Shown: positions 1 to 64,000 of the stretch, in pieces
How the letters are laid out: each line of letters begins with the position of its first letter
How positions within the stretch are numbered: the first letter of the stretch is position 1
NCBI RefSeq assembly: GCF_002906255.1
Contig: NZ_POTC01000013.1
Location: 1-64,000 of the forward strand
Length of the DNA stretch: 64,000 nucleotides
From: Novacetimonas maltaceti
GTDB lineage: Bacteria > Pseudomonadota > Alphaproteobacteria > Acetobacterales > Acetobacteraceae
Direction: 5' to 3'
Translations under genes and position numbers: made by a program
The notes under the pieces: generated by a model
Database searches by the model: none
What the model saw: only the letters and a program-made list of their open reading frames with translations
Told to the model about the DNA's origin: nothing

Positions 1-114
1 TGGTGGCCATGGCGGGAATTGCTCCACCCGATCCCATCCCGAACTCGGCCGTGAAAAACCCCAGCGCCCATGATACTGTGCCTCAAGGCACGGGAAAGTC
101 GGTCGCCGCCAGAT
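1..114 (+). rRNA. rrf: 5S ribosomal RNA (5' end cut by window)
   Basis: The opening 114 bases read as a bacterial 5S rRNA: the conserved stretch GATCCCATCCCGAACTCGG is at about 30-48, GGTACTGTG-like sequence (here GATACTGTG) at about 72-80, and the 3' end GGTCGCCGCCAG pairs with the opening TGGTGGCC. Only two or three 5' bases seem to be missing. An initiator tRNA follows 30 bases later, the usual 5S-tRNA-fMet end of an alphaproteobacterial rRNA operon, so the 16S and 23S genes should lie just left of the window. Confidence 0.93.
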
Positions 115-142
115 CTTCCAGTCAGTCCCTCCAACTCACCAC

Positions 143-219
<77 letters not shown>

Positions 220-245
220 AACGTAAGCGTCTGATAAGACAACAG

Positions 246-273
246 AAAAGCCACCCAAAAGGGTGGCTTTTTT
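246..273 (+). terminator. Rho-independent terminator of the rRNA operon
   Basis: Hairpin AAAGCCACCC / GGGTGGCTTT with an AAAA loop followed by a T-run (268-273), 27 bases after tRNA-fMet. Positions 274-532 hold no gene that I can support. Confidence 0.92.
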
Positions 274-532
274 GTGCCCAAAATCCAACGCAGGAAACAC
301 CAGCCGGGGCCCCACACAGCCGGGTAATCCCCAGCCCTCCAATTCTACCAACATGCGAAGCCACCTTCGGCGGGAAGTCTGCATCCGGCGGCAGGAACTT
401 CCATCGGTGTGGTCCCAGATGGTTGTTCCCCAGCAGATCGCGTGCGCCGCGATGCGCCAGACTAAATGTCAGGTCTAGCGCGCCGCACGCAGTACCGACG
501 GGTCATGGCGCTTTTCCCCTCTGCCGTGACCG

Positions 533-1486
533 TCAGGCGATTGTTACGACCTTGGTCAGATGACGTGGCGCAAGCGTATCCAGCTCGCGCATCCGCGCCA
601 CATATTCGCCCAGCAACTGCAGCACCGGCAGGCAGAGCAGGGGACGTACGAATGCCGGGCTGGAGATGGGCAGCGTGACATCGCCCGGACCGCCCAGTCC
701 CAGCACGCGCGCGCCCTTTTCCATGACCTCGCGCGCGACCTGCGCTTCTTCGGCCGCCGTGTCCGGATGATAGAGCATGATGACACATGACCGTTCGTCG
801 ATCAGGCTGATCGGGCCATGACGATATTCCAGCGGATGGTGAGCCTCGGTCTGGCTCAGGCTCATTTCCTGCAGTTTCAGCGCTCCCTCGCGCGCGACGC
901 CATATAATGCGCCGCCGCCCAGGAAGACGAAATGCGAACGTCCTTCGATGATCGCACGCAGGTGTGGGTCGGCCGCATCCAGCAGTTCTTCCGCCGCGCG
1001 CGTGGCCTCCGGCCCGACCGCAATCCCGGCATAGCGCAGCCCCATCAGCAGCATCAGGCTGGCGGATGCGGTCATCACGATCCCTTCTTCGGGATGTGTC
1101 TGCGCCACCACGACCTCGTCTGCATTCTTGCACAGGGCGCTTCCCGGGGCGCAACTGAATGCCGTGACCTCCAGCCCGGCATCCCGACTGGCCCTGGCTG
1201 CGGCTACCGTCTCGGTCGAAGCTCCACTACGTGACAGGGCGACGACATGTGGCGCGACTGTCGCGGGCACGTAATCATTGCGGCGTCGGGTCCATTCATT
1301 GCCCGGCACCGCGCGGGACATCACGCCCTGTGCATTCAGCGTCGCGGCGATTGAATCGGCAATATGCACAGACGTGCCGCAACCCACGACGACATGGACC
1401 TGCCCGGCGCGCGGCCGCACATGGTTCATGTCCACCCTGTTCCAGAGCGGGAACTGTTCGCGAATGCCGCGTTCCGTTGCGTTCAT
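533..1486 (-). CDS. SIS-domain sugar-phosphate isomerase (GlmS C-terminal-like)
   Basis: A 317-residue cytoplasmic protein made of two SIS (sugar isomerase) domains and no glutaminase domain. The phosphosugar-binding loop VVGCGTS is near residue 35, LSRSGASTET near residue 85, a second-domain FLGGGALYG near 190, and the C-terminus LTKVVTIA resembles GlmS-type LAKSVTVE. The family includes FrlB/AgaS-type fructosamine or amino-sugar phosphate deglycases and isomerases; the exact substrate is unknown. The ATG at 1486 is preferred over an in-frame TTG at 1492 because GAGGATTGAGC sits upstream. It stands alone next to the rRNA operon and has no obvious partner. Confidence 0.85.
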   Translation of the reverse strand: MNATERGIREQFPLWNRVDMNHVRPRAGQVHVVVGCGTSVHIADSIAATLNAQGVMSRAVPGNEWTRRRNDYVPATVAPHVVALSRSGASTETVAAARASRDAGLEVTAFSCAPGSALCKNADEVVVAQTHPEEGIVMTASASLMLLMGLRYAGIAVGPEATRAAEELLDAADPHLRAIIEGRSHFVFLGGGALYGVAREGALKLQEMSLSQTEAHHPLEYRHGPISLIDERSCVIMLYHPDTAAEEAQVAREVMEKGARVLGLGGPGDVTLPISSPAFVRPLLCLPVLQLLGEYVARMRELDTLAPRHLTKVVTIA

Positions 1487-1590
1487 GCTCAATCCTCGTT
1501 TTCCGGCCTGTGGAGAAATATTGTTTGGGGCTGTGTGTCAGGAAACAGAAACAGCGGGGGATGCCGCATCGCGCAGCAGGCTCCGCCGTC

Positions 1591-1902
1591 GCTGCTCAGC
1601 CTGCCGACTGGGCCGTGATCGCGAAATAGGTCCGCGCCAACGCCGGAATCCGCAAGGACAGCCACTGGGTCGGTGGTGATCCCGGCCGCCTCGAACCCTT
1701 GGCTTGGGCAGCATGAACACCGCACAAGGCATTCCTCACCCTGCGCAATCCCGATCAGGTCTCTCGCCCCATCCTGATCGAACCGGGCCGGGTGCTAGAA
1801 CTGCCAGCGGATGTCCCATGCCCTGTGGGCGAAATCACCCGCCCCCGCCACGCTGGATGCGGCCACATCCGTCGTGGTCACGCTGGCCCCCGTTCGAGGT
1901 GA
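1591..1902 (+). pseudogene. Decayed 3' end of a carbohydrate-active (glycoside hydrolase-like) gene
   Basis: One frame reads as coherent protein across two stop codons: AQPADWAVIAK, TAG (1627), then VRANAGIRKDSHWVGGDP and LEPLAWAA, TGA (1714), then TPHKAFLTLRNP and ILIEPGRVLELPADVP, ending at TGA 1900. Both stops fall where tryptophan would fit (AKW-RANA and WASW-TP), that is TGG to TAG and TGG to TGA. From memory, the HWVGGDP...TLRNP pattern occurs at the C-terminus of glycoside hydrolases often annotated 'enterotoxin' or melibiase-like; this family call is tentative. No 5' part is present: upstream sequence is intergenic and the SIS gene. I read it as a relic left by deletion. Confidence 0.55.
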
Positions 1903-1958
1903 TGGCGCTGGAACGGAGACCCTGATGCGATGATAAAACGGGGACGGGCAGGTGCGCC

Positions 1959-4067
1959 TTACGGCTTGCCTGGTGCCAGCAGAGTCTGCGCGAAGAAGCG
2001 CGTCATCCACATGTAGCCCTGCAGCCAGTCCTGCGTACGCAGGAACGCATGGCGCTCCCCGGGGAAGACATGGTCTTCGTAGGGAACGCCCTGCGCGGTC
2101 AGCATCCGTGCCAGCAGCGTGGACTGCTCGAACTCCACATTACGGTCGTCATCGCCATGCACCAGCAGGACCGGCGCGCGCCAGTGCCCGATGTCCGCAA
2201 TGGGGGAGGAGCGCCATTCCTGTTCATGCGCGTCGCGGTTCTGCTGGGGTGACAGGCCCGGATGGTCGGGTTCGGTCATGTCGTGGACACCGTGGAAATC
2301 CACCCCGGCGGCGAAGACATCGCTGTTACGCGCCAGCGCCAGCCCCGTCAGGTATCCACCCCAGCTGCCGCCCCAGATCCCGATCCTGTGGGTGTCCACA
2401 TCGTCGCGCGCCTGCAGGTATGCCGCCGCCGCCTGCACGTCGCGATATTCGCTGGCCCCGGCGCGCCCGGTTTCAGGCGCATTGCGGAAGGCCTCGCCAT
2501 AGCCCGAACCGCTGCGGTAATTCACCGACAGCACCACATATCCCTGCGACGCCAGCGTCTGGTTCATCAGGTAGGCGTTGGAATAATATCCCATCGCGTT
2601 GAACGCGGGCAGCATCTGGCGTTCCGGGCCACCATGGACGAACACCAGCGCGGGATGGCGACGGGCCGTATCATCGGGGGGCGTGAAAAGCTGCCCGTGC
2701 AGGTCAAGCCCGTCGGCACTGTGGAAGCGCACGTCCTGCGGTGTCACGAACGCGATGCCCTCAGGCAGTGCCGGTGTCACGGGGGAAAGGGCGTGCCCAT
2801 TTTCCAGGACAACGGGGTGGGCCGTCTGCGTGACACTGGTTGCCATGACGGCAATGTCGGCCCCTGCCGTAACCAGGGTCGAAATCTCGTCATTGCCCGG
2901 TGTCAGCGCGACGGCGGCCCCATTCCCCGCGACAGGCCGCGACCAGGCCCGCCACTGGTCCAGATCCCCGGAATTGGAAGTATAGAGCAGGGTTTTTCCA
3001 TCCTGCGACAACTGGTAGGCCGAAACTTCCGCACCATCGGGCGTCAGGCAGTCCGGCGCACCCTGTCCCGTCATCGGCAGGGCGCAGATGCGCATCCATC
3101 CGCTGCCTTCCCACGGGAACAGCAGCCTGCCATCCGCCGCCCAGTACGGGACGGACCCTTCAGGTGCCGCGAACCGCGATCCCTTGCCCGCAGGCGCGGT
3201 CCAGACGGTGTGTTCCGCCCCGGAGGCAAGGTCATGGACATGGATGGACCAGAACCGTCCCTTCTGCGGGTCTGTCCCCAGGATCGGGTCCTGCGTGCGG
3301 AAGAACGCCACTGACTTCCCGTCCGGGGAGAATACCGGCTGGCGATCGTTCGACAGGGCCGGCGGGATGAAGGTCAGGCTGCTGGCCTTTGCGCCCGCAT
3401 CCCACAGCGCGATGACCCCATGGGACCCACGGTCGACTTCCACCGCGATGTGCCGCCCGTCAGGCGACCAGCGCAGCCCGGTGATCGCACCCGGCGTGGT
3501 GAAGGCGGCGGCAGGCATCGCCCCCGTGCGCGCGATCATCAGCGTGCCGCCACGGCTGAAGGCCAGGAAGGTCCCATCGGGGGAAAATGCGGGCGAATGT
3601 CCTTCGCCCATGACGGTATCGTGCCCTGACGGGCCGATCAGGTGGACCGTTTCCTTGCCCGCGAAGGTCGCCTGTCCCGCGTTGGGCGGCGCGTCGTTCG
3701 GGTATTCGGGATCGCCCCCCTCGACATAGGCGAGGCTCCGCCCGTCGGGCGTCAGGACCAGGCCCCACAGGTCGGTGCCGTCATCGCGCGTGTAATGGGT
3801 AAGGCGGCGCGGGGCCTGCCCATGGTCTGACACCATGATGTTGCGTACGCCCGCGCGCCGTTCCACCCACGCGATGCGCGGGGCCTGCGCCGCACCGGCA
3901 AGCCCGTTGGCGTAAGGCATCGCCAGCAGGGATGAAAGGCGTGTCTGCAGTGACGTATCACCCGGTGTCGCATCGCCGCCGGGGGCGGCCAGCGCGGAGG
4001 ACGCCAGCAGCGCACTGCCCAGCAGGCCAAGGCCCGTACGACGCAGCAGGAAGGAGATGTCGGTCAT
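1959..4067 (-). CDS. S9 family prolyl oligopeptidase, exported
   Basis: A 702-residue serine peptidase. An N-terminal signal peptide (about residues 1-28, ending ALAAPGG) is followed by a beta-propeller with repeated FSPDG/WSPDG motifs (residues 150-400) and an alpha/beta-hydrolase domain from about 430. The nucleophile elbow is GGSWGGY (Ser near 568), with Asp in GDDDRN (near 640) and His in GERHAF (near 673), so the triad is complete. The family (dipeptidyl aminopeptidase/acylaminoacyl peptidase) cuts short peptides. Its ATG overlaps the TGA of the upstream serine hydrolase (ATGA, 4065-4069), so it is the last gene of a translationally coupled operon. Products would be formed in the periplasm. 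Confidence 0.93.
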   Translation of the reverse strand: MTDISFLLRRTGLGLLGSALLASSALAAPGGDATPGDTSLQTRLSSLLAMPYANGLAGAAQAPRIAWVERRAGVRNIMVSDHGQAPRRLTHYTRDDGTDLWGLVLTPDGRSLAYVEGGDPEYPNDAPPNAGQATFAGKETVHLIGPSGHDTVMGEGHSPAFSPDGTFLAFSRGGTLMIARTGAMPAAAFTTPGAITGLRWSPDGRHIAVEVDRGSHGVIALWDAGAKASSLTFIPPALSNDRQPVFSPDGKSVAFFRTQDPILGTDPQKGRFWSIHVHDLASGAEHTVWTAPAGKGSRFAAPEGSVPYWAADGRLLFPWEGSGWMRICALPMTGQGAPDCLTPDGAEVSAYQLSQDGKTLLYTSNSGDLDQWRAWSRPVAGNGAAVALTPGNDEISTLVTAGADIAVMATSVTQTAHPVVLENGHALSPVTPALPEGIAFVTPQDVRFHSADGLDLHGQLFTPPDDTARRHPALVFVHGGPERQMLPAFNAMGYYSNAYLMNQTLASQGYVVLSVNYRSGSGYGEAFRNAPETGRAGASEYRDVQAAAAYLQARDDVDTHRIGIWGGSWGGYLTGLALARNSDVFAAGVDFHGVHDMTEPDHPGLSPQQNRDAHEQEWRSSPIADIGHWRAPVLLVHGDDDRNVEFEQSTLLARMLTAQGVPYEDHVFPGERHAFLRTQDWLQGYMWMTRFFAQTLLAPGKP

Positions 4068-5353
4068 CAGGGTGCGGCTCCGGCAAGGGTCGTGAAAATC
4101 TGTTCCTCCACCCGTGTGAAGGAAGAATAGGCGCCCGGCGTTATGGCATCTTCATCGGGATAACCGTCCGCCGCGAAGACGAACGCATCCCCGTTGGCGG
4201 TTTCGTACCAGAAGCCCGAATGCAGCCCGTAGGCATCGCCAAGGTGCCCGCGCAGTCCCCCGTGATAGCCACGATAGGGGATGCCCGGCCGCCCGTTCGG
4301 GTCCGGCTGTCCCGTCAACTGGATCATGCCCAGCCCGTAGCTGGCAATGGGATAGGGGCAGGTCCCGTCATGCCCGTCATACCGCCATGTCGGCGTTTCC
4401 ATCTGCTGGACGCCGTGCGCGGACAGCAGGCGCGTGCCATCAAGGGTGCCCCCCTGCTGCATGAAGCGGGCGAGGCGGGCAAGGCCCGCGACGGAAACGC
4501 GCAGGCCGCCCTGTGGCGAAAACGCGGTGCCATTGGACCCGATGACATAGGTGGCAAGCTGTGCTGCGGACCATCCCTTTGGCGGCTGCGTATCGACCTG
4601 CGCCACGTAACCGGAGGGCATGTCGCGATACAGCGTCGCCAGCCGGTCGGGATGGCGCAGTTCCGCAATGTTGTAGCCGCCGTCAATGCCCAGGGGCTCC
4701 AGCACATGCGCCTGCTGGTAGCGGTCGAAGCGCTCGCCGCTGACCCGTTCGATGATGGTGCCGATCAGGCCGTAGCACAGGTTGCAGTATTCAAACCACG
4801 TCCCCGGCGGGTGCCCCGCGCCATGCGCGAAATGGTAATCCGGCTGTCCCACCCGATGGTCCGGGCCGAACAGGTTGGCCACCTTCTGTTCCGGCGGCAG
4901 GGTATAGCGGTCGGCATCCACGATGGTCGAGGTATGGTTGAGCAGCATCCGCACCGTGATCGGCACATCCGCGAAGTCCGGGTTGCGCAGGCGAAAGCCA
5001 AGGTACTCCGACGCATCCGCATCCAGCGACACACGCCCCTGTTCCACCAGTTCCATCAGCCCGATGGTCGTCACCAGCTTGGAGACGGAGGCGATGCGAA
5101 ACAGCGTGTCCGGGCCGGCGGGCACGCTGCTGTCTTCGGTGCGGCGCGCGAACCCGCCATGGTAGCTGTAGGCAACGCGCCCCTTGTGCAGCCGCATGGC
5201 CACGATCGCGGCCAGCGGGCGTGATTCCCCCTGCGTCAGGATGGCGTCCATGGCGCTGTCCGTGGGGTTGGGGGCCGGTGTGGCCGCGACGGCGGGACTG
5301 ATGGCCGCAAGTCCCAGCGCGCCGATCGCGCCAAGCAGTTTCATGCGTTTCAT
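4067..5353 (-). CDS. Exported serine hydrolase, class C beta-lactamase/D-peptidase fold
   Basis: A 428-residue protein with a signal peptide (MKRMKLL to PAVAA, about 23 residues). The SxxK motif is SVSK (residues 89-92) and the YxN motif is YCN (near 187), which place it in the beta-lactamase/esterase/D-aminopeptidase family (PF00144). The ATG at 5353 is chosen over an upstream in-frame ATG because it starts the signal peptide and overlaps the TGA of the acylase gene as ATGA (5350-5353). It is the third of four coupled genes (D-amino acid dehydrogenase, acylase, this gene, S9 peptidase), which argues for a peptidase or amidase role on D-residue substrates more than for antibiotic resistance; that is inference. 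Confidence 0.88.
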   Translation of the reverse strand: MKRMKLLGAIGALGLAAISPAVAATPAPNPTDSAMDAILTQGESRPLAAIVAMRLHKGRVAYSYHGGFARRTEDSSVPAGPDTLFRIASVSKLVTTIGLMELVEQGRVSLDADASEYLGFRLRNPDFADVPITVRMLLNHTSTIVDADRYTLPPEQKVANLFGPDHRVGQPDYHFAHGAGHPPGTWFEYCNLCYGLIGTIIERVSGERFDRYQQAHVLEPLGIDGGYNIAELRHPDRLATLYRDMPSGYVAQVDTQPPKGWSAAQLATYVIGSNGTAFSPQGGLRVSVAGLARLARFMQQGGTLDGTRLLSAHGVQQMETPTWRYDGHDGTCPYPIASYGLGMIQLTGQPDPNGRPGIPYRGYHGGLRGHLGDAYGLHSGFWYETANGDAFVFAADGYPDEDAITPGAYSSFTRVEEQIFTTLAGAAP

Positions 5354-7758
5354 GGTGTGCTTCCCGGCTGCAGGCTGGTGCGCCTGCGTGTTGCCGCCCT
5401 GACGCGGTGGGCGGAGAAGGGCAGGGGCTGCATCTTCCCCCTGAGCCAGTCGCCCATGAAATCCGCATAATGGGCCGAACGTGGGTCGCCGCTCTGGCCG
5501 GGGAAGTTGAGGAAGACCGAATTGTCCCATTCGCCGACATCGCAGACCATCAGGTAACTCGCCCCTCCGGTGGCGGCATAGGGATCATGCCCCTTCGACA
5601 GCGGGTTGTACCATCGTGCCATGACGGTATAGGAATCTCCCCCCGTGCCCATCCGCGCACCGCCCAGCGTCGGGAACCGGGTCGCCACGCCGGGCGCATG
5701 CGCCAGCGGGTGATGCAGGGTGATCGTGTGCAGGGTTCCCCACCGCCATGCCGCCATGACGGGGCCAAGGCGTTCGCGCAGTTCCGCCTTCGCCGCGCGC
5801 AGGGCCTCCACCAGCATGGCGTCGCGTGCCCTGGCCGGATCTGCGCCGAACCGGGTATCGGGTGTGTGCAGCAGCGTCTTCTGCACCGTGGCGTTGATGG
5901 GGCCGGGCAGCAGGTCGTGCAGGTCCGCAGGGATCAGCAGCGCATGCAGCGCGCGTTCCAGCCGCGACCACCAGACCTCGTACAGCGCCGCCGCCGCGCT
6001 GTCGGCCTGTATGCTGCCATCCCAGCGGCGCAGCAGCGCCGCCACGTCCGCAAGGTCGGGCGGCACATCGCCCAGCAGCGCCACCATGTCCAGCGCAAGC
6101 CGGGAGAACGTGTCATGCTGCAGCGCCGCGCAGTCCGCGATGGTCGTGCGGGGCGTTGCCTGCAGCACATGGGCGACGCGGTCGTAGCGGAAGCGGTCGC
6201 GCCATTCGAAGCTGACGCGGCGTTCCTGCGCGGGATAGCCGGGTGGCAGGTTCATTTCATTGGACGTGCCGAACCAGCCACAGGCGGGATTGAAGGTCGA
6301 GGGCAGCATCTCCAGCGGCTGCAGCCCCTTCCAGTCGTAGCGCCCGTCGCCCGGCACCGGCAGCAACCCGTCATGCCCGTCCACGCGCGACGGCAGGCCG
6401 CCCGCCGCCTGCCAGCCGATATTGCCTGCCGTGTCGGCATAGGTGAAGTTGGTGGGGCTGGTATGGACACGCAGCGCCTCGCGGAAGCTGTCCCAGTCAT
6501 GGGCAAGGTTCAGGCCGATATTGACCAGAAGCCCGTTCGCCCCCGGATACAGCCATGTCGCGCTGACCGCCGTTGCGCGGCGGCGCGCGGGATCGGCGGA
6601 CACGACCGGCCCCTGCGCCGCGTAACGCAGCACCACGTCGCGCCCGGCCTCCCCCCGCACCGCGATATGCGTGGAGACGGTTTCCATCCGTTTCCATGCG
6701 CCGTCATGGAAATAACGGTCCGGATGCGACGGATGGGTGCGCAGGATGAACAGGTCTTCCTGGTCGATGTGGAAATTCGTCCGGCCAAAGGCGATATGCG
6801 CGTTATGGCCCTGCATCACGCCGGGCATCCCCGCCGTGCCGCCGCCAATCACATCCAGCCCCGGCGCGCTGAGGTGGATGACGTAACGCGGCCCCGGCAC
6901 GCCAAAGCTCAGGTGCGGGTCGTTGGCAAGGATCGGCCGCTGTGTTGCCGTGCGCGCCGGCGCGATGACCCAGGCGTTGCTGCCGGAGTTCATGCGCCGG
7001 TGCTGCGTATCGCCCGGCTCTTCCACACGGCCAAGCGGCAGCGATGCCTGAAGCACATCGAACAGGCCAAGGTCCGCATCCGAAACCGCATGGACGTCCA
7101 GGCCGTTCGGGACGCGCAGTTCATGCGCGGGTTCCAGCGGCGTGGTCAGGGTGTCGTAGGACAGCACCCCGCGCGCGGCAAGGCGGGCGCGGCGGATCTC
7201 CGCGCGTGTATTTCCCGTGACCTCGGCGCGCACGCGGATCAGGTCCAGCACGTCCCACGCCATCGGCATGTAGTCGAAAACCGTGAATTCGGGCGGCAGG
7301 AGGTCGGGGCTGGCGCGCACCTGTGCAATGCGCGCGTTGATCCCCGCCACATACGCCCGCGCGCAGTCCTGCACCTGTGCAGGGAAGCGCGCCAGTTCGG
7401 CGGCCGCGTCGCCCCGGAACAGGAACAGCCGGTTGGCGGTGTCGGAGTCCACGAAATCCGCGCCGAAGACTTCCGCCAGGTGCCCCAGCGCCTGACGGTG
7501 GCCGAAATCCAGTTCCCACAGCCTGTCGCGCGCGACAAGGTAGCCGTTGGCGAAGAACGCGTCGGCAATGCTGCCTGCGCGGACATGGGGCACGCCCCAG
7601 TGGTCCTCCAGCACGTCCACCGGGGCCGACAGCCCCTCCAGCCCCGCGACCACGCTGCGGTGGCGCGTGGCGCGCACCGTGGGCGACAGGGCGATGAGGC
7701 CGGCAGCCGCCGCCCCGCCCAGCAGGACCTCGCGACGGCTGCACCCGATGTTGCGCAT
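5350..7758 (-). CDS. Penicillin acylase family Ntn-hydrolase, Tat-exported
   Basis: An 802-residue precursor of the Ntn-hydrolase acylase family (PF01804). From the ATG at 7758 the N-terminus MRNIGCSRREVLLGG is a twin-arginine signal followed by a hydrophobic stretch, so periplasmic export is likely. Upstream in-frame codons give no plausible protein. The alpha chain shows HWGVPHVRA (near 53) and GYLVARDRLWELDF (near 72). The auto-cleavage site is Gly259-Ser260 in NSGSNAWV, with Ser260 as the expected beta-chain nucleophile. Members cut N-acyl amides: penicillins, acyl-homoserine lactones, or the acyl chain of pyoverdine precursors (PvdQ). It lies 11 bases after the D-amino acid dehydrogenase and overlaps the next gene by four bases. 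Confidence 0.93.
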   Translation of the reverse strand: MRNIGCSRREVLLGGAAAAGLIALSPTVRATRHRSVVAGLEGLSAPVDVLEDHWGVPHVRAGSIADAFFANGYLVARDRLWELDFGHRQALGHLAEVFGADFVDSDTANRLFLFRGDAAAELARFPAQVQDCARAYVAGINARIAQVRASPDLLPPEFTVFDYMPMAWDVLDLIRVRAEVTGNTRAEIRRARLAARGVLSYDTLTTPLEPAHELRVPNGLDVHAVSDADLGLFDVLQASLPLGRVEEPGDTQHRRMNSGSNAWVIAPARTATQRPILANDPHLSFGVPGPRYVIHLSAPGLDVIGGGTAGMPGVMQGHNAHIAFGRTNFHIDQEDLFILRTHPSHPDRYFHDGAWKRMETVSTHIAVRGEAGRDVVLRYAAQGPVVSADPARRRATAVSATWLYPGANGLLVNIGLNLAHDWDSFREALRVHTSPTNFTYADTAGNIGWQAAGGLPSRVDGHDGLLPVPGDGRYDWKGLQPLEMLPSTFNPACGWFGTSNEMNLPPGYPAQERRVSFEWRDRFRYDRVAHVLQATPRTTIADCAALQHDTFSRLALDMVALLGDVPPDLADVAALLRRWDGSIQADSAAAALYEVWWSRLERALHALLIPADLHDLLPGPINATVQKTLLHTPDTRFGADPARARDAMLVEALRAAKAELRERLGPVMAAWRWGTLHTITLHHPLAHAPGVATRFPTLGGARMGTGGDSYTVMARWYNPLSKGHDPYAATGGASYLMVCDVGEWDNSVFLNFPGQSGDPRSAHYADFMGDWLRGKMQPLPFSAHRVRAATRRRTSLQPGSTP

Positions 7759-7769
7759 GCTGGGGCTCC

Positions 7770-8999
7770 TTATGCCGCGTCGGTCAGGGACGGGGTGGCC
7801 GTGCCGCGTATGAGGTCGCGGACCCGCAGCGCCGACCCGGCCGAAAGCGTGAAGCCCAGCGCGCCCTGCCCGACATTGAGCAGCAGGTTGGGATAGCGCG
7901 TGCGTGCGATGATCGGCACCCCGCTGGGCGTGGCGGGGCGCAGGCCCGCCCATGGCCGCGCGGTGTCATATGGCCCGGCCTGCGGCAGCGTTTCCGATGC
8001 AAGCGCACGCAGTCGCGCGATGCGGTGGGGGTTGATGCTGGCGTCACGCGCGCCGATATCGACCATCGCCGCAATGCGCAGCGCATCGCCAAGGCGGGCA
8101 TAGACCACGCGGTTGTCGTAATCGGTGACGCTGACATCGGGCATGGTCCCGGCGGGGGAATTCGCCGTCAGGCTGTAGCCCTTGAGCCCGTAAAGCGGCA
8201 GGTCGAAGCCAAGCGGACGCGCCAGTTGCCGCGATCCCACGCCTGCGGCCAGCACGACAAGGTCGGTATCGTGCGCCCGGCCATCGACCATCACGTCGCA
8301 CCGCCCGTTCGCGCCCGCGCCCAGGCTGGCCTGCCCGCGCAGCAGCGTGAAGGAGGGCATGGCCGTCATGGCGTCACGCAGCGACAGGCAGAACCGGTGG
8401 CAGTCCGCCACCTCGTCCGCGGGCGAGAAGATGCCCCCCGCAAGCTTTGGCGCAAGGGCGGCGAAGGCCGGTTCCACGCGCGCGCAGTCCGAAGGGGAAA
8501 GGACCTGTTCGAGTTCGGGGTTGCTGACGCTGGCGGCGGCCTTGCGGAATTTGGCGGCGTTGCGATAGACCACCAGCTTGCCCGGCTGCCGCCACAGGAA
8601 ATCCTTCAGCCCTTCGGTGCGCCAGCGGCCAAGCTCGTCCTGGCTGCGCAGCGCGAGGCTCAGCAGCACCTTGCTGTTGCGGGCGTTGGTGGTGCTGTTG
8701 CACGCCCGCAGGAACGCCAGCATCCAGCGCCACTGGTGCGGGTCGGCGCGCAGGCGCAGCGAAATGGGCGAACCCGCCTGCAGCAGCCATGACAGGGTCT
8801 CGCGCGGTACGCCCGCATCCGCCAGCGGATGGACATAGCGGTAGCTCAGTTGCCCCCCATTGGCGAAACTTGCTTCCTCCCCCACGTCGCCGTTGCGTTC
8901 GAGGAGCGTGACCGCATGCCCGTCGCGCAGCAGCGCATAGGCCGTCGCCAGTCCCGTGACGCCGCCACCGATGACCGTGATATTGCGTTGTGCCGGCAT
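7770..8999 (-). CDS. dadA: D-amino acid dehydrogenase (FAD-dependent, DadA-like)
   Basis: A 409-residue flavoprotein with the dinucleotide-binding motif VIGGGVTGLATAYAL at residues 9-23, the DadA-type segment EEASFANGGQLSYRYVHPLAD (about 42-62), and a C-terminal FAD-closing motif LNVGQGALGFTLSAGSA. DadA oxidises D-amino acids to 2-oxo acids and ammonia at the inner membrane and passes electrons to the respiratory chain, which suits an oxidative acetic acid bacterium. It is the first gene of the operon dadA-acylase-serine hydrolase-S9 peptidase. A candidate LysR box lies about 120 bases upstream. Other members of the DAO family (glycine oxidase-like) are possible but less likely. Confidence 0.88.
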   Translation of the reverse strand: MPAQRNITVIGGGVTGLATAYALLRDGHAVTLLERNGDVGEEASFANGGQLSYRYVHPLADAGVPRETLSWLLQAGSPISLRLRADPHQWRWMLAFLRACNSTTNARNSKVLLSLALRSQDELGRWRTEGLKDFLWRQPGKLVVYRNAAKFRKAAASVSNPELEQVLSPSDCARVEPAFAALAPKLAGGIFSPADEVADCHRFCLSLRDAMTAMPSFTLLRGQASLGAGANGRCDVMVDGRAHDTDLVVLAAGVGSRQLARPLGFDLPLYGLKGYSLTANSPAGTMPDVSVTDYDNRVVYARLGDALRIAAMVDIGARDASINPHRIARLRALASETLPQAGPYDTARPWAGLRPATPSGVPIIARTRYPNLLLNVGQGALGFTLSAGSALRVRDLIRGTATPSLTDAA

Positions 9000-9120
9000 C
9001 GACCCTGGTCCCCTGTCCTCACTATATATTACGCCATGGTAATGTTTTCATGGTGTTATTGAACCTGAAAACCTAGGAACAGATATCGCCGCAGGCCAGA
9101 TTAAAAACGCTGCCTCCCCA

Positions 9121-9133
9121 TAACCCATGGTTA
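9121..9133 (-). promoter_or_regulatory. Candidate LysR-type operator upstream of dadA operon
   Basis: TAACC-CAT-GGTTA, a perfect 5-bp inverted repeat with a 3-base spacer that fits the T-N11-A pattern of LysR-type regulators. It lies in the 155-base gap between the SbmA-like gene and dadA. The same motif recurs at 23280-23292 (perfect) and, with one mismatch, at 16002-16014 and 22706-22718. No clear -35/-10 pair could be fixed between it and dadA. Confidence 0.5.
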
Positions 9134-9154
9134 AGGGCGGGGGGACGGCAGGCC

Positions 9155-10879
9155 CTACGGGCGGATATCATGGGAAATCCGCGCAATGGCATGCCCGCCT
9201 TCAAGCCGCAGTTCGCAGGGATAGAAGGCGCACGGCCCCTCATGATGGCTGATGCCCAGGATGGTCGTGCGTGGCAGCGCGGCAAGCAGGGCCGCATGGA
9301 TGCGCCGCGTGTTGTCCGCATCCAGGGCGGAGGTCGCCTCGTCCATGAAAAGCAGGCCCGGCCGCCGCAGCAGCACCCGTGCGATGGCAATGCGCTGTGC
9401 CTCGCCGGGGGAGAGGACGGCATCCCATTGCGCGTCCTCGTCAAGGCGCGCGACATGGTGGTCAAGGTTGACGGCGTGCAGGACCGCCCCGTACCGGGCG
9501 TCGTCATGGCGGTCCGGCGCATGGGGGTAGGCAAGGACCGCGCGCAGGCTGCCCTGCGGCAGGTAGGCGCGCTGCGGCAGGAACATGCTGTCGCCGGGAT
9601 CGAGGGCGATGGTGCCATGCCCATGTTCCCACAGCCCGGCAATGGCCCGCAGCAGGGTGGTCTTGCCGCTGCCCGACGCGCCGCGCACCAGCCAGCGTTC
9701 CCCCGCGCCGACATGCAGTTCCGGGATGTGCAGCAGGCGGCCCCCATCGGGACGGTCAAGGACAAGGTCGCGGATGTCGAGGCCGGGGGCCTGCGTGTCG
9801 ATGCGGGTGATGCGTGTGCGTGGCGGCGTGCTGACGGTGCGTTCGAATTCATGCAGGCGCTGCAGGACCGAACGCAGGGTGGCAAGGTCGGTATAGTTGT
9901 TCATGAACCATTGCAGGCTGCGCCGGACCTGCATGAACGCCGCGTTGATGCGCGAATATTCCCCGAACGTCAGCGCATGGGCCGCCAGTTTCGGCAGCAG
10001 CAGCACCCACAGGATGATCGACGCGGTGCCGTTGAACAGGTCGCCCACGAAATTGGCCCGCCATGTATAGGTCACGACGCTGCGCCAGTTCCGCGCGATA
10101 TTGCGCAGGTTATGCGAAAGCCGCAGCGTTTCCGCCCCTTCGCCCCGCATGAAGGCGATCTGTTCGGAATTGCGCCGCAGGTCCAGCAGGTCCGCGCGCA
10201 GGTCCGCGTCGAAATGCTGCTGCCGGTAATCGGCCTCCACCAGCGCTCCGCCCAGCTTCTCCATGATGACCGACGCGCCAACGGTTGCAAGGACGGTGCC
10301 CAGCAGCAGGTAGCCCGAGACATGGATGTGGTGGCCCAGGCAGGTCAGGTCGATGCTGCCGCCAAGATCCCACAGCACGACGGAAAATGACAGCAGGGTG
10401 GTCACGGCCTGGATGCCGTCAAGGCCCATGCGCAGGCTCAGCACCGTCATCTGCGACAGGTCGTCGGCAATCCTCTGGTCGGGGTTGTCGCCCGTCGCGG
10501 CGCCATGTTCCATCCGGTAATACGCGGTATCGGACAGGTACTGCCGCAGGTAGACCCGCGTGTTCCACAGGCGCCAGCGCATCGACAGCACCTGCGTGAG
10601 GTACGCCTGCAGCACGTAGCATCCGCTGGAGAGGACGCAGACCCCGATATAGGTCGGCAGCAGCCACAGGCACGTTTCCACCCGGTAGGCGAACATGGCG
10701 TCAAAGAAATGCTGGTTCCACCGGCCGAACCATACGGCCGTGCGGACATAGACGAACGACAGTCCCACGATCGTGGCCAGCATCGCCAGCGGGACCCATT
10801 TTTCGCGTGATCGCCAGAACGGCAGCAGGACCGTCCAGTCGGACAGGGAATGGCGGGCAGGAGGGTCAGTACGTCGCAC
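9155..10879 (-). CDS. SbmA/BacA-type peptide ABC transporter, fused permease-ATPase
   Basis: A 574-residue protein with an N-terminal membrane domain of the ABC_membrane_2/SbmA-BacA type (hydrophobic segments near residues 30-50, 75-95, 155-200 and 270-300) and a C-terminal ATPase. Walker A GASGSGKT is at about 400-407, the signature LSPGEAQR near 489 and Walker B LLFMDE near 510. The family (YddA/SbmA/BacA/Rv1819c) imports peptides and peptide-like drugs such as microcins and bleomycin, and also vitamin B12. It starts with GTG inside the end of the TonB receptor gene (14-base overlap), so the outer-membrane receptor and this inner-membrane importer should act on the same substrate. Confidence 0.87.
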   Translation of the reverse strand: MRRTDPPARHSLSDWTVLLPFWRSREKWVPLAMLATIVGLSFVYVRTAVWFGRWNQHFFDAMFAYRVETCLWLLPTYIGVCVLSSGCYVLQAYLTQVLSMRWRLWNTRVYLRQYLSDTAYYRMEHGAATGDNPDQRIADDLSQMTVLSLRMGLDGIQAVTTLLSFSVVLWDLGGSIDLTCLGHHIHVSGYLLLGTVLATVGASVIMEKLGGALVEADYRQQHFDADLRADLLDLRRNSEQIAFMRGEGAETLRLSHNLRNIARNWRSVVTYTWRANFVGDLFNGTASIILWVLLLPKLAAHALTFGEYSRINAAFMQVRRSLQWFMNNYTDLATLRSVLQRLHEFERTVSTPPRTRITRIDTQAPGLDIRDLVLDRPDGGRLLHIPELHVGAGERWLVRGASGSGKTTLLRAIAGLWEHGHGTIALDPGDSMFLPQRAYLPQGSLRAVLAYPHAPDRHDDARYGAVLHAVNLDHHVARLDEDAQWDAVLSPGEAQRIAIARVLLRRPGLLFMDEATSALDADNTRRIHAALLAALPRTTILGISHHEGPCAFYPCELRLEGGHAIARISHDIRP

Positions 10880-13133
10880 GCAGGGTCGCCATGAAGTTGC
10901 GGGGGGCGGCGGGGAAATTGAACTGCCACACGCCGCTGGCCCGTTCGTAATAATAACGGTTGGTCAGGTTATTGGCATTGAGCTGCACGCGCAGGTGCCG
11001 GTTGATGGCATAGCCGACGACGCTGTCGATGGTCATGTAGCCGCCCTGCACCGTGGTGGGATAGCCGCCGCGCAGGTTGCTGCTGGCGTCGATGCCGGCC
11101 CCGAGGCTCAGCCCCTTCAGGCGGCCGGAGGGCAGGGTATAGTGCACCCATGACTTGAACATGTGATGCGGCGAATACGCCCCCCCGAAATCCGCCGAGG
11201 ACGGGTTGGAGAGTTTGGTGTCAAGGTAGGTATAGCCGATCGAGACGCTGAGGTTGGGCAGGATCTCCCCATCCATCTGCGCCTCCCATCCCTGCCGGCG
11301 GATGGGGCCGGTGGTGATGTAGAACCCGACATGTTCGGGGTCCGACAGGGGCTAGTTGACGCTTTCCATGCGGAACAGCGCGGTCGAGACATTGAGGCGG
11401 CCGTGGAAATACGCGCCCTTGAACCCGGTCTCCACCTGGTTGCCAAGCTGTGGCGCAAGCCCGCCGCCGCGATAGCGCATGTCGCCCACCGACGGGGTGA
11501 AGATGCTGGCGTAACTGGCGTACCACGACAGGTTCGGGGTGATCTGGTACACCGTGCCAAGGTAGGGCGTCAGTTGGGCATGGATGTCGGACTGCGTCGT
11601 CCACGCCCCGCGTGGCGAGGGGGCGGCATCGCGCTCATGCTCGTAAAAGCGCGAGATGCGCCCGCCCAGTACCACCGACAGGCCCCGCACGGGTTCAAGG
11701 CGCAGTTGCCCGTAAAACCCCCACTGGAAGGCGTTGTCGTCGCTGCCCTCGGCCCCGCCGGAAGAGCGGGCGTAGCTGATGCTGCCGGGCGCGGGGGCGG
11801 GCACGGTGGCGGTGTTGTTGATGCTGACATTGTCATAGACGCCACTGCCGGTGATGTCCGGATAGGCCACGTACTGGTCATACGAATTGTAATTGAAGCC
11901 CACCAGCAGGTGGTGTGTATGGTGGAACAGGCGGAACGCGCCCGTGGCATAGATATCGGCCGAACGCGACACGTTGGTGCCCTTCTGCGCCGAAATGCCC
12001 TGGTCCTCATAGGTCAGCAGGCCACTCTTTGCGTCGATGGTCGTCCATGGTTCGTTATAGAGCATGTTGTAGCTCTGGTCATAGAACGTCCCGCGCGCCG
12101 TCAGCGTCCAGTCCCGCCCGATCTTGTGCGACAGCGACACGGCGGTCTGCTGCGTCATGTAGTTGCTGTAGCCCCATGGCTGCGACGGGTTGGCCGACCT
12201 GCCCCCATACCACAGCGTTCTGTCCGTCGTGACCGGCAGCCCGAAATAGGGTGCGGTGATGTCCTGCTGCTGTGCCGCGTGGGAGACGAGGAACGTCGTC
12301 GTGGGCGTGATGTCCCATTCCAGCGCGCCATAGGCCTGCCATTTGCGCGAATGGGAATACTGGTAAAAATAGCGGTTGTCCTCGAACAGGTCGGCGGTGC
12401 GAAAGCGCAGCGTCCCCGAACGGTTGAGCGGCGTGCTGAGGTCGATGTCCGCGCGGTAGTGGTCGAAGCTGCCCACACCTGCCGCGCCGCTGAGGGCGAA
12501 GTCGCGTCCCGGCTTCTTCGTCACCTCGTTGACCACGCCGCCCGCGCCGCCCGCCCCCTGCAGCAGTCCCGCCGCGCCACGCAGCACCTCGATGCGTTCA
12601 TACATCGACAGGTCGAACGATGCGTTGTTGAGCGTCCCCGCCGCGTTGGGCGTGCCATCGAGCGACGTCGTCAACTGGTAGCCGCGGGAGTAGAAATTCG
12701 AATTCGCGCTTGATCCCGGCAGCACGCGGACGCCGTTCACCTGCCGCATGGCATCCGTCATCGTCAGCATGTTGGAATCCTGCATCCGTTCCTGCGTGAT
12801 GACGGAAATGGAATGTGGCACGTCCTTCAGTGCGACGCCGGATTTGCCCCAGATGTCGGTCGCCGGCACCGTATAGGACCCACGGTTGGCCCGGACCTCG
12901 ATCGTCTCCGCCTGGGGGGTGTCGGGTGCGCGATGTGTCGGTGCGGTGGTGGTGGCATGCGCTCTGGTGGCGGGCACGGGCGATATGGCTGCCGGTGGGG
13001 CATGATGGGGGCGGTGGTGCGGGACCGCACGGGCAGGATGTGCGATCAGGCACCCGCACAGGACGATTCCGAACGGGGTGATCCCGCGCGGGGCGACCCC
13101 GGCAGGCGGGGTCGCCTTTGGAAAACGCGACAT
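10866..13133 (-). pseudogene. TonB-dependent siderophore-type receptor interrupted by one in-frame amber codon
   Basis: Signal peptide, His/Pro-rich linker, plug domain (DVPHSISVITQERMQD near 110; YERIEVLRGAAGLLQG near 185; GGVVNEVTKKP) and most of the barrel read from ATG 13133 to a TAG at 11352-11354. The same frame then continues PLSDPEHVGFYITTGPIRRQGWE and a full C-terminal barrel ending in the aromatic FMATLRATY at 10866. This is one gene of about 755 residues with a single nonsense codon (CAG to TAG would give Gln), not a frameshift. The C-terminal fragment alone would not make a receptor. It is the first gene before the SbmA-like importer and overlaps it by 14 bases. Readthrough, recent mutation or sequencing error are all possible. 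Confidence 0.85.
13092..13116 (-). promoter_or_regulatory. GC-rich hairpin just inside the TonB receptor coding region
   Basis: GGCGACCCC (13092-13100) and GGGGTCGCC (13108-13116) form a 9-bp stem with a 7-base loop, within codons 6-14 of the receptor on the minus strand. A stem this strong next to the start codon could limit translation. The sequence is otherwise ordinary coding DNA, so this may be chance. Confidence 0.3.
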
Positions 13134-13265
13134 GGGTTGCGATCCTGAACTGACATGAAACCAGCCAGCAGGACAGGGACGCGATCACGCATGTCCCGCA
13201 CCATCACGCAGGTGGTGGGGAGATCGCGCGGATGCGGGGCCTGTGGTCCATGCTGGCGCCAGGGT

Positions 13266-13757
13266 TCACGCAGCAGGGGGCGGCCCACGGGATGGGGGGA
13301 TGCCGGGGGAAATGACCGGTGGCGCGCGCGGTTGCCCCGGACGGGCATGCGGGCGCGCCCATGCCATGGGGGGCAGCGGCATGAAAGGCAGCGCCGCAAG
13401 CGCCATGGCGGGCAGGTGCAGCAGTGGGCACAGCGTGCACGACCCGTCATGGTCGTGATGGGCCGTGTCATGGCTGAAGGCATGGAGCAGGGCATGGGCG
13501 ATGGGGGGCGATGGCCCGTCCATGGCCATTGCGGCATCCATCGTGGCGTCGCCGCACCCGGCCATCGGGGCTGCCGGCGCGATATCGATGCCCGTCAGGC
13601 GTTCGATCGTGGCGCGCGGCATCTCCCCCGGCAGGGCACGGCCCAGCACCAGCAGTTGCCCCATGAAGCCCAGCAGCGTGCATGCGACAACCAGCCAGCG
13701 CACGGCGCGCAGGCCTGTCACTGGATGGGGAATGCGCGCCATGGACCGCAAAGACAT
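13266..13757 (-). CDS. DUF2946-like small membrane/periplasmic protein
   Basis: A 163-residue protein with an N-terminal hydrophobic helix (RAVRWLVVACTLLGFMGQLL), a Met/His-rich middle, and GSCTLCPLLHLPAMAL near residue 127. The CxxC-plus-hydrophobic-stretch layout is typical of DUF2946 proteins, which are often found beside TonB receptor and metal-uptake genes. It lies 132 bases upstream of the TonB receptor on the same strand. The start is uncertain: ATGs at 13799, 13757 and 13742 are all possible. The function of the family is not known; metal binding by CxxC and His is a guess. Confidence 0.62.
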   Translation of the reverse strand: MSLRSMARIPHPVTGLRAVRWLVVACTLLGFMGQLLVLGRALPGEMPRATIERLTGIDIAPAAPMAGCGDATMDAAMAMDGPSPPIAHALLHAFSHDTAHHDHDGSCTLCPLLHLPAMALAALPFMPLPPMAWARPHARPGQPRAPPVISPGIPPSRGPPPAA

Positions 13758-13956
13758 GCCTTTTTTCACGAACGGGCGCCAATGTCGGCCACGTGGCAAC
13801 GCTTGTCAAATCCGCAGGCGGGTATAATGTGTCGATCCCGCAACGGTGCGGCGGCGCGTCCGCAACGAATCCCCCGCCATGGCCACCAGATGGCCATGAT
13901 GCCCCCACGTTGCATGAAAATGCGGCCCGACAGGCTGGCTTACAGAAGGAATGGTC

Positions 13957-14886
13957 ATGTCCGGACTCCTTGCAATCCTGCGACGCGGTGCCATGACCGC
14001 CACGGTTGCGCTGGCATGTGCAACAGCCCCGGCGCAGGCCGCGACGCTGGCGCAGGATGTCGCGAAAACCGTGGCCGGGCAGCCGGGACATTTCGCCGTC
14101 TATGCCGCGATGTCGGGACAGCGCCCGCAGGTCTGCCTGAACTGCCGCGATTACATCAACGCCGCCAGCACCATGAAGCTGTTCGTGATGGATGCGGCCT
14201 ATGACATGTTCACCAAGGGCACCCTCCATCCGGAGGAGACCATTGTCGTGCATAACAGTTTCCACTCGCTGGTGGGCACGCGCAGCTTCGCGCTGGAGCA
14301 GAAGGAGGATTCCTACGACCCGCTCTATGCACAGATCGGCAGGCCCGTGGCGGTGTCCGAACTGGTGCGCGTGATGATCCAGTACAGCAGCAACCTTGCC
14401 ACCAACCTGATGATCGAGCGCATCGGCGTGCCCTACATCCATGCCGTCATGGATGCGCAACACCTGCGCGGGGTGCGCTTTGGCCGCATGATCGAGGATT
14501 ATGACGCCAACGACAGGGGCATCCATAACGAGATGACGGCCAGGGGGCTTGGCCAGTTCATGCAGAAGCTTGACCATGGGGAGATTATCGGCCCCGCGCA
14601 GAGTGCTGCGATGATCGACATCCTGCGCGGGCAGCATTTCAACGACATGATCCCCCCCGGCCTGCCATCGGGCACCCCGGTCGCGCACAAGACCGGCTGG
14701 GTCGAGGGCGTGCGCAACGATGCGGGTATCGTCTTCCTGCCTGACGGGCGTCATTATATTCTGGTCATGCTGACGAAATCCCTGCCGGACGAGGCCGCGG
14801 GCATCCGTGTGCTGAACACCATTTCCCACCAGGTCTATGACCATTTCGTGTCCGCCCCGGCGCAGGGCGCGGCAAAGGGCGGATAG
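13957..14886 (+). CDS. Exported class A beta-lactamase-like serine hydrolase
   Basis: A 309-residue protein with a signal peptide (to APAQA, about 28 residues). The three active-site motifs of class A beta-lactamases/DD-peptidases are present: STMK (near residues 71-74), SSN (near 141) and KTG (near 246). The omega-loop ExxLN motif of true class A lactamases is not obvious, so a D,D- or D-peptidase-like role is as likely as beta-lactam hydrolysis (family PF13354). The ATG at 13957 is preferred to 13951 because AGAAGGA then lies six bases upstream. A LysR gene follows 112 bases downstream on the same strand. Confidence 0.85.
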   Translation: MSGLLAILRRGAMTATVALACATAPAQAATLAQDVAKTVAGQPGHFAVYAAMSGQRPQVCLNCRDYINAASTMKLFVMDAAYDMFTKGTLHPEETIVVHNSFHSLVGTRSFALEQKEDSYDPLYAQIGRPVAVSELVRVMIQYSSNLATNLMIERIGVPYIHAVMDAQHLRGVRFGRMIEDYDANDRGIHNEMTARGLGQFMQKLDHGEIIGPAQSAAMIDILRGQHFNDMIPPGLPSGTPVAHKTGWVEGVRNDAGIVFLPDGRHYILVMLTKSLPDEAAGIRVLNTISHQVYDHFVSAPAQGAAKGG

Positions 14887-14998
14887 GGGCGGCTCCCCTT
14901 TCGGGGTACCATGCGATTGCGCGCCGCATGGGGCCGCGGGTTCCGGCACGGCGCGCGGCATTGGATCACCAGTCAGGTTACGGAGGCCTCGGGACGAC

Positions 14999-15892
14999 AT
15001 GCGGTTGCGTCAGATTGAAGTGTTCTATGCGATCATGACGACGGGATCGTTGCGTCGTGCGGCGGAGGTGCTGCATGTCTCCCAGCCCGCCGCAAGCAAG
15101 GTGCTGCGTTACGCGGAACAGTCACTGGGCTTCGCCCTGTTCGAACGCACCGGCGGGCGCCTTGTCCCCACGCGTGAGGCGCAGATCATGCTGCCGCATG
15201 TCAACACGATCTTTGGCAAGCTGTCGGACCTCAAGCGCCTGACCGACAACCTGCGCTATGCCCGCGATGGCCATTGCATCAGCATCGGCTGTGTCCCCAG
15301 CCTTGGACTCAGCCTCGTGCCGCGGGTGATCCAGCGCTACCACGCCAGCCATCCGGGAACGGAACTGACGATCGATACCCTCCACGGCACCGAAATCGTG
15401 TCGCGCATCCTCAACCATGATCTCGACCTCGGCGTCGTGTTTGGCGATTATACCTGCGATGGGGTCAGTTCCCATCATATTGCCGATGTGCCGCTGCTGC
15501 TGATTGATGGCGGCGACAGTAACGGGAAGGCCGTTGCCCTGGAACGGATCGACCCGGCCCGTTACATCGGGTTGAGCGAGAATGACCCGACCGCGCGCCT
15601 GCTGGACATGGCGATGGAGGAAGCGGGCCTCTGCACGGCCCCGTCGGTACGGGTGCGCACGCATTACATGGCGGCCGAACTGGTGCGGTTGGGGGCGGGG
15701 TGCGCCATTGTCGATGCCCTGACCGCGCTGCACCATCCCGGCCTGTCGAAACCGCACGAGATCTCGCCACCGCTGCATGTGGCCTGCACGGTGCTGTTCC
15801 GCGCGGATTACGCGCTTTCGCATATTTCGCGCGACATCCTGTCGCTTTTGCGCACGGAACTCGATGTGGATCTCGAGCGGCTGCGTCACTGA
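14999..15892 (+). CDS. LysR-family transcriptional regulator
   Basis: A 297-residue regulator: winged helix-turn-helix at residues 1-60 (MRLRQIEVFYAIMTTGSL, then RRAAEVLHVSQPAASKVLR) and a type-2 periplasmic-binding effector domain from about 90 (SIGCVPSLGLSLVPRVI). The ATG at 14999 follows CGGAGG with a 12-base gap; upstream codons in frame are not LysR-like. It stands among peptide-degrading genes and is one of two regulators that could bind the TAACC-N3-GGTTA boxes, the nearest of which lies about 110 bases past its stop. The effector might be a D-amino acid or peptide (inference). Confidence 0.92.
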   Translation: MRLRQIEVFYAIMTTGSLRRAAEVLHVSQPAASKVLRYAEQSLGFALFERTGGRLVPTREAQIMLPHVNTIFGKLSDLKRLTDNLRYARDGHCISIGCVPSLGLSLVPRVIQRYHASHPGTELTIDTLHGTEIVSRILNHDLDLGVVFGDYTCDGVSSHHIADVPLLLIDGGDSNGKAVALERIDPARYIGLSENDPTARLLDMAMEEAGLCTAPSVRVRTHYMAAELVRLGAGCAIVDALTALHHPGLSKPHEISPPLHVACTVLFRADYALSHISRDILSLLRTELDVDLERLRH

Positions 15893-15990
15893 TCCGCCGG
15901 GAGTGGCCGCAGTGCGCATTTCCGCAAAAATGCTCCGTTTTCCATGACTTTTTGGAAAAAATACGCACCGGTTTCATGAAGGGCATCATC

Positions 15991-16014
15991 CTTGGGGCGT
16001 ATACCCCAAGGTTA
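15991..16014 (+). promoter_or_regulatory. Inverted repeat and LysR-like box upstream of serine hydrolase
   Basis: CTTGGGG-CGTATA-CCCCAAG (15991-16010) is a perfect 7-bp inverted repeat. It overlaps TACCC-CAA-GGTTA (16002-16014), which matches the TAACC-N3-GGTTA motif at nine of ten positions. It lies about 120 bases before the GTG start of the next gene and just after the LysR gene. Confidence 0.42.
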
Positions 16015-16132
16015 AGGCCGGGTAGCATCTGGTTATGCGACAGGGCGTGGATTTCATGCTTTGCTGCGGGTGGTGCCATGCCATGTGTGTGACGACGCCA
16101 TCTTGTGTTCAGCAGCGTCAGGACAACCGATA

Positions 16133-17746
16133 GTGAAAAAGTCATTTGCGCGACGGATCGGCCGTTGCATCGGGGAAATGGGCATAGCTTCGCTTGCGGT
16201 GCTGCCCCTCGCGGTTTCTTCCTCACGGGCGGCACCCGCGTTGCCGGCGGGACTGAGCGCCGCGCAGATCGATGATGTTGTCGCGCGCGCGCGCGATGCG
16301 TTCCATGTGCCGGGCGTGGCCGTGGCGGTGGTGCATGACGGACAGGTCGTCTTCGCCCGTGGATATGGCCGCCGGGGCGAGGACGCGCACAGCGGCAATG
16401 TCGATACGCGCACGCTGTTCGCCATCGGGTCCAACACCAAGGAATTCACGACAACCGCGCTTGCGACACTCGTGGATGCGGGAAAGCTGAAATGGGATGA
16501 CCGGGTGATCGACCACATGCCGGAATTCCGCGTGGCCGATCCCGCCATCACACGCGATTTCCGCGTCAGCGACCTGCTGACGCACCATAGCGGCATGGGC
16601 GAGGGCGCGGGCGACCTGATGCTGTTTTCCCACAGCACCTATACCCGGCCCGAAGTGCTGGCGGCGTTGCCCTACATGCCGTTTACCGCACCGTTCCGGG
16701 TGGAGTATGCCTATAACAACCTGCTGTATGTCGTCGCCGGTGCCCTGGTGGAGAAAATTACCGGTACAAGCTGGGAAAATTATGTCCAGTCACACCTGAT
16801 CGATGCTGCCGGACTGCCTGCCTGCCAGAGCACGCCGCCGGTCAGGGGGCAGGTGGATGTCGCGACGGGGGAAGGCGGGGATCCCGAACTGCCTGACCGC
16901 GCCGCGCTGCGCCTGCCTACGGTGGCGCCCGCAGGCGGGATCTGGTGCAGTGCGGATGGTGTCAGCCGCTGGGTGCAGATGTTCCTCAATGGCGGGAAGA
17001 CGCCCGAAGGCAGGACCATCATCAGCACCGCGCAGCGTGATGCGGTCTGGGCGCCGCATGCACTGCTGCCGCTGCCGGATACGGCACCGGCGACACAGGG
17101 GCATTTCCGCGCCTATGGCTATGGCTGGTTCACCGAGGACTTCTTTGGCAAAAAGCGTGTGTGGCACACGGGAACGATCGACGGGATGGTCAGCTACATC
17201 TCGTTCCTGCCGGAAATGAAGACCGGGATCGTGGTCCTGACCAATCATGATGACAACCATGCGACCTATGCCATCCAGACGACGTTGAATTCCCTTGTCG
17301 TGACGGGGAAGAGCGATGACTGGGTCAGGCACTGGAAGGATGTGGCCACGGCCCATGAAGCGGCAGAGGCAAAGGCTGCCGCGACCGATGGCCCCGGATC
17401 GCCCGCACGTCCGTTCGTCACGCTGTCGGCGCAGGCGGCGCACGATTATGTCGGGCTGTATCATGATGACTGGCGTGGCAACATGCATGTCACGCAGAAA
17501 GGTGCTGAACTGCGGCTGACCTTTGACAAGGCGGTCGGGCTTTCGGGTGTGCTTTCGGCATTGCCGCACGACCTGTTCGTGGTGCACTGGGACAATCGTG
17601 CGCAGGATGCCGAGGATGACTGCTATGTTCAGTTCCAGCGTGATATGACGGGCAAGGTTACCGACATGAAGATGCAGGTTATCGGGTCGGACTTCAGCTT
17701 TGACGCGCAGGACCTGCATCCGCACAGGGTTTCCGACCAGCCGTGA
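16133..17746 (+). CDS. Exported serine hydrolase, class C beta-lactamase fold with C-terminal DUF3471-like domain
   Basis: A 537-residue protein. The N-terminus has positive charges and a hydrophobic segment ending SSSRAAP (about residue 34), a signal peptide. SxxK is SNTK (100-103), YxN is YNN (near 207) and the HTG triad motif is in WHTGTIDG (near 345). After residue 430 a beta-rich DYVGLYHDDWRGNMHV domain resembles the DUF3471 substrate-binding module of such esterases/D-aminopeptidases. The GTG at 16133 is chosen because upstream residues in frame do not look like protein and the signal peptide starts here; ATG 16184 is an alternative. A LysR-like box precedes it. Confidence 0.85.
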   Translation: MKKSFARRIGRCIGEMGIASLAVLPLAVSSSRAAPALPAGLSAAQIDDVVARARDAFHVPGVAVAVVHDGQVVFARGYGRRGEDAHSGNVDTRTLFAIGSNTKEFTTTALATLVDAGKLKWDDRVIDHMPEFRVADPAITRDFRVSDLLTHHSGMGEGAGDLMLFSHSTYTRPEVLAALPYMPFTAPFRVEYAYNNLLYVVAGALVEKITGTSWENYVQSHLIDAAGLPACQSTPPVRGQVDVATGEGGDPELPDRAALRLPTVAPAGGIWCSADGVSRWVQMFLNGGKTPEGRTIISTAQRDAVWAPHALLPLPDTAPATQGHFRAYGYGWFTEDFFGKKRVWHTGTIDGMVSYISFLPEMKTGIVVLTNHDDNHATYAIQTTLNSLVVTGKSDDWVRHWKDVATAHEAAEAKAAATDGPGSPARPFVTLSAQAAHDYVGLYHDDWRGNMHVTQKGAELRLTFDKAVGLSGVLSALPHDLFVVHWDNRAQDAEDDCYVQFQRDMTGKVTDMKMQVIGSDFSFDAQDLHPHRVSDQP

Positions 17747-17759
17747 TCAGGGCAGGGAT

Positions 17760-17936
17760 GTTCTTTTTTGTAAAAAAGAACCAAAAAACTTTCGTGACTT
17801 CCGAATAGGCTTCAACCTGAAATCATTTGTCCAGGGAACGGGATTGTCGATCCCTGCAGAAATCCCGAAATTTACAAAAGTTTTTGGTGAAGCTTTTTTC
17901 AAAAAGCTTCAATAAACACCGCTTTTGAAAAACGGT
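17760..17936. repeat. Dispersed hairpin repeat, copy 1, with extra hairpin
   Basis: GTTCTTTTTT-GT-AAAAAAGAAC (17760-17781), then AAAGTTTTTGGTGAAGC (from about 17877), the hairpin GAAGCTTTTT-TC-AAAAAGCTTC (17889-17910) and CACCGCTTTTGAAAAACGGTG (about 17917-17936). The last two hairpins recur in the same order at other gene ends in the window. Confidence 0.75.
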
Positions 17937-17956
17937 GCGGATTCAGGCGCTTTATA

Positions 17957-17992
17957 AAAAAGGGGCATGGGAACCGAAATTCCCATGCCCCT
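17957..17992 (-). terminator. Rho-independent terminator between convergent genes
   Basis: A 13-bp stem AGGGGCATGGGAA / TTCCCATGCCCCT with loop CCGAAA. On the minus strand it is followed by TTTTTT, so it serves the ester hydrolase gene; the plus-strand T-run (TTCTT) is weak. Confidence 0.85.
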
Positions 17993-18012
17993 TCTTGGTG
18001 TAACGCAGGTCG

Positions 18013-19965
18013 TCAGGGTTTCTGCGGGGCAAAGATGCTGGCTGCCGGTGTGGGGGCATGCACGTCAATCCAGCTGCTGGCGACGTCCACGCTGATCTGC
18101 GCCGGTTTGTAGGCGCTGGCGGGGGCAAGGAAGATATTGTCCACATATGTCTGCGGATTGCGGTCATAAAGCGGGAACCAGCTTGACTGCACCTGAATCA
18201 TGATCCGGTGTCCCGGCAGGAAGGTATGATCCGCCACGGGCAGGTTGAATTTGTACAGCTGCGGCGTATTGGCAGGGATGGGTTCGGGATGCTCAAAGCT
18301 CTTGCGATAGCGCCCGCGCAGGATGTCGGCGCTGACCATCAACTGGTATCCGCCCATTTCACGCTGCTCGGGAACCTCGTCAGGATAGACGTCGATCAGC
18401 TTGACGACGAAATCCCCATCGGTGCCGGTGGTGGAGGCCGTCAGGTGGACCACCGGCTGTCCCTTGATCGTAAAGGGCTGTGTCAGAACGCCCGATGTCA
18501 TGGTCAGGACGTCAGGCCGGGCGGAGAAGTTCCGCTGGTCCATCGTCAGCCACTTTGCCCACGGCGAACCGGGGACGCCCTTGGTCAGCACGGGACGGGG
18601 GATGTAGGTGACCGGGTGCGCCGGGTCGGACACATATTGCTGCGTGCCCGCACCGGCGGCCGGGGCGGTGAAGGCCAGTCCGTGTTCCGGCTGGAAATGC
18701 AGGCTGGTGCACCCCGTCGCGCAATCCGGTGACGGCAGGGCATTGGAGGATTCCCACACATTCTCCCCGGTGCGGAACGCGGTCACGCGCGCGGGCAGGG
18801 GAATGGAGGGGTCCTTCAGGTAATGCGCGAGGAAGGGTTCAAGCACCTTCTTGCGGAAATACAGGCCGGTATCGGCATGAAAATCAATATCGCCCAGCGT
18901 GCCGGCTTCCTTCGCCTCGCCGCCATGGTTCCACGGCCCCATCGTGAGATAGAGGTTGGACGCCGCCGAAGGGGTCTTCTGCAGTGCGTAATAGGTCGCG
19001 ATCGCGCCGTAGATGTCTTCCTGGTCCCACAGGCTGTGCACCAGCATCGTCGGAACCTTCAGCCCCTCCTTCTGCAGCAGCTTGTCCATCGCCTGATCCT
19101 GCCAGTAGGAATCATAGGACGGATGCGCCAGGATCTGGTTGAAGAAGCCGATCTGCTCCATGCCCCGCGATTTGCCCACCATGCCGGCCGACACGCCCTT
19201 GAGGTACACGTCATAGGCGTCGTACTCGCTGGCCCACCATTTCTGCATGCTCTTGCGCGTGGCGTCCTGCGTATAGATGTAGGGCAGCGTTTCCTCGCGG
19301 AAGGCGCCATTGTGGAACCAGTCATCCCCCATCCAGCCATCGACCATCGGGTTCATCGGAACCGAGACCTTGAGCGCCGGGTGCGGGTGGAACAGCGCCG
19401 TCAGCGCGGTATAGCCATCATAGGAGATCCCGATGATCCCGACCTTCCTGTTGCTCTGCGGAAGGTTGTGGATCAGCCATTCGATCGTGTCCCACGTGTC
19501 CGTCGCATAATCCACCGGCGCGCCATTGAGCGGGCCATGCAGCGGGCGGGCCATGACATAGCTGCCTTCGGACCCGTGCTTGCCGCGCACGTCCTGGATG
19601 ACACGGATATACCCGCCATCGGCAATCACGTCGGGCATGTTGTCATAGCCCTGCATGATCGAACCCATGTGCCCGCTATAGGCATAGGAGACCATGTGGT
19701 CGGCGCTGTAGGGCGTGCGTGTCAGCAGGATGGGCGCGTCATGCGCGGCCCGGGGGATCAGGATGACGGTATACAGCTTCGTCCCGTCACGCATCGGGAT
19801 CATGACATCCTTGCGGACATAGTCGAAGCTGGAATCCACGACCTGGAATTTATCCGGCATGTCAGGGGCGATGCCACCCGGCGGCGCCTCCTGTGCCAGG
19901 GCGGCCATGGAGAAAGCAGCAAAACATCCTGACAGCAGAAGTATTTTTTTCATCATCGGTCTCAT
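18013..19965 (-). CDS. aehA: Alpha-amino acid ester hydrolase (CocE/NonD, beta-lactam acylase type)
   Basis: A 650-residue exported protein (signal peptide to MAALAQ, residue 25) of the X-Pro dipeptidyl-peptidase/CocE fold. Ser181 in GISYDGY, Asp314 in LWDQEDIYG and His347 in PWNHGGE match the spacing of the Ser205/Asp338/His370 triad that I recall for the Acetobacter turbidans enzyme. The segment PMVDGWMGDDWFHNGAF (206-222) carries acidic residues in the region of the carboxylate cluster that binds the substrate alpha-amino group. Such enzymes hydrolyse esters and amides of alpha-amino acids, including D-phenylglycine beta-lactams. It lies 56 bases behind a TonB receptor and probably shares its transcript. 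GISYDGY differs from the usual GSSYEGF, so specificity may differ. Confidence 0.87.
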   Translation of the reverse strand: MRPMMKKILLLSGCFAAFSMAALAQEAPPGGIAPDMPDKFQVVDSSFDYVRKDVMIPMRDGTKLYTVILIPRAAHDAPILLTRTPYSADHMVSYAYSGHMGSIMQGYDNMPDVIADGGYIRVIQDVRGKHGSEGSYVMARPLHGPLNGAPVDYATDTWDTIEWLIHNLPQSNRKVGIIGISYDGYTALTALFHPHPALKVSVPMNPMVDGWMGDDWFHNGAFREETLPYIYTQDATRKSMQKWWASEYDAYDVYLKGVSAGMVGKSRGMEQIGFFNQILAHPSYDSYWQDQAMDKLLQKEGLKVPTMLVHSLWDQEDIYGAIATYYALQKTPSAASNLYLTMGPWNHGGEAKEAGTLGDIDFHADTGLYFRKKVLEPFLAHYLKDPSIPLPARVTAFRTGENVWESSNALPSPDCATGCTSLHFQPEHGLAFTAPAAGAGTQQYVSDPAHPVTYIPRPVLTKGVPGSPWAKWLTMDQRNFSARPDVLTMTSGVLTQPFTIKGQPVVHLTASTTGTDGDFVVKLIDVYPDEVPEQREMGGYQLMVSADILRGRYRKSFEHPEPIPANTPQLYKFNLPVADHTFLPGHRIMIQVQSSWFPLYDRNPQTYVDNIFLAPASAYKPAQISVDVASSWIDVHAPTPAASIFAPQKP

Positions 19966-20021
19966 GCAGCGTACAGAAAACGGGCCGGACCCGAAGGCCC
20001 GGCCCCGTCAGGCGGAGTTTC

Positions 20022-22547
20022 TCAGAACTCGGCCGAGATGGTGCCAAAGAATTCGCGCGGTGCCGCGACGAACAGGTTGGCGTTGTCATCACCCGTGACC
20101 GATGCCGCGCCATACACGCCACCGATATAGTTGGTGTTGAACAGGTTGGTGATGCCGAACGTGGTCTTGAGGTTGTGGGTGAAGCCGATCTTGCCGAAGT
20201 TGTAGGCAAGGTTGAGGTTCGCCAGCCAGTAGGAGGGGATCTTCTCGTCGTTCATGTAGGTCATGGGACGCGAACCGATATAGTTCACGTTGAAGTTGAA
20301 CATGGCCCGCTTGTAGGTGTAGTTCAGGTTCGCCTTATACATGAACTTGGGATAGTAGACCTGGTGCTTTCCCTTGATGTCGTAAGTCGTTCCGCTGTAG
20401 TTGATCGACCGGCTCTGGTATTCGGCGTTGTTCCAGCTGAAGCTGTTGGTGATTTCCAGCCCCTTGAACGGACGCACCGTGCCCTGCACGTCCGCGCCGT
20501 TCATGGTTTCGCGGCCGACGTTGAGGAAGGCGTTGTTGGAGTTGTTGGCCGTCCCTTCGGTGATGGCCGCAAGGCGGTTGTAATAATCCGTGTGGTAGAA
20601 GTCCACCGAACCGGAGAAGTAGCGCGAGTTGTAGCGGTAACCCACGACATAGTTCCAGGTGCGTTCCGGCTTCAGCTTGCTCTTGTTCTGGTTGAACACC
20701 GTCTGCGCCGAAGTGGTGGAATTGCCCAGGCCACCCCACGCCGTGTCCGAATCCGTCTGCGAATAGTAATCGTAGGCGCGCATGTTTTCCGCAATATCCC
20801 AGTAGATTTCATGGTTGCGGAGGAAGTGGTAGTCAAAGCTGAAGTGCGGCAGGAACGCGTCCGAAGCCGTCATGGTGCCGCTGACGGGGTGACGGTAATA
20901 GGCGTTCCAGCCCTCGGCGATCAGCTTGTCGGTATAGTCGGCCTTCGTGCCGCCATGCGTCGTCTGCGTCATGGAACGGAAACCGGCCAGCAGCGTCATG
21001 CCGGGCATGATGGTCCAGCGATCCTGCAGGAAGAAGCTGAAGGTGTTGGTGTTGAAGCTGTTGTTGAACCACGTGGCGCCCGAACCCGCAGGCATGTCGG
21101 AATCGTCGTTGTGGCCAGTGGTCAGGCCGTCCTCATACAGGCGTTCGTTATAGACCCACTTGTTGTTTTCGTACCAGACGCCCGTTTCGATATGGTTGTG
21201 GTGCGGGGCCTCGATCGCGAATTTCTGCGTGAAGCCAAGGCGGCGCATGAACGCGTGGCTGCCGATCAGGGCCTGCGGCACGCCGGAGACGGTCCCGTCG
21301 GAGTTCAGCGACACGGGTCCGTAGGACGGCGAGGTCAGGAAGTTGTTGGTGCCGCCATAGATGGCGCTGTTGACGTTGCCATAGACGATCGTGTCGGACG
21401 TCACGTTCTTGAAGATGTCGTAATGCAGCGACACGTTCGACATGTAGGTGCGCTGCAGCTGCGACGCATCCCAGGCGTAATCGCCCACTTCGTCATTGGA
21501 CAGGATGCCCTGCACCGACGACGGCACCTGGTCGGTATACTGCGCATAGTAGGCCCACAGCTTGGCCTTTTCGTAATCGGGCTTCAGGTAGGTCGAATAC
21601 CGGCCCATCTTCTGCCACATGTTCTTCGTCATCGTCAGGTAGTTGGACTGCGTGAAGTCGCCATACCCGAAGAAGGCCGTCAGCTTGCCGCGGTCACCCA
21701 GCGGCTGGACCAGCTTGGCGTCCGCCTGCAGTTCGTCCTGATAGCCCTGGCCCTTCCACAGGTTGGTATCGGTGCGCGCGAAGGAGGCGTAGAATTTCGT
21801 GCCCGTGGAATTGAGCACGCCGCTGTCCACGCGGCCATAGGTGCGGAACGCGTTATAGCTGCCGAAGGTCTGGCTGACCTTGCCGCCGGCCTTGTCCTTG
21901 GGGTCCGACGTCACGTAGCTCATCGCGCCGCCAAGGTTCTGCGTGGAGAATGAATCCAGCGCCCCCGCGCCCTGCGACATCGTCATGCCGCCGATGTCGT
22001 CCTGGATCATCGCCTGCGTGATCGACACGCCGTTGCTGTTGGCAAAGCCCTGCGTGCCCATCGGCATGCCGTCGAGGGTCGCGCCGATCTGCATCTGCGT
22101 GAAGCCGCGCACGTAGAACGTGTTGCCATAGGTATCAAGGCCGAACGCGTCGGTGGAGGTGAAGTTCGCCCCCGGCGTGGTCTGGGCCAGCACCTGCATG
22201 GGGTTCGTGCCTTCGACGAAGCGGTCCATGACCTGGCGTGTCACCGCGACCTCGGACCCATGGCTGCGCACGCGCGATGCACTGACCGTCAGGGCCTCGG
22301 GCGTTGCACTGGCGAGCTGGCGCGTCGCGGTGCCCGTGTGCGTGCGTGCCGTGGTCTTTGCAGCAGGCCGGGTGCTGGTGCGGTGCGTGGCCGTTGTCGT
22401 TGTTGCCGTCGTGGCGGTCGTGTCCGCAGCGGAGGCCGAAGCACATGTCCCGATGGACGAGAACACGGTGTAGCCCGTTATCGCCGAACAGAGTAGAAGC
22501 CACGATTTCTTTTTTGAATACTGCATGGGTCCAGGCTTGCTGAGCAT
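20022..22547 (-). CDS. TonB-dependent outer-membrane receptor
   Basis: An 841-residue receptor. A signal peptide (to about residue 41) is followed by an unusual Thr/Ala-rich linker (residues 42-80), then the plug (QVMDRFVEGTNPMQVLAQ near 105; FYVRGFTQMQIGATLDGMPMG near 145; LGGAMSYVTSDP near 205) and a 22-strand barrel ending in FFGTISAEF with the C-terminal aromatic. The ATG at 22547 has GCAGGATAACAA upstream, a good ribosome site. It precedes the ester hydrolase gene in an operon, so it may import the enzyme's substrate or products. Its plug is unlike the siderophore receptors of this window, and the substrate is unknown. Confidence 0.93.
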   Translation of the reverse strand: MLSKPGPMQYSKKKSWLLLCSAITGYTVFSSIGTCASASAADTTATTATTTTATHRTSTRPAAKTTARTHTGTATRQLASATPEALTVSASRVRSHGSEVAVTRQVMDRFVEGTNPMQVLAQTTPGANFTSTDAFGLDTYGNTFYVRGFTQMQIGATLDGMPMGTQGFANSNGVSITQAMIQDDIGGMTMSQGAGALDSFSTQNLGGAMSYVTSDPKDKAGGKVSQTFGSYNAFRTYGRVDSGVLNSTGTKFYASFARTDTNLWKGQGYQDELQADAKLVQPLGDRGKLTAFFGYGDFTQSNYLTMTKNMWQKMGRYSTYLKPDYEKAKLWAYYAQYTDQVPSSVQGILSNDEVGDYAWDASQLQRTYMSNVSLHYDIFKNVTSDTIVYGNVNSAIYGGTNNFLTSPSYGPVSLNSDGTVSGVPQALIGSHAFMRRLGFTQKFAIEAPHHNHIETGVWYENNKWVYNERLYEDGLTTGHNDDSDMPAGSGATWFNNSFNTNTFSFFLQDRWTIMPGMTLLAGFRSMTQTTHGGTKADYTDKLIAEGWNAYYRHPVSGTMTASDAFLPHFSFDYHFLRNHEIYWDIAENMRAYDYYSQTDSDTAWGGLGNSTTSAQTVFNQNKSKLKPERTWNYVVGYRYNSRYFSGSVDFYHTDYYNRLAAITEGTANNSNNAFLNVGRETMNGADVQGTVRPFKGLEITNSFSWNNAEYQSRSINYSGTTYDIKGKHQVYYPKFMYKANLNYTYKRAMFNFNVNYIGSRPMTYMNDEKIPSYWLANLNLAYNFGKIGFTHNLKTTFGITNLFNTNYIGGVYGAASVTGDDNANLFVAAPREFFGTISAEF

Positions 22548-22657
22548 TTGTTATCCTGCTTCAGATCGGGTTGCGACATGTTCTTCGAAAACGGCACATA
22601 ATCCTGATTTTGGCAGGATCGGGATCGGGGTGGTGTGATTCAGTTCTTTGGCGAAAT

Positions 22658-22719
22658 ATTTTAGGTTCGTGCGGCCCTTGTCAACAACTGAAACCATGCC
22701 TTGCTTAACCTGTAGTTAA
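22658..22719 (-). promoter_or_regulatory. Promoter and LysR-like box of the TonB-ester hydrolase operon
   Basis: On the minus strand TTGACA (22684-22679) and TAAAAT (22663-22658) are separated by 15 bases. TTAACC-TGT-AGTTAA (22705-22719), an inverted repeat with one mismatch, lies upstream. Its centre would be at about -61 from the predicted start point, where LysR recognition boxes usually lie. The short spacer suits an activator-dependent promoter. Confidence 0.48.
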
Positions 22720-23552
22720 ATGGCCGCCCCATGGCCGGAAATACAGGAAAGTCTTTTCCTGCCCTTAATTATTCCATTTTCGTAATGACATAGTGTGACA
22801 ACTGGCGCCTGTCTCTGTCATTACATGAAAAGTACGATGGTCCTTCGCCTGCAGGCTCAGTTCATGAAATTGCAGGCGTTCCTGCGAAGGCAGGGCGGCA
22901 GGAATATCCCGCCACCGCCGTCGCAAGCGGCAGGCTGACCCCCATCAGGCGGGCCGTGGCACGGATAATTTCCTGATTGTATCAGGATATTTCTGCGCCG
23001 GGCCATCCTGTGTCCCCGCAAGGGCGGGGCTGTTCCTGGATTGGCTTTGGAATAGATGCATGCCCCAACTCCCCAGAAACATTGATGTCAGGCAGACTAT
23101 TTCAGTGGGGGTGGTTTCATGTCAATTCCAAATATGACCCTTGCCTGCCCGTCATGGGTGAAGAAGCATCACTGTGGCAGGAATGTCGCACATATCTGGC
23201 ATGACATTAAGAATAGCCGTGTTATATCAACGCGATGTCTGGATGTCACGCCTGTGTGCGCATCGGGCACGCCACCCTATAACCGCTGGTTATACATCCA
23301 TGATCAGATGGAATTGGATATTGCCGGCAATCCAGTACAGTCTGGTAACAATGGCGGCCCGGCCTGAGTACACGCCGTCACGTCTGGAAGACGGGCCGTG
23401 CGCCCGCCATAGACGCACGGCAATGGTGATTGCCCGCACCGGTTGTTATGTCATACAGTCTTCTGGCATCAGGGGTTTTCACGAATCCCGTACCCGGAAT
23501 GCGGGCATGGGGAGGGGCAGGGAACCGCCGGTGATGTTTGGGGCATGAGTAG
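22720..23552. other. Long intergenic region between divergent operons
   Basis: No coding sequence could be supported. Visible structure: a hairpin CAGGAAA-GTCT-TTTCCTG (22744-22761), an inverted repeat CGCCTGCA...TGCAGGCG (about 22846-22880) inside CCTTCGC...GCGAAGG, and the 17-base palindrome at 23278-23294. Short open frames at 22977-23548 have no family features. Confidence 0.5.
23278..23294 (+). promoter_or_regulatory. Palindromic LysR-type operator upstream of the peptide ABC operon
   Basis: TATAACC-GCT-GGTTATA, a perfect 7-bp inverted repeat. The core TAACC-N3-GGTTA (T-N11-A) is the same as the dadA-operon box. It is 259 bases before the start of the solute-binding protein gene, leaving room for a promoter; no convincing -35/-10 pair was found. 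Confidence 0.52.
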
Positions 23553-25232
23553 TTGCGATTGATATTGTGGTCCGCGCGTTACGTGTCCCGTTACCTGCTG
23601 GTGCATCTGTCTGCCCTTGTGCTGTTGTGCGGCACGGTGCATGCGGCGGCGCAGGACCATCATGGCGGGGAACTGCGCCTGCTGGGCAGCACGTCGGGTG
23701 GCACGCTGGACCCGCAGCTGCATTATACCCCGGTCTACCTGCAGGTTTTTTCCGCCATGTACGATGGCCTCCTGACCTATCGCAAGGCGGGGGGTGCTGC
23801 AGGGGACGAGGTCGTGGCGGACCTGGCCACGGCCCTGCCGCAGCCCGGGGACGGGGGGCGGACATGGACCTTCTACCTGCGTCCGGGCATCCGGTTTTCC
23901 GACGGGCGGCCCGTGCGGGTGGAGGATGTGCAGGCCTCCTTCCGGCGCATCTTCCGTGTTGGCAGCCCGACCGCCAGCAGCTTTTACGAAAATATCGTCG
24001 GCGCGCACGACTGCCTGCGCCAGCCCCATGCCTGCACCCTGTCCGATGGGGTGCAGGTGGACCCGGCCACCGGGCGCATCACGTTCCACCTTGTCGAACC
24101 TGATGCGGAATTCCTGACCAAGCTGGCCTATCCCCATGCCGTGATCCTGCCGGCCGATACCCCGGACCACGATGTTGGCACGACGCCCGTGCCGGGGACG
24201 GGGGCCTATCGCGTCGTGTCCTATGACCCGCAGCAGTCGCTGCGCCTTGCGCGCAACCCGTATTTCCATCTCTGGAGCGATGCGGCGCAGCCCGAAGGGT
24301 ATGTCGATACGATCACCTACAGCTTCGGCCTGCGTGACGAGGACGAGGTCACGTCGGTGGAGGCCGGGCATGACGACTGGATGTTCGAGGTCAAGCCCCT
24401 CGACCGTCTGGGTGAACTTGGCGCGCGTTTCCCCGACCGGGTGCATATCAACCCGTCGCTGCACATCGTCTATGTGCCGCTCAACGTCAATATCCCGCCT
24501 TTCAGCAATGCCATGGCGCGGCAGGCCGTGGCGTGGGCGCTCGACCGGCATGCGGCGGCCATTTTCTATGGCGGCCCGGCGGTGGCGACGCCAATGTGCG
24601 ACATGGCGCCCCCCAATGTGCTGGCGCCGGTGGGGCAATGTCCCTATACCCTGCCGGCCGTATCCGCGTCCGGCTGGCCCCGGCCCGACCTTGCGCGCGC
24701 GCGTGAACTCGTCACGAAAAGCGGGACGCAGGGGCAGGCCGTGACCATCGTCGTGCAGACGGATTCAACACAGCGTGGGATCGGGGCATGGATGCGTGAC
24801 CGCCTGCAGCAGATCGGCTACAGGGCGTCAGTGCGTGAGATCAGCCGGGGAGTGCAGTTTTCCTATATCCAGAACAGCGCCAACAACGTGCAGGTCAGCC
24901 TGACGAGCTGGTTTGGCGATTACCCTTCGCCGTCGAACTTCCTGTACCTGCTGTTTGCCTGTTCCAGCTTCCACCCGCATTCGGATAATTCGATCAACAT
25001 TCCCGGCTATTGCAATCCCGCGCTGGATGCCATCATGCATCAGGCGCTTCAGGAACAGCGCGATCCGATCCGCATGGCCCTGTGGCGTCAGGCCTCCAAC
25101 ATGATCAACAGTGATGAGCCCGCCGTGCCCCTTCTTGCCATCAAGGATGTCGACCTGGTGTCCGCCCGCCTGGGAAACTATGCCTACCATACCCTTTACC
25201 ACATGCTCGTCGCGCGGGCGTGGGTGCGGTAA
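23553..25232 (+). CDS. Peptide ABC transporter, periplasmic solute-binding protein (family 5)
   Basis: A 559-residue SBP_bac_5 (DppA/OppA-type) protein. A signal segment (SRYLLVHLSALVLLCGTVHA) is followed by LDPQLHYTPVYLQVFSAMYDGL (near 50), LRPGIRFSDGRPVRVEDVQASF (near 110) and the C-terminal ARAWVR. No ATG is available: a TAG ends just before TTG 23553, so translation starts at TTG 23553/23559 or GTG 23583. It begins a five-gene operon and overlaps the next gene as TAATG. The family binds di- to oligopeptides, nickel or opines; context favours peptides, perhaps with D-residues. Confidence 0.9.
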   Translation: MRLILWSARYVSRYLLVHLSALVLLCGTVHAAAQDHHGGELRLLGSTSGGTLDPQLHYTPVYLQVFSAMYDGLLTYRKAGGAAGDEVVADLATALPQPGDGGRTWTFYLRPGIRFSDGRPVRVEDVQASFRRIFRVGSPTASSFYENIVGAHDCLRQPHACTLSDGVQVDPATGRITFHLVEPDAEFLTKLAYPHAVILPADTPDHDVGTTPVPGTGAYRVVSYDPQQSLRLARNPYFHLWSDAAQPEGYVDTITYSFGLRDEDEVTSVEAGHDDWMFEVKPLDRLGELGARFPDRVHINPSLHIVYVPLNVNIPPFSNAMARQAVAWALDRHAAAIFYGGPAVATPMCDMAPPNVLAPVGQCPYTLPAVSASGWPRPDLARARELVTKSGTQGQAVTIVVQTDSTQRGIGAWMRDRLQQIGYRASVREISRGVQFSYIQNSANNVQVSLTSWFGDYPSPSNFLYLLFACSSFHPHSDNSINIPGYCNPALDAIMHQALQEQRDPIRMALWRQASNMINSDEPAVPLLAIKDVDLVSARLGNYAYHTLYHMLVARAWVR

Positions 25233-26236
25233 TGGAACGCGACCTTCCTGCCCCGCCCGCGGGGCCGTGGCGCCAGGCCGCGCGGTCCATCGCGCGCAAC
25301 CGTTCGGCCATGGCGGCGCTGGCGACGCTGGCGCTGGTGACGCTGGCGTGCATGCTGGCCCCCCTGTATGCCCGGCATATCGCGCATACGGACCCGTTCG
25401 CCTCCAACGTGGCGGGCAGCATCACGCTCGACGGGCATGAGGTGGACATCATGCAGCCCAATGACAACCCGCTCCATCTCGGGCTCAGCCCCATCGGCCC
25501 GACATGGCATGCGACCTACCTGCTGGGGGCCGACAGCCAGGGACGCGACCTGGCCTCGCGCCTGCTGTATGGCGGGCGCAACTCGCTGCTGGTTTCCTCC
25601 TGCGCTGCGGTGATGTGCCTTGTGCTGGCGGCGACGGCGGGGATCATCGCGGGGTTTTCGGGCGGGATCATCGATGCGCTGCTGTCGCGCATGATGGATA
25701 TCATGTGGGCGGTGCCGGTATACCTGTTCGCGATTTCCCTTTCGATCGTCACCGTCAGCCATGGACTGCAACTCGGGCCACTTACGGTGCGGGCCGACAG
25801 CCTGTTCATCCCCATCTTCATCATCGCGCTGGTCTACGTGCCCTATGCCGCGCGGCCGATACGCGGGCGGGTCATGGCGCTGCGGCAGGCCGAATTCGTG
25901 ACGGCCGCGCGCTGCCTTGGCGTGCCGCGCTGGCGCATTGTCGTGCGGGACATCCTGCCCAACGTCACCACCACGCTGGTGATGCTCGGCCCGCTGCTGA
26001 TGGCGCTTTCGCTGCTGGCGGAAAGCGCGCTGTCGTTCCTCTCGCTTGGCGTGCAGGCGCCGGCGGCGTCGTGGGGAACCATCATCCAGGACGGGGAGGG
26101 GCTGATCTATATCCGTCCCATGGTGGCGGTGGCGCCCGGCCTGGCCATCGTGGTGGTGGTGCTGGCGCTCAACATCCTTGGTGACGGGCTGCGTGACGCG
26201 CTGGATGTGCGCGATGCGGCGCGGCGGTCATCGTGA
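25232..26236 (+). CDS. Peptide ABC transporter permease, DppC/OppC type
   Basis: A 334-residue inner-membrane protein with an N-terminal helix (AALATLALVTLACMLAPLY), the OppC-type segment LLGADSQGRDLASRLLYGGRNSL near 110, and about five further helices. The inner-membrane motif for ATPase contact is EFVTAARCLGVPRWRIVVRDILPN near 230. The ATG at 25232 overlaps the stop of the binding-protein gene (TAATG), so an upstream in-frame GTG (25220) is less likely. It would form the channel with the following permease. Confidence 0.93.
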   Translation: MERDLPAPPAGPWRQAARSIARNRSAMAALATLALVTLACMLAPLYARHIAHTDPFASNVAGSITLDGHEVDIMQPNDNPLHLGLSPIGPTWHATYLLGADSQGRDLASRLLYGGRNSLLVSSCAAVMCLVLAATAGIIAGFSGGIIDALLSRMMDIMWAVPVYLFAISLSIVTVSHGLQLGPLTVRADSLFIPIFIIALVYVPYAARPIRGRVMALRQAEFVTAARCLGVPRWRIVVRDILPNVTTTLVMLGPLLMALSLLAESALSFLSLGVQAPAASWGTIIQDGEGLIYIRPMVAVAPGLAIVVVVLALNILGDGLRDALDVRDAARRSS

Positions 26237-26249
26237 AGGGGACGCGGTC

Positions 26250-27224
26250 ATGATGCTTGCCCTGCTGCGCCGCCTGGGACAGACGCTTTTCGTGCTGTTC
26301 GGGATTTCGGCGCTGGTGTTCGTGGTGTTCTTTGCAACGCCGGGGGCGGACCCCACGGCGCGCATTGCCGGGCGCAATGCGTCGCCTGCCGTGATGGAGA
26401 AGGTGCGCAGGGAATATGGCTTCGACCGGTCCCTGCCGGTGCAGTACGCCACGATGATGAAAAAGCTGTTCATCACGCGCGACCTTGCCTCCTACGTGGA
26501 CCGGGGCGAACTGGTGGTGCCGGAGATCATGCGCGCGGCTCCCGTCACGGCGTCGCTTGTCTGTGGCGCGGCGGCGATCTGGGTCGTGGTGTCGATCGCC
26601 ATGGGGACGCTGGCCGCGGCGATGAAGGATACATGGGTTGACCGGACCCTGATGATGGCCGGACTGGTGGGGATTTCCATGCCGGTCTTCTGGCTGGGGC
26701 AGGTGACCAACCTTGTGACGCAGAGCCGCTATCACGACACATGGCTGTTTTCGTGGGTGCCGGGCCTGGGCTACATCCCCTTTACCGAAAGCCCGCTGGG
26801 CTGGTTCCGTGCGCTGGTGATCCCGTGGGTCGTGCTGGCGGTCATGTTCATCGGCATCTACAGCCGCGTGCTGCGCGCCGACCTCGTGGCGCTGTCGGGG
26901 GAGGATTTCATCCGCACCGCGCGCGCCAAGGGACTGTCGCCGGTGCGCATCCTGCTGTGGCACGGCCTGCGGACGTCGATGATCACGTTCGTTTCGCTGT
27001 TCGGGCTGGATTTCGCGCAGCTTGTCGGTGGTGGCGCGCTGCTGACGGAGGTCGTCTTCGGACTGCCCGGTGTTGGGCACCTGACATATCAGGCGCTTAC
27101 CAACCTCGACCTGCCGGTCATCATGGCGACCGTGATGTATTCCGCCGTCTTCGTGGTGATGGCGAATGCGGCGGTGGACGTGGTGTATGTGTTCCTTGAC
27201 CCGAGGGTGCGTGATGGCCGCTGA
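26250..27224 (+). CDS. Peptide ABC transporter permease, DppB/OppB type
   Basis: A 324-residue inner-membrane protein of the OppB/DppB family: an N-terminal helix LGQTLFVLFGISALVFVVFF, FATPGADPTARIAGRNAS with the following VRREYGFDRSLPVQY, and the coupling motif EDFIRTARAKGLSPVRILLWHGLR near 215. GAAGGGG lies 11 bases before ATG 26250, 13 bases after the previous stop. It pairs with the DppC-type subunit to make the membrane pore. Confidence 0.93.
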   Translation: MMLALLRRLGQTLFVLFGISALVFVVFFATPGADPTARIAGRNASPAVMEKVRREYGFDRSLPVQYATMMKKLFITRDLASYVDRGELVVPEIMRAAPVTASLVCGAAAIWVVVSIAMGTLAAAMKDTWVDRTLMMAGLVGISMPVFWLGQVTNLVTQSRYHDTWLFSWVPGLGYIPFTESPLGWFRALVIPWVVLAVMFIGIYSRVLRADLVALSGEDFIRTARAKGLSPVRILLWHGLRTSMITFVSLFGLDFAQLVGGGALLTEVVFGLPGVGHLTYQALTNLDLPVIMATVMYSAVFVVMANAAVDVVYVFLDPRVRDGR

Positions 27225-28269
27225 CATGTCTTCCCCCACGCCTTCGCCGGCCCCCCTGCTGGAGGTGCGCGACCTGTGCGTCAGCTTCCCTTCGGGCGGG
27301 CGGATGATCCCGATTGTCGAGCATGTGTCCTTCACGCTGGGCGAGCGCGAGATCCTGGGCCTGGTCGGGGAATCGGGGTCGGGAAAATCCGTGACGGCCA
27401 TGGCGGTCATGGGGCTGATCGACAGTCCGGGCGTGTGCATTACCGGCTCCGCGCTGTTTCGCGGGCAGGAACTCGTGGGTCTTGCGCCCGCGCGGATGCG
27501 GCGCCTGCGCGGCAGGCAGATCGCCATGATCTTCCAGGACCCGATGACGGCATTCACCCCCGTCTATACCATCGGCTGGCAGATAGATGAGCAGATCCGC
27601 GCGCATGAACGCATCACCCGCAGGCAGGCGCGCGCGCGCACGGTGCGGTTGCTGGGCGAAATGGGCGTGCCCGACCCCGAACGCACGGCCAACCGTTACC
27701 CGCACCAGCTTTCGGGGGGATTGCGCCAGCGCGCGATGATCGCCATGGCGCTGTCATGCAATCCCGCCCTGCTGATTGCCGATGAACCCACCACGGCGCT
27801 GGATGTCACGGTGCAGGCGCAGATCCTCGAACTCGTCCGCTCGCTGCGCGCCACGCATGGGTCTTCGGTGCTGATGATCACGCATGACATGGGCGTGGTG
27901 GCCGAAACATGCGACAGCACGCTGGTGCTGTATTCGGGGCGGGTGGCGGAAACCGGGCCGACGGATGTCCTGTTCGCGCATCCGGGCCATCCCTATACGG
28001 CGGCGCTGCTGGCCTCCATCCCGCCGCTCGACGGGCCGCGGCCCGAACGCCTGCCGACGATCGCCGGGACGCCCCCCGCGCCGCTGGAGCGCCCGGTAGG
28101 CTGCGCCTTCGGCCCGCGCTGTGCCTATGTCCATGAACGCTGCCGCATCACTCCGCCGCCGCTGGTTCCTGTCGGCCCCGCGCAGGAGGCGGCCTGTGTC
28201 CTGCCGACGGAAGGGCGTCCCCTGCCACCGCGTAACATGGCCATCGCCACGCACGGAGCCCCCGCATGA
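27214..28269 (+). CDS. Peptide ABC transporter ATP-binding protein, DppD/OppD type
   Basis: A 351-residue ATPase with Walker A GESGSGKS near 49, signature [15 protein letters not shown] near 165 (GL in place of the usual GQ or GM), Walker [13 protein letters not shown] near 183, and the OppD/DppD C-terminal domain with [14 protein letters not shown] cysteines near 290-310 that may hold an Fe-S cluster as in DppD. The ATG at 27214 overlaps the end of the permease gene by 11 bases; upstream codons in frame are not ATPase-like. Confidence 0.93.
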
Positions 28270-29270
28270 GCGCGCAGCAGGCCGCAACGATGACAGGCGA
28301 CGCCGCCCCCCTGATGGAGGTGCGCGACCTGCGCAAGACCTATGCCCTGCCACGCGGGCAGACGCTCAAGGCGGTGGATGGCATTTCCCTGTCGGTCATG
28401 CCGGGGGAGGTGCTGGGCCTGGTGGGGGAATCGGGATGTGGCAAGTCCACGCTGGGGCGCTGCCTGTTGCGGCTGATGGATGTGACGTCGGGGCAGATCC
28501 TGTTCGAGGGGCGCGACATCACGACATTGGGTGAACGCGCCCTGCGGCCGCTGCGGACGCGCATGCAGATGGTGTTCCAGGATTCCTATGCCTCGCTCAA
28601 CCCGCGCCGGCGCATCGGCGACCTGCTGGCCGAACCGCTGCGGGTGCATCCCGATGCGGACGGGCGCAGGCGTCCGGCTGCCGCCATCACCGCGCGCCTG
28701 CATGAACTGATGGAACTCGTCAGCCTGCCGCGCGCGGCCCTCAACCGCTATGCCCACGAATTTTCCGGCGGCCAGCGCCAGCGCATCAATATCGCGCGCG
28801 CGCTGGCGCTGTCGCCGCGACTGGTGGTGGCGGATGAACCTGTCTCGGCACTTGATGTCTCGGTGCAGGCGCAGATCGTCAACCTGTTCATGGACCTGCA
28901 GGCGCGGCTGGGCCTGACCTATGTCTTTGTCGCGCATGACCTTGCCGTGGTGCGCCAGATTTCCACCCGTGTCGCGGTGATGTATCTCGGCGCCGTGGTC
29001 GAACTGGGCGCAACCGACAGCGTGCTGCACCATCCGGCCCATCCCTATTCCGCCGCCCTGACCGCCGCCGTGCCGCGCCCGGTGGTGGGGGGCATGCGCG
29101 CCGTGCCGCTGGGCGGGGATATCCCAAGCCCCATCGCGCGCCCGGCGGGGTGCCGGTTCCATACGCGCTGCCCCCATGTGCAGGAGCGCTGCCGCGCCGA
29201 GGAACCCGTATTGCGCCCGGTGCGTCCCGGGCACGAGGTGGCCTGTCATTTCCCGCTGCCGGGGGCGTGA
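28266..29270 (+). CDS. Peptide ABC transporter ATP-binding protein, DppF/OppF type
   Basis: A 334-residue ATPase: Walker A GESGCGKST near 58, signature FSGGQRQRINIARAL near 170, Walker B LVVADEPVSALDVS near 190 and the C-terminal CRFHTRCPHVQERC motif near 298. Its ATG overlaps the TGA of the previous ATPase (ATGA, 28266-28269). It completes a full five-subunit Dpp/Opp importer, all genes in frame and coupled. Confidence 0.94.
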   Translation: MSAQQAATMTGDAAPLMEVRDLRKTYALPRGQTLKAVDGISLSVMPGEVLGLVGESGCGKSTLGRCLLRLMDVTSGQILFEGRDITTLGERALRPLRTRMQMVFQDSYASLNPRRRIGDLLAEPLRVHPDADGRRRPAAAITARLHELMELVSLPRAALNRYAHEFSGGQRQRINIARALALSPRLVVADEPVSALDVSVQAQIVNLFMDLQARLGLTYVFVAHDLAVVRQISTRVAVMYLGAVVELGATDSVLHHPAHPYSAALTAAVPRPVVGGMRAVPLGGDIPSPIARPAGCRFHTRCPHVQERCRAEEPVLRPVRPGHEVACHFPLPGA

Positions 29271-29379
29271 CGCACCGGCGCACATTCATCGCGATGCGGG
29301 AATGAAATTTGCGGGGTGCGCGGGAATATATGCTACCTTTGCGCCATGCTGCCTGCATGAACCGGAAAGGGGCGGGATT

Positions 29380-30306
29380 GTGGAACTGAAATGGCTGGAA
29401 GATTTCGTCTGCCTTTCACGTACCCTCAGCTTTTCCCGTGCGGCGCGTGAACGCAATGTCAGCCAGCCCGCCTTTTCCAAGCGTATCCGCCAGCTTGAAC
29501 AGTGGGCGGGCGCGCCCCTTGTCAACAGGGTCAGCTATCCCGCCGAACTGACGGTGGAGGGCAGGCGTTTCCTGGAAGAGGCGACGGAGATCGTGGCCGC
29601 TTTCTACAGGGCGCAGCGCAGCGTCCACCCGCCGCCGTCCGACCCGTTCGAGGTCGTGACGATCGCGGCCCTGCATACGCTGGCGCTGACGCTGATCCCG
29701 CATTATTTCGGCAGCCGCCGCAACATGCCGCCCATGACGCGGCTGAAGGTGACGCCGGACCTTGGCGGGATAGAGGACAACCTCAACCGGTTGGTGACGG
29801 GGGGCGCGGATTTTTTCCTGACCTATGCCCATCCCCTTGTGCCGTTCCATCTGGACCCGGCGCTGTTTCCCTTCATCCGGCTGGGGGTGGAGCGGGTGCT
29901 GCCGGTATGTGCGCCGGAACTGGGCGCGCGGGTGCATCATGCGATGGCGCACGCCCAACCGGTCGATTACCTGAGCTATGGCGATGAATCGTTTTTTGGC
30001 GTTGCCCTGTCGAAGCTTTTTGCACGGCATGACGGATTTCGGCGGCAGGTCGTCTGTGAGGACACGCTGTCGGTGGGACTGATGTCCATGGCGCGGGCTG
30101 GCTGGGGGGTGGCATGGCTGCCCGAAGGGCTGATCCGCAATGAACTTGATGATGGCCTGCTGGTGCAGGTTACAAATGACCCTGCAATGGTGCTGGAGGT
30201 GGAGACACGGCTTTATCGCCATGCCAATGCGGCCCGTCCGGTATGTGACCAGGTATGGGATGTCTTTACCTCACGCGCGAACAGGTTCGCCCCGGCCCAT
30301 GCCTGA
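29380..30306 (+). CDS. LysR-family transcriptional regulator
   Basis: A 308-residue regulator beginning at GTG 29380 (VELKWLEDFVCLSRTLSFS), the usual LysR start, with GGAAAGGGGCGGG upstream. Helix-turn-helix SRAARERNVSQPAFSKRIRQLE is at about 20-41, and the effector domain from about 90. Start codons further upstream add non-LysR sequence. It lies 109 bases after the peptide transporter operon on the same strand and is convergent with the amidase operon. It is the second candidate for binding the TAACC-N3-GGTTA boxes. Confidence 0.9.
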   Translation: MELKWLEDFVCLSRTLSFSRAARERNVSQPAFSKRIRQLEQWAGAPLVNRVSYPAELTVEGRRFLEEATEIVAAFYRAQRSVHPPPSDPFEVVTIAALHTLALTLIPHYFGSRRNMPPMTRLKVTPDLGGIEDNLNRLVTGGADFFLTYAHPLVPFHLDPALFPFIRLGVERVLPVCAPELGARVHHAMAHAQPVDYLSYGDESFFGVALSKLFARHDGFRRQVVCEDTLSVGLMSMARAGWGVAWLPEGLIRNELDDGLLVQVTNDPAMVLEVETRLYRHANAARPVCDQVWDVFTSRANRFAPAHA

Positions 30307-30328
30307 CGGCACACGCCGCAGTCCATGA

Positions 30329-30360
30329 ACGTTTTTGGTGAAGGTTTTTTTTGAAAATCT
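30329..30360. repeat. Degenerate copy of the hairpin repeat
   Basis: AACGTTTTTGGTGAAGGTTTTTTTTGAAAATCTT keeps the GTTTTTGGTGAAG end of the repeat but has lost the perfect hairpin. It lies between two convergent genes. Confidence 0.5.
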
Positions 30361-30404
30361 TGAAAATAAAAAGAGAAATCTAGAAACGTCGGCATCCGGT
30401 AACA

Positions 30405-31736
30405 TCACGATGCGGGGCCGGCAGGTAACGCCCGGCGCAACCCCTGCCGCGCGATCAGGCCTTCAAGCCAGATGGCATGTTCCAGCAAAGTCCGGTCACT
30501 GCCCCGCCGCGCGCTCAGCAGCACACCGACCGGACGGCCCCCATCATCTTCCCCGCATGGGATGCTGATGGAAGGATGGCCGCTGATATTCGTCACCGTG
30601 CAGTTGCGCGATGCCAGCAGGGGATGTTCGGCCGTCATCGCCTCGGGGGGCAGGGCAGGTATCTGCGCCGTGGGTTCAAGCAGCAGGTCGCATGTCTCCA
30701 GCACCCGGTCCATGTCCGCCCTTATGGCGGCCTGTTCGCGGCGTGCATCCTCGATTTCGCTGAGGGAGACGGAACTTTTCCGCAACAGGCGTTCGCGCAG
30801 GGCAGGGGAAATGGCATCGGGGCTTTTGTGCACGGCATCGCGCCAGACCTGCCATGATTCGGCAAAAAGCGCGCCTGTGACAGGCAATGTCCGGGCATGC
30901 AGTGCCGTTGCGCAGTCGATGGGCACGATGCCCCCGTCATGCAGGGCCGACAGCAGCCGGTCCATGACTCCGGTGATGCTGGCGTCACAATTTTCAAATC
31001 CCTCCCACCGGATGCCGATACGTGGCGTGCGTGGTGGTTGGGGGGTGGGAGCCGTGGCGCCATGGTCGATGGCGCAGAACAGGTGCAGCGCGTCGCGTGC
31101 GGTGCGTGTCAGCAGACCGACATGGTCAAGGCTGGGGACAAGGGGCATGATCCCGGTCATGTCCCAGCGGGCCGCCGTGGGCTTGAACCCCGCGATGCCG
31201 CAGCAATGTGCGGGAAAGCGGATGGAACATGCGGTATCCGTGCCAAGCGCGGCCATGGTGAGCCCATTGGCCACGGCGGCGGCGGACCCGCTGCTGGACC
31301 CGCCGGGGTCCAGTCGGGTGTCGCGTGGATTGCGGGTGCGTGCCCCCACGGCATTTTCGCCGGTCGTGCCCCATGCCAGTTCGCACATGCTGGTCACGGC
31401 GGGGAACAGTGCACCCGCCGCGCGCAGGCGGGCGATGATCCACGCATCCTGCGCCGCAATGCGCCCGGCGAACAGGCGGCTGCCCCCCTGTATGGGGGTG
31501 TTGGCGATATCTATGTTGTCCTTTACCGCGATGTTCAACCCATGGAGCGGCAGCCCCGCGCGCTGCTGTCCGGACAGGCGGGCCAGGGCCTGTGCTTCCT
31601 GAAGGGTGGCCGCGTGCCGGACATGGCGCAGGGCATGCACGCCTGTATCGCGTGCCTCCATCCGCGCCAGTTCCGTGCGGATGGCCGCACCGGGATCCGC
31701 ATCGCGGCGATGCCCTGTCGTGCGGCCGGATGTCAT
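30405..31736 (-). CDS. Amidase signature family hydrolase
   Basis: A 443-residue amidase. The Ser-cisSer-Lys triad is visible: Lys72 in AVKDNIDI, cis-Ser in GGSSSGSAAA (near 147) and nucleophile Ser171 in TDTACSIR. The usual TGGSIR oxyanion motif is TACSIR here, an uncommon change. The start ATG 31736 overlaps the TGA of the DmpA-like gene (ATGA), which also rules out the longer upstream reading. It is the last gene of the operon D-amino acid transaminase-DmpA-amidase. Members hydrolyse amides, peptide amides or Asp/Glu side-chain amides; the substrate is not known. Confidence 0.9.
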   Translation of the reverse strand: MTSGRTTGHRRDADPGAAIRTELARMEARDTGVHALRHVRHAATLQEAQALARLSGQQRAGLPLHGLNIAVKDNIDIANTPIQGGSRLFAGRIAAQDAWIIARLRAAGALFPAVTSMCELAWGTTGENAVGARTRNPRDTRLDPGGSSSGSAAAVANGLTMAALGTDTACSIRFPAHCCGIAGFKPTAARWDMTGIMPLVPSLDHVGLLTRTARDALHLFCAIDHGATAPTPQPPRTPRIGIRWEGFENCDASITGVMDRLLSALHDGGIVPIDCATALHARTLPVTGALFAESWQVWRDAVHKSPDAISPALRERLLRKSSVSLSEIEDARREQAAIRADMDRVLETCDLLLEPTAQIPALPPEAMTAEHPLLASRNCTVTNISGHPSISIPCGEDDGGRPVGVLLSARRGSDRTLLEHAIWLEGLIARQGLRRALPAGPAS

Positions 31737-32788
31737 GGGTGCGGGTGGGCCGCCAGCACGTCCGACAGGGCAGGGAACACCACGCCGTTGCGTCCGGTGA
31801 CGGGGGCGGCCGCGCACAGGGCGTTGAGCACGGCTTCCTGCGTGGCTTCGGCCACCGCGCGGAACAGCGTGTCGATATGCGCCTCGTTCAGCATGGGGCG
31901 GTTGATGACGCCTTCGGGTTCGTGCAGGTGGAAGCGGACGCCGGGGCAGAAACCCACCGCGACATCGCCGCTGCCATTGCCCCAGAACGATCCCAGCCGT
32001 CCGATCCCCACGCCCGCGCGACGGATGACGCGGCGCAGCTGCCGGTAATCCAGCGGCAGGTCGGTGGCGACAACCATGATGACGGAACCGCGTTCGCGTT
32101 CATTGTGCAGGGCCGGGGCGGCCGGGGGCGCGATGCGTCGCCCGTCGGGCAGGGTCAGGTCGCCCGGCATGCCGAAATTGGCCAGTACCAGCACGCCGAG
32201 AATCCCCTGGTGCATCCCGGCCGCGACATGGCGCGACGACGTGCCGATCCCGCCCTTGAAACCGAACGCCGTCATGCCGGTGCCCGCGCCGACGCCACCC
32301 TGCGCCACCGTGCCGCCCTGTGCATCGCGTATCGCCTGCAACGCATCATCCGGCGTTACGGCCAGCGCCTGTATGTCATTGATGCGCCCGTCATTGCATT
32401 CGCACACCAGCGGGTTGACCGTCGACAGGCTGCGGCCGATTTCGGGATTGCGCCTGATGGCGTCGCGGATCAGCGCCTCGGCCCCCGCACTGACGGACAG
32501 GGTGTTGGTCAGCAGGATCGGCGTTTCGATCTGGCCGAGTTCCTCGACCTGCATCAGGCCGACGCTCTTGCCGAACCCGTTGAAGACATGTACCGCGCCC
32601 AGCGGACGGTCGCGGAACAGGTCGCCATCATGGGGCAGGATGCAGGTGACGCCCGTCTGCACCGGGCCGTTGCGCAGCGTACGGTGCCCGACGCGCACGC
32701 CGGGGACATCGGTGATGGCATTGTACGGGCCGGGCGGCAGGATGCCACAGCCCAGCCGGAAGCGGCGCGCGGGACTGTCGAGTGTCAT
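31733..32788 (-). CDS. dmpA: DmpA/P1-family (S58) aminopeptidase/D-amidase, self-processing
   Basis: A 351-residue Ntn-like aminopeptidase. The start NAITDVPGVRVGH (23-35) and VHVFNGFGKSVGLMQVEELG (67-85) are family marks. The autoproteolytic site is Gly234-Ser235 in ERGSVIMVVATD, matching the DmpA Gly-Ser cleavage that frees the nucleophilic Ser. DmpA from Ochrobactrum removes N-terminal L-residues and also hydrolyses D-Ala amides and esters; relatives act on beta-peptides. It overlaps its neighbours by four bases on both sides (32785-32788 and 31733-31736), so the three genes are translated together. Confidence 0.93.
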   Translation of the reverse strand: MTLDSPARRFRLGCGILPPGPYNAITDVPGVRVGHRTLRNGPVQTGVTCILPHDGDLFRDRPLGAVHVFNGFGKSVGLMQVEELGQIETPILLTNTLSVSAGAEALIRDAIRRNPEIGRSLSTVNPLVCECNDGRINDIQALAVTPDDALQAIRDAQGGTVAQGGVGAGTGMTAFGFKGGIGTSSRHVAAGMHQGILGVLVLANFGMPGDLTLPDGRRIAPPAAPALHNERERGSVIMVVATDLPLDYRQLRRVIRRAGVGIGRLGSFWGNGSGDVAVGFCPGVRFHLHEPEGVINRPMLNEAHIDTLFRAVAEATQEAVLNALCAAAPVTGRNGVVFPALSDVLAAHPHP

Positions 32789-33651
32789 GGCGCACCCGTG
32801 GCGGCGAGGGCGCGGATGAAGGCGACATACGCATCCTGCAGGCGCTTCGTGACCTTCCCGATCCGTCCGTCGCCCACGACATGGTCGTCAATGCGGGTGA
32901 TGGGAACGACCATGTATGTCGCGCTGGTCGCGAAGACCTCTGGCGCGCGTGACAGTTCGTCGCGCGTGATGACGCGTTCTTCCACCGTCATCCCGGCCTC
33001 CCGCGCCAGGGTGATGATCCGCTGGCGCGTGCAGCCGGCCAGAAGGTGGTTCGACAGCGGGCGCGTGACCAGCGTGCCAGTATCGGTGACGATGAAGATG
33101 TTGGAGGACGACCCTTCGGTCACGCCCTGTTCGTCGACGAAGATGGTATCGTTGAACCCGTTGGCAAGCGCGCTGCGCTTGGCCATGACCTGTGGCAGCA
33201 GCATGACCGTCTTGATGTCGCGATGGAGCCAGCGGATGTCGGGCTGCACCTGCACCGTGATCCCGCGCGACAGGTGCGGGGCGGACAGGATGTCCTGTGC
33301 CTGCGTCAGGATGAACAGCGTGAGGCGTTCCTGCGGCACGGCGGTAAACGCGCGCGGGGTCGCGCCGGGCGTGACCTGCAGGTAGGCAAGCCCGTCCGTG
33401 ACGCCGTTACGCCGGGCAAGGTCGTTGATGACCTGTTCGAGTTGCGGGCGTTCGGGCGGCGGGGCCATGCCACATGCGGCAAGGGAGCGGTCCAGCCGCG
33501 CAAGGTGGCTGTCCATGTCCACGAAGCACCCGTTGACGACGATACAGACCTCATAGATCCCTTCACCGAACAGGAAGGCCCGATCAAAGGGGGAAATCCG
33601 TGCACTCTCCGCAGGCTGGAATTCCCCGTTCAGGTAGATCAGTGACCCCAT
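32785..33651 (-). CDS. dat: D-amino acid aminotransferase (PLP fold type IV)
   Basis: A 288-residue class IV aminotransferase. YLNGEF (6-11), ISPFDRAFLFGEGIYEV (19-35), Lys147 in RDIKTVMLLP, the PLP glutamate in GVTEGSSSNIF (near 175) and the D-AAT-like RWLHRDIK pattern favour D-alanine aminotransferase over branched-chain IlvE. The reaction moves the amino group of a D-amino acid to 2-oxoglutarate. It heads the operon with DmpA and an amidase, both able to release D-residues, so it likely serves catabolism of D-amino acids. A possible promoter TTGAGA-N16-TATCAA lies in the 131-base gap upstream. Confidence 0.87.
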   Translation of the reverse strand: MGSLIYLNGEFQPAESARISPFDRAFLFGEGIYEVCIVVNGCFVDMDSHLARLDRSLAACGMAPPPERPQLEQVINDLARRNGVTDGLAYLQVTPGATPRAFTAVPQERLTLFILTQAQDILSAPHLSRGITVQVQPDIRWLHRDIKTVMLLPQVMAKRSALANGFNDTIFVDEQGVTEGSSSNIFIVTDTGTLVTRPLSNHLLAGCTRQRIITLAREAGMTVEERVITRDELSRAPEVFATSATYMVVPITRIDDHVVGDGRIGKVTKRLQDAYVAFIRALAATGAP

Positions 33652-33782
33652 GTCTTGCTCCGGTATGGCGAAAATGGATGGCGGACATTATGGCCCCGGA
33701 TCGGGCGGCCGTCGAATTGATATTTTCTTTGCTTCCATTCTCAAAAGTTACTGGATGCGACACACCCTGCGGCCCCGTGGGG

Positions 33783-34052
33783 TCAGCGCCGCTGCCGTGC
33801 GGACCATGCTGCGATGCCGGCCGCGACCAGCAGCCCGGCGATGGAAAATGTCGCGCACCACAGCAGCACGCCGCCCACGACGCCATCCGTCAGCGCCGTG
33901 CCGAGGGCAAGGGCAGGGGTCCCAGCCCGGATCACCCGCAGCATCGGGCGATAACGCGCAGGCACGCCCGGCAGGCGGTAGCGTGTGCAGTGCAGTCCGG
34001 CATGGCATGCGAGGCAGCAGGCCCACAGCAGGACAAGGCAGGGGATCATCAT
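33783..34052 (-). CDS. DUF3325-like small inner-membrane protein
   Basis: An 89-residue protein with about three hydrophobic helices (CLVLLWACCLACHAGLH; RAGTPALALGTALTDGVVGGVLLW; FSIAGLLVAAGIAAW). Its ATG overlaps the stop of the PepSY gene (ATGA, 34049-34052). Small DUF3325 proteins commonly follow PepSY-TM genes next to siderophore receptors; their role is unknown, perhaps ferric-siderophore reduction at the inner membrane. Confidence 0.65.
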   Translation of the reverse strand: MMIPCLVLLWACCLACHAGLHCTRYRLPGVPARYRPMLRVIRAGTPALALGTALTDGVVGGVLLWCATFSIAGLLVAAGIAAWSARQRR

Positions 34053-35509
34053 CGGGCATCCCCGCCTGTTCGCCGCATGGCATACAGTCCGCCAAGGCCG
34101 CACAGGAATGCCATTGCGCCGACGCCCCCATGCAGGGCGGGGGCATGCCGCCATGCCGTCATGCCGGTCATGGCATCCATGGCCGGCACCCCACAGCCGA
34201 GCAGCGCGATGATGGCAAGCTGTTCGCGCCATCCCCGCATCGGCAGTCCTTGGCATGAGCGCAGGACACCATGCAGCGCGCAGGCCGCCCATATGCCAAG
34301 GAACATTGTGATCTCCGCCATGTCCCGTCCGGGCCGTCCCGCAGGCAGCATCCGGTTGGCCCACAGGAAGGACAGGATACCGATCGGTAAACCCGTTATG
34401 GTGGCGATGGCCAGCCCTTCCGCGATGCGGAAGGCGACCCGGTGTCCCGACTGGCGGCGTCGTTTCATCAGGAACAGCACCAGGCCGGTTGCAATCGTTG
34501 CCGTCGCCCCAAGGCCGGATATGAAATACAGCCAGCGCAGCGCGGGCGGGGCAAAGCGTGCGTAATGCAACCCGTGCATCAGTTGCAGGGTCGTGGCGAT
34601 GGGGCGGCGCGTCAGTGTCGTGCCCAGCAGGCGCCCGTCCGGCAGGGCGAAATCGACATGGTCGCGCGTCAGGAACGGGCCGGAGGCGTCGCTTGCAGAA
34701 ATGCTCAGCCGGTCGGGTGAAAACAGGATGAAACCACATTCCCGGCCACCGAGGTTCGTGCGCGCCGTCTCCAGCAACGGGCGCAGGTGCGCCACCATGG
34801 GCAGGGGCGGGGCAGGGCGCGACGGGGGCGCTGCGGCGGGCTTCGGTGCCGCCACCATGGGCAGGCGCGCGGGCAGGATCGTGTCGGCATGCACAAGAAT
34901 GCCGGTATAGGCCATCATGACGGTAAAGGGCAGGAACAGCACGCCGCCGAGCAGGTGCGCATCCAGCCATGACCGGATACGCGATCCAGACAGGCGCAGC
35001 ATGACAAGGTCGGGCAGCAGCGCGCGCAGATGGATGATGATCCCGGCCCCCACCGAAACCAGCAGCCCGAGTGCGAGGATATTGACAATGCCCACGCCAA
35101 TCGTGCCGCCCCCACGCAGTGTATAATGGAAGTTGTAGAAGAACTTCCCCCCCGCCGTGGCGCGTGCCGCGATGGGTGCGCCCGTGCGCGGGTCGAGCAC
35201 GTCGCCCGTGAATTCATGGCCATTGTAATGCAGGACCTCCAGCACCGGCATCCGGGCGGAGGGCAGGTTGAGGAACGCGAAGATACCCCGCGCCTGCTGT
35301 TCGCGCACCCGTGCGGCCGCTGCATCAAGTGCCGCATCCGTAAGGGGCGTGCCAGCGGGGATATCTATTTCCGGCTGCATCCAGCGCGTGATTTCCGTAT
35401 CGAAAACCGCAAGCGTGCCGGTGGCGCAGATACAGGCCAGCACAAGCCCGCACACGAACCCGATCCATGTGTGCAGCCATCCCATGCGTGTACGCAGCGT
35501 TTCGCGCAT
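34049..35509 (-). CDS. PepSY-associated TM protein, iron-uptake type
   Basis: A 486-residue inner-membrane protein of the PepSY_TM family. The first helix follows RTRMGWLHTWIGFVCGLVLACICATGTLAVFD (residues 9-38). A periplasmic PepSY-like domain, helices near 150-180 and 200-220, a Pro/Ala-rich loop (about 230-265) with duplicated LPMVA segments, and four more helices follow. Relatives are Fur-controlled and are thought to reduce or release iron from siderophores in the periplasm. The ATG 35509 is used because upstream residues lie inside the preceding small gene and do not fit the family. It overlaps both neighbours. Confidence 0.87.
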   Translation of the reverse strand: MRETLRTRMGWLHTWIGFVCGLVLACICATGTLAVFDTEITRWMQPEIDIPAGTPLTDAALDAAAARVREQQARGIFAFLNLPSARMPVLEVLHYNGHEFTGDVLDPRTGAPIAARATAGGKFFYNFHYTLRGGGTIGVGIVNILALGLLVSVGAGIIIHLRALLPDLVMLRLSGSRIRSWLDAHLLGGVLFLPFTVMMAYTGILVHADTILPARLPMVAAPKPAAAPPSRPAPPLPMVAHLRPLLETARTNLGGRECGFILFSPDRLSISASDASGPFLTRDHVDFALPDGRLLGTTLTRRPIATTLQLMHGLHYARFAPPALRWLYFISGLGATATIATGLVLFLMKRRRQSGHRVAFRIAEGLAIATITGLPIGILSFLWANRMLPAGRPGRDMAEITMFLGIWAACALHGVLRSCQGLPMRGWREQLAIIALLGCGVPAMDAMTGMTAWRHAPALHGGVGAMAFLCGLGGLYAMRRTGGDAR

Positions 35510-35799
35510 TATGGCACGACCTGCGGCCATAATGCGAGCAGACCGCCCAGTACGATGAGCATGACCAGCCCGCGATGGCGCGCCCGCATCCCGAAACAGG
35601 CCAGCACCATGACCGGCAGGCAGGCGATGGCGATGACCTGGCCCAGAGCCGTGGCCTCGGCCGGCAGGGGCGCATGCCAGCAACTGGCGTCATGCACGAT
35701 CAGGCGCGCGACAACATACGACAGCAGGCATGCCGCCACGGCGGTGCGGAGCCTGTCTGCGGACAGCGCGGATTTCTGTTTCGCCTTGTCGCGGGTCAC
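35509..35799 (-). CDS. DUF3649-like small inner-membrane protein
   Basis: A 96-residue protein with three hydrophobic segments (TAVAACLLSYVVARLIV; LGQVIAIACLPVMVLACFGM; GLVMLIVLGGLLALW). GTG 35799 is taken as start because CAAGGACATCC gives a good ribosome site six bases before it. Its stop overlaps the PepSY start. DUF3649-PepSY-DUF3325 is a recurrent iron-uptake order. It is divergent from a TonB receptor across a region with Fur-like boxes. Confidence 0.65.
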   Translation of the reverse strand: MTRDKAKQKSALSADRLRTAVAACLLSYVVARLIVHDASCWHAPLPAEATALGQVIAIACLPVMVLACFGMRARHRGLVMLIVLGGLLALWPQVVP

Positions 35800-35830
35800 G
35801 GATGTCCTTGTGTTACAGAGTGTTAAATAA

Positions 35831-35847
35831 ATGCGACACATTCGCAT
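35831..35847. promoter_or_regulatory. Fur-like operator 1
   Basis: ATGCGA-CACAT-TCGCAT, a perfect palindrome apart from its centre, 32 bases upstream of the DUF3649 gene. The same TGCGA-N5-TCGCA unit occurs at 35912-35926. TGC-rich palindromes of this kind fit alphaproteobacterial Fur sites. Confidence 0.6.
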
Positions 35848-35910
35848 GTGGTGTTCATGCCACAAATTTGCACCTTTTGCGAAAACTGTGTGATAACGCC
35901 CTTTCTGCTG

Positions 35911-35938
35911 TTGCGACTTACTCGCACTTGCGTATATC
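35911..35938 (+). promoter_or_regulatory. Promoter of TonB receptor with Fur-like operator 2
   Basis: TTGCGA (35911-35916) and TATATC (35933-35938) with a 16-base spacer form a plausible promoter. TGCGA-CTTAC-TCGCA (35912-35926) covers the -35 element, so a bound repressor would block polymerase. Placement before a siderophore receptor supports Fur control. Confidence 0.6.
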
Positions 35939-35977
35939 ACGCCGCGACGCAACCGTTTTTACCCGAGGCTCCCTGTG

Positions 35978-38170
35978 ATGTTATGTGTCTGCCTGCTTTC
36001 TGACCGCCGCAAAAACGTCGCAAGACTGGCAGCCGTGGTTTTCGTCGCCAGCCTTGCGCCCGGCATGTCGGCCCTCGCCGCCGATGGCGACACGGCGGAT
36101 GCGGCCGCGAAGGATGAAAAGATCGTCGTGACCGCCAAGCGTCACAACGAAATGGAGGTTACGACCGGCGGCAACCTCGGCGCGCTGGGGAACAAGAAGG
36201 GGCTTGATGTGCCCTTCAACGTGCGCAGCTATAACGCCAGCATGATCCTCAACCAGCAGTCACAGACGCTGGGGCAGGTGCTGGAGAACGACCCGTCGGT
36301 GCGCACGACCTACGGATATGGCAACTTTTCCGAAATGTTCGTGATCCGTGGCTTCCCGGTCAATGGCGATGACGTGGCCATTGACGGCCTGTATGGCATA
36401 ACGCCCCGGCAGCTTGTCTCGCCGCAACTGTATGACCAGGTACAGGTGCTCAACGGCGCCAGCGCCTTCCTCAATGGTGCGGCGCCCAGCGGGTCGGCCA
36501 TTGGCGGCAACATCAACCTGGAATTCAAGCACGCGACCACCACCCCCATCACGCGGGTGACCGGTGATTACACCAGCAACGCGCTTGGCGGCGGCAGCGT
36601 GGATTTCGGGCGGCGTTTCGGGCGGGACAAGGCCTTTGGCTTCCGCCTCAATGTCGCGGGGCAGGATGGGGAGGATTCCATCGACCACGAATACCGCCAT
36701 TCCGCCGCCGTGGGCGCGGATTTCGACTGGCATGATGACCGTACCCGCATCTCGCTGGACATGAATTACCAGAATCAGGGCGTGAATGGCGGCCGGCCGG
36801 CCATCTTCCTTGGCTCTGGCGTGACGGCGGTGCCCCGTGCCGCAGCCCCCGCGCACAATTTCGGGCAGCGCTGGGCCTATAACGACCTGAACTACATTTT
36901 CGGAAAATTGAATGTAGAGCATGATTTTTCGAAACACATTACGGTCTATGGTGCGTTTGGCGGCCTTGGCGGGGACGAGAAGGGGGAATACGCCAATCCC
37001 ACCGTAACCGACGCCGCCACCGGGGCCGCGACGATTGGCAGCATGTATGTTCCCTATGTCCAGACGAACGAAAGCGCGCGTGGCGGGGTGCGGGCGCATT
37101 TCAGTACGGGGCCGGTCCGGCACGAGGTCAATGCCGGTGGGTCGTCATTGTGGGAGGAGGCGGACACCGCCTATTCCATGGCATTGACGTCGGCGGCGAC
37201 GAACATCTACCGCACGCCGGCGGTCGCGCCACTTGCCAATACCTTCAGCGGTGGTGACGTGGGCAACCCGCAGCCCATCAGCCGTACGCGGCTGTACAGC
37301 CTGTTCTTTTCCGATACGATGTCCTTCTTCCACGATCGCGTGGCGCTGACGGGCGGATTTCGTTACCAGAACATGCTGATCAACGGATATGACTATGCCG
37401 CGTCGGGGCGTGGGGCCGTGAATTCGCATTACGACCAGGACGCGATTACGCCTGTCGTCGGACTGGTCATCCATCCGACCCGGCAGACGGCCCTGTATTT
37501 CAACCGGATCGAGGGGTTGTCGCAGGGGCCGACCGCACCTGCCGATACCCTGAACCAGGGACAGGTTTTCGCCCCCTACAAATCCACCCAGTACGAGGTG
37601 GGCGTGAAATATGAAACCCGGCGTTTCAGCACGTCGCTGGCGGTGTACCAGATTTCACAGCCCAATGCCTATTCGCAGGCCGTCGGCAACAGTGGCCAGT
37701 CGATCTATGTCGAGGATGGGTTGCAGCGCAATCGTGGCATCGAACTCAGCGTCAATGGGCAGATCCTGCCGGGCCTGCGTTTCAATGGTGGCGGCACGGT
37801 GATCGACGCGGACCTGCGCCGCACGGCCGGTGGCCTGCAGGACGGGCATACCGCGATCGGTATTCCCAATTACACCATCAATGGAAATCTGGAATATGAC
37901 CTGCCGTTCCTGAAGGGGGCGACGGTGGTGGGACGGGTCGTCAATACGGGCAAGCAGATGGTCAATACGTCCAATACGCTGCACCTGCCGGTATGGACAC
38001 GCTTTGATTTGGCCGCACGGTACACATTCGTGGCGGATCACAAGCCGCTGACCCTGCGTTTCGGTGTCGATAACCTGGCCAATACCCGCTACTGGTCCTC
38101 GTCCTTCAATGGCTACCTGCTCGAAGGATTGCCGCGCACGTTCAAGTTTTCCTTTACCGCTGACCTGTGA
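35978..38170 (+). CDS. TonB-dependent siderophore receptor
   Basis: A 730-residue receptor. The signal peptide ends near SALAADG (about residue 34), followed by the TonB-box-like EKIVVTAKR, the plug (DVPFNVRSYNASMILNQQ; MFVIRGFPVNGDDVAIDGLYG; VQVLNGASAFLNGAAPSGS) and a barrel ending in the aromatic FKFSFTADL. LNGAAPSGSAIGGNINLEFK is typical of siderophore-type plugs (hydroxamate/coprogen receptors). ATG 35978 follows GAGG with a nine-base gap; GTG 35975 is an alternative. It is divergent from the PepSY operon and lies behind a Fur-like box. Confidence 0.93.
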   Translation: MLCVCLLSDRRKNVARLAAVVFVASLAPGMSALAADGDTADAAAKDEKIVVTAKRHNEMEVTTGGNLGALGNKKGLDVPFNVRSYNASMILNQQSQTLGQVLENDPSVRTTYGYGNFSEMFVIRGFPVNGDDVAIDGLYGITPRQLVSPQLYDQVQVLNGASAFLNGAAPSGSAIGGNINLEFKHATTTPITRVTGDYTSNALGGGSVDFGRRFGRDKAFGFRLNVAGQDGEDSIDHEYRHSAAVGADFDWHDDRTRISLDMNYQNQGVNGGRPAIFLGSGVTAVPRAAAPAHNFGQRWAYNDLNYIFGKLNVEHDFSKHITVYGAFGGLGGDEKGEYANPTVTDAATGAATIGSMYVPYVQTNESARGGVRAHFSTGPVRHEVNAGGSSLWEEADTAYSMALTSAATNIYRTPAVAPLANTFSGGDVGNPQPISRTRLYSLFFSDTMSFFHDRVALTGGFRYQNMLINGYDYAASGRGAVNSHYDQDAITPVVGLVIHPTRQTALYFNRIEGLSQGPTAPADTLNQGQVFAPYKSTQYEVGVKYETRRFSTSLAVYQISQPNAYSQAVGNSGQSIYVEDGLQRNRGIELSVNGQILPGLRFNGGGTVIDADLRRTAGGLQDGHTAIGIPNYTINGNLEYDLPFLKGATVVGRVVNTGKQMVNTSNTLHLPVWTRFDLAARYTFVADHKPLTLRFGVDNLANTRYWSSSFNGYLLEGLPRTFKFSFTADL

Positions 38171-38288
38171 CATCGGGCGGGGCAGGGGTTTTTGTAAAAA
38201 CTGTCCTGTCTTCGCAAGATTGTTGATGATCTGCGTGACGTTTCGCGGGCGGGATTTTCAGCGGCCGTGGCGCGCAAGCGGGTTCCAC

Positions 38289-38327
38289 AACGCCATGCCT
38301 GCCCCCTGCGCAGGCATGGCGTTTTTT
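38289..38327 (+). terminator. Rho-independent terminator of the TonB receptor
   Basis: AACGCCATGCCTG / CAGGCATGGCGTT stem with a nine-base loop, then TTTTTT, 119 bases past the receptor stop. The rest of 38171-38503 holds TTGCGA half-sites (about 38406 and 38440) and AT-rich sequence that probably carries the next receptor's promoter. Confidence 0.88.
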
Positions 38328-38503
38328 AAAACCATAGAAATAAAAAAGATGTTCCATCATGTGCGTGGACCGGGATTCTGTCGGTGGCGCATGTCCGGCC
38401 CTGATATTGCGATTCATTCCATCGTGACATCTTTTTGATATTGCGAATCAGAATCACTACGAGTAATTAGGGTGGCAACTGATAATCAGTCTCAAAAACA
38501 GAG

Positions 38504-40999
38504 ATGGCCCCTATGCTCCCACCCCGACGCCTTCGACCATTTTCCGCAGCAACCGCGACACTGGCGCTTGCCTGTTCGTCCGCAGCACACGCCGCCACGA
38601 CCAGCACGACGGGCAATGCCTCCGCCACCGTGCTGGCGGGGGCAGCGTCCACTGCCGCATCGACGTCAGGGCAGGGAGGGGGCGCCACGACCACGACCGC
38701 CGCGACGGCCAGGACCACCGGGACGTCGACCACCACGCCTCCCGCCGACATGCAGCCGGATGCGGATGGGGTGCTTTCGGACCATCGTTACGACCATACG
38801 ACGGTCACGGCCTCCCCGATGAATGCGCTGCGGCAGTCCGTGGGGCTTAGCCGCATGCCGCATGACGCGATGCACACGCCGCAGAACATCAATGTCGTCC
38901 CGCAGGTGCTGATGCAGCAGCAGAACGTCAAATCCCTCGATGAAGCGCTGAAGAACGTGCCCGGCATCACCGCGTCGGTGGGCGAGGGGGAAGGCGGCAT
39001 GGCGGGCGACCAGTTCCTGATCCGCGGGTTCCAGTCGCAGAACGACATTTACGAAAATGGGCTGCGCGACTTTGGCGTCTATACGCGCGACAGTTTCGAT
39101 TACGACCATGTCTCCGTCATCAAGGGGCCATCGTCGGAAGTCTTTGGCAACGGCACGACGGGTGGTGCGATCAACATCGTTACCAAGACCCCGCACCTGG
39201 GCAATGCGTACCAGGCCAATTTCTCCGGCGGGAGCGGGTCGTACTATCGCGGCACGCTTGATATCAACCAGCAGTTGACTGACAGCATCGCCTTTCGCCT
39301 GACAGGCATGGGCAATGAAAATAATGTGGTCGGGCGTGACTATATCTATTCCCATCGCTGGGGGATCGCGCCTTCGATCGCCTTTGGCCTGGGCAAGAAG
39401 GTCTCGTTCGTCCTTGAATATTTCCACCAGAACGACAACCGCATTCCCGATTACGGCGTGCCGGTCGTCTACAAGCCGGGGCAGGCGATCGGCCGCCCGG
39501 TGACCGAATACGGCGTGCGGCGTACCAACTGGTATGGGACGACCTACGATCAGGACAACAGCAGCGACGACATGATCACGGGCCGCCTGACGGCACATGT
39601 CATCCCCATCCTGACGCTGTATAACGACATGCGTGGCGGGATCTTCCACCGCTATTTCTCCGCCTCGCAGGAGGCCTGTTCCAGCATGGCGGCCGGGACC
39701 GCCGCCTATAACAATAACCTGATCAATGGCAGCGTGCCGTCCGCGACCTGTAACAGCGATTTCTTTTCCGCCAATCCCGCCAGCGCGCAGGTCGCGCGCA
39801 ATGGTGGCGTTGGGGGGCCGGAACCCTACCGGCAGAGCGACTGGTCCATACAGGATGTCTTCTCCGGTGTTGCGCGTTTCAAGACGGGGCGCTTCCGCCA
39901 CGAAGTCATCGGCGGGTTCGATATTGAATATGTGACCGACCACCGGCAGAACTATGCCTATGGCAGCAACCGCACCAGCACCAGCCTGCTCAACCCGTCG
40001 ATGTATGTGCCGGGACTGGTCCTTGGGAACTGTAACCAGTATCCTGACCGCCTTGTGAACATCAGTGGTGTGGGCAAGAAATGTTACAAGGACAGCGATG
40101 CCCTCGATGTCGGGTTTTTCCTGTCGGACCAGGTGTGGCTGACGGACTCCCTGTCGATCAAGGCCGGCTTCCGCTGGGATAACTGGAACAGCCATTACAG
40201 TGCGACGGGTGGCAATACCGCCAAATATCCCGACGTGCATTACGGGCAGGACGAGACGACGATCAACCCCAGCGTCAGCGTCATGTATACGCCGCGCAGC
40301 AACCTGATGGTGTATTTCAACTGGTCGCAGTCCACGACCCCGTTGAGCATGTATGTCACCAACAGTTCCGAACCGATGAACGCCAAGAACCAGAGTGCCG
40401 CGCCAGAACGTAGCTCCCTTTATGAAATTGGTGCGAAATACAGTGCTTTTCATGACCGGATCGGCATGACGGCGGCGCTGTTCCGGCTGGACAAGAGCAA
40501 TTCGATCCAGACCGATCCCACCACGGGCGACATCAGCGCGACAAGCGACCAGGAACGTAACCAGGGGCTGGAACTGAGCATCTCCGGCACGCTGCTGCCC
40601 AACTGGATGTTCTATGGCACCTATGCGCTGTATGACCCGACGATTACCAAGGCCGGTTCCACATCGTCCAAGCAGGGCGGGCAGATCCAGTATGTTCCCC
40701 ACAACCAGGCGACGGCATGGACGTCGTATGAGATCGCGCCGCGCAGGCCGTGGAACATGACGGTTGGCGGTGGCCTGACATGGCGCCAGGGTGTCTGGCT
40801 GGACCAGGCCAACACGGCGCGCGCGCCCGCCACGGTGGAATTCGACGCCATGGTGTCGCACCGGTTCAACAACCACTGGCGCGTGGCGATGAATGCCTAC
40901 AACCTTGATAACCGCCTGAATTACGGCAGCCTGTTTTCCAACCGCGTGACGCCGTCCATCGGCAGGTCATTCCTGTTCAATGTGTCGGCCCAGTATTGA
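38504..40999 (+). CDS. TonB-dependent catecholate siderophore receptor (Fiu/PiuA-like)
   Basis: An 831-residue receptor with a signal peptide (to SSAAHAA, residue 31), a long Thr/Ala/Gly-rich linker (32-85), the plug (ALRQSVGLSRMPHDAMHTPQNINVVPQVLMQQQNVKSL; DQFLIRGFQSQNDIYENGLRDFG; VSVIKGPSSEVFGNGTTGGAINIVTKTP) and a barrel ending FLFNVSAQY. The ETFGNGTTGG-like plug motif and the following PiuC-type gene match the Fiu-YbiX and PiuA-PiuC pairs for catechol siderophores. TTGCGA half-sites at about 38440 may be part of a Fur site. Confidence 0.9.
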   Translation: MAPMLPPRRLRPFSAATATLALACSSAAHAATTSTTGNASATVLAGAASTAASTSGQGGGATTTTAATARTTGTSTTTPPADMQPDADGVLSDHRYDHTTVTASPMNALRQSVGLSRMPHDAMHTPQNINVVPQVLMQQQNVKSLDEALKNVPGITASVGEGEGGMAGDQFLIRGFQSQNDIYENGLRDFGVYTRDSFDYDHVSVIKGPSSEVFGNGTTGGAINIVTKTPHLGNAYQANFSGGSGSYYRGTLDINQQLTDSIAFRLTGMGNENNVVGRDYIYSHRWGIAPSIAFGLGKKVSFVLEYFHQNDNRIPDYGVPVVYKPGQAIGRPVTEYGVRRTNWYGTTYDQDNSSDDMITGRLTAHVIPILTLYNDMRGGIFHRYFSASQEACSSMAAGTAAYNNNLINGSVPSATCNSDFFSANPASAQVARNGGVGGPEPYRQSDWSIQDVFSGVARFKTGRFRHEVIGGFDIEYVTDHRQNYAYGSNRTSTSLLNPSMYVPGLVLGNCNQYPDRLVNISGVGKKCYKDSDALDVGFFLSDQVWLTDSLSIKAGFRWDNWNSHYSATGGNTAKYPDVHYGQDETTINPSVSVMYTPRSNLMVYFNWSQSTTPLSMYVTNSSEPMNAKNQSAAPERSSLYEIGAKYSAFHDRIGMTAALFRLDKSNSIQTDPTTGDISATSDQERNQGLELSISGTLLPNWMFYGTYALYDPTITKAGSTSSKQGGQIQYVPHNQATAWTSYEIAPRRPWNMTVGGGLTWRQGVWLDQANTARAPATVEFDAMVSHRFNNHWRVAMNAYNLDNRLNYGSLFSNRVTPSIGRSFLFNVSAQY

Positions 41000-41022
41000 G
41001 GGAGGGGACGCGACGGCCATTG

Positions 41023-41048
41023 TGCCGCCTTTTTCCACAAAGGCGGCA
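41023..41048 (+). terminator. Terminator hairpin derived from the dispersed repeat
   Basis: TGCCGCCTTT / AAAGGCGGCA with loop TTCCAC. It is like the second hairpin of the dispersed repeat. A degraded remainder (GGCTTTGCCAAAAACCTCTTCATGATTT) runs to about 41100. It has no long T-run, so termination is uncertain. Confidence 0.5.
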
Positions 41049-41187
41049 TCGCCCGGAACCTGCCGGAACAGGCTTTGCCAAAAACCTCTTCATGATTTCT
41101 GCCAGATTTCGTAAGTACCTTCCTGTGGCATGGTGCCGGATGACCGGCCATCGGGGCCGGGGCGCACGGATACGGGGATAAGGTCGA

Positions 41188-41877
41188 ATGCTGTTACATG
41201 TGCCCGGACTGCTTGATGCCGGGGAACTCGCCCACTGTCAGGAGATGCTGCGCGCGGCGCAATGGACGGATGGGCGGGAGACGGCCGGGCAGCAATCCGC
41301 CAAGAGCAAGAACAACCGGCAATTACCACAGGATTCCCCGGCCTGCCGGGAGCTTGGCGATATCGTGCTGCGCGCGCTGGGCCGCAATGCGACATTCAAC
41401 AGCGCGGTGCTGCCCTATCGCGTCAGTCCCCCGCTGTTCAACCGGTATGACGTGGGCATGTCCTTTGGCGCGCATGTCGATAACGCCATCCGGGGGATCT
41501 ATGCGGCGGGAATCCACACGCGTATCCGCACGGACGTGTCGTCCACGCTGTTCCTGTCCGACCCGGATGACTATGACGGTGGCGAACTGGTCATGTCCGA
41601 CCCCGGTGGCGAACAGGCGATCAGGCTGCCGGCGGGTGACCTGGTCCTGTATTCCACGACCGTCCTGCATCGCGTGACGCCGGTGACGCGCGGGTCGCGG
41701 CTGGCGGCATTTTTCTGGTCACAGTCGATGGTGGCCGATGAAACGCGCCGGCGTATCCTGTTCGACCTCGACCTGCAGACCATCACGCTGCGTGAGCGCC
41801 TTGGCGATCATGACCCTGCCGTGCTGGGCCTGACGAACATCTATCACAACCTGATGCGGCAGTGGTGCATCCTGTAG
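41188..41877 (+). CDS. piuC: PKHD-type Fe(II)/2-oxoglutarate hydroxylase (PiuC/YbiX)
   Basis: A 229-residue dioxygenase. Iron ligands His96-x-Asp98 (GAHVD) and His161 (LHRVTP) and the 2-oxoglutarate Arg171 (GSRLAAFFW) are in the expected order. The family is called PKHD hydroxylase; PiuC/YbiX is regularly paired with PiuA/Fiu receptors, as here, and is iron-regulated. The protein it modifies has not been defined to my knowledge. It lies 188 bases after the receptor, with the repeat remnant between them. Confidence 0.94.
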   Translation: MLLHVPGLLDAGELAHCQEMLRAAQWTDGRETAGQQSAKSKNNRQLPQDSPACRELGDIVLRALGRNATFNSAVLPYRVSPPLFNRYDVGMSFGAHVDNAIRGIYAAGIHTRIRTDVSSTLFLSDPDDYDGGELVMSDPGGEQAIRLPAGDLVLYSTTVLHRVTPVTRGSRLAAFFWSQSMVADETRRRILFDLDLQTITLRERLGDHDPAVLGLTNIYHNLMRQWCIL

Positions 41878-41921
41878 GGGCCATTGCCCCGGCATGACGG
41901 CATTTCGGGAAAGCGCGCGGA

Positions 41922-42344
41922 TCAGTCGAGGGTCGGGCGGCCACGCCCCTGCTTGACCTGCCCGCGTCGCGCCTTGTCGTCCATCCTGCGGCGGCGCTGC
42001 GTGCGGGAGGGGCGGGTGGCGATGCGGCGCGTGGGGACATGGGCCGCCTGCCGCAGCAGTTCGCACAGCCGTTCGATCGCGTCCTCGCGGTTGCGGGTCT
42101 GGCTGCGGAATTTCTGCGCGGTCAGGATGACTTCCCCCTCCCGCGTCATGCGGCTGCCAGCCAGCAGCCGTAGCCGTGCCCGCATGCGCGATGTCAGCGC
42201 GGCACATCGCGTCGCGTCAAAGCGGAGCTGCACGGCGGTTGCGACCTTGTTGACATTCTGCCCACCCGGCCCGGACGCATGGATGTAGGTCACGACAATG
42301 TCGTCGTCGGAGATAACAAGATCGGGAAGAACTGGGTACGCCAT
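41922..42344 (-). CDS. arfB: Alternative ribosome-rescue peptidyl-tRNA hydrolase ArfB
   Basis: A 140-residue RF1-like protein with the GGQ motif at residues 27-29 (GPGGQNVNK) and a basic C-terminal tail (RPSRTQRRRRMDDKARRGQVKQGRGRP) that enters the empty mRNA channel of stalled ribosomes. It frees peptides on non-stop mRNAs. ATG 42344 fits the ArfB/YaeJ N-terminus (MAYPVLPDLVISDDDI); the longer upstream reading is not conserved-looking. Confidence 0.94.
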   Translation of the reverse strand: MAYPVLPDLVISDDDIVVTYIHASGPGGQNVNKVATAVQLRFDATRCAALTSRMRARLRLLAGSRMTREGEVILTAQKFRSQTRNREDAIERLCELLRQAAHVPTRRIATRPSRTQRRRRMDDKARRGQVKQGRGRPTLD

Positions 42345-42481
42345 GCCTGCGTATAGCACATTCCCGCCATTATGTGGGCAGATGTTCGCTTTGCGGATAC
42401 CTTCCCCGCATGGCGGGCATTGCCTGCGGGCGTGGATACGACCACCATGCACCCAACAAGGAAACATGGCGGGAGGAACAC

Positions 42482-42760
42482 ATGACCGAGGTTACGGATC
42501 GCGAAAGTGAGCAGTTGCGCGAACTGCTGGCGCAGGCGGCCGACCAGGCGGCGCAGAAAAAGGTGATGCCGGTGGTCAAGATGATCGCGGCCCAGCAGCT
42601 TGTCATCATGGAACTGATGCAGATGCTGACCGACAGCGGCACGTTGCGCGCCGAGGACATTGCCGCGCACATGCGCCACCTGATGGAACATACCGACAGC
42701 AAGGATATGGCCGCGCGTGCCCTGTTCGACCAGGTGCGTTCACGATTTGCGACCCAGTAG
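42482..42760 (+). CDS. Small helical protein, unknown function
   Basis: A 92-residue acidic protein (MTEVTDRESEQLRELLAQAAD...) predicted to be almost all helix, with Met/Leu heptad-like spacing (VIMELMQMLTDSGTLRAEDIAAHMRHLMEH) and no signal peptide. GGGAGGAA lies seven bases before ATG 42482, a strong start. It heads a cluster of three small genes. I recognise no domain; a coiled-coil partner-binding role is possible. Confidence 0.75.
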   Translation: MTEVTDRESEQLRELLAQAADQAAQKKVMPVVKMIAAQQLVIMELMQMLTDSGTLRAEDIAAHMRHLMEHTDSKDMAARALFDQVRSRFATQ

Positions 42761-42792
42761 CGCCCCTTCTTTGTATGCAAAGGTTGTGACGA

Positions 42793-42948
42793 ATGGATGA
42801 TCATCCCCCCGCCCTGCGTGCCGAGATCGCAGCCCTGAAGGCCGAACTGGCCCGCCTGAGGGATGCGCTGGCCAATGCGCAGAAAACCATCCAGGCACAG
42901 AGCGCGCAGCTGCGTCACGAACAGGCGCAGAAGAAACGCACGCGCTAA
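42793..42948 (+). CDS. Short coiled-coil protein, unknown function
   Basis: A 51-residue frame, MDDHPPALRAEIAALKAELARL followed by RDALANAQKTIQAQSAQLRHEQAQKKRTR: two to four heptads with Ala/Leu at a and d positions and a basic tail. It lies 32 bases after the previous small gene and 35 before the next, on the same strand, with GTTGTGACGA upstream (weak ribosome site). The regular heptad pattern and spacing support a real gene that length filters would miss. Confidence 0.6.
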   Translation: MDDHPPALRAEIAALKAELARLRDALANAQKTIQAQSAQLRHEQAQKKRTR

Positions 42949-42983
42949 GGCTGCCTTCCTTTCCTCAATCATGGCAGGACCCC

Positions 42984-43238
42984 ATGTCTGAAGAACACGC
43001 AAAAGATACCAGCGGCAATGTTGTCGTCTATCCCACCGTAAGCTGCGGGGCGGAGGCCGTGCAGGATTCGGTGGTCATCCTCGACCTGTTCATGGCCTCG
43101 TCCCCCGAACACCTCAAAACGGGGGACCGCCGGGTGGTCACGGCCCTGCATCCCGAACAGGCCCGCCACCTGGCGAAACAGTTGCACGATGCGGCGGAGG
43201 CCGTGCTGAAGGCGCGCGGGGACCGCGCGGCTTCCTGA
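42984..43238 (+). CDS. Small conserved-looking protein, unknown function
   Basis: An 84-residue soluble protein (MSEEHAKDTSGNVVVYPTVSCG...) with a beta-strand start and a helical end (PEQARHLAKQLHDAAEAVLKARG). GGCAGGACCCC precedes the ATG. It is third in the run of small genes and is followed by a copy of the dispersed repeat. No family recognised. Confidence 0.7.
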   Translation: MSEEHAKDTSGNVVVYPTVSCGAEAVQDSVVILDLFMASSPEHLKTGDRRVVTALHPEQARHLAKQLHDAAEAVLKARGDRAAS

Positions 43239-43244
43239 ACGCCC

Positions 43245-43323
43245 AGAAGCTTCTGGTGAGGCTTTTCCCAAAAAGCTTCAGGGGCACCGCCTTTTTTCAA
43301 GAAGGCGGTGCCGGGGAACTTTC
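43245..43323. repeat. Dispersed hairpin repeat, copy 2
   Basis: AGAAGCTTCTGGTGAGGC, hairpin GGCTTTTCCCAAAAAGCTTC, then GGCACCGCCTTTTTT-CA-AGAAGGCGGTGCC (about 43283-43312) and GGGGAACTTTC, ending at the stop codon of the convergent glycosyltransferase gene. Same order as the copies at 50439 and 17877. Confidence 0.8.
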
Positions 43324-44317
43324 ATCCTTCCTGCCCCGCAACATCCTTCCCGGACGCAAGGTGCATGCGACGGAAGGCCTGTAGTCCCCCGAAGCGCAGG
43401 TTGAGTGCGACCTCGCCCCCCGCAAGGGTCGGGACGGGGAGGGTATTTGACAGCGACTGCCGCAGTCGCGCCTGTGAGACGAGATGGACGATCCCCACAG
43501 GGTCATGCGGGTAGAACAGGTTGACCAGCATGCCGCGCCGTGCATCCAGCAGCCACGGCCCGATATAGTTGTGGGCGTTGTCAAGGAACGTCACGCGGGC
43601 ATTGTCGATATAGACCGCCAGCGCGATGCTGAGCTGGTCCTGGGTGAACAGGGCGCCGCCACGGCGGACGATCCTGTCCTGCCATCTGCGCAGCACGGGC
43701 CATATGGCCGCGTCGCGATGCAGGCACATCACCCCGGAATTGAGTAGGGGTTTCGCGCCGATCCGTCGCCGGATGGAAAAGGGCAGGCGGGCCTTGCGCG
43801 CGTTCTTGTAAAGGAAAGAGCGCACCTGCATCCAGCCGGGGCAGATCCAGCGGATGGCGAACATGTCCGCGATCTTGGCCCCGATTTCAGGCACGATGGC
43901 AAGCGCCCCGTCACGCGCGGCGTCGAACATATGTTCGAGGGCGGTGATGTCCTGCACCCACGCATCCGCATCAATCCACAGGATCAGGTCGAACTGCGGC
44001 AGGAGGCGGTCCAGCCACAGCTTTGACAGGTTGATGGCAAGGGTCGGGCGCTGTCGCACCTGCCGTGCGGGCGCGCAGGGCGGGACGTAGGGCGCGCGCA
44101 CCAGCACCCCAAGGTCACGGAGCACCTGCGCCTGCTGGGGCGACAGGCCCGCGTCAAGGACGCATAACGCCGCATCCGTCCTGCCGCCGATCGACTGGAT
44201 CAGTTCCATGACCAGCGGGAAATAGCCGCTGTCACATCCCGTGACGATAACCTTGCGCAACCGGGGCCTCCTGCCTTGCCTGCCCGCCGGGCGTGGCGGC
44301 ACGGGCCGGTGCAGCAT
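43322..44317 (-). CDS. Glycosyltransferase, family 8-like
   Basis: A 331-residue cytoplasmic protein. VIVTGCDSGYFPLVMELIQSI near residue 25 is a GT-A nucleotide-binding start, and LILWIDADAWVQDI near 115 carries the DxD metal site. LLNSGVMCLHRDAAIW near 195 and FTQDQLSIALAVY near 225 resemble retaining GT8 enzymes that use UDP- or other nucleotide sugars. ATG 44317 is preferred; a longer start would reach into the upstream promoter of the divergent msrC. The acceptor is unknown, perhaps surface polysaccharide. Confidence 0.78.
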   Translation of the reverse strand: MLHRPVPPRPAGRQGRRPRLRKVIVTGCDSGYFPLVMELIQSIGGRTDAALCVLDAGLSPQQAQVLRDLGVLVRAPYVPPCAPARQVRQRPTLAINLSKLWLDRLLPQFDLILWIDADAWVQDITALEHMFDAARDGALAIVPEIGAKIADMFAIRWICPGWMQVRSFLYKNARKARLPFSIRRRIGAKPLLNSGVMCLHRDAAIWPVLRRWQDRIVRRGGALFTQDQLSIALAVYIDNARVTFLDNAHNYIGPWLLDARRGMLVNLFYPHDPVGIVHLVSQARLRQSLSNTLPVPTLAGGEVALNLRFGGLQAFRRMHLASGKDVAGQEG

Positions 44318-44420
44318 AGAGCCATCATGACGGGTGGGAAACGGGGGACAGGGTGCTGGCCCGGTTGTCCGAACGCCGCTATGTTCTGGGTCGTGCAATG
44401 ACCATTACAGGAACCGCGCC

Positions 44421-44906
44421 ATGACAGTTCACACGGGGACATCGGCCCCCCTTGGCGAAGACGAGATCCTCGCCACCGTCGCCGCCATTACCGAAGGGGA
44501 GGGCGATCCGATCGCGAATGCTGCGAACATCGCCGCCATCCTGTTCGAGGGGCTGTCGGACATCAACTGGGCCGGGTTCTACTTCCTGCGCGATGGGCAG
44601 CTTGTGCTGGGGCCGTTCCAGGGGCGCGTGGCCTGCACCCGCATCACGATGGGCAAGGGGGTATGTGGCACGGCGGCGCAGCAGCGCAGGACCATCGTGG
44701 TGCCCGATGTCCATGCCTTCGCGGGGCATATCGCATGCGATGCGGCTTCGCGCTCGGAAATCGTGGTGCCCATCATTGATGGGGACCGCCTCCTGGGGGT
44801 CATCGATATCGACAGCCCGTCGCCTGCGCGCTTCACGCAGGCGCATGCCGCCCTGATCGAGCAGGTCGCGGCGTCATATGTGCGGGCTTGTGGCGGGAAA
44901 GGCTGA
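44421..44906 (+). CDS. msrC: Free methionine-(R)-sulfoxide reductase (GAF type)
   Basis: A 161-residue GAF-domain enzyme. Cys72, Cys82 and Cys106 (VACTRI, GVCGTA, IACDAA) have the same spacing as the E. coli MsrC cysteines 84, 94 and 118. NWAGFYFLR and SEIVVPI are family marks. It reduces free Met-R-sulfoxide with thioredoxin. ATG 44421 is chosen because the MsrC N-terminus begins there; GAACC upstream is a weak ribosome site. Confidence 0.93.
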   Translation: MTVHTGTSAPLGEDEILATVAAITEGEGDPIANAANIAAILFEGLSDINWAGFYFLRDGQLVLGPFQGRVACTRITMGKGVCGTAAQQRRTIVVPDVHAFAGHIACDAASRSEIVVPIIDGDRLLGVIDIDSPSPARFTQAHAALIEQVAASYVRACGGKG

Positions 44907-44949
44907 GACCTCCTGCGCGGTGGGATGTTTTTAAAAAAGAAGCGTTTTT

Positions 44950-44983
44950 GAAGCTTTTTGGAAAAAGCTTCACCAAAAACTTC
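44950..44983. repeat. Dispersed hairpin repeat, copy 3 (partial, reversed)
   Basis: GAAGCTTTTT-GG-AAAAAGCTTC (44950-44971) followed by ACCAAAAACTT, the reverse of the AAGTTTTTGGT end. It lies between convergent msrC and nucleoside hydrolase genes and could stop transcription from both. Confidence 0.75.
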
Positions 44984-45012
44984 GAGATGTTTTTCGGGGA
45001 AATCCGTTCCGG

Positions 45013-45954
45013 TCATGGCAGGCGGGCGAGGTGTGTGCTCAGCAGGTCATAGAACCCGTCCGCGTCGGCCTGTCGCATGAACATGGCGTTGGCGGGCCGT
45101 TTCGTGGTGCCCCACCAGTCCACGACCGACATGCCCCGTGTCAGCGCATCGTCAAGCGAGATCGTGACATTGACCTGCCGCCCGCCAAACAGGTCCGGGG
45201 CGATCAGGCTGGCGATGGTGCATGGGTCATGCAGTGGCGCGCCCGCCCAGCCATACTTGGCAAGGTCGAACCGTCCCGCATGTTCCAGCATTGCCACGGC
45301 CGCCGCCGCGCAGCGACCCGGTAGCGCGCGCAGGCGCGCCAGGCGCTGCGGCGTCGTCAGGCACTGGTGGGTGACATCCAGCGGCAGCAGGGTAAGGGGA
45401 ATGCCGCTGCGCAGGACGATATCCGCAGCCTCCGGGTCGGCATGAAAATTGAATTCGGCAGTCGGCGTGATATTGCCGCCCTCCGACCATGCGCCCCCCA
45501 TCGCGACGACCTGACGCACGCGGGGGGCGATATCCGGCGCCTTGATGAGCGCCAGCGCCAGGTTTGTCATCGGTCCCATCATGACAAGGCCCAGGCTGCC
45601 CTGCGGGGCCGTGCGGATGGCCTCCACCAGATAATCGACACCGTGGAGGGGCTGGATCGGCATGGTCGGTGGCGGCAGGTCCGGCCCATCCATGCCCGTG
45701 ACGCCGTGAATATGACTGGCGCTGACGCTGGTATGGCCGATCGGGCGGGCGCACCCGGCGTAAACCGGGATATCCGTGCGGTCCGCCAGTTCAAGGATGC
45801 GGCAGGCATTTCGCGCGGTCTGTTCCACCGTGACATTGCCCGCCACGCTGATTATGGCCTGTATCCGCAACTGTCCGGACGCCAGTGCCAGCATGATGGC
45901 CAGCGCGTCATCCACGCCGGGATCGGTATCGATGATGATCCTGTGTGCTGTCAT
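45013..45954 (-). CDS. Inosine/uridine-preferring nucleoside hydrolase
   Basis: A 313-residue hydrolase. DTDPGVDDALAIM at residues 8-20 is the calcium-binding fingerprint of the family, HGVTGMDGPDLP (near 82) and NFHADPEAADIV (near 168) follow, with the late DVTHQCLTT segment. It splits ribonucleosides to base and ribose. ATG 45954 gives the standard N-terminus (MTAHRIIIDTDPG). Confidence 0.92.
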   Translation of the reverse strand: MTAHRIIIDTDPGVDDALAIMLALASGQLRIQAIISVAGNVTVEQTARNACRILELADRTDIPVYAGCARPIGHTSVSASHIHGVTGMDGPDLPPPTMPIQPLHGVDYLVEAIRTAPQGSLGLVMMGPMTNLALALIKAPDIAPRVRQVVAMGGAWSEGGNITPTAEFNFHADPEAADIVLRSGIPLTLLPLDVTHQCLTTPQRLARLRALPGRCAAAAVAMLEHAGRFDLAKYGWAGAPLHDPCTIASLIAPDLFGGRQVNVTISLDDALTRGMSVVDWWGTTKRPANAMFMRQADADGFYDLLSTHLARLP

Positions 45955-46138
45955 GTCGCCTGCATGCCCCGTGCCATCTGTATTGGTGAAAGCGCACGGT
46001 AGGATATTTCCATGCCCCCGCGCCAGATGTGATGCCACAAGGGATGCCCGCATCCCCGCCATGGAGACGGCGCGGTCTGTCAGGAATAATCGCTGTTACA
46101 ATTCGTAGAACAGATGCCGCATTCTGACATATGGTCTT

Positions 46139-46157
46139 CTGTATACAGATATCTGTA
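46139..46157 (+). promoter_or_regulatory. Two overlapping palindromes upstream of the Spy-like gene
   Basis: CTGTATACAG (46139-46148) and TACAGATATCTGTA (46144-46157) are both perfect and share TACAG. They lie about 60 bases before the gene. A dimeric regulator could bind either register; the regulator is unknown. The remaining sequence of 45955-46215 holds no gene I can support. Confidence 0.4.
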
Positions 46158-46215
46158 AGGCGCATGACTTGACGCTGATTACATCATTTTAATATTTTCA
46201 GGACATAGTCAGAAA

Positions 46216-46719
46216 ATGATGAAGAAAATGCTTCTCGCTGCTGCCGTCATGACCGGACTGGCCGGAACGGCAGGACATGCGGCGCTGGCGCACGATGCTC
46301 CGCCTCCCCCGCCGCCGGGTGAAGGGTGCGGCGGGCATGGCCCCCATCATGGACATCTCCTCTCCCTCCATGGGATCACCCTGACATCGGCGCAGCACAA
46401 GAAACTTGCGGCCCTGATGCATGGCGACCATCCCGATTTCCGCGCGGACATGGAGCAGGAACGCGCCCTGCACAAGCAGCTGCGGACCCTGCTGACCACG
46501 CCGGGCACGGTGGATCAGGCCAGCCTGACCTCTGTCGAGCAGCAGCTTGATGCCCTGCACCAGAAGCGTGAGGCGCAGCGGCTGCAGTTCGAGGTCAAGA
46601 TCCACGACATCCTGACCCCCGATCAGCTGGCGCAGATCAAGGACCGGCAGGACAAGATCGATGCCCTGCACGAGCAGCTCCATGCCCTGATGGAGCCTCC
46701 GCCGCCGCCGCAGAAGTAA
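46216..46719 (+). CDS. Spy/CpxP-like periplasmic LTxxQ protein
   Basis: A 167-residue exported protein: signal peptide MMKKMLLAAAVMTGLAGTAGHAALA, a Pro-rich and His/Gly-rich segment (PPPPPPGEGCGGHGPHHGHLL), then helices with LTSAQHKKLAAL and LTPDQLAQIKDRQ, the LTxxQ repeats of Spy/CpxP chaperones and metal-resistance sensors, and a PPPPP tail. It likely acts in envelope protein folding or metal stress. The promoter region has the overlapping palindromes. Confidence 0.82.
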   Translation: MMKKMLLAAAVMTGLAGTAGHAALAHDAPPPPPPGEGCGGHGPHHGHLLSLHGITLTSAQHKKLAALMHGDHPDFRADMEQERALHKQLRTLLTTPGTVDQASLTSVEQQLDALHQKREAQRLQFEVKIHDILTPDQLAQIKDRQDKIDALHEQLHALMEPPPPPQK

Positions 46720-46761
46720 CGCGTTTTCCCGAAGGGGAGGATGTCCTCCCTTTCCATGGAG

Positions 46762-46792
46762 ATGGCGCCGGTTGCCCCGCAACCGGCGCCAT
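46762..46792 (+). terminator. Terminator hairpin after Spy-like gene
   Basis: ATGGCGCCGGTTG / CAACCGGCGCCAT, a 13-bp stem with a CCCCG loop, followed by TTCTGTTT. Downstream to 47112 no gene is seen; 46862-46880 keeps a piece of the dispersed repeat (GAAGCTTTTTCCAAAAACC), and 46960-47000 is AT-rich. Confidence 0.75.
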
Positions 46793-47112
46793 TTCTGTTT
46801 GTGCCGCCCCGCAGGGAAGATCAGGCGACAAGCGCCCCGGCGGGGATCAGGGGGGGCTGGCGAAGCTTTTTCCAAAAACCATTCCTGAATGCCCCTTACA
46901 CGACGCGCAGGCACGCCCAGCATGCCAGTCCGGCCCCGTCCGAAGCCAGATCAGGGCCGCATTTCAAATATATTATCAAACATAATACATAAACGGAAAC
47001 ATGTGTAATGATGACCATACGTCCCGCATGGCGCGCCATGATGAAGGGACTGGCGGCACATGCCTGGCGGCACGGTCGACATGCCCCTGCCGGATCGTGT
47101 CACGGAAAATGC

Positions 47113-47143
47113 AAAACGCGCCCGGCAGGGCACCGGGCGCGTT
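47113..47143 (-). terminator. Rho-independent terminator of the SDR gene
   Basis: AACGCGCCCGG / CCGGGCGCGTT stem with a 7-base loop. On the minus strand it ends in TTTT, 22 bases after the SDR stop codon. Confidence 0.85.
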
Positions 47144-47164
47144 CATGCAGGCGGGAGGCGTGGT

Positions 47165-47938
47165 TTATTTCGTGGTGTAGCCACCGTTGACGAGGATGGT
47201 CTGCCCGGTCATCCACCACCCTTCGGAAACGAGGAAGCGGACATGCGGGGTGATATCCTCGATATCCGTCAGGCCGGTCCTGCTGAAGGGGGACAGGGCG
47301 GCGGCGGTCCTGTGATAGGCCACGGCTTCCTGCGATTCCTGCCCGTAGAAGAAAGGGGTATCCATCGGGCCGGGGCCGATCGCGTTGACCGAAATGCCGC
47401 GCGCGCCATATTCCTTCGACGCCGCGCGCGTGAAATGCTCCACCGCCGCCTTCGACCCGGCATAGGTGGCGTAGAACGGCGTGTAGGCCCCAAGCAGCGA
47501 CGTGACCAGCGTCAGCAGCTTGCCATGGTCGTTCAGGTGCAGGCCCGCTTCCTTGATGAAGAAGAATGCCGCCTTGGTGTTGACGGCGAACATTTCGTCG
47601 AATTCGTCCTCGCCTGTCTCGGCAATGGGTTTTTTCAGGACCTTGCCGACCGTGTTGATGGCGATGTCGGGGCGGCCAATGGCCGCGACGGTGTCGGAAA
47701 ACAGCTTCGCGGTTGCTGCCGCAGTGCTCAGGTCCGCCTGAAATGCCACGGCCTGCACGCCCGCCGCCTTCAGGTCCGCGATCGTCTTGTCGGCTTCTGC
47801 CTTGCTGGCGTTACTGTTGTAATGGATGGCAATGGCGCGTGCGCCATGGGCGGCGAGGTCACGGGCAATCAGCCCGCCAAGGTTCTTTGCACCACCCGCG
47901 ATCAGGACGGTTTTCCCTTTGATGCTGTGATCGACCAT
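47165..47938 (-). CDS. Short-chain dehydrogenase/reductase
   Basis: A 257-residue classical SDR. The NAD(P)-binding GGAKNLGG is at 15-22, NTVGK (near 95) takes the place of NNAG, and the catalytic Ser, Tyr and Lys are in VTSLLGAYTPFYATYAGSK (near 144-162, YxxxK). The C-terminus MTGQTILVNGGYTTK is typical. It is divergent from a LysR gene 161 bases away, the common arrangement for a regulated oxidoreductase. The substrate is unknown. Confidence 0.92.
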   Translation of the reverse strand: MVDHSIKGKTVLIAGGAKNLGGLIARDLAAHGARAIAIHYNSNASKAEADKTIADLKAAGVQAVAFQADLSTAAATAKLFSDTVAAIGRPDIAINTVGKVLKKPIAETGEDEFDEMFAVNTKAAFFFIKEAGLHLNDHGKLLTLVTSLLGAYTPFYATYAGSKAAVEHFTRAASKEYGARGISVNAIGPGPMDTPFFYGQESQEAVAYHRTAAALSPFSRTGLTDIEDITPHVRFLVSEGWWMTGQTILVNGGYTTK

Positions 47939-48016
47939 GGTCTCGATATCCCTTCGTTATGATGCGATGCGCGCTCCCTTGGGCGGGGAGGTGCTGGGTG
48001 AAGGTATCATTTGCAA

Positions 48017-48026
48017 TATCGCGATA
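48017..48026. promoter_or_regulatory. Palindrome in the SDR-LysR divergent region
   Basis: TATCGCGATA, a perfect 10-base palindrome midway between the divergent start codons, a possible operator of the adjacent LysR regulator. Confidence 0.3.
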
Positions 48027-48099
48027 AAGTTGCCTTTCCTGACAACATATGTCGTAAATCGCGAACAAGGTGTCGCACCTGCGGCATGTGGGGGAACGG

Positions 48100-49131
48100 A
48101 TGGACCGGATCGACCTGTTTCGCGTCTTTGCCCGCGTGGTGGAGACGACGAGCTTCACCCGCGCGGCGGAAACGCTGAACCTGCCGCGTTCGACCGTTTC
48201 CACCGCGATACAGGAACTCGAAGCCCGGCTTGGCGCGCGGCTTCTGGCGCGCACGACCCGTTCCGTGACCCCGACGACCGATGGCAGGGCGTTCTATGAC
48301 CATTGCCTGCGCCTGATTGCCGATGTGGAAGAGGCCGAAAACCTGTTCCGGCATGAGGGCAGCACGCCGCGTGGCCTGCTGCGGGTCAACCTGCCGGGGC
48401 GGATCGGGCGGTTGCTGGTGGCGCCGCGCCTGCCTGAATTCCTTGGGCGTTATCCCGGCATTGACATCGCGCTGGGCGTGACCGACCGGGCCGTCAACCT
48501 GGTGGAGGACGGGATCGACTGTGTCCTGCGGGTCGGGCCACTGCATGATTCCGGCCTGATTGCCCGGCGGTTGGGCGACCTTGCGCTGGTCAATGTCGCC
48601 GCGCCCGCCTATCTGGCGCGGCATGGCGTGCCGCAGGTGCCTGCCGATCTGGCGCACCATCAGGCCGTGCGCTACGCCTCGCCCTCCACCGGCCGGATCG
48701 AGGAATGGGAGTGGGAGGAAGGTGGCGCCACCCACAGCCTGTCCATGGCCGGCCGTGTCACGGTCAACAGTGCGGAGGCCTTCATCGCCTGCTGCGTTGC
48801 CGGGTTGGGCCTGATCCAGATCCCGGCCTATGACGTGGCCGACCTCCTGCATGCGGGCGCACTGGTGGAGGTGCTGCCCCGATGGCGTGCGGCCCCGTTG
48901 CCCATGGCGCTGCTTTATCCGCACCGCAAGCACCTGTCGCGGCGGATACAGGTCTTTGCCGACTGGCTGGAGGAGGTGCTGCACATCCCCGGACAGCCGC
49001 TGGCCGGTCCGGTGGCGCAGGCCCCCGCCATGACGGGGGGCATTACGCGGCGTGCCACAGGTGCCGCAGGGCGCCATCGCGTCCCTGCACCGGGTCCGCT
49101 GGCGGAAAGGGCAGGCGATTCATCGCCGTGA
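48100..49131 (+). CDS. LysR-family transcriptional regulator (next to SDR)
   Basis: A 343-residue regulator beginning MDRIDLFRVFARVVETTSF, with helix-turn-helix TRAAETLNLPRSTVSTAIQELE at about 20-41 and a PBP2-type effector domain. ATG 48100 is the standard start of the DhcR/CrgA-like branch; the earlier in-frame ATG 48070 adds ten residues. It probably controls the divergent SDR gene. The last 30 residues (Pro/Ala/Arg-rich) run into the convergent cupin gene and look like readout of its other strand, so the end may have been extended by loss of a stop. Confidence 0.9.
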   Translation: MDRIDLFRVFARVVETTSFTRAAETLNLPRSTVSTAIQELEARLGARLLARTTRSVTPTTDGRAFYDHCLRLIADVEEAENLFRHEGSTPRGLLRVNLPGRIGRLLVAPRLPEFLGRYPGIDIALGVTDRAVNLVEDGIDCVLRVGPLHDSGLIARRLGDLALVNVAAPAYLARHGVPQVPADLAHHQAVRYASPSTGRIEEWEWEEGGATHSLSMAGRVTVNSAEAFIACCVAGLGLIQIPAYDVADLLHAGALVEVLPRWRAAPLPMALLYPHRKHLSRRIQVFADWLEEVLHIPGQPLAGPVAQAPAMTGGITRRATGAAGRHRVPAPGPLAERAGDSSP

Positions 49132-49657
49132 TGGCTGCAGGCGTGATGGGACCGCGCTGCAGGTCGAAATCCTGATCGGGCGGGTAGGCCCCCACAACCA
49201 GGAAACGTTCATCCGATCCCTCGTTCCTGTGGCCCGTGCCCGCTGGCAGGACGACGACATCGCCCGCCCGGACCGCGACAAGACGGCCACCCGGCCCACC
49301 AAGGCGCAGTTGCGCCGATCCCGCCGCGATGCCCAGCACCTCGTGCGCGGTGCTGTGGTAATGGTGGAAGTCATACACGCCCCAGCGCCAGCGTGGCGGC
49401 CATCCGTTGGCGGCAAACAGTGCCTCCATCCCCGCTGCCGGGTCGCGGGCATCGGCGGGAAGGGCGTTGCGGTAATGCAGGACCGGCAGGTGCGCGTTAT
49501 TGGGCACCCAGCCGTTGGGCGGCAGCATGAAGGCATCGGGGCCATTGCGTGCGGCCCCGCGCGCCACGCGGACATGCCCGCCGCACAGCACAAGTCCCAG
49601 CATGCCAAGGATCGCCTGGAACTGGCGACGTTCCATTTCCATGCTGAACAGGGTCAT
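49043..49657 (-). CDS. Cupin-domain protein, YjlB-like
   Basis: A 204-residue protein. A hydrophobic stretch near 16-27 (ILGMLGLVLCGG) may be a leader or buried helix. VYDFHHYHSTAHEVLGIAAG (near 93-112) carries the His/Glu metal-binding cupin motif 1, and GDVVVLPAGTGHRN (near 128) motif 2. Relatives are uncharacterised cupins of the YjlB type. ATG 49657 is one of several starts and is chosen because upstream residues derive from the dispersed repeat. Its last 89 bases overlap the convergent LysR gene. Confidence 0.8.
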   Translation of the reverse strand: MTLFSMEMERRQFQAILGMLGLVLCGGHVRVARGAARNGPDAFMLPPNGWVPNNAHLPVLHYRNALPADARDPAAGMEALFAANGWPPRWRWGVYDFHHYHSTAHEVLGIAAGSAQLRLGGPGGRLVAVRAGDVVVLPAGTGHRNEGSDERFLVVGAYPPDQDFDLQRGPITPAAITAMNRLPFPPADPVQGRDGALRHLWHAA

Positions 49658-49708
49658 GGGGATGCTCCTGATCTGTGGTATCCGCAGGGATTCTACAAAT
49701 AATGGCGG

Positions 49709-49740
49709 GAAGCTTTTGGGAAAAGGCTTCACCACAAACG
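49709..49740. repeat. Dispersed hairpin repeat, partial copy 4
   Basis: GAAGCTTTT-GGG-AAAAGGCTTC followed by ACCACAAACG, the reverse of CGTTTGTGGT, upstream of the cupin gene. The rest of 49658-49853 shows no gene. Confidence 0.6.
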
Positions 49741-49853
49741 TCCGAAACATGTGCCTGCGTATGGGACGCATGGCGTGCAGGCGGGTTGCATGCGCATGCA
49801 ACCCTGCATCGCCCAGGGTCGTTCGGGGACGGTAGACCCAACAGGAGATGACG

Positions 49854-50405
49854 ATGACCCAGACGAAAGCCGCCGCAGCGGCAAAGGCGGGCGAGGCACA
49901 TGTGCGGACCTATCTCGGCACGCCCACGGACCTGAAGCAGGCGGCGGTGCATGAGATCGCCGCCGGGCTGAAGGCGACGCTGGCGGATGTCTTTGCCCTG
50001 TATGTCAAGACAAAGAACTTCCACTGGCACATGAGCGGTCGCCATTTCCGCGACTATCACCTGCTGCTTGATGAACAGAGTGCGCAGATATTTGCCATGA
50101 CCGATCCCATGGCCGAACGCGCGCGCAAGATCGGCGGCACGACGCTGCATTCCGTGGGAGAGATCGCGCGCCTGACGAAAGTGGCGGACAATGACGCCGA
50201 ATATGTCACGCCCGAAGACATGCTGTCGGAACTGCGGGAGGACAACCTGGCGCTGACGGCGCGCATGCGTGCGGTTCATGCCGTGTGCGACGAAGGCAAC
50301 GACGTGGCGACCGCCAGCCTGCTTGAGGTCTGGATTGACGAGACCGAACGCCGGACATGGTTCCTGTTCGAAGCCACGCGCCCGGCCTTTGGCAGCAATA
50401 ACTGA
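49854..50405 (+). CDS. dps: Dps-family DNA-binding ferritin
   Basis: A 183-residue Dps protein. VKTKNFHWHMSGRHFRDYHLLLDEQ near 52-76 holds the His and Asp/Glu ferroxidase ligands of the inter-subunit site (HWH, H, D..E). A Lys/Ala-rich N-terminal tail could bind DNA. It stores iron and protects DNA from peroxide. AGGAG (49843-49847) gives a good six-base gap to ATG 49854, while ATG 49848 would be too close. Confidence 0.94.
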   Translation: MTQTKAAAAAKAGEAHVRTYLGTPTDLKQAAVHEIAAGLKATLADVFALYVKTKNFHWHMSGRHFRDYHLLLDEQSAQIFAMTDPMAERARKIGGTTLHSVGEIARLTKVADNDAEYVTPEDMLSELREDNLALTARMRAVHAVCDEGNDVATASLLEVWIDETERRTWFLFEATRPAFGSNN

Positions 50406-50438
50406 CCCGCTGTGAAAAAAAACCGTAAAACCGGAAGG

Positions 50439-50517
50439 AAGTTTTTGGTGAGGCTTTTTTAAAAAAGCTTCAGGTAACGCCGCCTTTTCAGACCAAAGGC
50501 GGCCCCGGCAAACTTTC
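50439..50517. repeat. Dispersed hairpin repeat, copy 5 (near full length)
   Basis: AAGTTTTTGGTGAGG, hairpin GCTTTTTTAAAAAAGC, CAGGTAAC, hairpin GCCGCCTTTTCAGACCAAAGGCGGC, CCCGGCAAACTTTC. The outer ends AAGTTTTTGG and CAAACTTTC are roughly inverted. Confidence 0.8.
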
Positions 50518-50589
50518 ATGACCCATATGCCTTCCCGTGGCCCTGCCATCCGGGGTGGTGTAGCCTGCGTGACGCAGGGGAGGCAGGCG

Positions 50590-51150
50590 ATGACGACAGT
50601 TTCGTTCCGGCAGGTTGACGCCGGGGGTGAACGGCTGGGCGTGGCATCGGGGTCATGCACGCTGGGCACGCTCATGCTTGCGACGGGCGCGCGCGGCGTG
50701 GTGGCCATCGTGATGGGCGATGATGCGCAGGCATTGTGGCAGGACCTGCAGGCCCGCTTCCCACGGGCGGCGCTGGTTCGGGACGACCCGCAGGCGCGGG
50801 AGTACCTGCACCGTGCGACGGCGTTCATCGAGGGGACATCGGCGCAGGTGGATTTTCCCCTCGACATACGGGGTACCGCGTTCCAGCGGCAGGTGTGGGC
50901 GGCCCTGCGCACGATCCCGCCGGGCACGACCGTGACCTATGCCGAACTCGCGCGGCGGACTGGCGCGCCTGCGGCGGTGCGGGCGGTTGCCGGGGCGTGC
51001 GGGGCGAATGCGCTGGCGGTGGTGATTCCGTGCCACCGTGTCGTGCGCAGCGATGGCACGCTGTCGGGCTATCGCTGGGGCGTGGCGCGCAAGCAGGCGC
51101 TGATCACGCGGGAGGCTGCGTGCGGGGCAGGGGTGGCGCAGCCTGCCTGA
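50590..51150 (+). CDS. ogt: Methylated-DNA--protein-cysteine methyltransferase
   Basis: A 186-residue O6-alkylguanine-DNA alkyltransferase. The acceptor Cys148 is in VVIPCHRVV, followed by DGTLSGYRWGVARKQAL; FQRQVWAALRTIPPGTTVTYAELA (98-121) is the DNA-binding part. The protein takes the alkyl group irreversibly. It resembles the C-terminal half of Ada without the AraC domain. ATG 50590 has GGGGAGGCAGGC upstream. Confidence 0.94.
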   Translation: MTTVSFRQVDAGGERLGVASGSCTLGTLMLATGARGVVAIVMGDDAQALWQDLQARFPRAALVRDDPQAREYLHRATAFIEGTSAQVDFPLDIRGTAFQRQVWAALRTIPPGTTVTYAELARRTGAPAAVRAVAGACGANALAVVIPCHRVVRSDGTLSGYRWGVARKQALITREAACGAGVAQPA

Positions 51151-51253
51151 GCAGGGGGCGGCAGGATGCGGGCGTGCCGGTTGTCTTGCCCTACTCTTTG
51201 CGGCATGAGGGGCGCTGACGTCCATTCATTCCCGTTCGCTGGTAGGTCCTGAT

Positions 51254-52279
51254 ATGTCACACTATACCCCCGTTGGCCTTGGTGATGAGGCCGCAACCGT
51301 CAAAGCCCTGACGCATTCGGGGAATTTCCACGTTGATGAGACGCTGGGATATGTCATCCTGCATTACGCGCTCGCCCCCCATGGCGACCTGCGTGGCCGC
51401 GTGCTGGGGACCGCGCCTGCCGACAGGCTGGATTTTGGCCGCACCCGTTCGCCCGAACGTATCCGCGCGGCCGACATCGTGTTTGACGTCGGCGGGATCT
51501 ATGACCCGCAGAAGGGACGTTACGACCATCACATGAAGGACAAGCCCCTGCGCGAGGATGGTGTTCCCTACAGCGCGGCGGGCCTGTTGTGGAAGGATTA
51601 CGGCATCGCCGCGATCCGCAACATCCTCAAGGCCCCGGTGGAGGACGATGCCCTTCCGGTCATCTGGCAGGCGATCGACCGGTCGCTGGTCCTGCCGATC
51701 GACCAGGACGACAATGGCGTCGTCAAGCTGGAGAAACTGTCGCTGGCGGACATCGTTTCCTCCTGCCGTCCGGCATGGGACACGGCGGAACTCTACGGCC
51801 CCGAAGAGGCGAAGATGCAGGAAAGCATCGGGTTCGCCGATGCGGCGGTCACGGTTGCGGCCTTCCTGGTCAACACCGTCGACCGCGTGCGTGCCAGCCT
51901 GAAGGCGACGGACCGCGTGCTGGCGGCGTATGAGGCCGCGCAGGACAAGCGTATTCTGGTCATGGATACGGGCATGCCGACCGAAAAGGTGATTTTCGAG
52001 CATGACCTGCCGGTGGTCTATGTGGTCTCCCCCGCCGCCCCCGGACGCTGGAACGTCAAGGCCGTGCCTCCCGTGCGTGGTGATTTCGGGCAGCGCGTGT
52101 CCCTGCCCGAAGCATGGCGTGGACTGGACGGGGAGGCGCTGGCGAAGGTGTCCGGTGTGCAGGACGCGGTCTTCGCCCATCCCGCGCGCTTCATCTGTGG
52201 CGCGGGCAGCAAGGAAGGGGCGCTGAAGATGGCGCGCCTTGCACTGGAAATCGACGAATCCCTGAACAAGGGCGCGTAA
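51254..52279 (+). CDS. MYG1 family (UPF0160) DHH-like phosphoesterase
   Basis: A 341-residue protein of the MYG1 family: THSGNFHVDET (20-30) and DVGGIYDPQKGRYDHHM (76-92) are its metal-binding motifs, similar to DHH phosphoesterases, with a C-terminal PPVRGDFGQRVSLPEAWRGL segment. The eukaryotic member is a 3'-5' RNA exonuclease of nucleolus and mitochondria; bacterial members are not characterised to my knowledge. Full length. Confidence 0.92.
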   Translation: MSHYTPVGLGDEAATVKALTHSGNFHVDETLGYVILHYALAPHGDLRGRVLGTAPADRLDFGRTRSPERIRAADIVFDVGGIYDPQKGRYDHHMKDKPLREDGVPYSAAGLLWKDYGIAAIRNILKAPVEDDALPVIWQAIDRSLVLPIDQDDNGVVKLEKLSLADIVSSCRPAWDTAELYGPEEAKMQESIGFADAAVTVAAFLVNTVDRVRASLKATDRVLAAYEAAQDKRILVMDTGMPTEKVIFEHDLPVVYVVSPAAPGRWNVKAVPPVRGDFGQRVSLPEAWRGLDGEALAKVSGVQDAVFAHPARFICGAGSKEGALKMARLALEIDESLNKGA

Positions 52280-52300
52280 GGGGAAACAGATAAAGGAATA

Positions 52301-52378
52301 AAAGTTTTTGGGTGCCGCCTTTTTTCAAAAAGGCGGCGTCTTTCGAAGCTTTTTGGAAAAAGCTTCACCAAAAACTTT
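52301..52378. repeat. Dispersed hairpin repeat, copy 6, with inverted ends
   Basis: AAAGTTTTTGGGT at the left and ACCAAAAACTTTT at the right are inverted ends that enclose GCCGCCTTTTTTCAAAAAGGCGGC (about 52314-52337) and GAAGCTTTTT-GG-AAAAAGCTTC (52345-52366). It lies between convergent genes. The hairpins are in the opposite order to copies 2 and 5, as expected for an element inserted the other way round. Confidence 0.82.
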
Positions 52379-52384
52379 TAAATT

Positions 52385-53863
52385 TCAGGATGCCGTCCCG
52401 CGCCATGTGCTGACGGCGTCTATGCCGGTTTTCAGCAGGCCTGCTGCGCGTTCCGGGCTGTCGGCCTCCACATAGACACGCAGTTCCGGTGCATTGCCGG
52501 ACGGGCGCAGATGGACGATCTCCCCATTGGCGAAGGTCATCCGCAGCCCGTCCGTTGTGTCCACATGCGACAGATCCCCACACGCATCGACAAGGCCGAG
52601 TGCCGCAGCACCTGCCGCCGGGTTGTCGGCCAGTGCCGCGATCCGCGCCTTGCTCTGTGCCGTGGGCATTTCCACAAGGCGGTCACTGAGCGTGAAACGT
52701 GGCGGCAGCGTCGCGACAAGGCCGCCAAGATCCGTGCCGGCCCTGCGTGCCGCAACCAGTGCGCACAGCATCGGCAGCACGGAATCGCGGGTCGGCAGCG
52801 CCGCCAGCGTGCGGCCTTCATGGCGCACCTCACTGGCCAGCAGGAAACCGCCATTGGCCTCGTACCCGACGGAGGGGACAAGGCCCGCTTCCGCCGCCTC
52901 GGTCATCGCGGCCACGACAAAGGGCGAACCGATGCGTGTGCGGCGGATGTCACGGGCAAAGCCCGCCTGTTCCAGCGCGGTATTGCTGCTGACGGGGGTG
53001 GTGACGGCCACGGCGTTGAGGAACCGCGCGGCAAGGATGCCCAGCACGTCACCGCGCAGCCAGTTTCCGTGACGGTCGGCAAGAAGCGGGCGATCGGAAT
53101 CCCCATCCGTCGTCAGGATGGCATCCAGCGTGCCACCTGCGGCCCAGTCACGGGCCAGCGTCGCATCCTCGGGGCGCACGGCCTCGGTATCGACGGGCAT
53201 GAACGTGTCAGAACGTCCCAGCGGCACGGCTTTCGCGCCCAGCGCCTCGACCACCAGCATCAGCACATCGCGCCCCACGGCGGAATGCTGGTACACCCCC
53301 AGCGTCAGGCCCGACAGGGCGTCGGGGCCGAAGAAGTCGCGGTAGCGCGCGACATAATCCGGCACCACGTCCGTGACCGCAGGCAGTTCGACCTGTTTTG
53401 CCAGCGCGCCATCGGTGTCGAACCAGCCCTGGGGCAGTTCGACATCCTGTTCGCGCATGGCGGCTTCGTCGGTCTTGAGGAATTCGCCCCGTGCGCGGTT
53501 GAACTTGATGCCATTGCGGTCGGCGGGGATGTGGCTACCCGTGACCATCAGGGAGGGAATGCCCCGCGCGAAGGCATGGAGGCACAGGGCAGGGGTCGGC
53601 ACGAACCCGCAGAAAACCGGCACGCCACGCATGGACTCGATCGCCGCGGCACAGGCACGCAGGATCCGTGGCGTGCTGGGACGCAGGTCACCTGCCACCG
53701 CAACCTGCGTGCCGGGTGCGAATTCCCCCAATGTCGCCAGATGCTTCAGGTACCCCACGGTATAGGCGAAACACACGGCATCCGTCATCGCGGTGACAAG
53801 GCCGCGCGCGCCGCTGGTCCCGAACGCCACACCTGACTGTTTCATCCATTGGGCTATTTTCAT
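52385..53863 (-). CDS. Phosphohexomutase (phosphomannomutase/phosphoglucomutase family)
   Basis: A 492-residue alpha-D-phosphohexomutase. The phosphoserine loop is VTGSHIPADRNGIKF (near 107), the metal loop DGDSDRP (near 255), the sugar-binding GYEANGGF (near 327) and the phosphate site RPSGNAPELRVY (near 458). It interconverts hexose 1- and 6-phosphates, feeding nucleotide-sugar and exopolysaccharide synthesis. The usual TASHNP is TGSHIP here, an acceptable family variant. Upstream sequence 53864-54260 shows no gene. Confidence 0.92.
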   Translation of the reverse strand: MKIAQWMKQSGVAFGTSGARGLVTAMTDAVCFAYTVGYLKHLATLGEFAPGTQVAVAGDLRPSTPRILRACAAAIESMRGVPVFCGFVPTPALCLHAFARGIPSLMVTGSHIPADRNGIKFNRARGEFLKTDEAAMREQDVELPQGWFDTDGALAKQVELPAVTDVVPDYVARYRDFFGPDALSGLTLGVYQHSAVGRDVLMLVVEALGAKAVPLGRSDTFMPVDTEAVRPEDATLARDWAAGGTLDAILTTDGDSDRPLLADRHGNWLRGDVLGILAARFLNAVAVTTPVSSNTALEQAGFARDIRRTRIGSPFVVAAMTEAAEAGLVPSVGYEANGGFLLASEVRHEGRTLAALPTRDSVLPMLCALVAARRAGTDLGGLVATLPPRFTLSDRLVEMPTAQSKARIAALADNPAAGAAALGLVDACGDLSHVDTTDGLRMTFANGEIVHLRPSGNAPELRVYVEADSPERAAGLLKTGIDAVSTWRGTAS

Positions 53864-54260
53864 GAGGCGTGTTCTCTCGTGACGTGATCGGACAAGGGGC
53901 GTGATGCGGCCCCATCCACCTCATGTTATGGGATTTTTCCCCGGATTGCATGAATATTCAGGCGGGTATCGCCCGCTGCTGGCAGGACGGGATGATGCAG
54001 GCACGTTCCCTGCGTGACAGGAAAACCACCGGGTCGGGCACAATCCCGGCAGGGCTGCCTGCCGCGCCTGCCCATCCGGCAGGATCACGGCATGTGCCCG
54101 AAACCCGTCTTCACCGGTCTGCCGGACGATGCGTGCCTGCGTTCAGAAAACAGGAAATATCATGTGATCTTTCAATCGGTTGGTTGTGATGGGGAACCAA
54201 TGGATCGCTGATTCATGGGGGTCGGGCTGGCAGGTTCATGGAAAAATCAGAAAATATATT

Positions 54261-54299
54261 CCGATATATCTTGACTTAAGATATATCGGGAATTATATC
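54261..54299 (+). promoter_or_regulatory. PadR operator overlapping a strong promoter
   Basis: CCGATATATCTT (54261-54272), spacer GACTT, AAGATATATCGG (54278-54289): a perfect 12-bp inverted repeat. TTGACT (54271-54276) and TATATC (54294-54299) make a promoter with a 17-base spacer, so the operator covers the -35. A further half site TATATCGG ends at 54301. The start codon at 54307 falls about where transcription would begin, so the mRNA may be leaderless. This is the arrangement of an autorepressed PadR gene. Confidence 0.82.
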
Positions 54300-54306
54300 G
54301 GTAATC

Positions 54307-54906
54307 ATGAAACACAGAAACAGACACGCAGGCGGTCGTAACCGCCAGACTTTCTCCCCCGAGGGCATGGCCGGTTCCGGCGAACCCCGCCGCCATCACG
54401 GTCGCGGCGGGCATCATGGCGGTGGCCGCCGGGGCGGCCGTCACCGGCTGTTCGATTATGGTGAGATGCGGCTTCTGGTCCTCTCGCTGATCGCCCAGAA
54501 GCCGACCTATGGCTACGAACTGATCCGCATGATCGAGGAAAAGTTCGGTGGCAGCTACGCCCCCAGCCCCGGCGTGATCTACCCCACGCTGACATGGCTG
54601 GATGAAGCGGGCTATGCCCGGGTTGCCGAGGCCGATGGCCGCAAGAACTATCACATCACGCCAGAGGGCGAGGCTTTCCTGAACGCCAGTCGTGCGGCCC
54701 TTGATGAAATCCTGTCCCGTGCGGCGACGGGAGCAGCAGAGGGCAGGGGCGGGCGCAGGGATGTCCCGATGCCGGTCATGCGCGGCATGGAAAACCTGCG
54801 CACGGCACTGCGCCTGCGGCTGCGTAACGGTGGTCTTGATCAGGAAGCCGAGGAAAAGATCGCGGCCCTGCTGGACGATGCCGCCCGGGCGATCGGGCAG
54901 GTCTGA
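54307..54906 (+). CDS. PadR-family transcriptional regulator
   Basis: A 199-residue regulator. An unusual N-terminus rich in His, Gly and Arg (residues 1-45, e.g. GRGGHHGGGRRGGRH) is followed by the PadR winged helix (YGEMRLLVLSLIAQKPTYGYELIRMI near 54-79; SPGVIYPTLTWLDEAGY near 90-106) and a C-terminal helical part. PadR repressors release DNA on binding small ligands or redox/metal signals; a His-rich arm could sense metal, which is inference. Genes downstream or its own promoter are likely targets. Confidence 0.9.
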   Translation: MKHRNRHAGGRNRQTFSPEGMAGSGEPRRHHGRGGHHGGGRRGGRHRLFDYGEMRLLVLSLIAQKPTYGYELIRMIEEKFGGSYAPSPGVIYPTLTWLDEAGYARVAEADGRKNYHITPEGEAFLNASRAALDEILSRAATGAAEGRGGRRDVPMPVMRGMENLRTALRLRLRNGGLDQEAEEKIAALLDDAARAIGQV

Positions 54907-55114
54907 AAACGGGGATTCCATACGATCCCATGGCCTGTCCGCGCCCGGATGACGGGCACCCACGTCCCGCAATATTTACCGGAATGGTCCGGGGGCACAA
55001 ATAATCATGGTTTCTGGCCCGGATATTCCTGATTCTGTTTGTTACAACATTCGGCCTTACATTCCCGTTTCCACGGCACAATGTATTGGAGGTCGAATTA
55101 AAGGATATAATATT

Positions 55115-55450
55115 ATGAAGCGTTCAATTCTGTTTGCCCTTATGCTTGGTGCCTCCCTCCCGCTGGCCGCCCAGGCCCAGTCGTCGGACCAGAGCCAGGG
55201 AAGTGAGCAGGGCGAACATCATGGCCATGGCGGTCACGGCCATCACGGTGGCCATGGCCACAACGGCGGCCCCGGTGGCGACAGCCAGAATGGCGGTGAC
55301 CAGAATGGTGGGCCGGGTGGCGAACATGGTGATCGTGGCGGTGAAAACCGTGGCGACCGGGACCACGGCCCCGGTGACCGTGGCGGTCGTGGTGGCGATC
55401 GCAATGGCGGTGGATGGAACCAGAACAACAACAGTTCCAGTTCCAACTGA
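55115..55450 (+). CDS. Small secreted Gly/His/Asp/Asn-rich protein
   Basis: A 111-residue protein: signal peptide MKRSILFALMLGASLPLAAQAQ followed by low-complexity sequence of GHGGHGHHGG and GGDxNGG-type repeats, ending NNNSSSSN. No fold is expected; the His clusters could bind Ni, Cu or Zn. AAAGGATATAATATT precedes the ATG. It lies 208 bases after the PadR gene and resembles the His/Gly-rich arm of that protein, so the two may be linked. It has its own terminator. Confidence 0.75.
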   Translation: MKRSILFALMLGASLPLAAQAQSSDQSQGSEQGEHHGHGGHGHHGGHGHNGGPGGDSQNGGDQNGGPGGEHGDRGGENRGDRDHGPGDRGGRGGDRNGGGWNQNNNSSSSN

Positions 55451-55467
55451 TCCAGCACTGATCAGGG

Positions 55468-55497
55468 AAAGGCCCGGCATATTGCCGGGCCTTTTTT
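55468..55497 (+). terminator. Rho-independent terminator of the secreted protein gene
   Basis: AAAGGCCCGGCA / TGCCGGGCCTTT, a 12-bp stem with a TAT loop and a following T-run. Confidence 0.95.
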
Positions 55498-55652
55498 GTC
55501 ATGGGGGAAAGAATCCCTGCCCATTCCATCTGCCCGGTGGCAGTGCGTGCAGGGGGCAGGGAATTCGCGGATGATATCCCATCTTCCGGATCGGTCCCCT
55601 CACAGGGGGCCGGATTGGGCGGGATCGGATGGAACTGTCCGGTAATGTATGT

Positions 55653-55959
55653 TGGTGTCCGCGGCGGGATTCGAACCCACGGCCCCAGGATTCATCCCAC
55701 TTCGGCTTTCACCGCCGCCACCATGCGATGACGTTCGTGGTCTGGACTGTCCCTTCGCCATGGACCCGCCAGCGGGTCGGTAGGCGCTGCCCATCCAGTC
55801 TCTACACCTTCCCGGCGCGATGCCGGGCTTGGCTCGGGATTGGCACGGCGTCTGGCCAGAGCTTTCCCCGAATTTGAGCAGATCCGTCACGTGGTTTCCC
55901 GTCGTGACGCCCAATTTCTACCAGGAATCCTGTGCTCTATCCTGCTGAGCTACGCGGAC
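55653..55959 (-). tRNA. tRNA-Arg(CCT), interrupted by an intron
   Basis: Read on the minus strand, exon 1 (55959-55923) is GTCCGCG plus D-arm and CAGGATTCCT; exon 2 (55692-55653) is AATCCTG plus variable loop, GGGTTCGAATCCC and CGCGGACACCA with encoded CCA. Joined they form a complete 77-nt cloverleaf with anticodon CCT in loop TTCCTAA and a 7-bp acceptor stem. The 230-base insert lies between positions 36 and 37. tRNA-Arg(CCU) is a known host of group I introns in bacteria (Agrobacterium). Confidence 0.93.
55693..55922 (-). ncRNA. Group I self-splicing intron in tRNA-Arg(CCT)
   Basis: The 5' exon ends in U and the 230-base insert ends in G, the two fixed bases of group I splicing. On the minus strand the insert has the core blocks CGGGAAACCACG, CTCAAATTCGGGGAAA, CCCGAGCCAAGC, GAAGGTGTAGAGACTGGATGG and CGAAGGGACAGTCCAGACCACGAACGTC, in the order seen in the Azoarcus tRNA-Ile intron (P3 to P8 with the GTAGAGACT of P7). 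The subgroup is likely IC3. There is no room for a homing endonuclease gene. Loss of splicing would cost the cell this arginine tRNA. Confidence 0.92.
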
Positions 55960-56018
55960 ACACCCGACCTTATGTAGCGGAGGGACGGGGCAGGGGCAAG
56001 CGGCAATATGGCCGCGCC

Positions 56019-57038
56019 CTACCGCTGCCGCGCCAGGACCCGCGCCTGTGCCACAAGGCGCGCGACATGGCGCTTGCACAGCACGATGTCGGGGCTGCCG
56101 GTCTGCTTGCACGCCAGTTCAAGCTGCTGCGTCAGCACCGCCGCGTGCATCAGCGCATCCGCGCTCCAGATCGCGACAGCGCGGCCGAAGGCATCGGTGC
56201 GCTTGAAAAAGACCGGGGGCTTCAGGGCGGACATCGCCTCCGCCCGGCCCTGTCCCGCATCCATCGCCAGGCGCACCCGCCGCAGCCGGTGGATATGCGA
56301 CAGCAGCGCGCGCGCCGCACCGATCGGGTTCATGCGGTCGGTATTCATCGCGCGTTCAATGGCAAGGTCCGCGCCTTCGCGGTCGCCCACCATCGCGGCA
56401 AAGGCCGCGTCCTCCAACGAGACACTGGCCGCATCGCCAATGCAGGCCTGCACGTCCTCAAGCGTCAGCCGCCCGCCTTTTCCCGCGAACAGGAACAGCT
56501 TTTCCACTTCCGCGCGGGTGGCGGCGCGGTCGGGGCTGGCGCGTTCGGCAAACCATGACAGCGCATCGGGGTCGATCCCCACCCCATGCGCGGAAAGCAT
56601 CTGGCGGATGCTGCCCTCCAGCGCGCGCCCCTCCTCGGGGTAGCAGGCGATGACGGCGCAGTCCTTCGCCTTCTCCAGCAGCGCGCGCAGCTTGGAGCGG
56701 GAGTCAAGTCCCGGCGCCTCGATGATGAGCAGCGTGTCGGTCGTGCGCGCAAGGCATTCCTTGGCCATCCCCGTCAGGCCGTCGCGCCCGTCGCGCACCC
56801 AGACGACGCGCCGCCCACCGACAAGCGACAGGGCGGTATATTCCTCCACCATGCGGTCCTGCGCGTCGCGGCCAAGGATGGCGATACGGAACGGGTCATC
56901 AAGGTCCGGCGTGATGGCCTGCGCCGCCTCGGTCGCGCGTTCGCGGATCAGGCCCGCATCCTCGCCATGCAGCAGCAGGATGCGCCACGCGCCGGGATCG
57001 CGCAGGGTGGCGGCGATTGCACGCGCGCTGATCTTCAC
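56019..57038 (-). CDS. holA: DNA polymerase III subunit delta
   Basis: A 339-residue protein of the HolA family: WRILLLHGEDAGLIRERA (18-35), the AAA-like body with LLIIEAPGLDSRSKLRALLE near 103, and a C-terminal helical collar domain (MNPIGAARALLSHIHRLRRVR near 235). It opens the beta clamp in the clamp loader. Its ATG overlaps the end of lptE (57035-57038), as in many alphaproteobacteria. Confidence 0.95.
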   Translation of the reverse strand: MKISARAIAATLRDPGAWRILLLHGEDAGLIRERATEAAQAITPDLDDPFRIAILGRDAQDRMVEEYTALSLVGGRRVVWVRDGRDGLTGMAKECLARTTDTLLIIEAPGLDSRSKLRALLEKAKDCAVIACYPEEGRALEGSIRQMLSAHGVGIDPDALSWFAERASPDRAATRAEVEKLFLFAGKGGRLTLEDVQACIGDAASVSLEDAAFAAMVGDREGADLAIERAMNTDRMNPIGAARALLSHIHRLRRVRLAMDAGQGRAEAMSALKPPVFFKRTDAFGRAVAIWSADALMHAAVLTQQLELACKQTGSPDIVLCKRHVARLVAQARVLARQR

Positions 57039-57835
57039 TGGCTATCGCCGTTGCCGCCGATGCTGACATTGTCGGGGGTGTCGCTGCCCACGCTGACGGA
57101 CGTGCCCACGTCATTGTCGTCGTTCAGTTGCGAATTCGACCGCCCCGTGGCCAGCGCCGGCAGGCCGTCCGCGCCGGGACGCTGCGATGGCATCTGGTTG
57201 TTGCTGGTGGCGTTGGGTGTCGAATCCGGGTCGATGTAGCGTGGCTGGTTCTGTTCCGCATCGGACCCGTCGGTCGCGGGCTTGGCATGGGTGCGGAACC
57301 ACACGCCAACCTGCTGGGTGATCTGTTCGGCCATGTTCTTGGCCACGCGGGTGCGCACGGTCTCAAGGTTCAGCGACAGGGCGAAATACTGTTCATACGT
57401 ATTGTTCACGCCGTCGATGATGTTTGCATCCCCTTCGGCCAGCAGGCGCGGGCTGGCGCTGATGGTATAGAGCTGCCAGTGGGCGAAGGCGGTGGTGCGC
57501 GTGCGCCCGCTGGTGTTGTCGGAATGGATGTCCACCGCCTCGTTCATCATGTAGGTGCGGATGCGCAGGCTGTAGCGTGTCGGGTTTTCAGGCCCCGCGC
57601 CGCCAAGGTCCTGCTGCAGGAACTGGCGTAACTGCTGTCCGTAGCGTTCCGTGATGCGCGGGACATAGACCTGCTGCAGTTCGGCCGCCACATCCGTCAC
57701 GGTGGCCTTGCCGTCGGGGCCGATATGCTTTCCGGTCGTCTGGTACATGGGCGAGAAGCCGCACCCGCCCGTTGTGGCCACAAGGGCGGCCGCGAACAGT
57801 GCCGATGCGGCGCGACGACGCGAAAAGCGTTTCAT
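57035..57835 (-). CDS. lptE: LPS-assembly lipoprotein LptE
   Basis: A 266-residue lipoprotein. The signal peptide ends in a lipobox TTGGCGFSP (Cys25), followed by the beta-sandwich ELQQVYVPRITERYGQQLRQFLQQDL, typical of LptE. A long Gln/Asn/Ser-rich C-terminal tail (from about 195) is probably disordered. It plugs LptD in the outer membrane. It begins one base after the leuS stop. Confidence 0.93.
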   Translation of the reverse strand: MKRFSRRRAASALFAAALVATTGGCGFSPMYQTTGKHIGPDGKATVTDVAAELQQVYVPRITERYGQQLRQFLQQDLGGAGPENPTRYSLRIRTYMMNEAVDIHSDNTSGRTRTTAFAHWQLYTISASPRLLAEGDANIIDGVNNTYEQYFALSLNLETVRTRVAKNMAEQITQQVGVWFRTHAKPATDGSDAEQNQPRYIDPDSTPNATSNNQMPSQRPGADGLPALATGRSNSQLNDDNDVGTSVSVGSDTPDNVSIGGNGDSQ

Positions 57836-60469
57836 CTATTTCGCAACCACGAAATTGACGATGCGTCCCGGCACGTAGATGCGCTTGACGATCCGCGCCC
57901 CTTCGAGCAGGCGGGCCACGTTGGGTTCGGCCTCCGCACGGGCGATGACATCATCCTTGGGCATGTCGGGGGCTACCGCGACCGTGCCACGCAGCTTGCC
58001 CATGATCTGCACCGCGATCGTGACCTCGCTTGCGGCCAGCAGGTCGGCTTCCGCCTTCGGCCATGCGCGTTCGACCACCGGCCTGCCCGCGGGGTCGAGC
58101 AGCGCCATCATCGCTTCGGCCTGGTGCGGCACCATGGGCGCGCACAGCAGCGCCAGCGTCGTCGCTGCCTCCCGCCGGGCAAAGGCGACGCCATCCTCGT
58201 CCGCGTGCTTTTCCGCATCGGCCAGCGCGCTGGTCAGTTCATGCAGGCGCGCGACCGCGACATTGGGGCTGAAGCCTTCGAGCGCCTCGGTCACGGCGGC
58301 GATGGTGCGGTGCGTGGCGCGGCGCAGCGTGTCGGCGGCCTTTGCGACCTGCGCGGGGCAGGGGGCATCGGCAGGGACCCCTGCTGCGACGGTGCGCACG
58401 ACGCGGAACAGGCGCTGCAGGAAGCGCGCGGCCCCGGCCACGCCGGATTCCGTCCATTCCATGTCGCGTTCCGGCGGGCTGTCCGACAGGACGAACCAGC
58501 GCGCCGTATCCGCGCCAAAACGCTCGATGATTGTCACGGGGGCGACGGTGTTGCGCTTGGACTTGGACATCTTTTCCACGCGGCCGACCGTGACCGGGGC
58601 GCCGGTGTCGCGGCGGGTGGCACCCGTGGCCGTGCGCTCGACCTCGTCGGGATACAGCCAGTTGCCATCCGCGTCGCGGTAGCTTTCGTGGTTGACCATG
58701 CCCTGCGTGAACAGGCCCGCGAACGGTTCGTCCACGTTCAGGTGCCCGGTCTCATGCATGGCGCGGGTGAAGAAGCGGGCATAGAGCAGGTGCAGGATCG
58801 CATGTTCGATCCCGCCGATATACTGGTCCACCGGCAGCCACCCGTCGGCGGCCGCGACCACGGTGGGCTGCGGCGCATGCGGCGCGGTGAAGCGGGCGAA
58901 ATACCACGAACTGTCCACGAACGTGTCGCAGGTATCCGTCTCCCGGGTTGCGGGCTTTTGGCATTTCGGGCAGGCGACATGCTTCCATGTCGGGTGGTGT
59001 TCCAGGGGATTGCCCGGACGGTCGAACGTCACGTCCTCGGGCAGGACGACCGGAAGCTGGTCATCGGGGACCGGCACCGCGCCGCAGGAGTCGCAGTGGA
59101 TGATGGGAATGGGGCAGCCCCAGTAGCGCTGGCGCGAGATGCCCCAGTCACGCAGGCGCCAGTTGACCACCCCGCGCCCGACGCCCAGCCCTTCGAGGCG
59201 GGCGATCGCCTCCTTCTTCGCCGTGGCGATGTCGAGGCCGTCGAGGAAGGCGGAGTTGAACAGCGTGCCCTGTCCGTCGGTCGCCCTGTCGGTGACGGTG
59301 AAGGTCTGCGGGTCCGCATCGGGCGGCAGGATGACGGGGATGAAGGGCAGTCGGTACTTGTTGGCGAAATCAAGGTCGCGCTGATCCCCGCAGGGGCAGC
59401 CGAACACGGCGCCCGTGCCGTAATCCATCAGCACGAAATTCGCGATCCAGACCGGGAACGATCTGTCCGGCATGAACGGGTGCGACACGCGCAGGCCGGT
59501 GTCAAACCCACGCTTTTCCGCCGTCTCGATCGCCTCTTCCGAGGTGCCGAGGCGATGGCATTCCGCGATGAATTCGGCGGCCTTCGCATTCTTCTTCGCA
59601 ACCTTCGCCGCCAGCGGGTGGTCGGCGGCGATGGCCAGGAACGACATCCCGAACAGCGTGTCGGGGCGGGTGGTGAACACCTCCACCGAATCAAGGTCCA
59701 CGTCAAAGCCCGCCGGCGGTTCATGCAGGCCGAAGCGCACGCGCGCGCCCTCCGACCGGCCGATCCAGCGTTCCTGCATCGTGCGCACCCGTTCGGGCCA
59801 GCGCGGCAGGTGCGACAGGCCATCAAGCAGTTGCGGCGCGAATTTCGTGATCTTCAGGAACCACTGCGACAGCTGCTTCTGCTCGATCAGGGCACCCGAA
59901 CGCCAGCCGCGACCATCGACGACCTGTTCGTTCGCCAGCACGGTATTGTCCACCGGGTCCCAGTTGACCCAGCTTTCGCGCCGCTCCACCAGGCCTGCCG
60001 CCAGCATGTCGAGGAACAGCTTCTGCTGCTTGCCATAGTAATCCGGCTCGCAGGTCGCGATCTCGCGGTCCCAGTTGAAGGAGAAGCCCAGCTGCCTGAG
60101 GGTCGTGCGCATGGCCGCGATGTTGTCCATCGTCCATTTGCCCGGATGCACGCCGCGTTCGCGCGCCGCATTTTCCGCCGGCAGGCCGAACGCGTCCCAG
60201 CCCATCGGGTGCAGGACGCTGAATCCCTGCGCACGCTTGTAGCGCGCGACGACATCCCCCAGCGTGTAGTTGCGGACATGCCCCATGTGCAGCTGCCCCG
60301 AGGGGTAGGGGAACATCTCCAGCACGTAATATTTGGGCCGGTCGGCGGGGGGGACGTCAGGCACGTTGAAGACGCCGCTGCGTTCCCAGCGCTCCTGCCA
60401 CAGCGGTTCGGCCGTAGCGAAGTCATAGGCAGGGGTGGCGGTATCGGCGGGTGTCTTGGGTTCGGTCAT
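57836..60469 (-). CDS. leuS: Leucyl-tRNA synthetase
   Basis: An 877-residue class I synthetase. The HIGH motif is HMGH in [18 protein letters not shown] near 57, a CP1 editing domain covers about 230-430, zinc-type CPKCQ and CDSCG cysteines are near 455-500, and KMSKS is in [11 protein letters not shown] near 635. Full length. ATG 60469 or GTG 60478 may be used; the nine-base difference is not decisive. It heads leuS-lptE-holA. Confidence 0.97.
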
Positions 60470-60499
60470 CTTGGTCACATCGGGTCCGGGCGCGAGGAG

Positions 60500-61024
60500 T
60501 TAGTTCTTGTGGCCGCTATCGGCACGCAGTTGGCGCGCACGGGTCAGGATCTTGGAGGTGATGTCCGACACCGTATTGGCGGCGACGGGGGTATCGACCC
60601 ACTGGTTGTCCTGCAGCACCTGGCGGAACACGGACACGCGCACCGCGTCGGAACGCAGGTTGCTCGACAGGATGAAGCAGGTGATCTTGAAACGCTCGTT
60701 CTGCGTGGCGGGGGGTGTGTACCAGTCCGTCAGGATGACCCCCCCGATCGCGTCGGCGGAGGCGAACGGCATGAATGAAAGCGTATCGATCGCACCGCGC
60801 CACAGGTAGGCATTGACGCCGCTTTTCTCCAGCTGGTCATTGCCGCCGGTCGCGCCACGGTCTTCCTTCAGCAGCTTGTTCTGCGGCCGGGCGAGGCCGG
60901 TGCTGTCATGCGGTCCTGTCGAGCACGCGCCAAGCAGCGTGCCAAGCATCAGGACCGGCAGCCCCGCGCGCAGGACGCGGCGGGAGGACGGGCGAAGGGC
61001 GGAAGTTGGCGGACGAAGGGTCAT
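60500..61024 (-). CDS. DUF3576 lipoprotein
   Basis: A 174-residue lipoprotein with lipobox LLGACSTG (Cys near 34) and the conserved GVNAYLWRGAIDTLSFMPFASADAIGGVILTDWY of DUF3576. This family is regularly placed before leuS in alphaproteobacteria. ATG 61024 starts the signal peptide. The function is unknown; an envelope role beside lptE is likely. Confidence 0.92.
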   Translation of the reverse strand: MTLRPPTSALRPSSRRVLRAGLPVLMLGTLLGACSTGPHDSTGLARPQNKLLKEDRGATGGNDQLEKSGVNAYLWRGAIDTLSFMPFASADAIGGVILTDWYTPPATQNERFKITCFILSSNLRSDAVRVSVFRQVLQDNQWVDTPVAANTVSDITSKILTRARQLRADSGHKN

Positions 61025-61367
61025 GATGCCTCTATGGACGCCGGGGATGGGCCCCGCATGTGGTATTTCGGCCCCGTGTGTCGCGCACCCGCCACGATGT
61101 GTCCGGACAAGCGGCCACGGTCCTGCCTGCAATCGATATGCGTCCTTCATATCCCGCCGCGCCGGTCCCGCCAAGTCACGCGGCGACCTTTCTGTGCCAC
61201 CATCGTGACGGCGCGGCATGCCGTGCATGGGCGTGGGTCATGGCATCGGGGCGTCGATGGTAGTACCTTTCATGCCACGGCCGCCATGCGGGCGGAAGGC
61301 CGGAACAAGGGACGCGTGGCAGGGGAGGGCACGCGGGCAGTGACAGGCAGGGTGCGGGAGAAGGCAG
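61025..61367. other. Divergent intergenic region
   Basis: 343 bases between the DUF3576 gene and the GH3 gene. I see no RNA gene, convincing repeat or coding sequence. It should hold promoters in both directions; none could be fixed with confidence. Confidence 0.5.
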
Positions 61368-63437
61368 GTGCGACAGACATTCATCACATCGCGGGTGCGG
61401 GCATGTGGCAGGGCCAAAAGGCGGCTGGCCGCAGTCCTTGCCGGGGGGCTTGCCGGTGGTGCGGTGATGCTGTTGCCCGCGGTGGGCGTGTGGCCATGTG
61501 CCCGCGCATCGGCGGCCACCCCCACGGCATCGGCCGCGATGCGCGCCGCCGAGATGGTCGCGCGCCTGCGGCCGGAGGAAAAGCTGTCGATCCTGCGCGC
61601 CGCCCCTGCCGCGCTTGGCGGTGCGGCGGCGGGTGAGGGGGCGGGCCTGCTGACATGGCCGGGGGTGCCGCGCCTTGGCCTGCCCGCCCTGAGGATGGGC
61701 AGCTTTGCCGACCCGCGCCCCACCGACCCTGCGATGCCGCAACTCCCGTTCCTTGCCCTTGCCGCAAGCTGGGACCCCGTGCTGGCCCACCGCGCCGGCG
61801 TGGTGCGGGCGCGTGACGAGTGGGGGCGTGGGCGCGCGATGGTGCGGGTGGGCGGCGTGGACCTGCTGCCATCGGGCCGACTGCTTGCGGGGGAGGACCC
61901 GCTGCTTGCGGGCACGATGGCGGGGATGGTCGCCTCGGGCCTGATGGTGGGGCATGTGGTGCCGGTCTTCGCCTCGCTGCGTGCGGAGGAGCAGGGGCGG
62001 GGCGACGGGGTGCTCGCCCTGCCCGCCACGCTGCCTGTTCCGGCGGTGCGGTACATGGATGGCAGCCTGATGGGCCTGTCGATCGCGCTGGGCACGGCGC
62101 ATGGCGGGGCGATCGCGTGCGGGGGGATGCATGCGTGTGGCGCGCTGTCGGGCCTGCCCGGCATCGTGCGTGAACAGTGGCGCTTTGGCGGCATGCTGAT
62201 GGCGATGCCCGGCGCGCTGTCGGGGGTGGATGCGAACCCGCCCGCCGCCGTGGCCGATGGCGTGGACCTTGAACAGTCGCTGGGGCTGGAGGACGGGATC
62301 TATGCCGCGCCCCTGCGCCGCGCGGTGGCGACGGGGGCTGTGCCGCCCGCGCGGATTGACCAGATGGCGCAGCATGTCCTGACATCGCTGTATGGCACCG
62401 GCATCCTTGACCATCCGCCTTCCTTCACCCGCGATGCGAAGGCGCAGTCCGATCCCGCGCTGGTGCAGGGGGTGATGGCCGATATCGGGGCGGAGGGCAT
62501 GGTCCTCCTGCAGAATGAAAACCAGGTACTGCCGCTTGATGACCGCAGCGGGCCGGTGCTGCTGCTGGCGACGCAGGCGCTGCGGGGGCCGCTTGCCGCA
62601 CTTGCGGCGGCGCTGGAACATGACGGGATCAGGGTTGCCACGGCCATCGTCAGGCCCGACGCGCCGCCCCCGCCGCAGGCGGCGCAGGCCGCGCGCGCCG
62701 TGATGCTGACGGACCGTGACGCGGACAATGCGTTCATCACGGCGCTTGCCGACCTTGGCGGGCATGTCGTCACCATCATGATGTCCGACAGTCCCGACCG
62801 CGCGATGCCGTGGCTCGACGTGGTGGACAGCGTGATACAGGCCTGGTCATGGCATGACGAATATGCCGCCCCGCTGGCGGCGATGCTGACGGGCACGCGC
62901 GATTTCACCGGCCACCTGCCCATGACGTTTACCGGCGGGTTCTATCCCCCCGGCATGGCCTATGCCGATTACCATGCGTTCGAACGCGCCCATGTGGCGC
63001 CGCTGTTTCCCTTCGGCTATGGCCTGTCGGTTGCAGGCGGCGTGTCCTATGGCGACGTGCATGTCAGTCGCGAGGATGCGACGCACCTGAACGTGACCTT
63101 CACCCTGACCGATACGGCCGACCACCCGGTCCGCGCGGTGGCGCAGCTTTACCTGACCCCCCCGCCGGAGGCTGGAGGGGTCAAGCGCCTCGTGGGGTGG
63201 CGCAGCGTCGCGCTGGTGCCCGGCCATGCGGCCCATGTCACCATTCCCGTGGACCCGCACCTGCTGGGACAGTGGGACGCGGATGCGGGCGTGTGGGTGG
63301 TGCCGGCGGGGACCTATACGTTCGCGGTGGGGGGATCTTCGGTCATGCTGATGCACCAGGCCGGCGTGCGCCTGCCCGCGCTGCATGTGGCCCCCACGCT
63401 TGAAAACCTGCCCGCGCCTACATCCCAGGGCGAATGA
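61368..63437 (+). CDS. GH3-fold (beta-glucosidase-like) exported protein, degenerate active site
   Basis: A 689-residue protein with a signal sequence (to about 49), an N-terminal GH3 barrel, a C-terminal GH3 sandwich (LLQNENQVLPLD near 385; GHLPMTFTGGFYPPG near 525; LFPFGYGLS near 550) and a fibronectin-type III-like end. The usual nucleophile motif after LREEWGFDG (xSDW) is missing: REQWRFGGMLMAMPGALSGVD reads MAMPG at that place, and the KHFxxN substrate motif is not found. Catalysis by the standard GH3 mechanism is doubtful. It starts at GTG 61368 (GAGAAGG upstream). Its end overlaps the convergent SPOR gene by 20 bases. Confidence 0.85.
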   Translation: MRQTFITSRVRACGRAKRRLAAVLAGGLAGGAVMLLPAVGVWPCARASAATPTASAAMRAAEMVARLRPEEKLSILRAAPAALGGAAAGEGAGLLTWPGVPRLGLPALRMGSFADPRPTDPAMPQLPFLALAASWDPVLAHRAGVVRARDEWGRGRAMVRVGGVDLLPSGRLLAGEDPLLAGTMAGMVASGLMVGHVVPVFASLRAEEQGRGDGVLALPATLPVPAVRYMDGSLMGLSIALGTAHGGAIACGGMHACGALSGLPGIVREQWRFGGMLMAMPGALSGVDANPPAAVADGVDLEQSLGLEDGIYAAPLRRAVATGAVPPARIDQMAQHVLTSLYGTGILDHPPSFTRDAKAQSDPALVQGVMADIGAEGMVLLQNENQVLPLDDRSGPVLLLATQALRGPLAALAAALEHDGIRVATAIVRPDAPPPPQAAQAARAVMLTDRDADNAFITALADLGGHVVTIMMSDSPDRAMPWLDVVDSVIQAWSWHDEYAAPLAAMLTGTRDFTGHLPMTFTGGFYPPGMAYADYHAFERAHVAPLFPFGYGLSVAGGVSYGDVHVSREDATHLNVTFTLTDTADHPVRAVAQLYLTPPPEAGGVKRLVGWRSVALVPGHAAHVTIPVDPHLLGQWDADAGVWVVPAGTYTFAVGGSSVMLMHQAGVRLPALHVAPTLENLPAPTSQGE

Positions 63438-64000
63438 CGATGCACAGCAGCCCCTGGTTCTTCAGGCTCGAACATGCCCGCTCCGCCGCCGCCTGCGACA
63501 GACCGGCAAGCCGCGCGCGATAGACCTGCGTGCCGCGTGCGCTGGTGACCGGGATCACCATGCTGCGCGCGCCCTGCAGGAGGGTGAAGTCCCCCTGCCG
63601 CGCCATGGTGGTGGCGAAACGGGCCTGCCCCTCGGTGGAGAAGGCGCCGACCTGCACGCTCCATGCGCCGTAATTGACGCCCGCGCCCGATGTCGCCGTC
63701 ACCGTCATGCCCGTGCAGCGTGCAGAAGGGTCGTAGGCCGCATCCGGGTCCTGCACGCAACCCGTGGACGGCGCATGCGTCGTGGGCGCGGGCGGATTGA
63801 CTGTCGCATATTGCAAGACGGTATGCTGGTTGCGCCCGCCAAGTGCCACGGGCGTGCGTGTCACCGGCTGTCCCGGCCCGGCATAGATCGCAAGCGGGCC
63901 GCTCAGCGCCACGGAATTGCCGAGGTTGGGCGTGATGATCTTCAGGTAGCGCACGGTCTGGCTGGGCAGGGGGCGGCCGTCCTCCAGATAGTCGTTCAGC
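63418..64000 (-). CDS. SPOR-domain protein, 5' end outside the window
   Basis: The visible 194 residues begin LNDYLEDGRPLPSQTVRYLK at the window edge and end in a SPOR domain (YGAWSVQVGAFSTEGQARFATTMA to LCIVIRPGM). SPOR domains bind denuded septal peptidoglycan. The part before it is linker and a small beta-rich segment. The N-terminal part, probably a peptidoglycan hydrolase or carboxypeptidase, lies beyond base 64000. An internal ATG at 63954 is not the true start because the frame stays open upstream. Confidence 0.8.
   Translation of the reverse strand, partial: LNDYLEDGRPLPSQTVRYLKIITPNLGNSVALSGPLAIYAGPGQPVTRTPVALGGRNQHTVLQYATVNPPAPTTHAPSTGCVQDPDAAYDPSARCTGMTVTATSGAGVNYGAWSVQVGAFSTEGQARFATTMARQGDFTLLQGARSMVIPVTSARGTQVYRARLAGLSQAAAERACSSLKNQGLLCIVIRPGM

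Follow-up and report, generated by a model that had tools for sequence, protein, structure and literature searches.

A group I intron in the anticodon loop of a tRNA-Arg(CCT) gene of Novacetimonas maltaceti

A tRNA-Arg(CCT) gene of Novacetimonas maltaceti is split in its anticodon loop by an insert that we read, with a probability of about 0.96, as a complete group I intron, ORF-less and of the kind known from bacterial tRNA genes, which would be excised from the tRNA-Arg(CCU) precursor by a guanosine-initiated reaction. The gene was found in a window of 64,000 nucleotides, the whole stretch of DNA analysed here (contig NZ_POTC01000013.1, positions 1 to 64,000). Gene structure, insertion site and predicted fold follow from the sequence and from covariation with related introns (Table 1). 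From homologues, we infer that the intron splices, and that it does so without protein.

Table 1. Features of the split tRNA-Arg(CCT) gene and of its intron, in positions of the window.
Feature	Positions	Strand	Remarks and basis
Whole split tRNA-Arg(CCT) gene	55653-55959	minus	5' end at 55959, 3' CCA at 55653
Exon 1 (5'), to last anticodon base T	55923-55959 (37 nt)	minus	sequence; ARAGORN intron mode
Group I intron	55693-55922 (230 nt)	minus	terminal G at 55693; ARAGORN, RF00028, profile, covariation
Exon 2 (3'), CCA encoded	55653-55692 (40 nt)	minus	sequence; ARAGORN intron mode
Internal guide AUUGGG (P1 and P10)	55910-55915	minus	sequence
P2 hairpin, GAAA loop	55885-55909	minus	both-side change in 8 of 9 pairs; 86.8% of cells paired
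P3, 5' strand	55876-55881	minus	99.0% of cells paired; both-side change in 4 of 5 pairs; Rfam
P3, 3' strand	55787-55792	minus	Rfam and covariation
P4-P5	55834-55871	minus	P4 strands 55866-55871 and 55834-55839, the same in all 21 rows
P6 and P6a	55806-55832	minus	covariation analysis of A1
P7, 5' strand, guanosine-site helix with bulged A	55796-55802	minus	all 6 pairs present in each of the 21 rows
P7, 3' strand	55744-55749	minus	covariation analysis of A1
P8 and extension	55756-55786	minus	covariation analysis of A1
P9 (55737-55740 with 55697-55700)	55697-55740	minus	encloses P9.1 and GAAA-capped hairpin
P9.1	55717-55732	minus	inside P9
GAAA-capped hairpin	55703-55714	minus	inside P9

Exon 1 ends in ...CAGGATTCCT, while exon 2 opens with AATCCTG and closes with the encoded CCA. 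With introns allowed, ARAGORN called a tRNA-Arg(cct) of 77 bases, with an intron of 230 bases inserted at 37-38, which is well-formed after removal of the insert. A U stands ahead of the 5' splice site, and the last intron base is a G. The initial annotation had placed an ORF-less insert of 230 bases, preceded by U and ending in G, after the third anticodon base of a tRNA-Arg(CCT) gene. Sequence inspection and the intron mode of ARAGORN agree with it on these points, and its coordinates are exact. No meaningful ORF lies in the intron; an ORF of 104 aa (55600-55914, minus strand), spanning the intron and the 3' exon, was taken as chance. The warning in the initial annotation that tRNA finders may miss the gene was also justified. 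In default mode, the one call that ARAGORN made across the window was a tRNA-Met; the split gene was left out, and the Rfam tRNA model missed it as well.

The Rfam model RF00028 matched positions 55881-55787 on the minus strand with 34.5 bits (E 5.7e-7; model positions 50-157 of 253), a stretch that runs from P3 through P6 and takes in the 5' strand of P7, and a whole-genome search gave the same place. At gathering score, which is 50 bits for RF00028, Rfam returned no match at the intron locus. The initial annotation had predicted a hit from P3 to P8; a match was indeed obtained at the above E-value, but it stays below the gathering score and takes in only part of the core. The assignment to group I itself holds, based on this match, on covariation over 21 introns and on guide complementarity. 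A nucleotide profile built from 18 introns, with the three rows of the own genus excluded, gave a single match in the window, at 55917-55693 (E 6.5e-56), and nothing else at E up to 10. Folded by plain minimum energy, the gene was unremarkable (z -1.21, with 12 of 100 shuffles as good), and the evidence is therefore homology and covariation, not stability. The P2 and P9 hairpins of the intron are GAAA-capped. The intron may belong to subgroup IC3, a placement based on features of the Azoarcus intron.

The RF00028 search provided 28 loci (L001, L056-L082), in 21 of which the intron mode of ARAGORN found a tRNA; the seven others (L056, L075-L078, L081, L082) were excluded. The 21 introns, our own included, were aligned with short exon ends and without the use of structure (alignment A1). 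In four rows the boundaries were shifted by a few bases to fit the U/G rule, a judgement call that renames the tRNA from His to Arg in L062 and L067 and from Ile to Leu in L070, and leaves it unclear in L080. For P2-P9, 56 pairs (1167 cells) were assigned manually on the own row; the 5' exon is misaligned in rows L064 and L073, and P1 and P10 were omitted from the count. Overall, 95.5% of the cells were paired, both sides had changed in 36 of the 56 pairs (168 cells), and the covariation score was 0.433. Shuffled means were 81.8% paired, 20.3 both-side-changed pairs, 45.2 cells and a score of 0.162, and no shuffle out of 500 came as high. When the partners were displaced by 1 to 3 columns, 31.5-42.4% of the cells were paired and the scores were 0.062-0.108. 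Covariation supports P3, P5, P6a and P8. P4, P6 and five of the six P7 pairs are invariant, so that covariation is uninformative there and their support is identity alone; the sixth P7 pair is GC, AU or UA across the 21 rows. An 11-nt tetraloop receptor of the Azoarcus kind was not seen in P5 of the own row, and for this reason we do not claim an L9 contact.

The guide is complementary to the exon junction, its GGG pairing with CCU of exon 1 (P1) and its AUU with AAU of exon 2 (P10), and in P1 the 5' splice site is marked by the expected U-G pair. AUUGGG is found in 13 of the 15 tRNA-Arg rows of A1, all 13 of which pair three plus at least three bases with the junction. Guides vary with the host tRNA: those of the non-Arg introns L058, L059, L064 and L073 pair 3 to 6 bases with a differing exon. 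The automatic guide search found only 2 bp in L070 and, in L067, settled on something other than the expected guide (1-bp P1); by eye, the guides are GAGU and ACUGGG, respectively. Among a wider set of 45 tRNA-Arg introns (alignment A2), 36 have AUUGGG and nine ACUGGG. The latter guide preserves P1 and weakens P10, and its introns mostly start with TGTT, a combination that may reflect another P10 pairing. Since these 9 of 45 guides pair less well with the 3' exon, the strength of P10 is uneven across tRNA-Arg introns.

In the precursor RNA, the intron would fold into P1-P9. P7 would bind an external guanosine, which would attack after the U of CCU, held in place by GGG of the guide. The freed exon would then attack after the terminal G, lined up by the AUU-AAU pairing, the exons would join as CCUAAU, and the intron would be released. 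Group I introns in general react by this two-step chemistry.

Further CCT tRNAs were searched for in the draft genome (3.63 Mb, 162 contigs, completeness 99.99). Used as a query, the joined tRNA found its own two halves at 100% and, elsewhere, weaker tRNA matches only. The Rfam tRNA model gave 45 matches above cut-off, and none of their anticodons, as read by ARAGORN, was a second CCT. A 46th match (L055), under the cut-off, yielded no tRNA with ARAGORN. A second intact tRNA-Arg(CCT), named in the initial annotation as a point that would tell against it, was hence not seen among the 45 tRNA matches of this draft. The genome does have a tRNA-Arg(TCT) gene (L014, called by ARAGORN). Because this tRNA might read AGG by wobble, we refrain from calling the split gene essential.

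The ORF adjoining the tRNA is holA, encoding DNA polymerase III delta (TIGR01128, E 2.6e-47), and leuS is next. HolA is 91% identical to that of Gluconacetobacter entanii, which we take to be a member of Novacetimonas although NCBI's list for that genus does not include it, 86% to that of Novacetimonas hansenii and 84% to that of N. cocois. The window accordingly falls in the Novacetimonas group. All 18 named holA loci (entanii, hansenii, cocois, 14 Komagataeibacter and one Acetobacter) have a tRNA-Arg(CCT) intron of 222-253 nt immediately downstream of holA, ARAGORN placing the boundary at 33-34 in one of them (L171). Compared with the 12 tRNA-Arg introns that other genera contribute to A1, ours is 64-82% identical.

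A covariance model made from A1 (R1), the training of which included some of the genomes later searched, matched 185 of 397 family genomes, including four of four from the same genus; in the own genome, it matched nothing besides the tRNA-Arg(CCT) intron. RF00028 matched 24 of 100 relatives at E up to 1, four of them over the cut-off, in a search run with stricter filters, which lose weak matches; of the 60 among these relatives that are family genomes, it matched 17, two over the cut-off, whereas R1 matched 32 of the same 60. At gathering score, RF00028 overlooks almost all introns of the lineage. A match to the uninterrupted tRNA (E up to 1e-17) was detected in 195 of the 397 genomes, and at the 30 such loci inspected ARAGORN always read CCT. 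Twenty-seven genomes have both kinds of match, and 44 have neither. In the three overlap genomes whose intron host was inspected, it was tRNA-Leu (G017, G266) or a tRNA-Thr together with an unclear tRNA (G027). HolA lay within about 1.5 kb of 29 of the 30 best R1 loci, 3 of 12 other tRNA-Arg intron loci and none of 30 intron-free loci, counts in which divergence of holA and short flanks may conceal some cases. The neighbourhood is therefore common to close relatives only, and holA synteny was set aside as a marker of vertical descent, being good for the closest relatives and present at just those 3 of 12 other loci. The intron-free alleles inspected may sit at a different genomic place from the split gene.

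Related introns also occur in other tRNAs. Applied to 62 chosen sources, R1 gave 58 matches, one of which was a chance match of 35 bases, while another (L056) was cut by the contig end. Of the 56 usable matches, 45 have the tRNA-Arg 3' exon AATCC, 44 of these also with GATTCCT on the 5' side in register, and eight have the tRNA-Leu 3' exon AAAATC; tRNA-Thr (L064), tRNA-Lys (L073) and an unclear tRNA (L080) account for one each. ARAGORN itself named tRNA-Leu(taa) in L058, L059, L150 and L153; L070, L143 and L145 were re-read manually as tRNA-Leu. All seven are introns in tRNA-Leu(TAA)-type genes, and L081 was placed by its 3' exon, with no tRNA call. Nine tRNA-Arg introns received other names from ARAGORN (His or other Arg anticodons) because the boundary was shifted, and these are the nine with ACUGGG.

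The intron in tRNA-Thr(GGT) (L064:1496-1726, genome G027) follows GGT, and its guide GCC fits the exon. We know of no tRNA-Thr host of such an intron in print. A literature search for bacterial tRNA-Thr group I introns, in the portions of text it returned, gave no recognisable report. Genome G027 holds a second intron (L080:1501-1726), whose host ARAGORN called tRNA-Leu(tag); under the U/G rule, its spliced anticodon loop has an odd length. The intron in tRNA-Lys(TTT) (L073:1496-1741) comes from a genome of the same class and another family (G070, 77% complete) and has a 6-pair guide to the side of GACTT. Three genomes (G004, G020, G023) carry a tRNA-Leu-type intron together with a tRNA-Arg intron, and G012 has two R1 matches.

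When the guide and P2 are included, a single branch of the tree (support 100/99) separates the 45 tRNA-Arg introns, ours among them, from the rest. Without everything upstream of P3, they need two changes, and we therefore do not claim a strict single origin. Across the related set, the introns measure 207-288 nt and are thus too short for a homing endonuclease. It is conceivable, though on balance doubtful, that in Acetobacteraceae and their neighbours one intron lineage was repeatedly re-aimed (Arg, Leu, Thr, Lys), its guide being rewritten for each anticodon loop and tRNA-Arg becoming the most widespread host. If the spread took place by reverse splicing, the lineage would be a natural series for watching transposition at the RNA level.

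Other explanations of the split gene were weighed. A reading outside group I, be it an insertion by chance, a pair of pseudogenes, a group II intron or one of the archaeal type, has a negligible probability: we found no points in favour of this reading, and the RF00028 match, the covariation, the U and G at the splice sites, the guide complementarity and the profile E-value of 6.5e-56 all contradict it. It is also very improbable that we are looking at a decayed group I intron which no longer splices, with a dead tRNA gene and AGG read by tRNA-Arg(TCT) through wobble. As that tRNA exists, the cell might manage without the CCT tRNA, and our view of splicing comes from homologues, not from RNA; against decay, however, the other 20 rows of A1 share P4, P6 and five of the six P7 pairs unchanged, the exons join into a well-formed tRNA according to ARAGORN, and R1 matched in each of the four same-genus genomes.

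Splicing might also require a protein helper, e.g. an RNA chaperone or a synthetase. We consider this unlikely, and the intron of the Azoarcus pre-tRNA(Ile), reportedly termed self-splicing by Tanner and Cech in 1996, speaks against it. Such helpers have been described for group I introns (PMC3984707), and some reliance on protein factors in vivo is presumed, but the Bartonella homologue self-splices in vitro (both in PMC7717549). A complete group I intron, likely splicing by itself, is the reading that we retain.

A few other features of the window deserve mention. The contig starts in the end of an rRNA operon (1-219), with a 5S rRNA cut at its 5' side followed by tRNA-Met(CAT), probably because the assembly broke at a repeat. 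The stretch 55007-55500 carries an ORF of 147 aa with a long Gly/His/Asn/Asp-rich low-complexity tail; after it, a terminator-like hairpin with a T run is visible by eye near 55469-55497. Weak Rfam matches near the intron locus (STnc390, SorX, Thr_leader, anti-hemB, beta_tmRNA) were well under their cut-offs and were discarded; the four of them within 55402-55503 have one terminator-like hairpin in common.

The finding alters no established idea. It points to an annotation gap, as the default mode of ARAGORN, the Rfam tRNA model and RF00028 at gathering score all miss the split gene, and such genomes can therefore seem to be without tRNA-Arg(CCT). Moreover, the wider intron set offers a dense natural series for the study of group I evolution.

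Among known systems, the Azoarcus intron has GAAA-capped P2 and P9. In this feature it resembles our intron, both being small group I introns of tRNAs, but it sits in another tRNA, P9.1 is extra in ours, and our P5 and P8 sequences are unlike those of Azoarcus. The Azoarcus pre-tRNA(Ile) ribozyme is assigned to group IC3 (PMC3984707). The tRNA-Arg(CCU) introns of alphaproteobacteria such as Agrobacterium have the same tRNA and the same insertion right after CCU, in another host genus. Group I introns of this kind, including that of Agrobacterium, were reportedly described by Paquin, Heinfling and Shub in 1999 (J Bacteriol 181:1049). The same tRNA-Arg(CCU) also hosts BbgpI of Bartonella bacilliformis, for which there is experimental evidence and to which the likeness lies in host tRNA and intron class. 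Bartonella belongs to another alphaproteobacterial order than Acetobacteraceae. According to PMC7717549, BbgpI splices in vivo as well as in vitro, there by itself, and its intron family sits in tRNA-Arg(CCU).

Within acetic acid bacteria, one tRNA(Arg) interrupted by a homologue of group I introns is on record (PMC4596401, Table 1 footnote c), with Asaia bogorensis, Acetobacter pasteurianus, Gluconobacter oxydans, a Komagataeibacter strain and Gluconacetobacter diazotrophicus as hosts. Like ours, that record concerns a group I-like insert in a tRNA-Arg of Acetobacteraceae; Novacetimonas is absent from the available rows, and the available passages give neither anticodon nor structure. A literature search for Novacetimonas and introns, with most subscription journals outside its reach, found nothing. 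Since the split tRNA(Arg) of acetic acid bacteria and splicing in Bartonella are already in print, the mechanism is not new, and the intron described here is a new record of an already known family.
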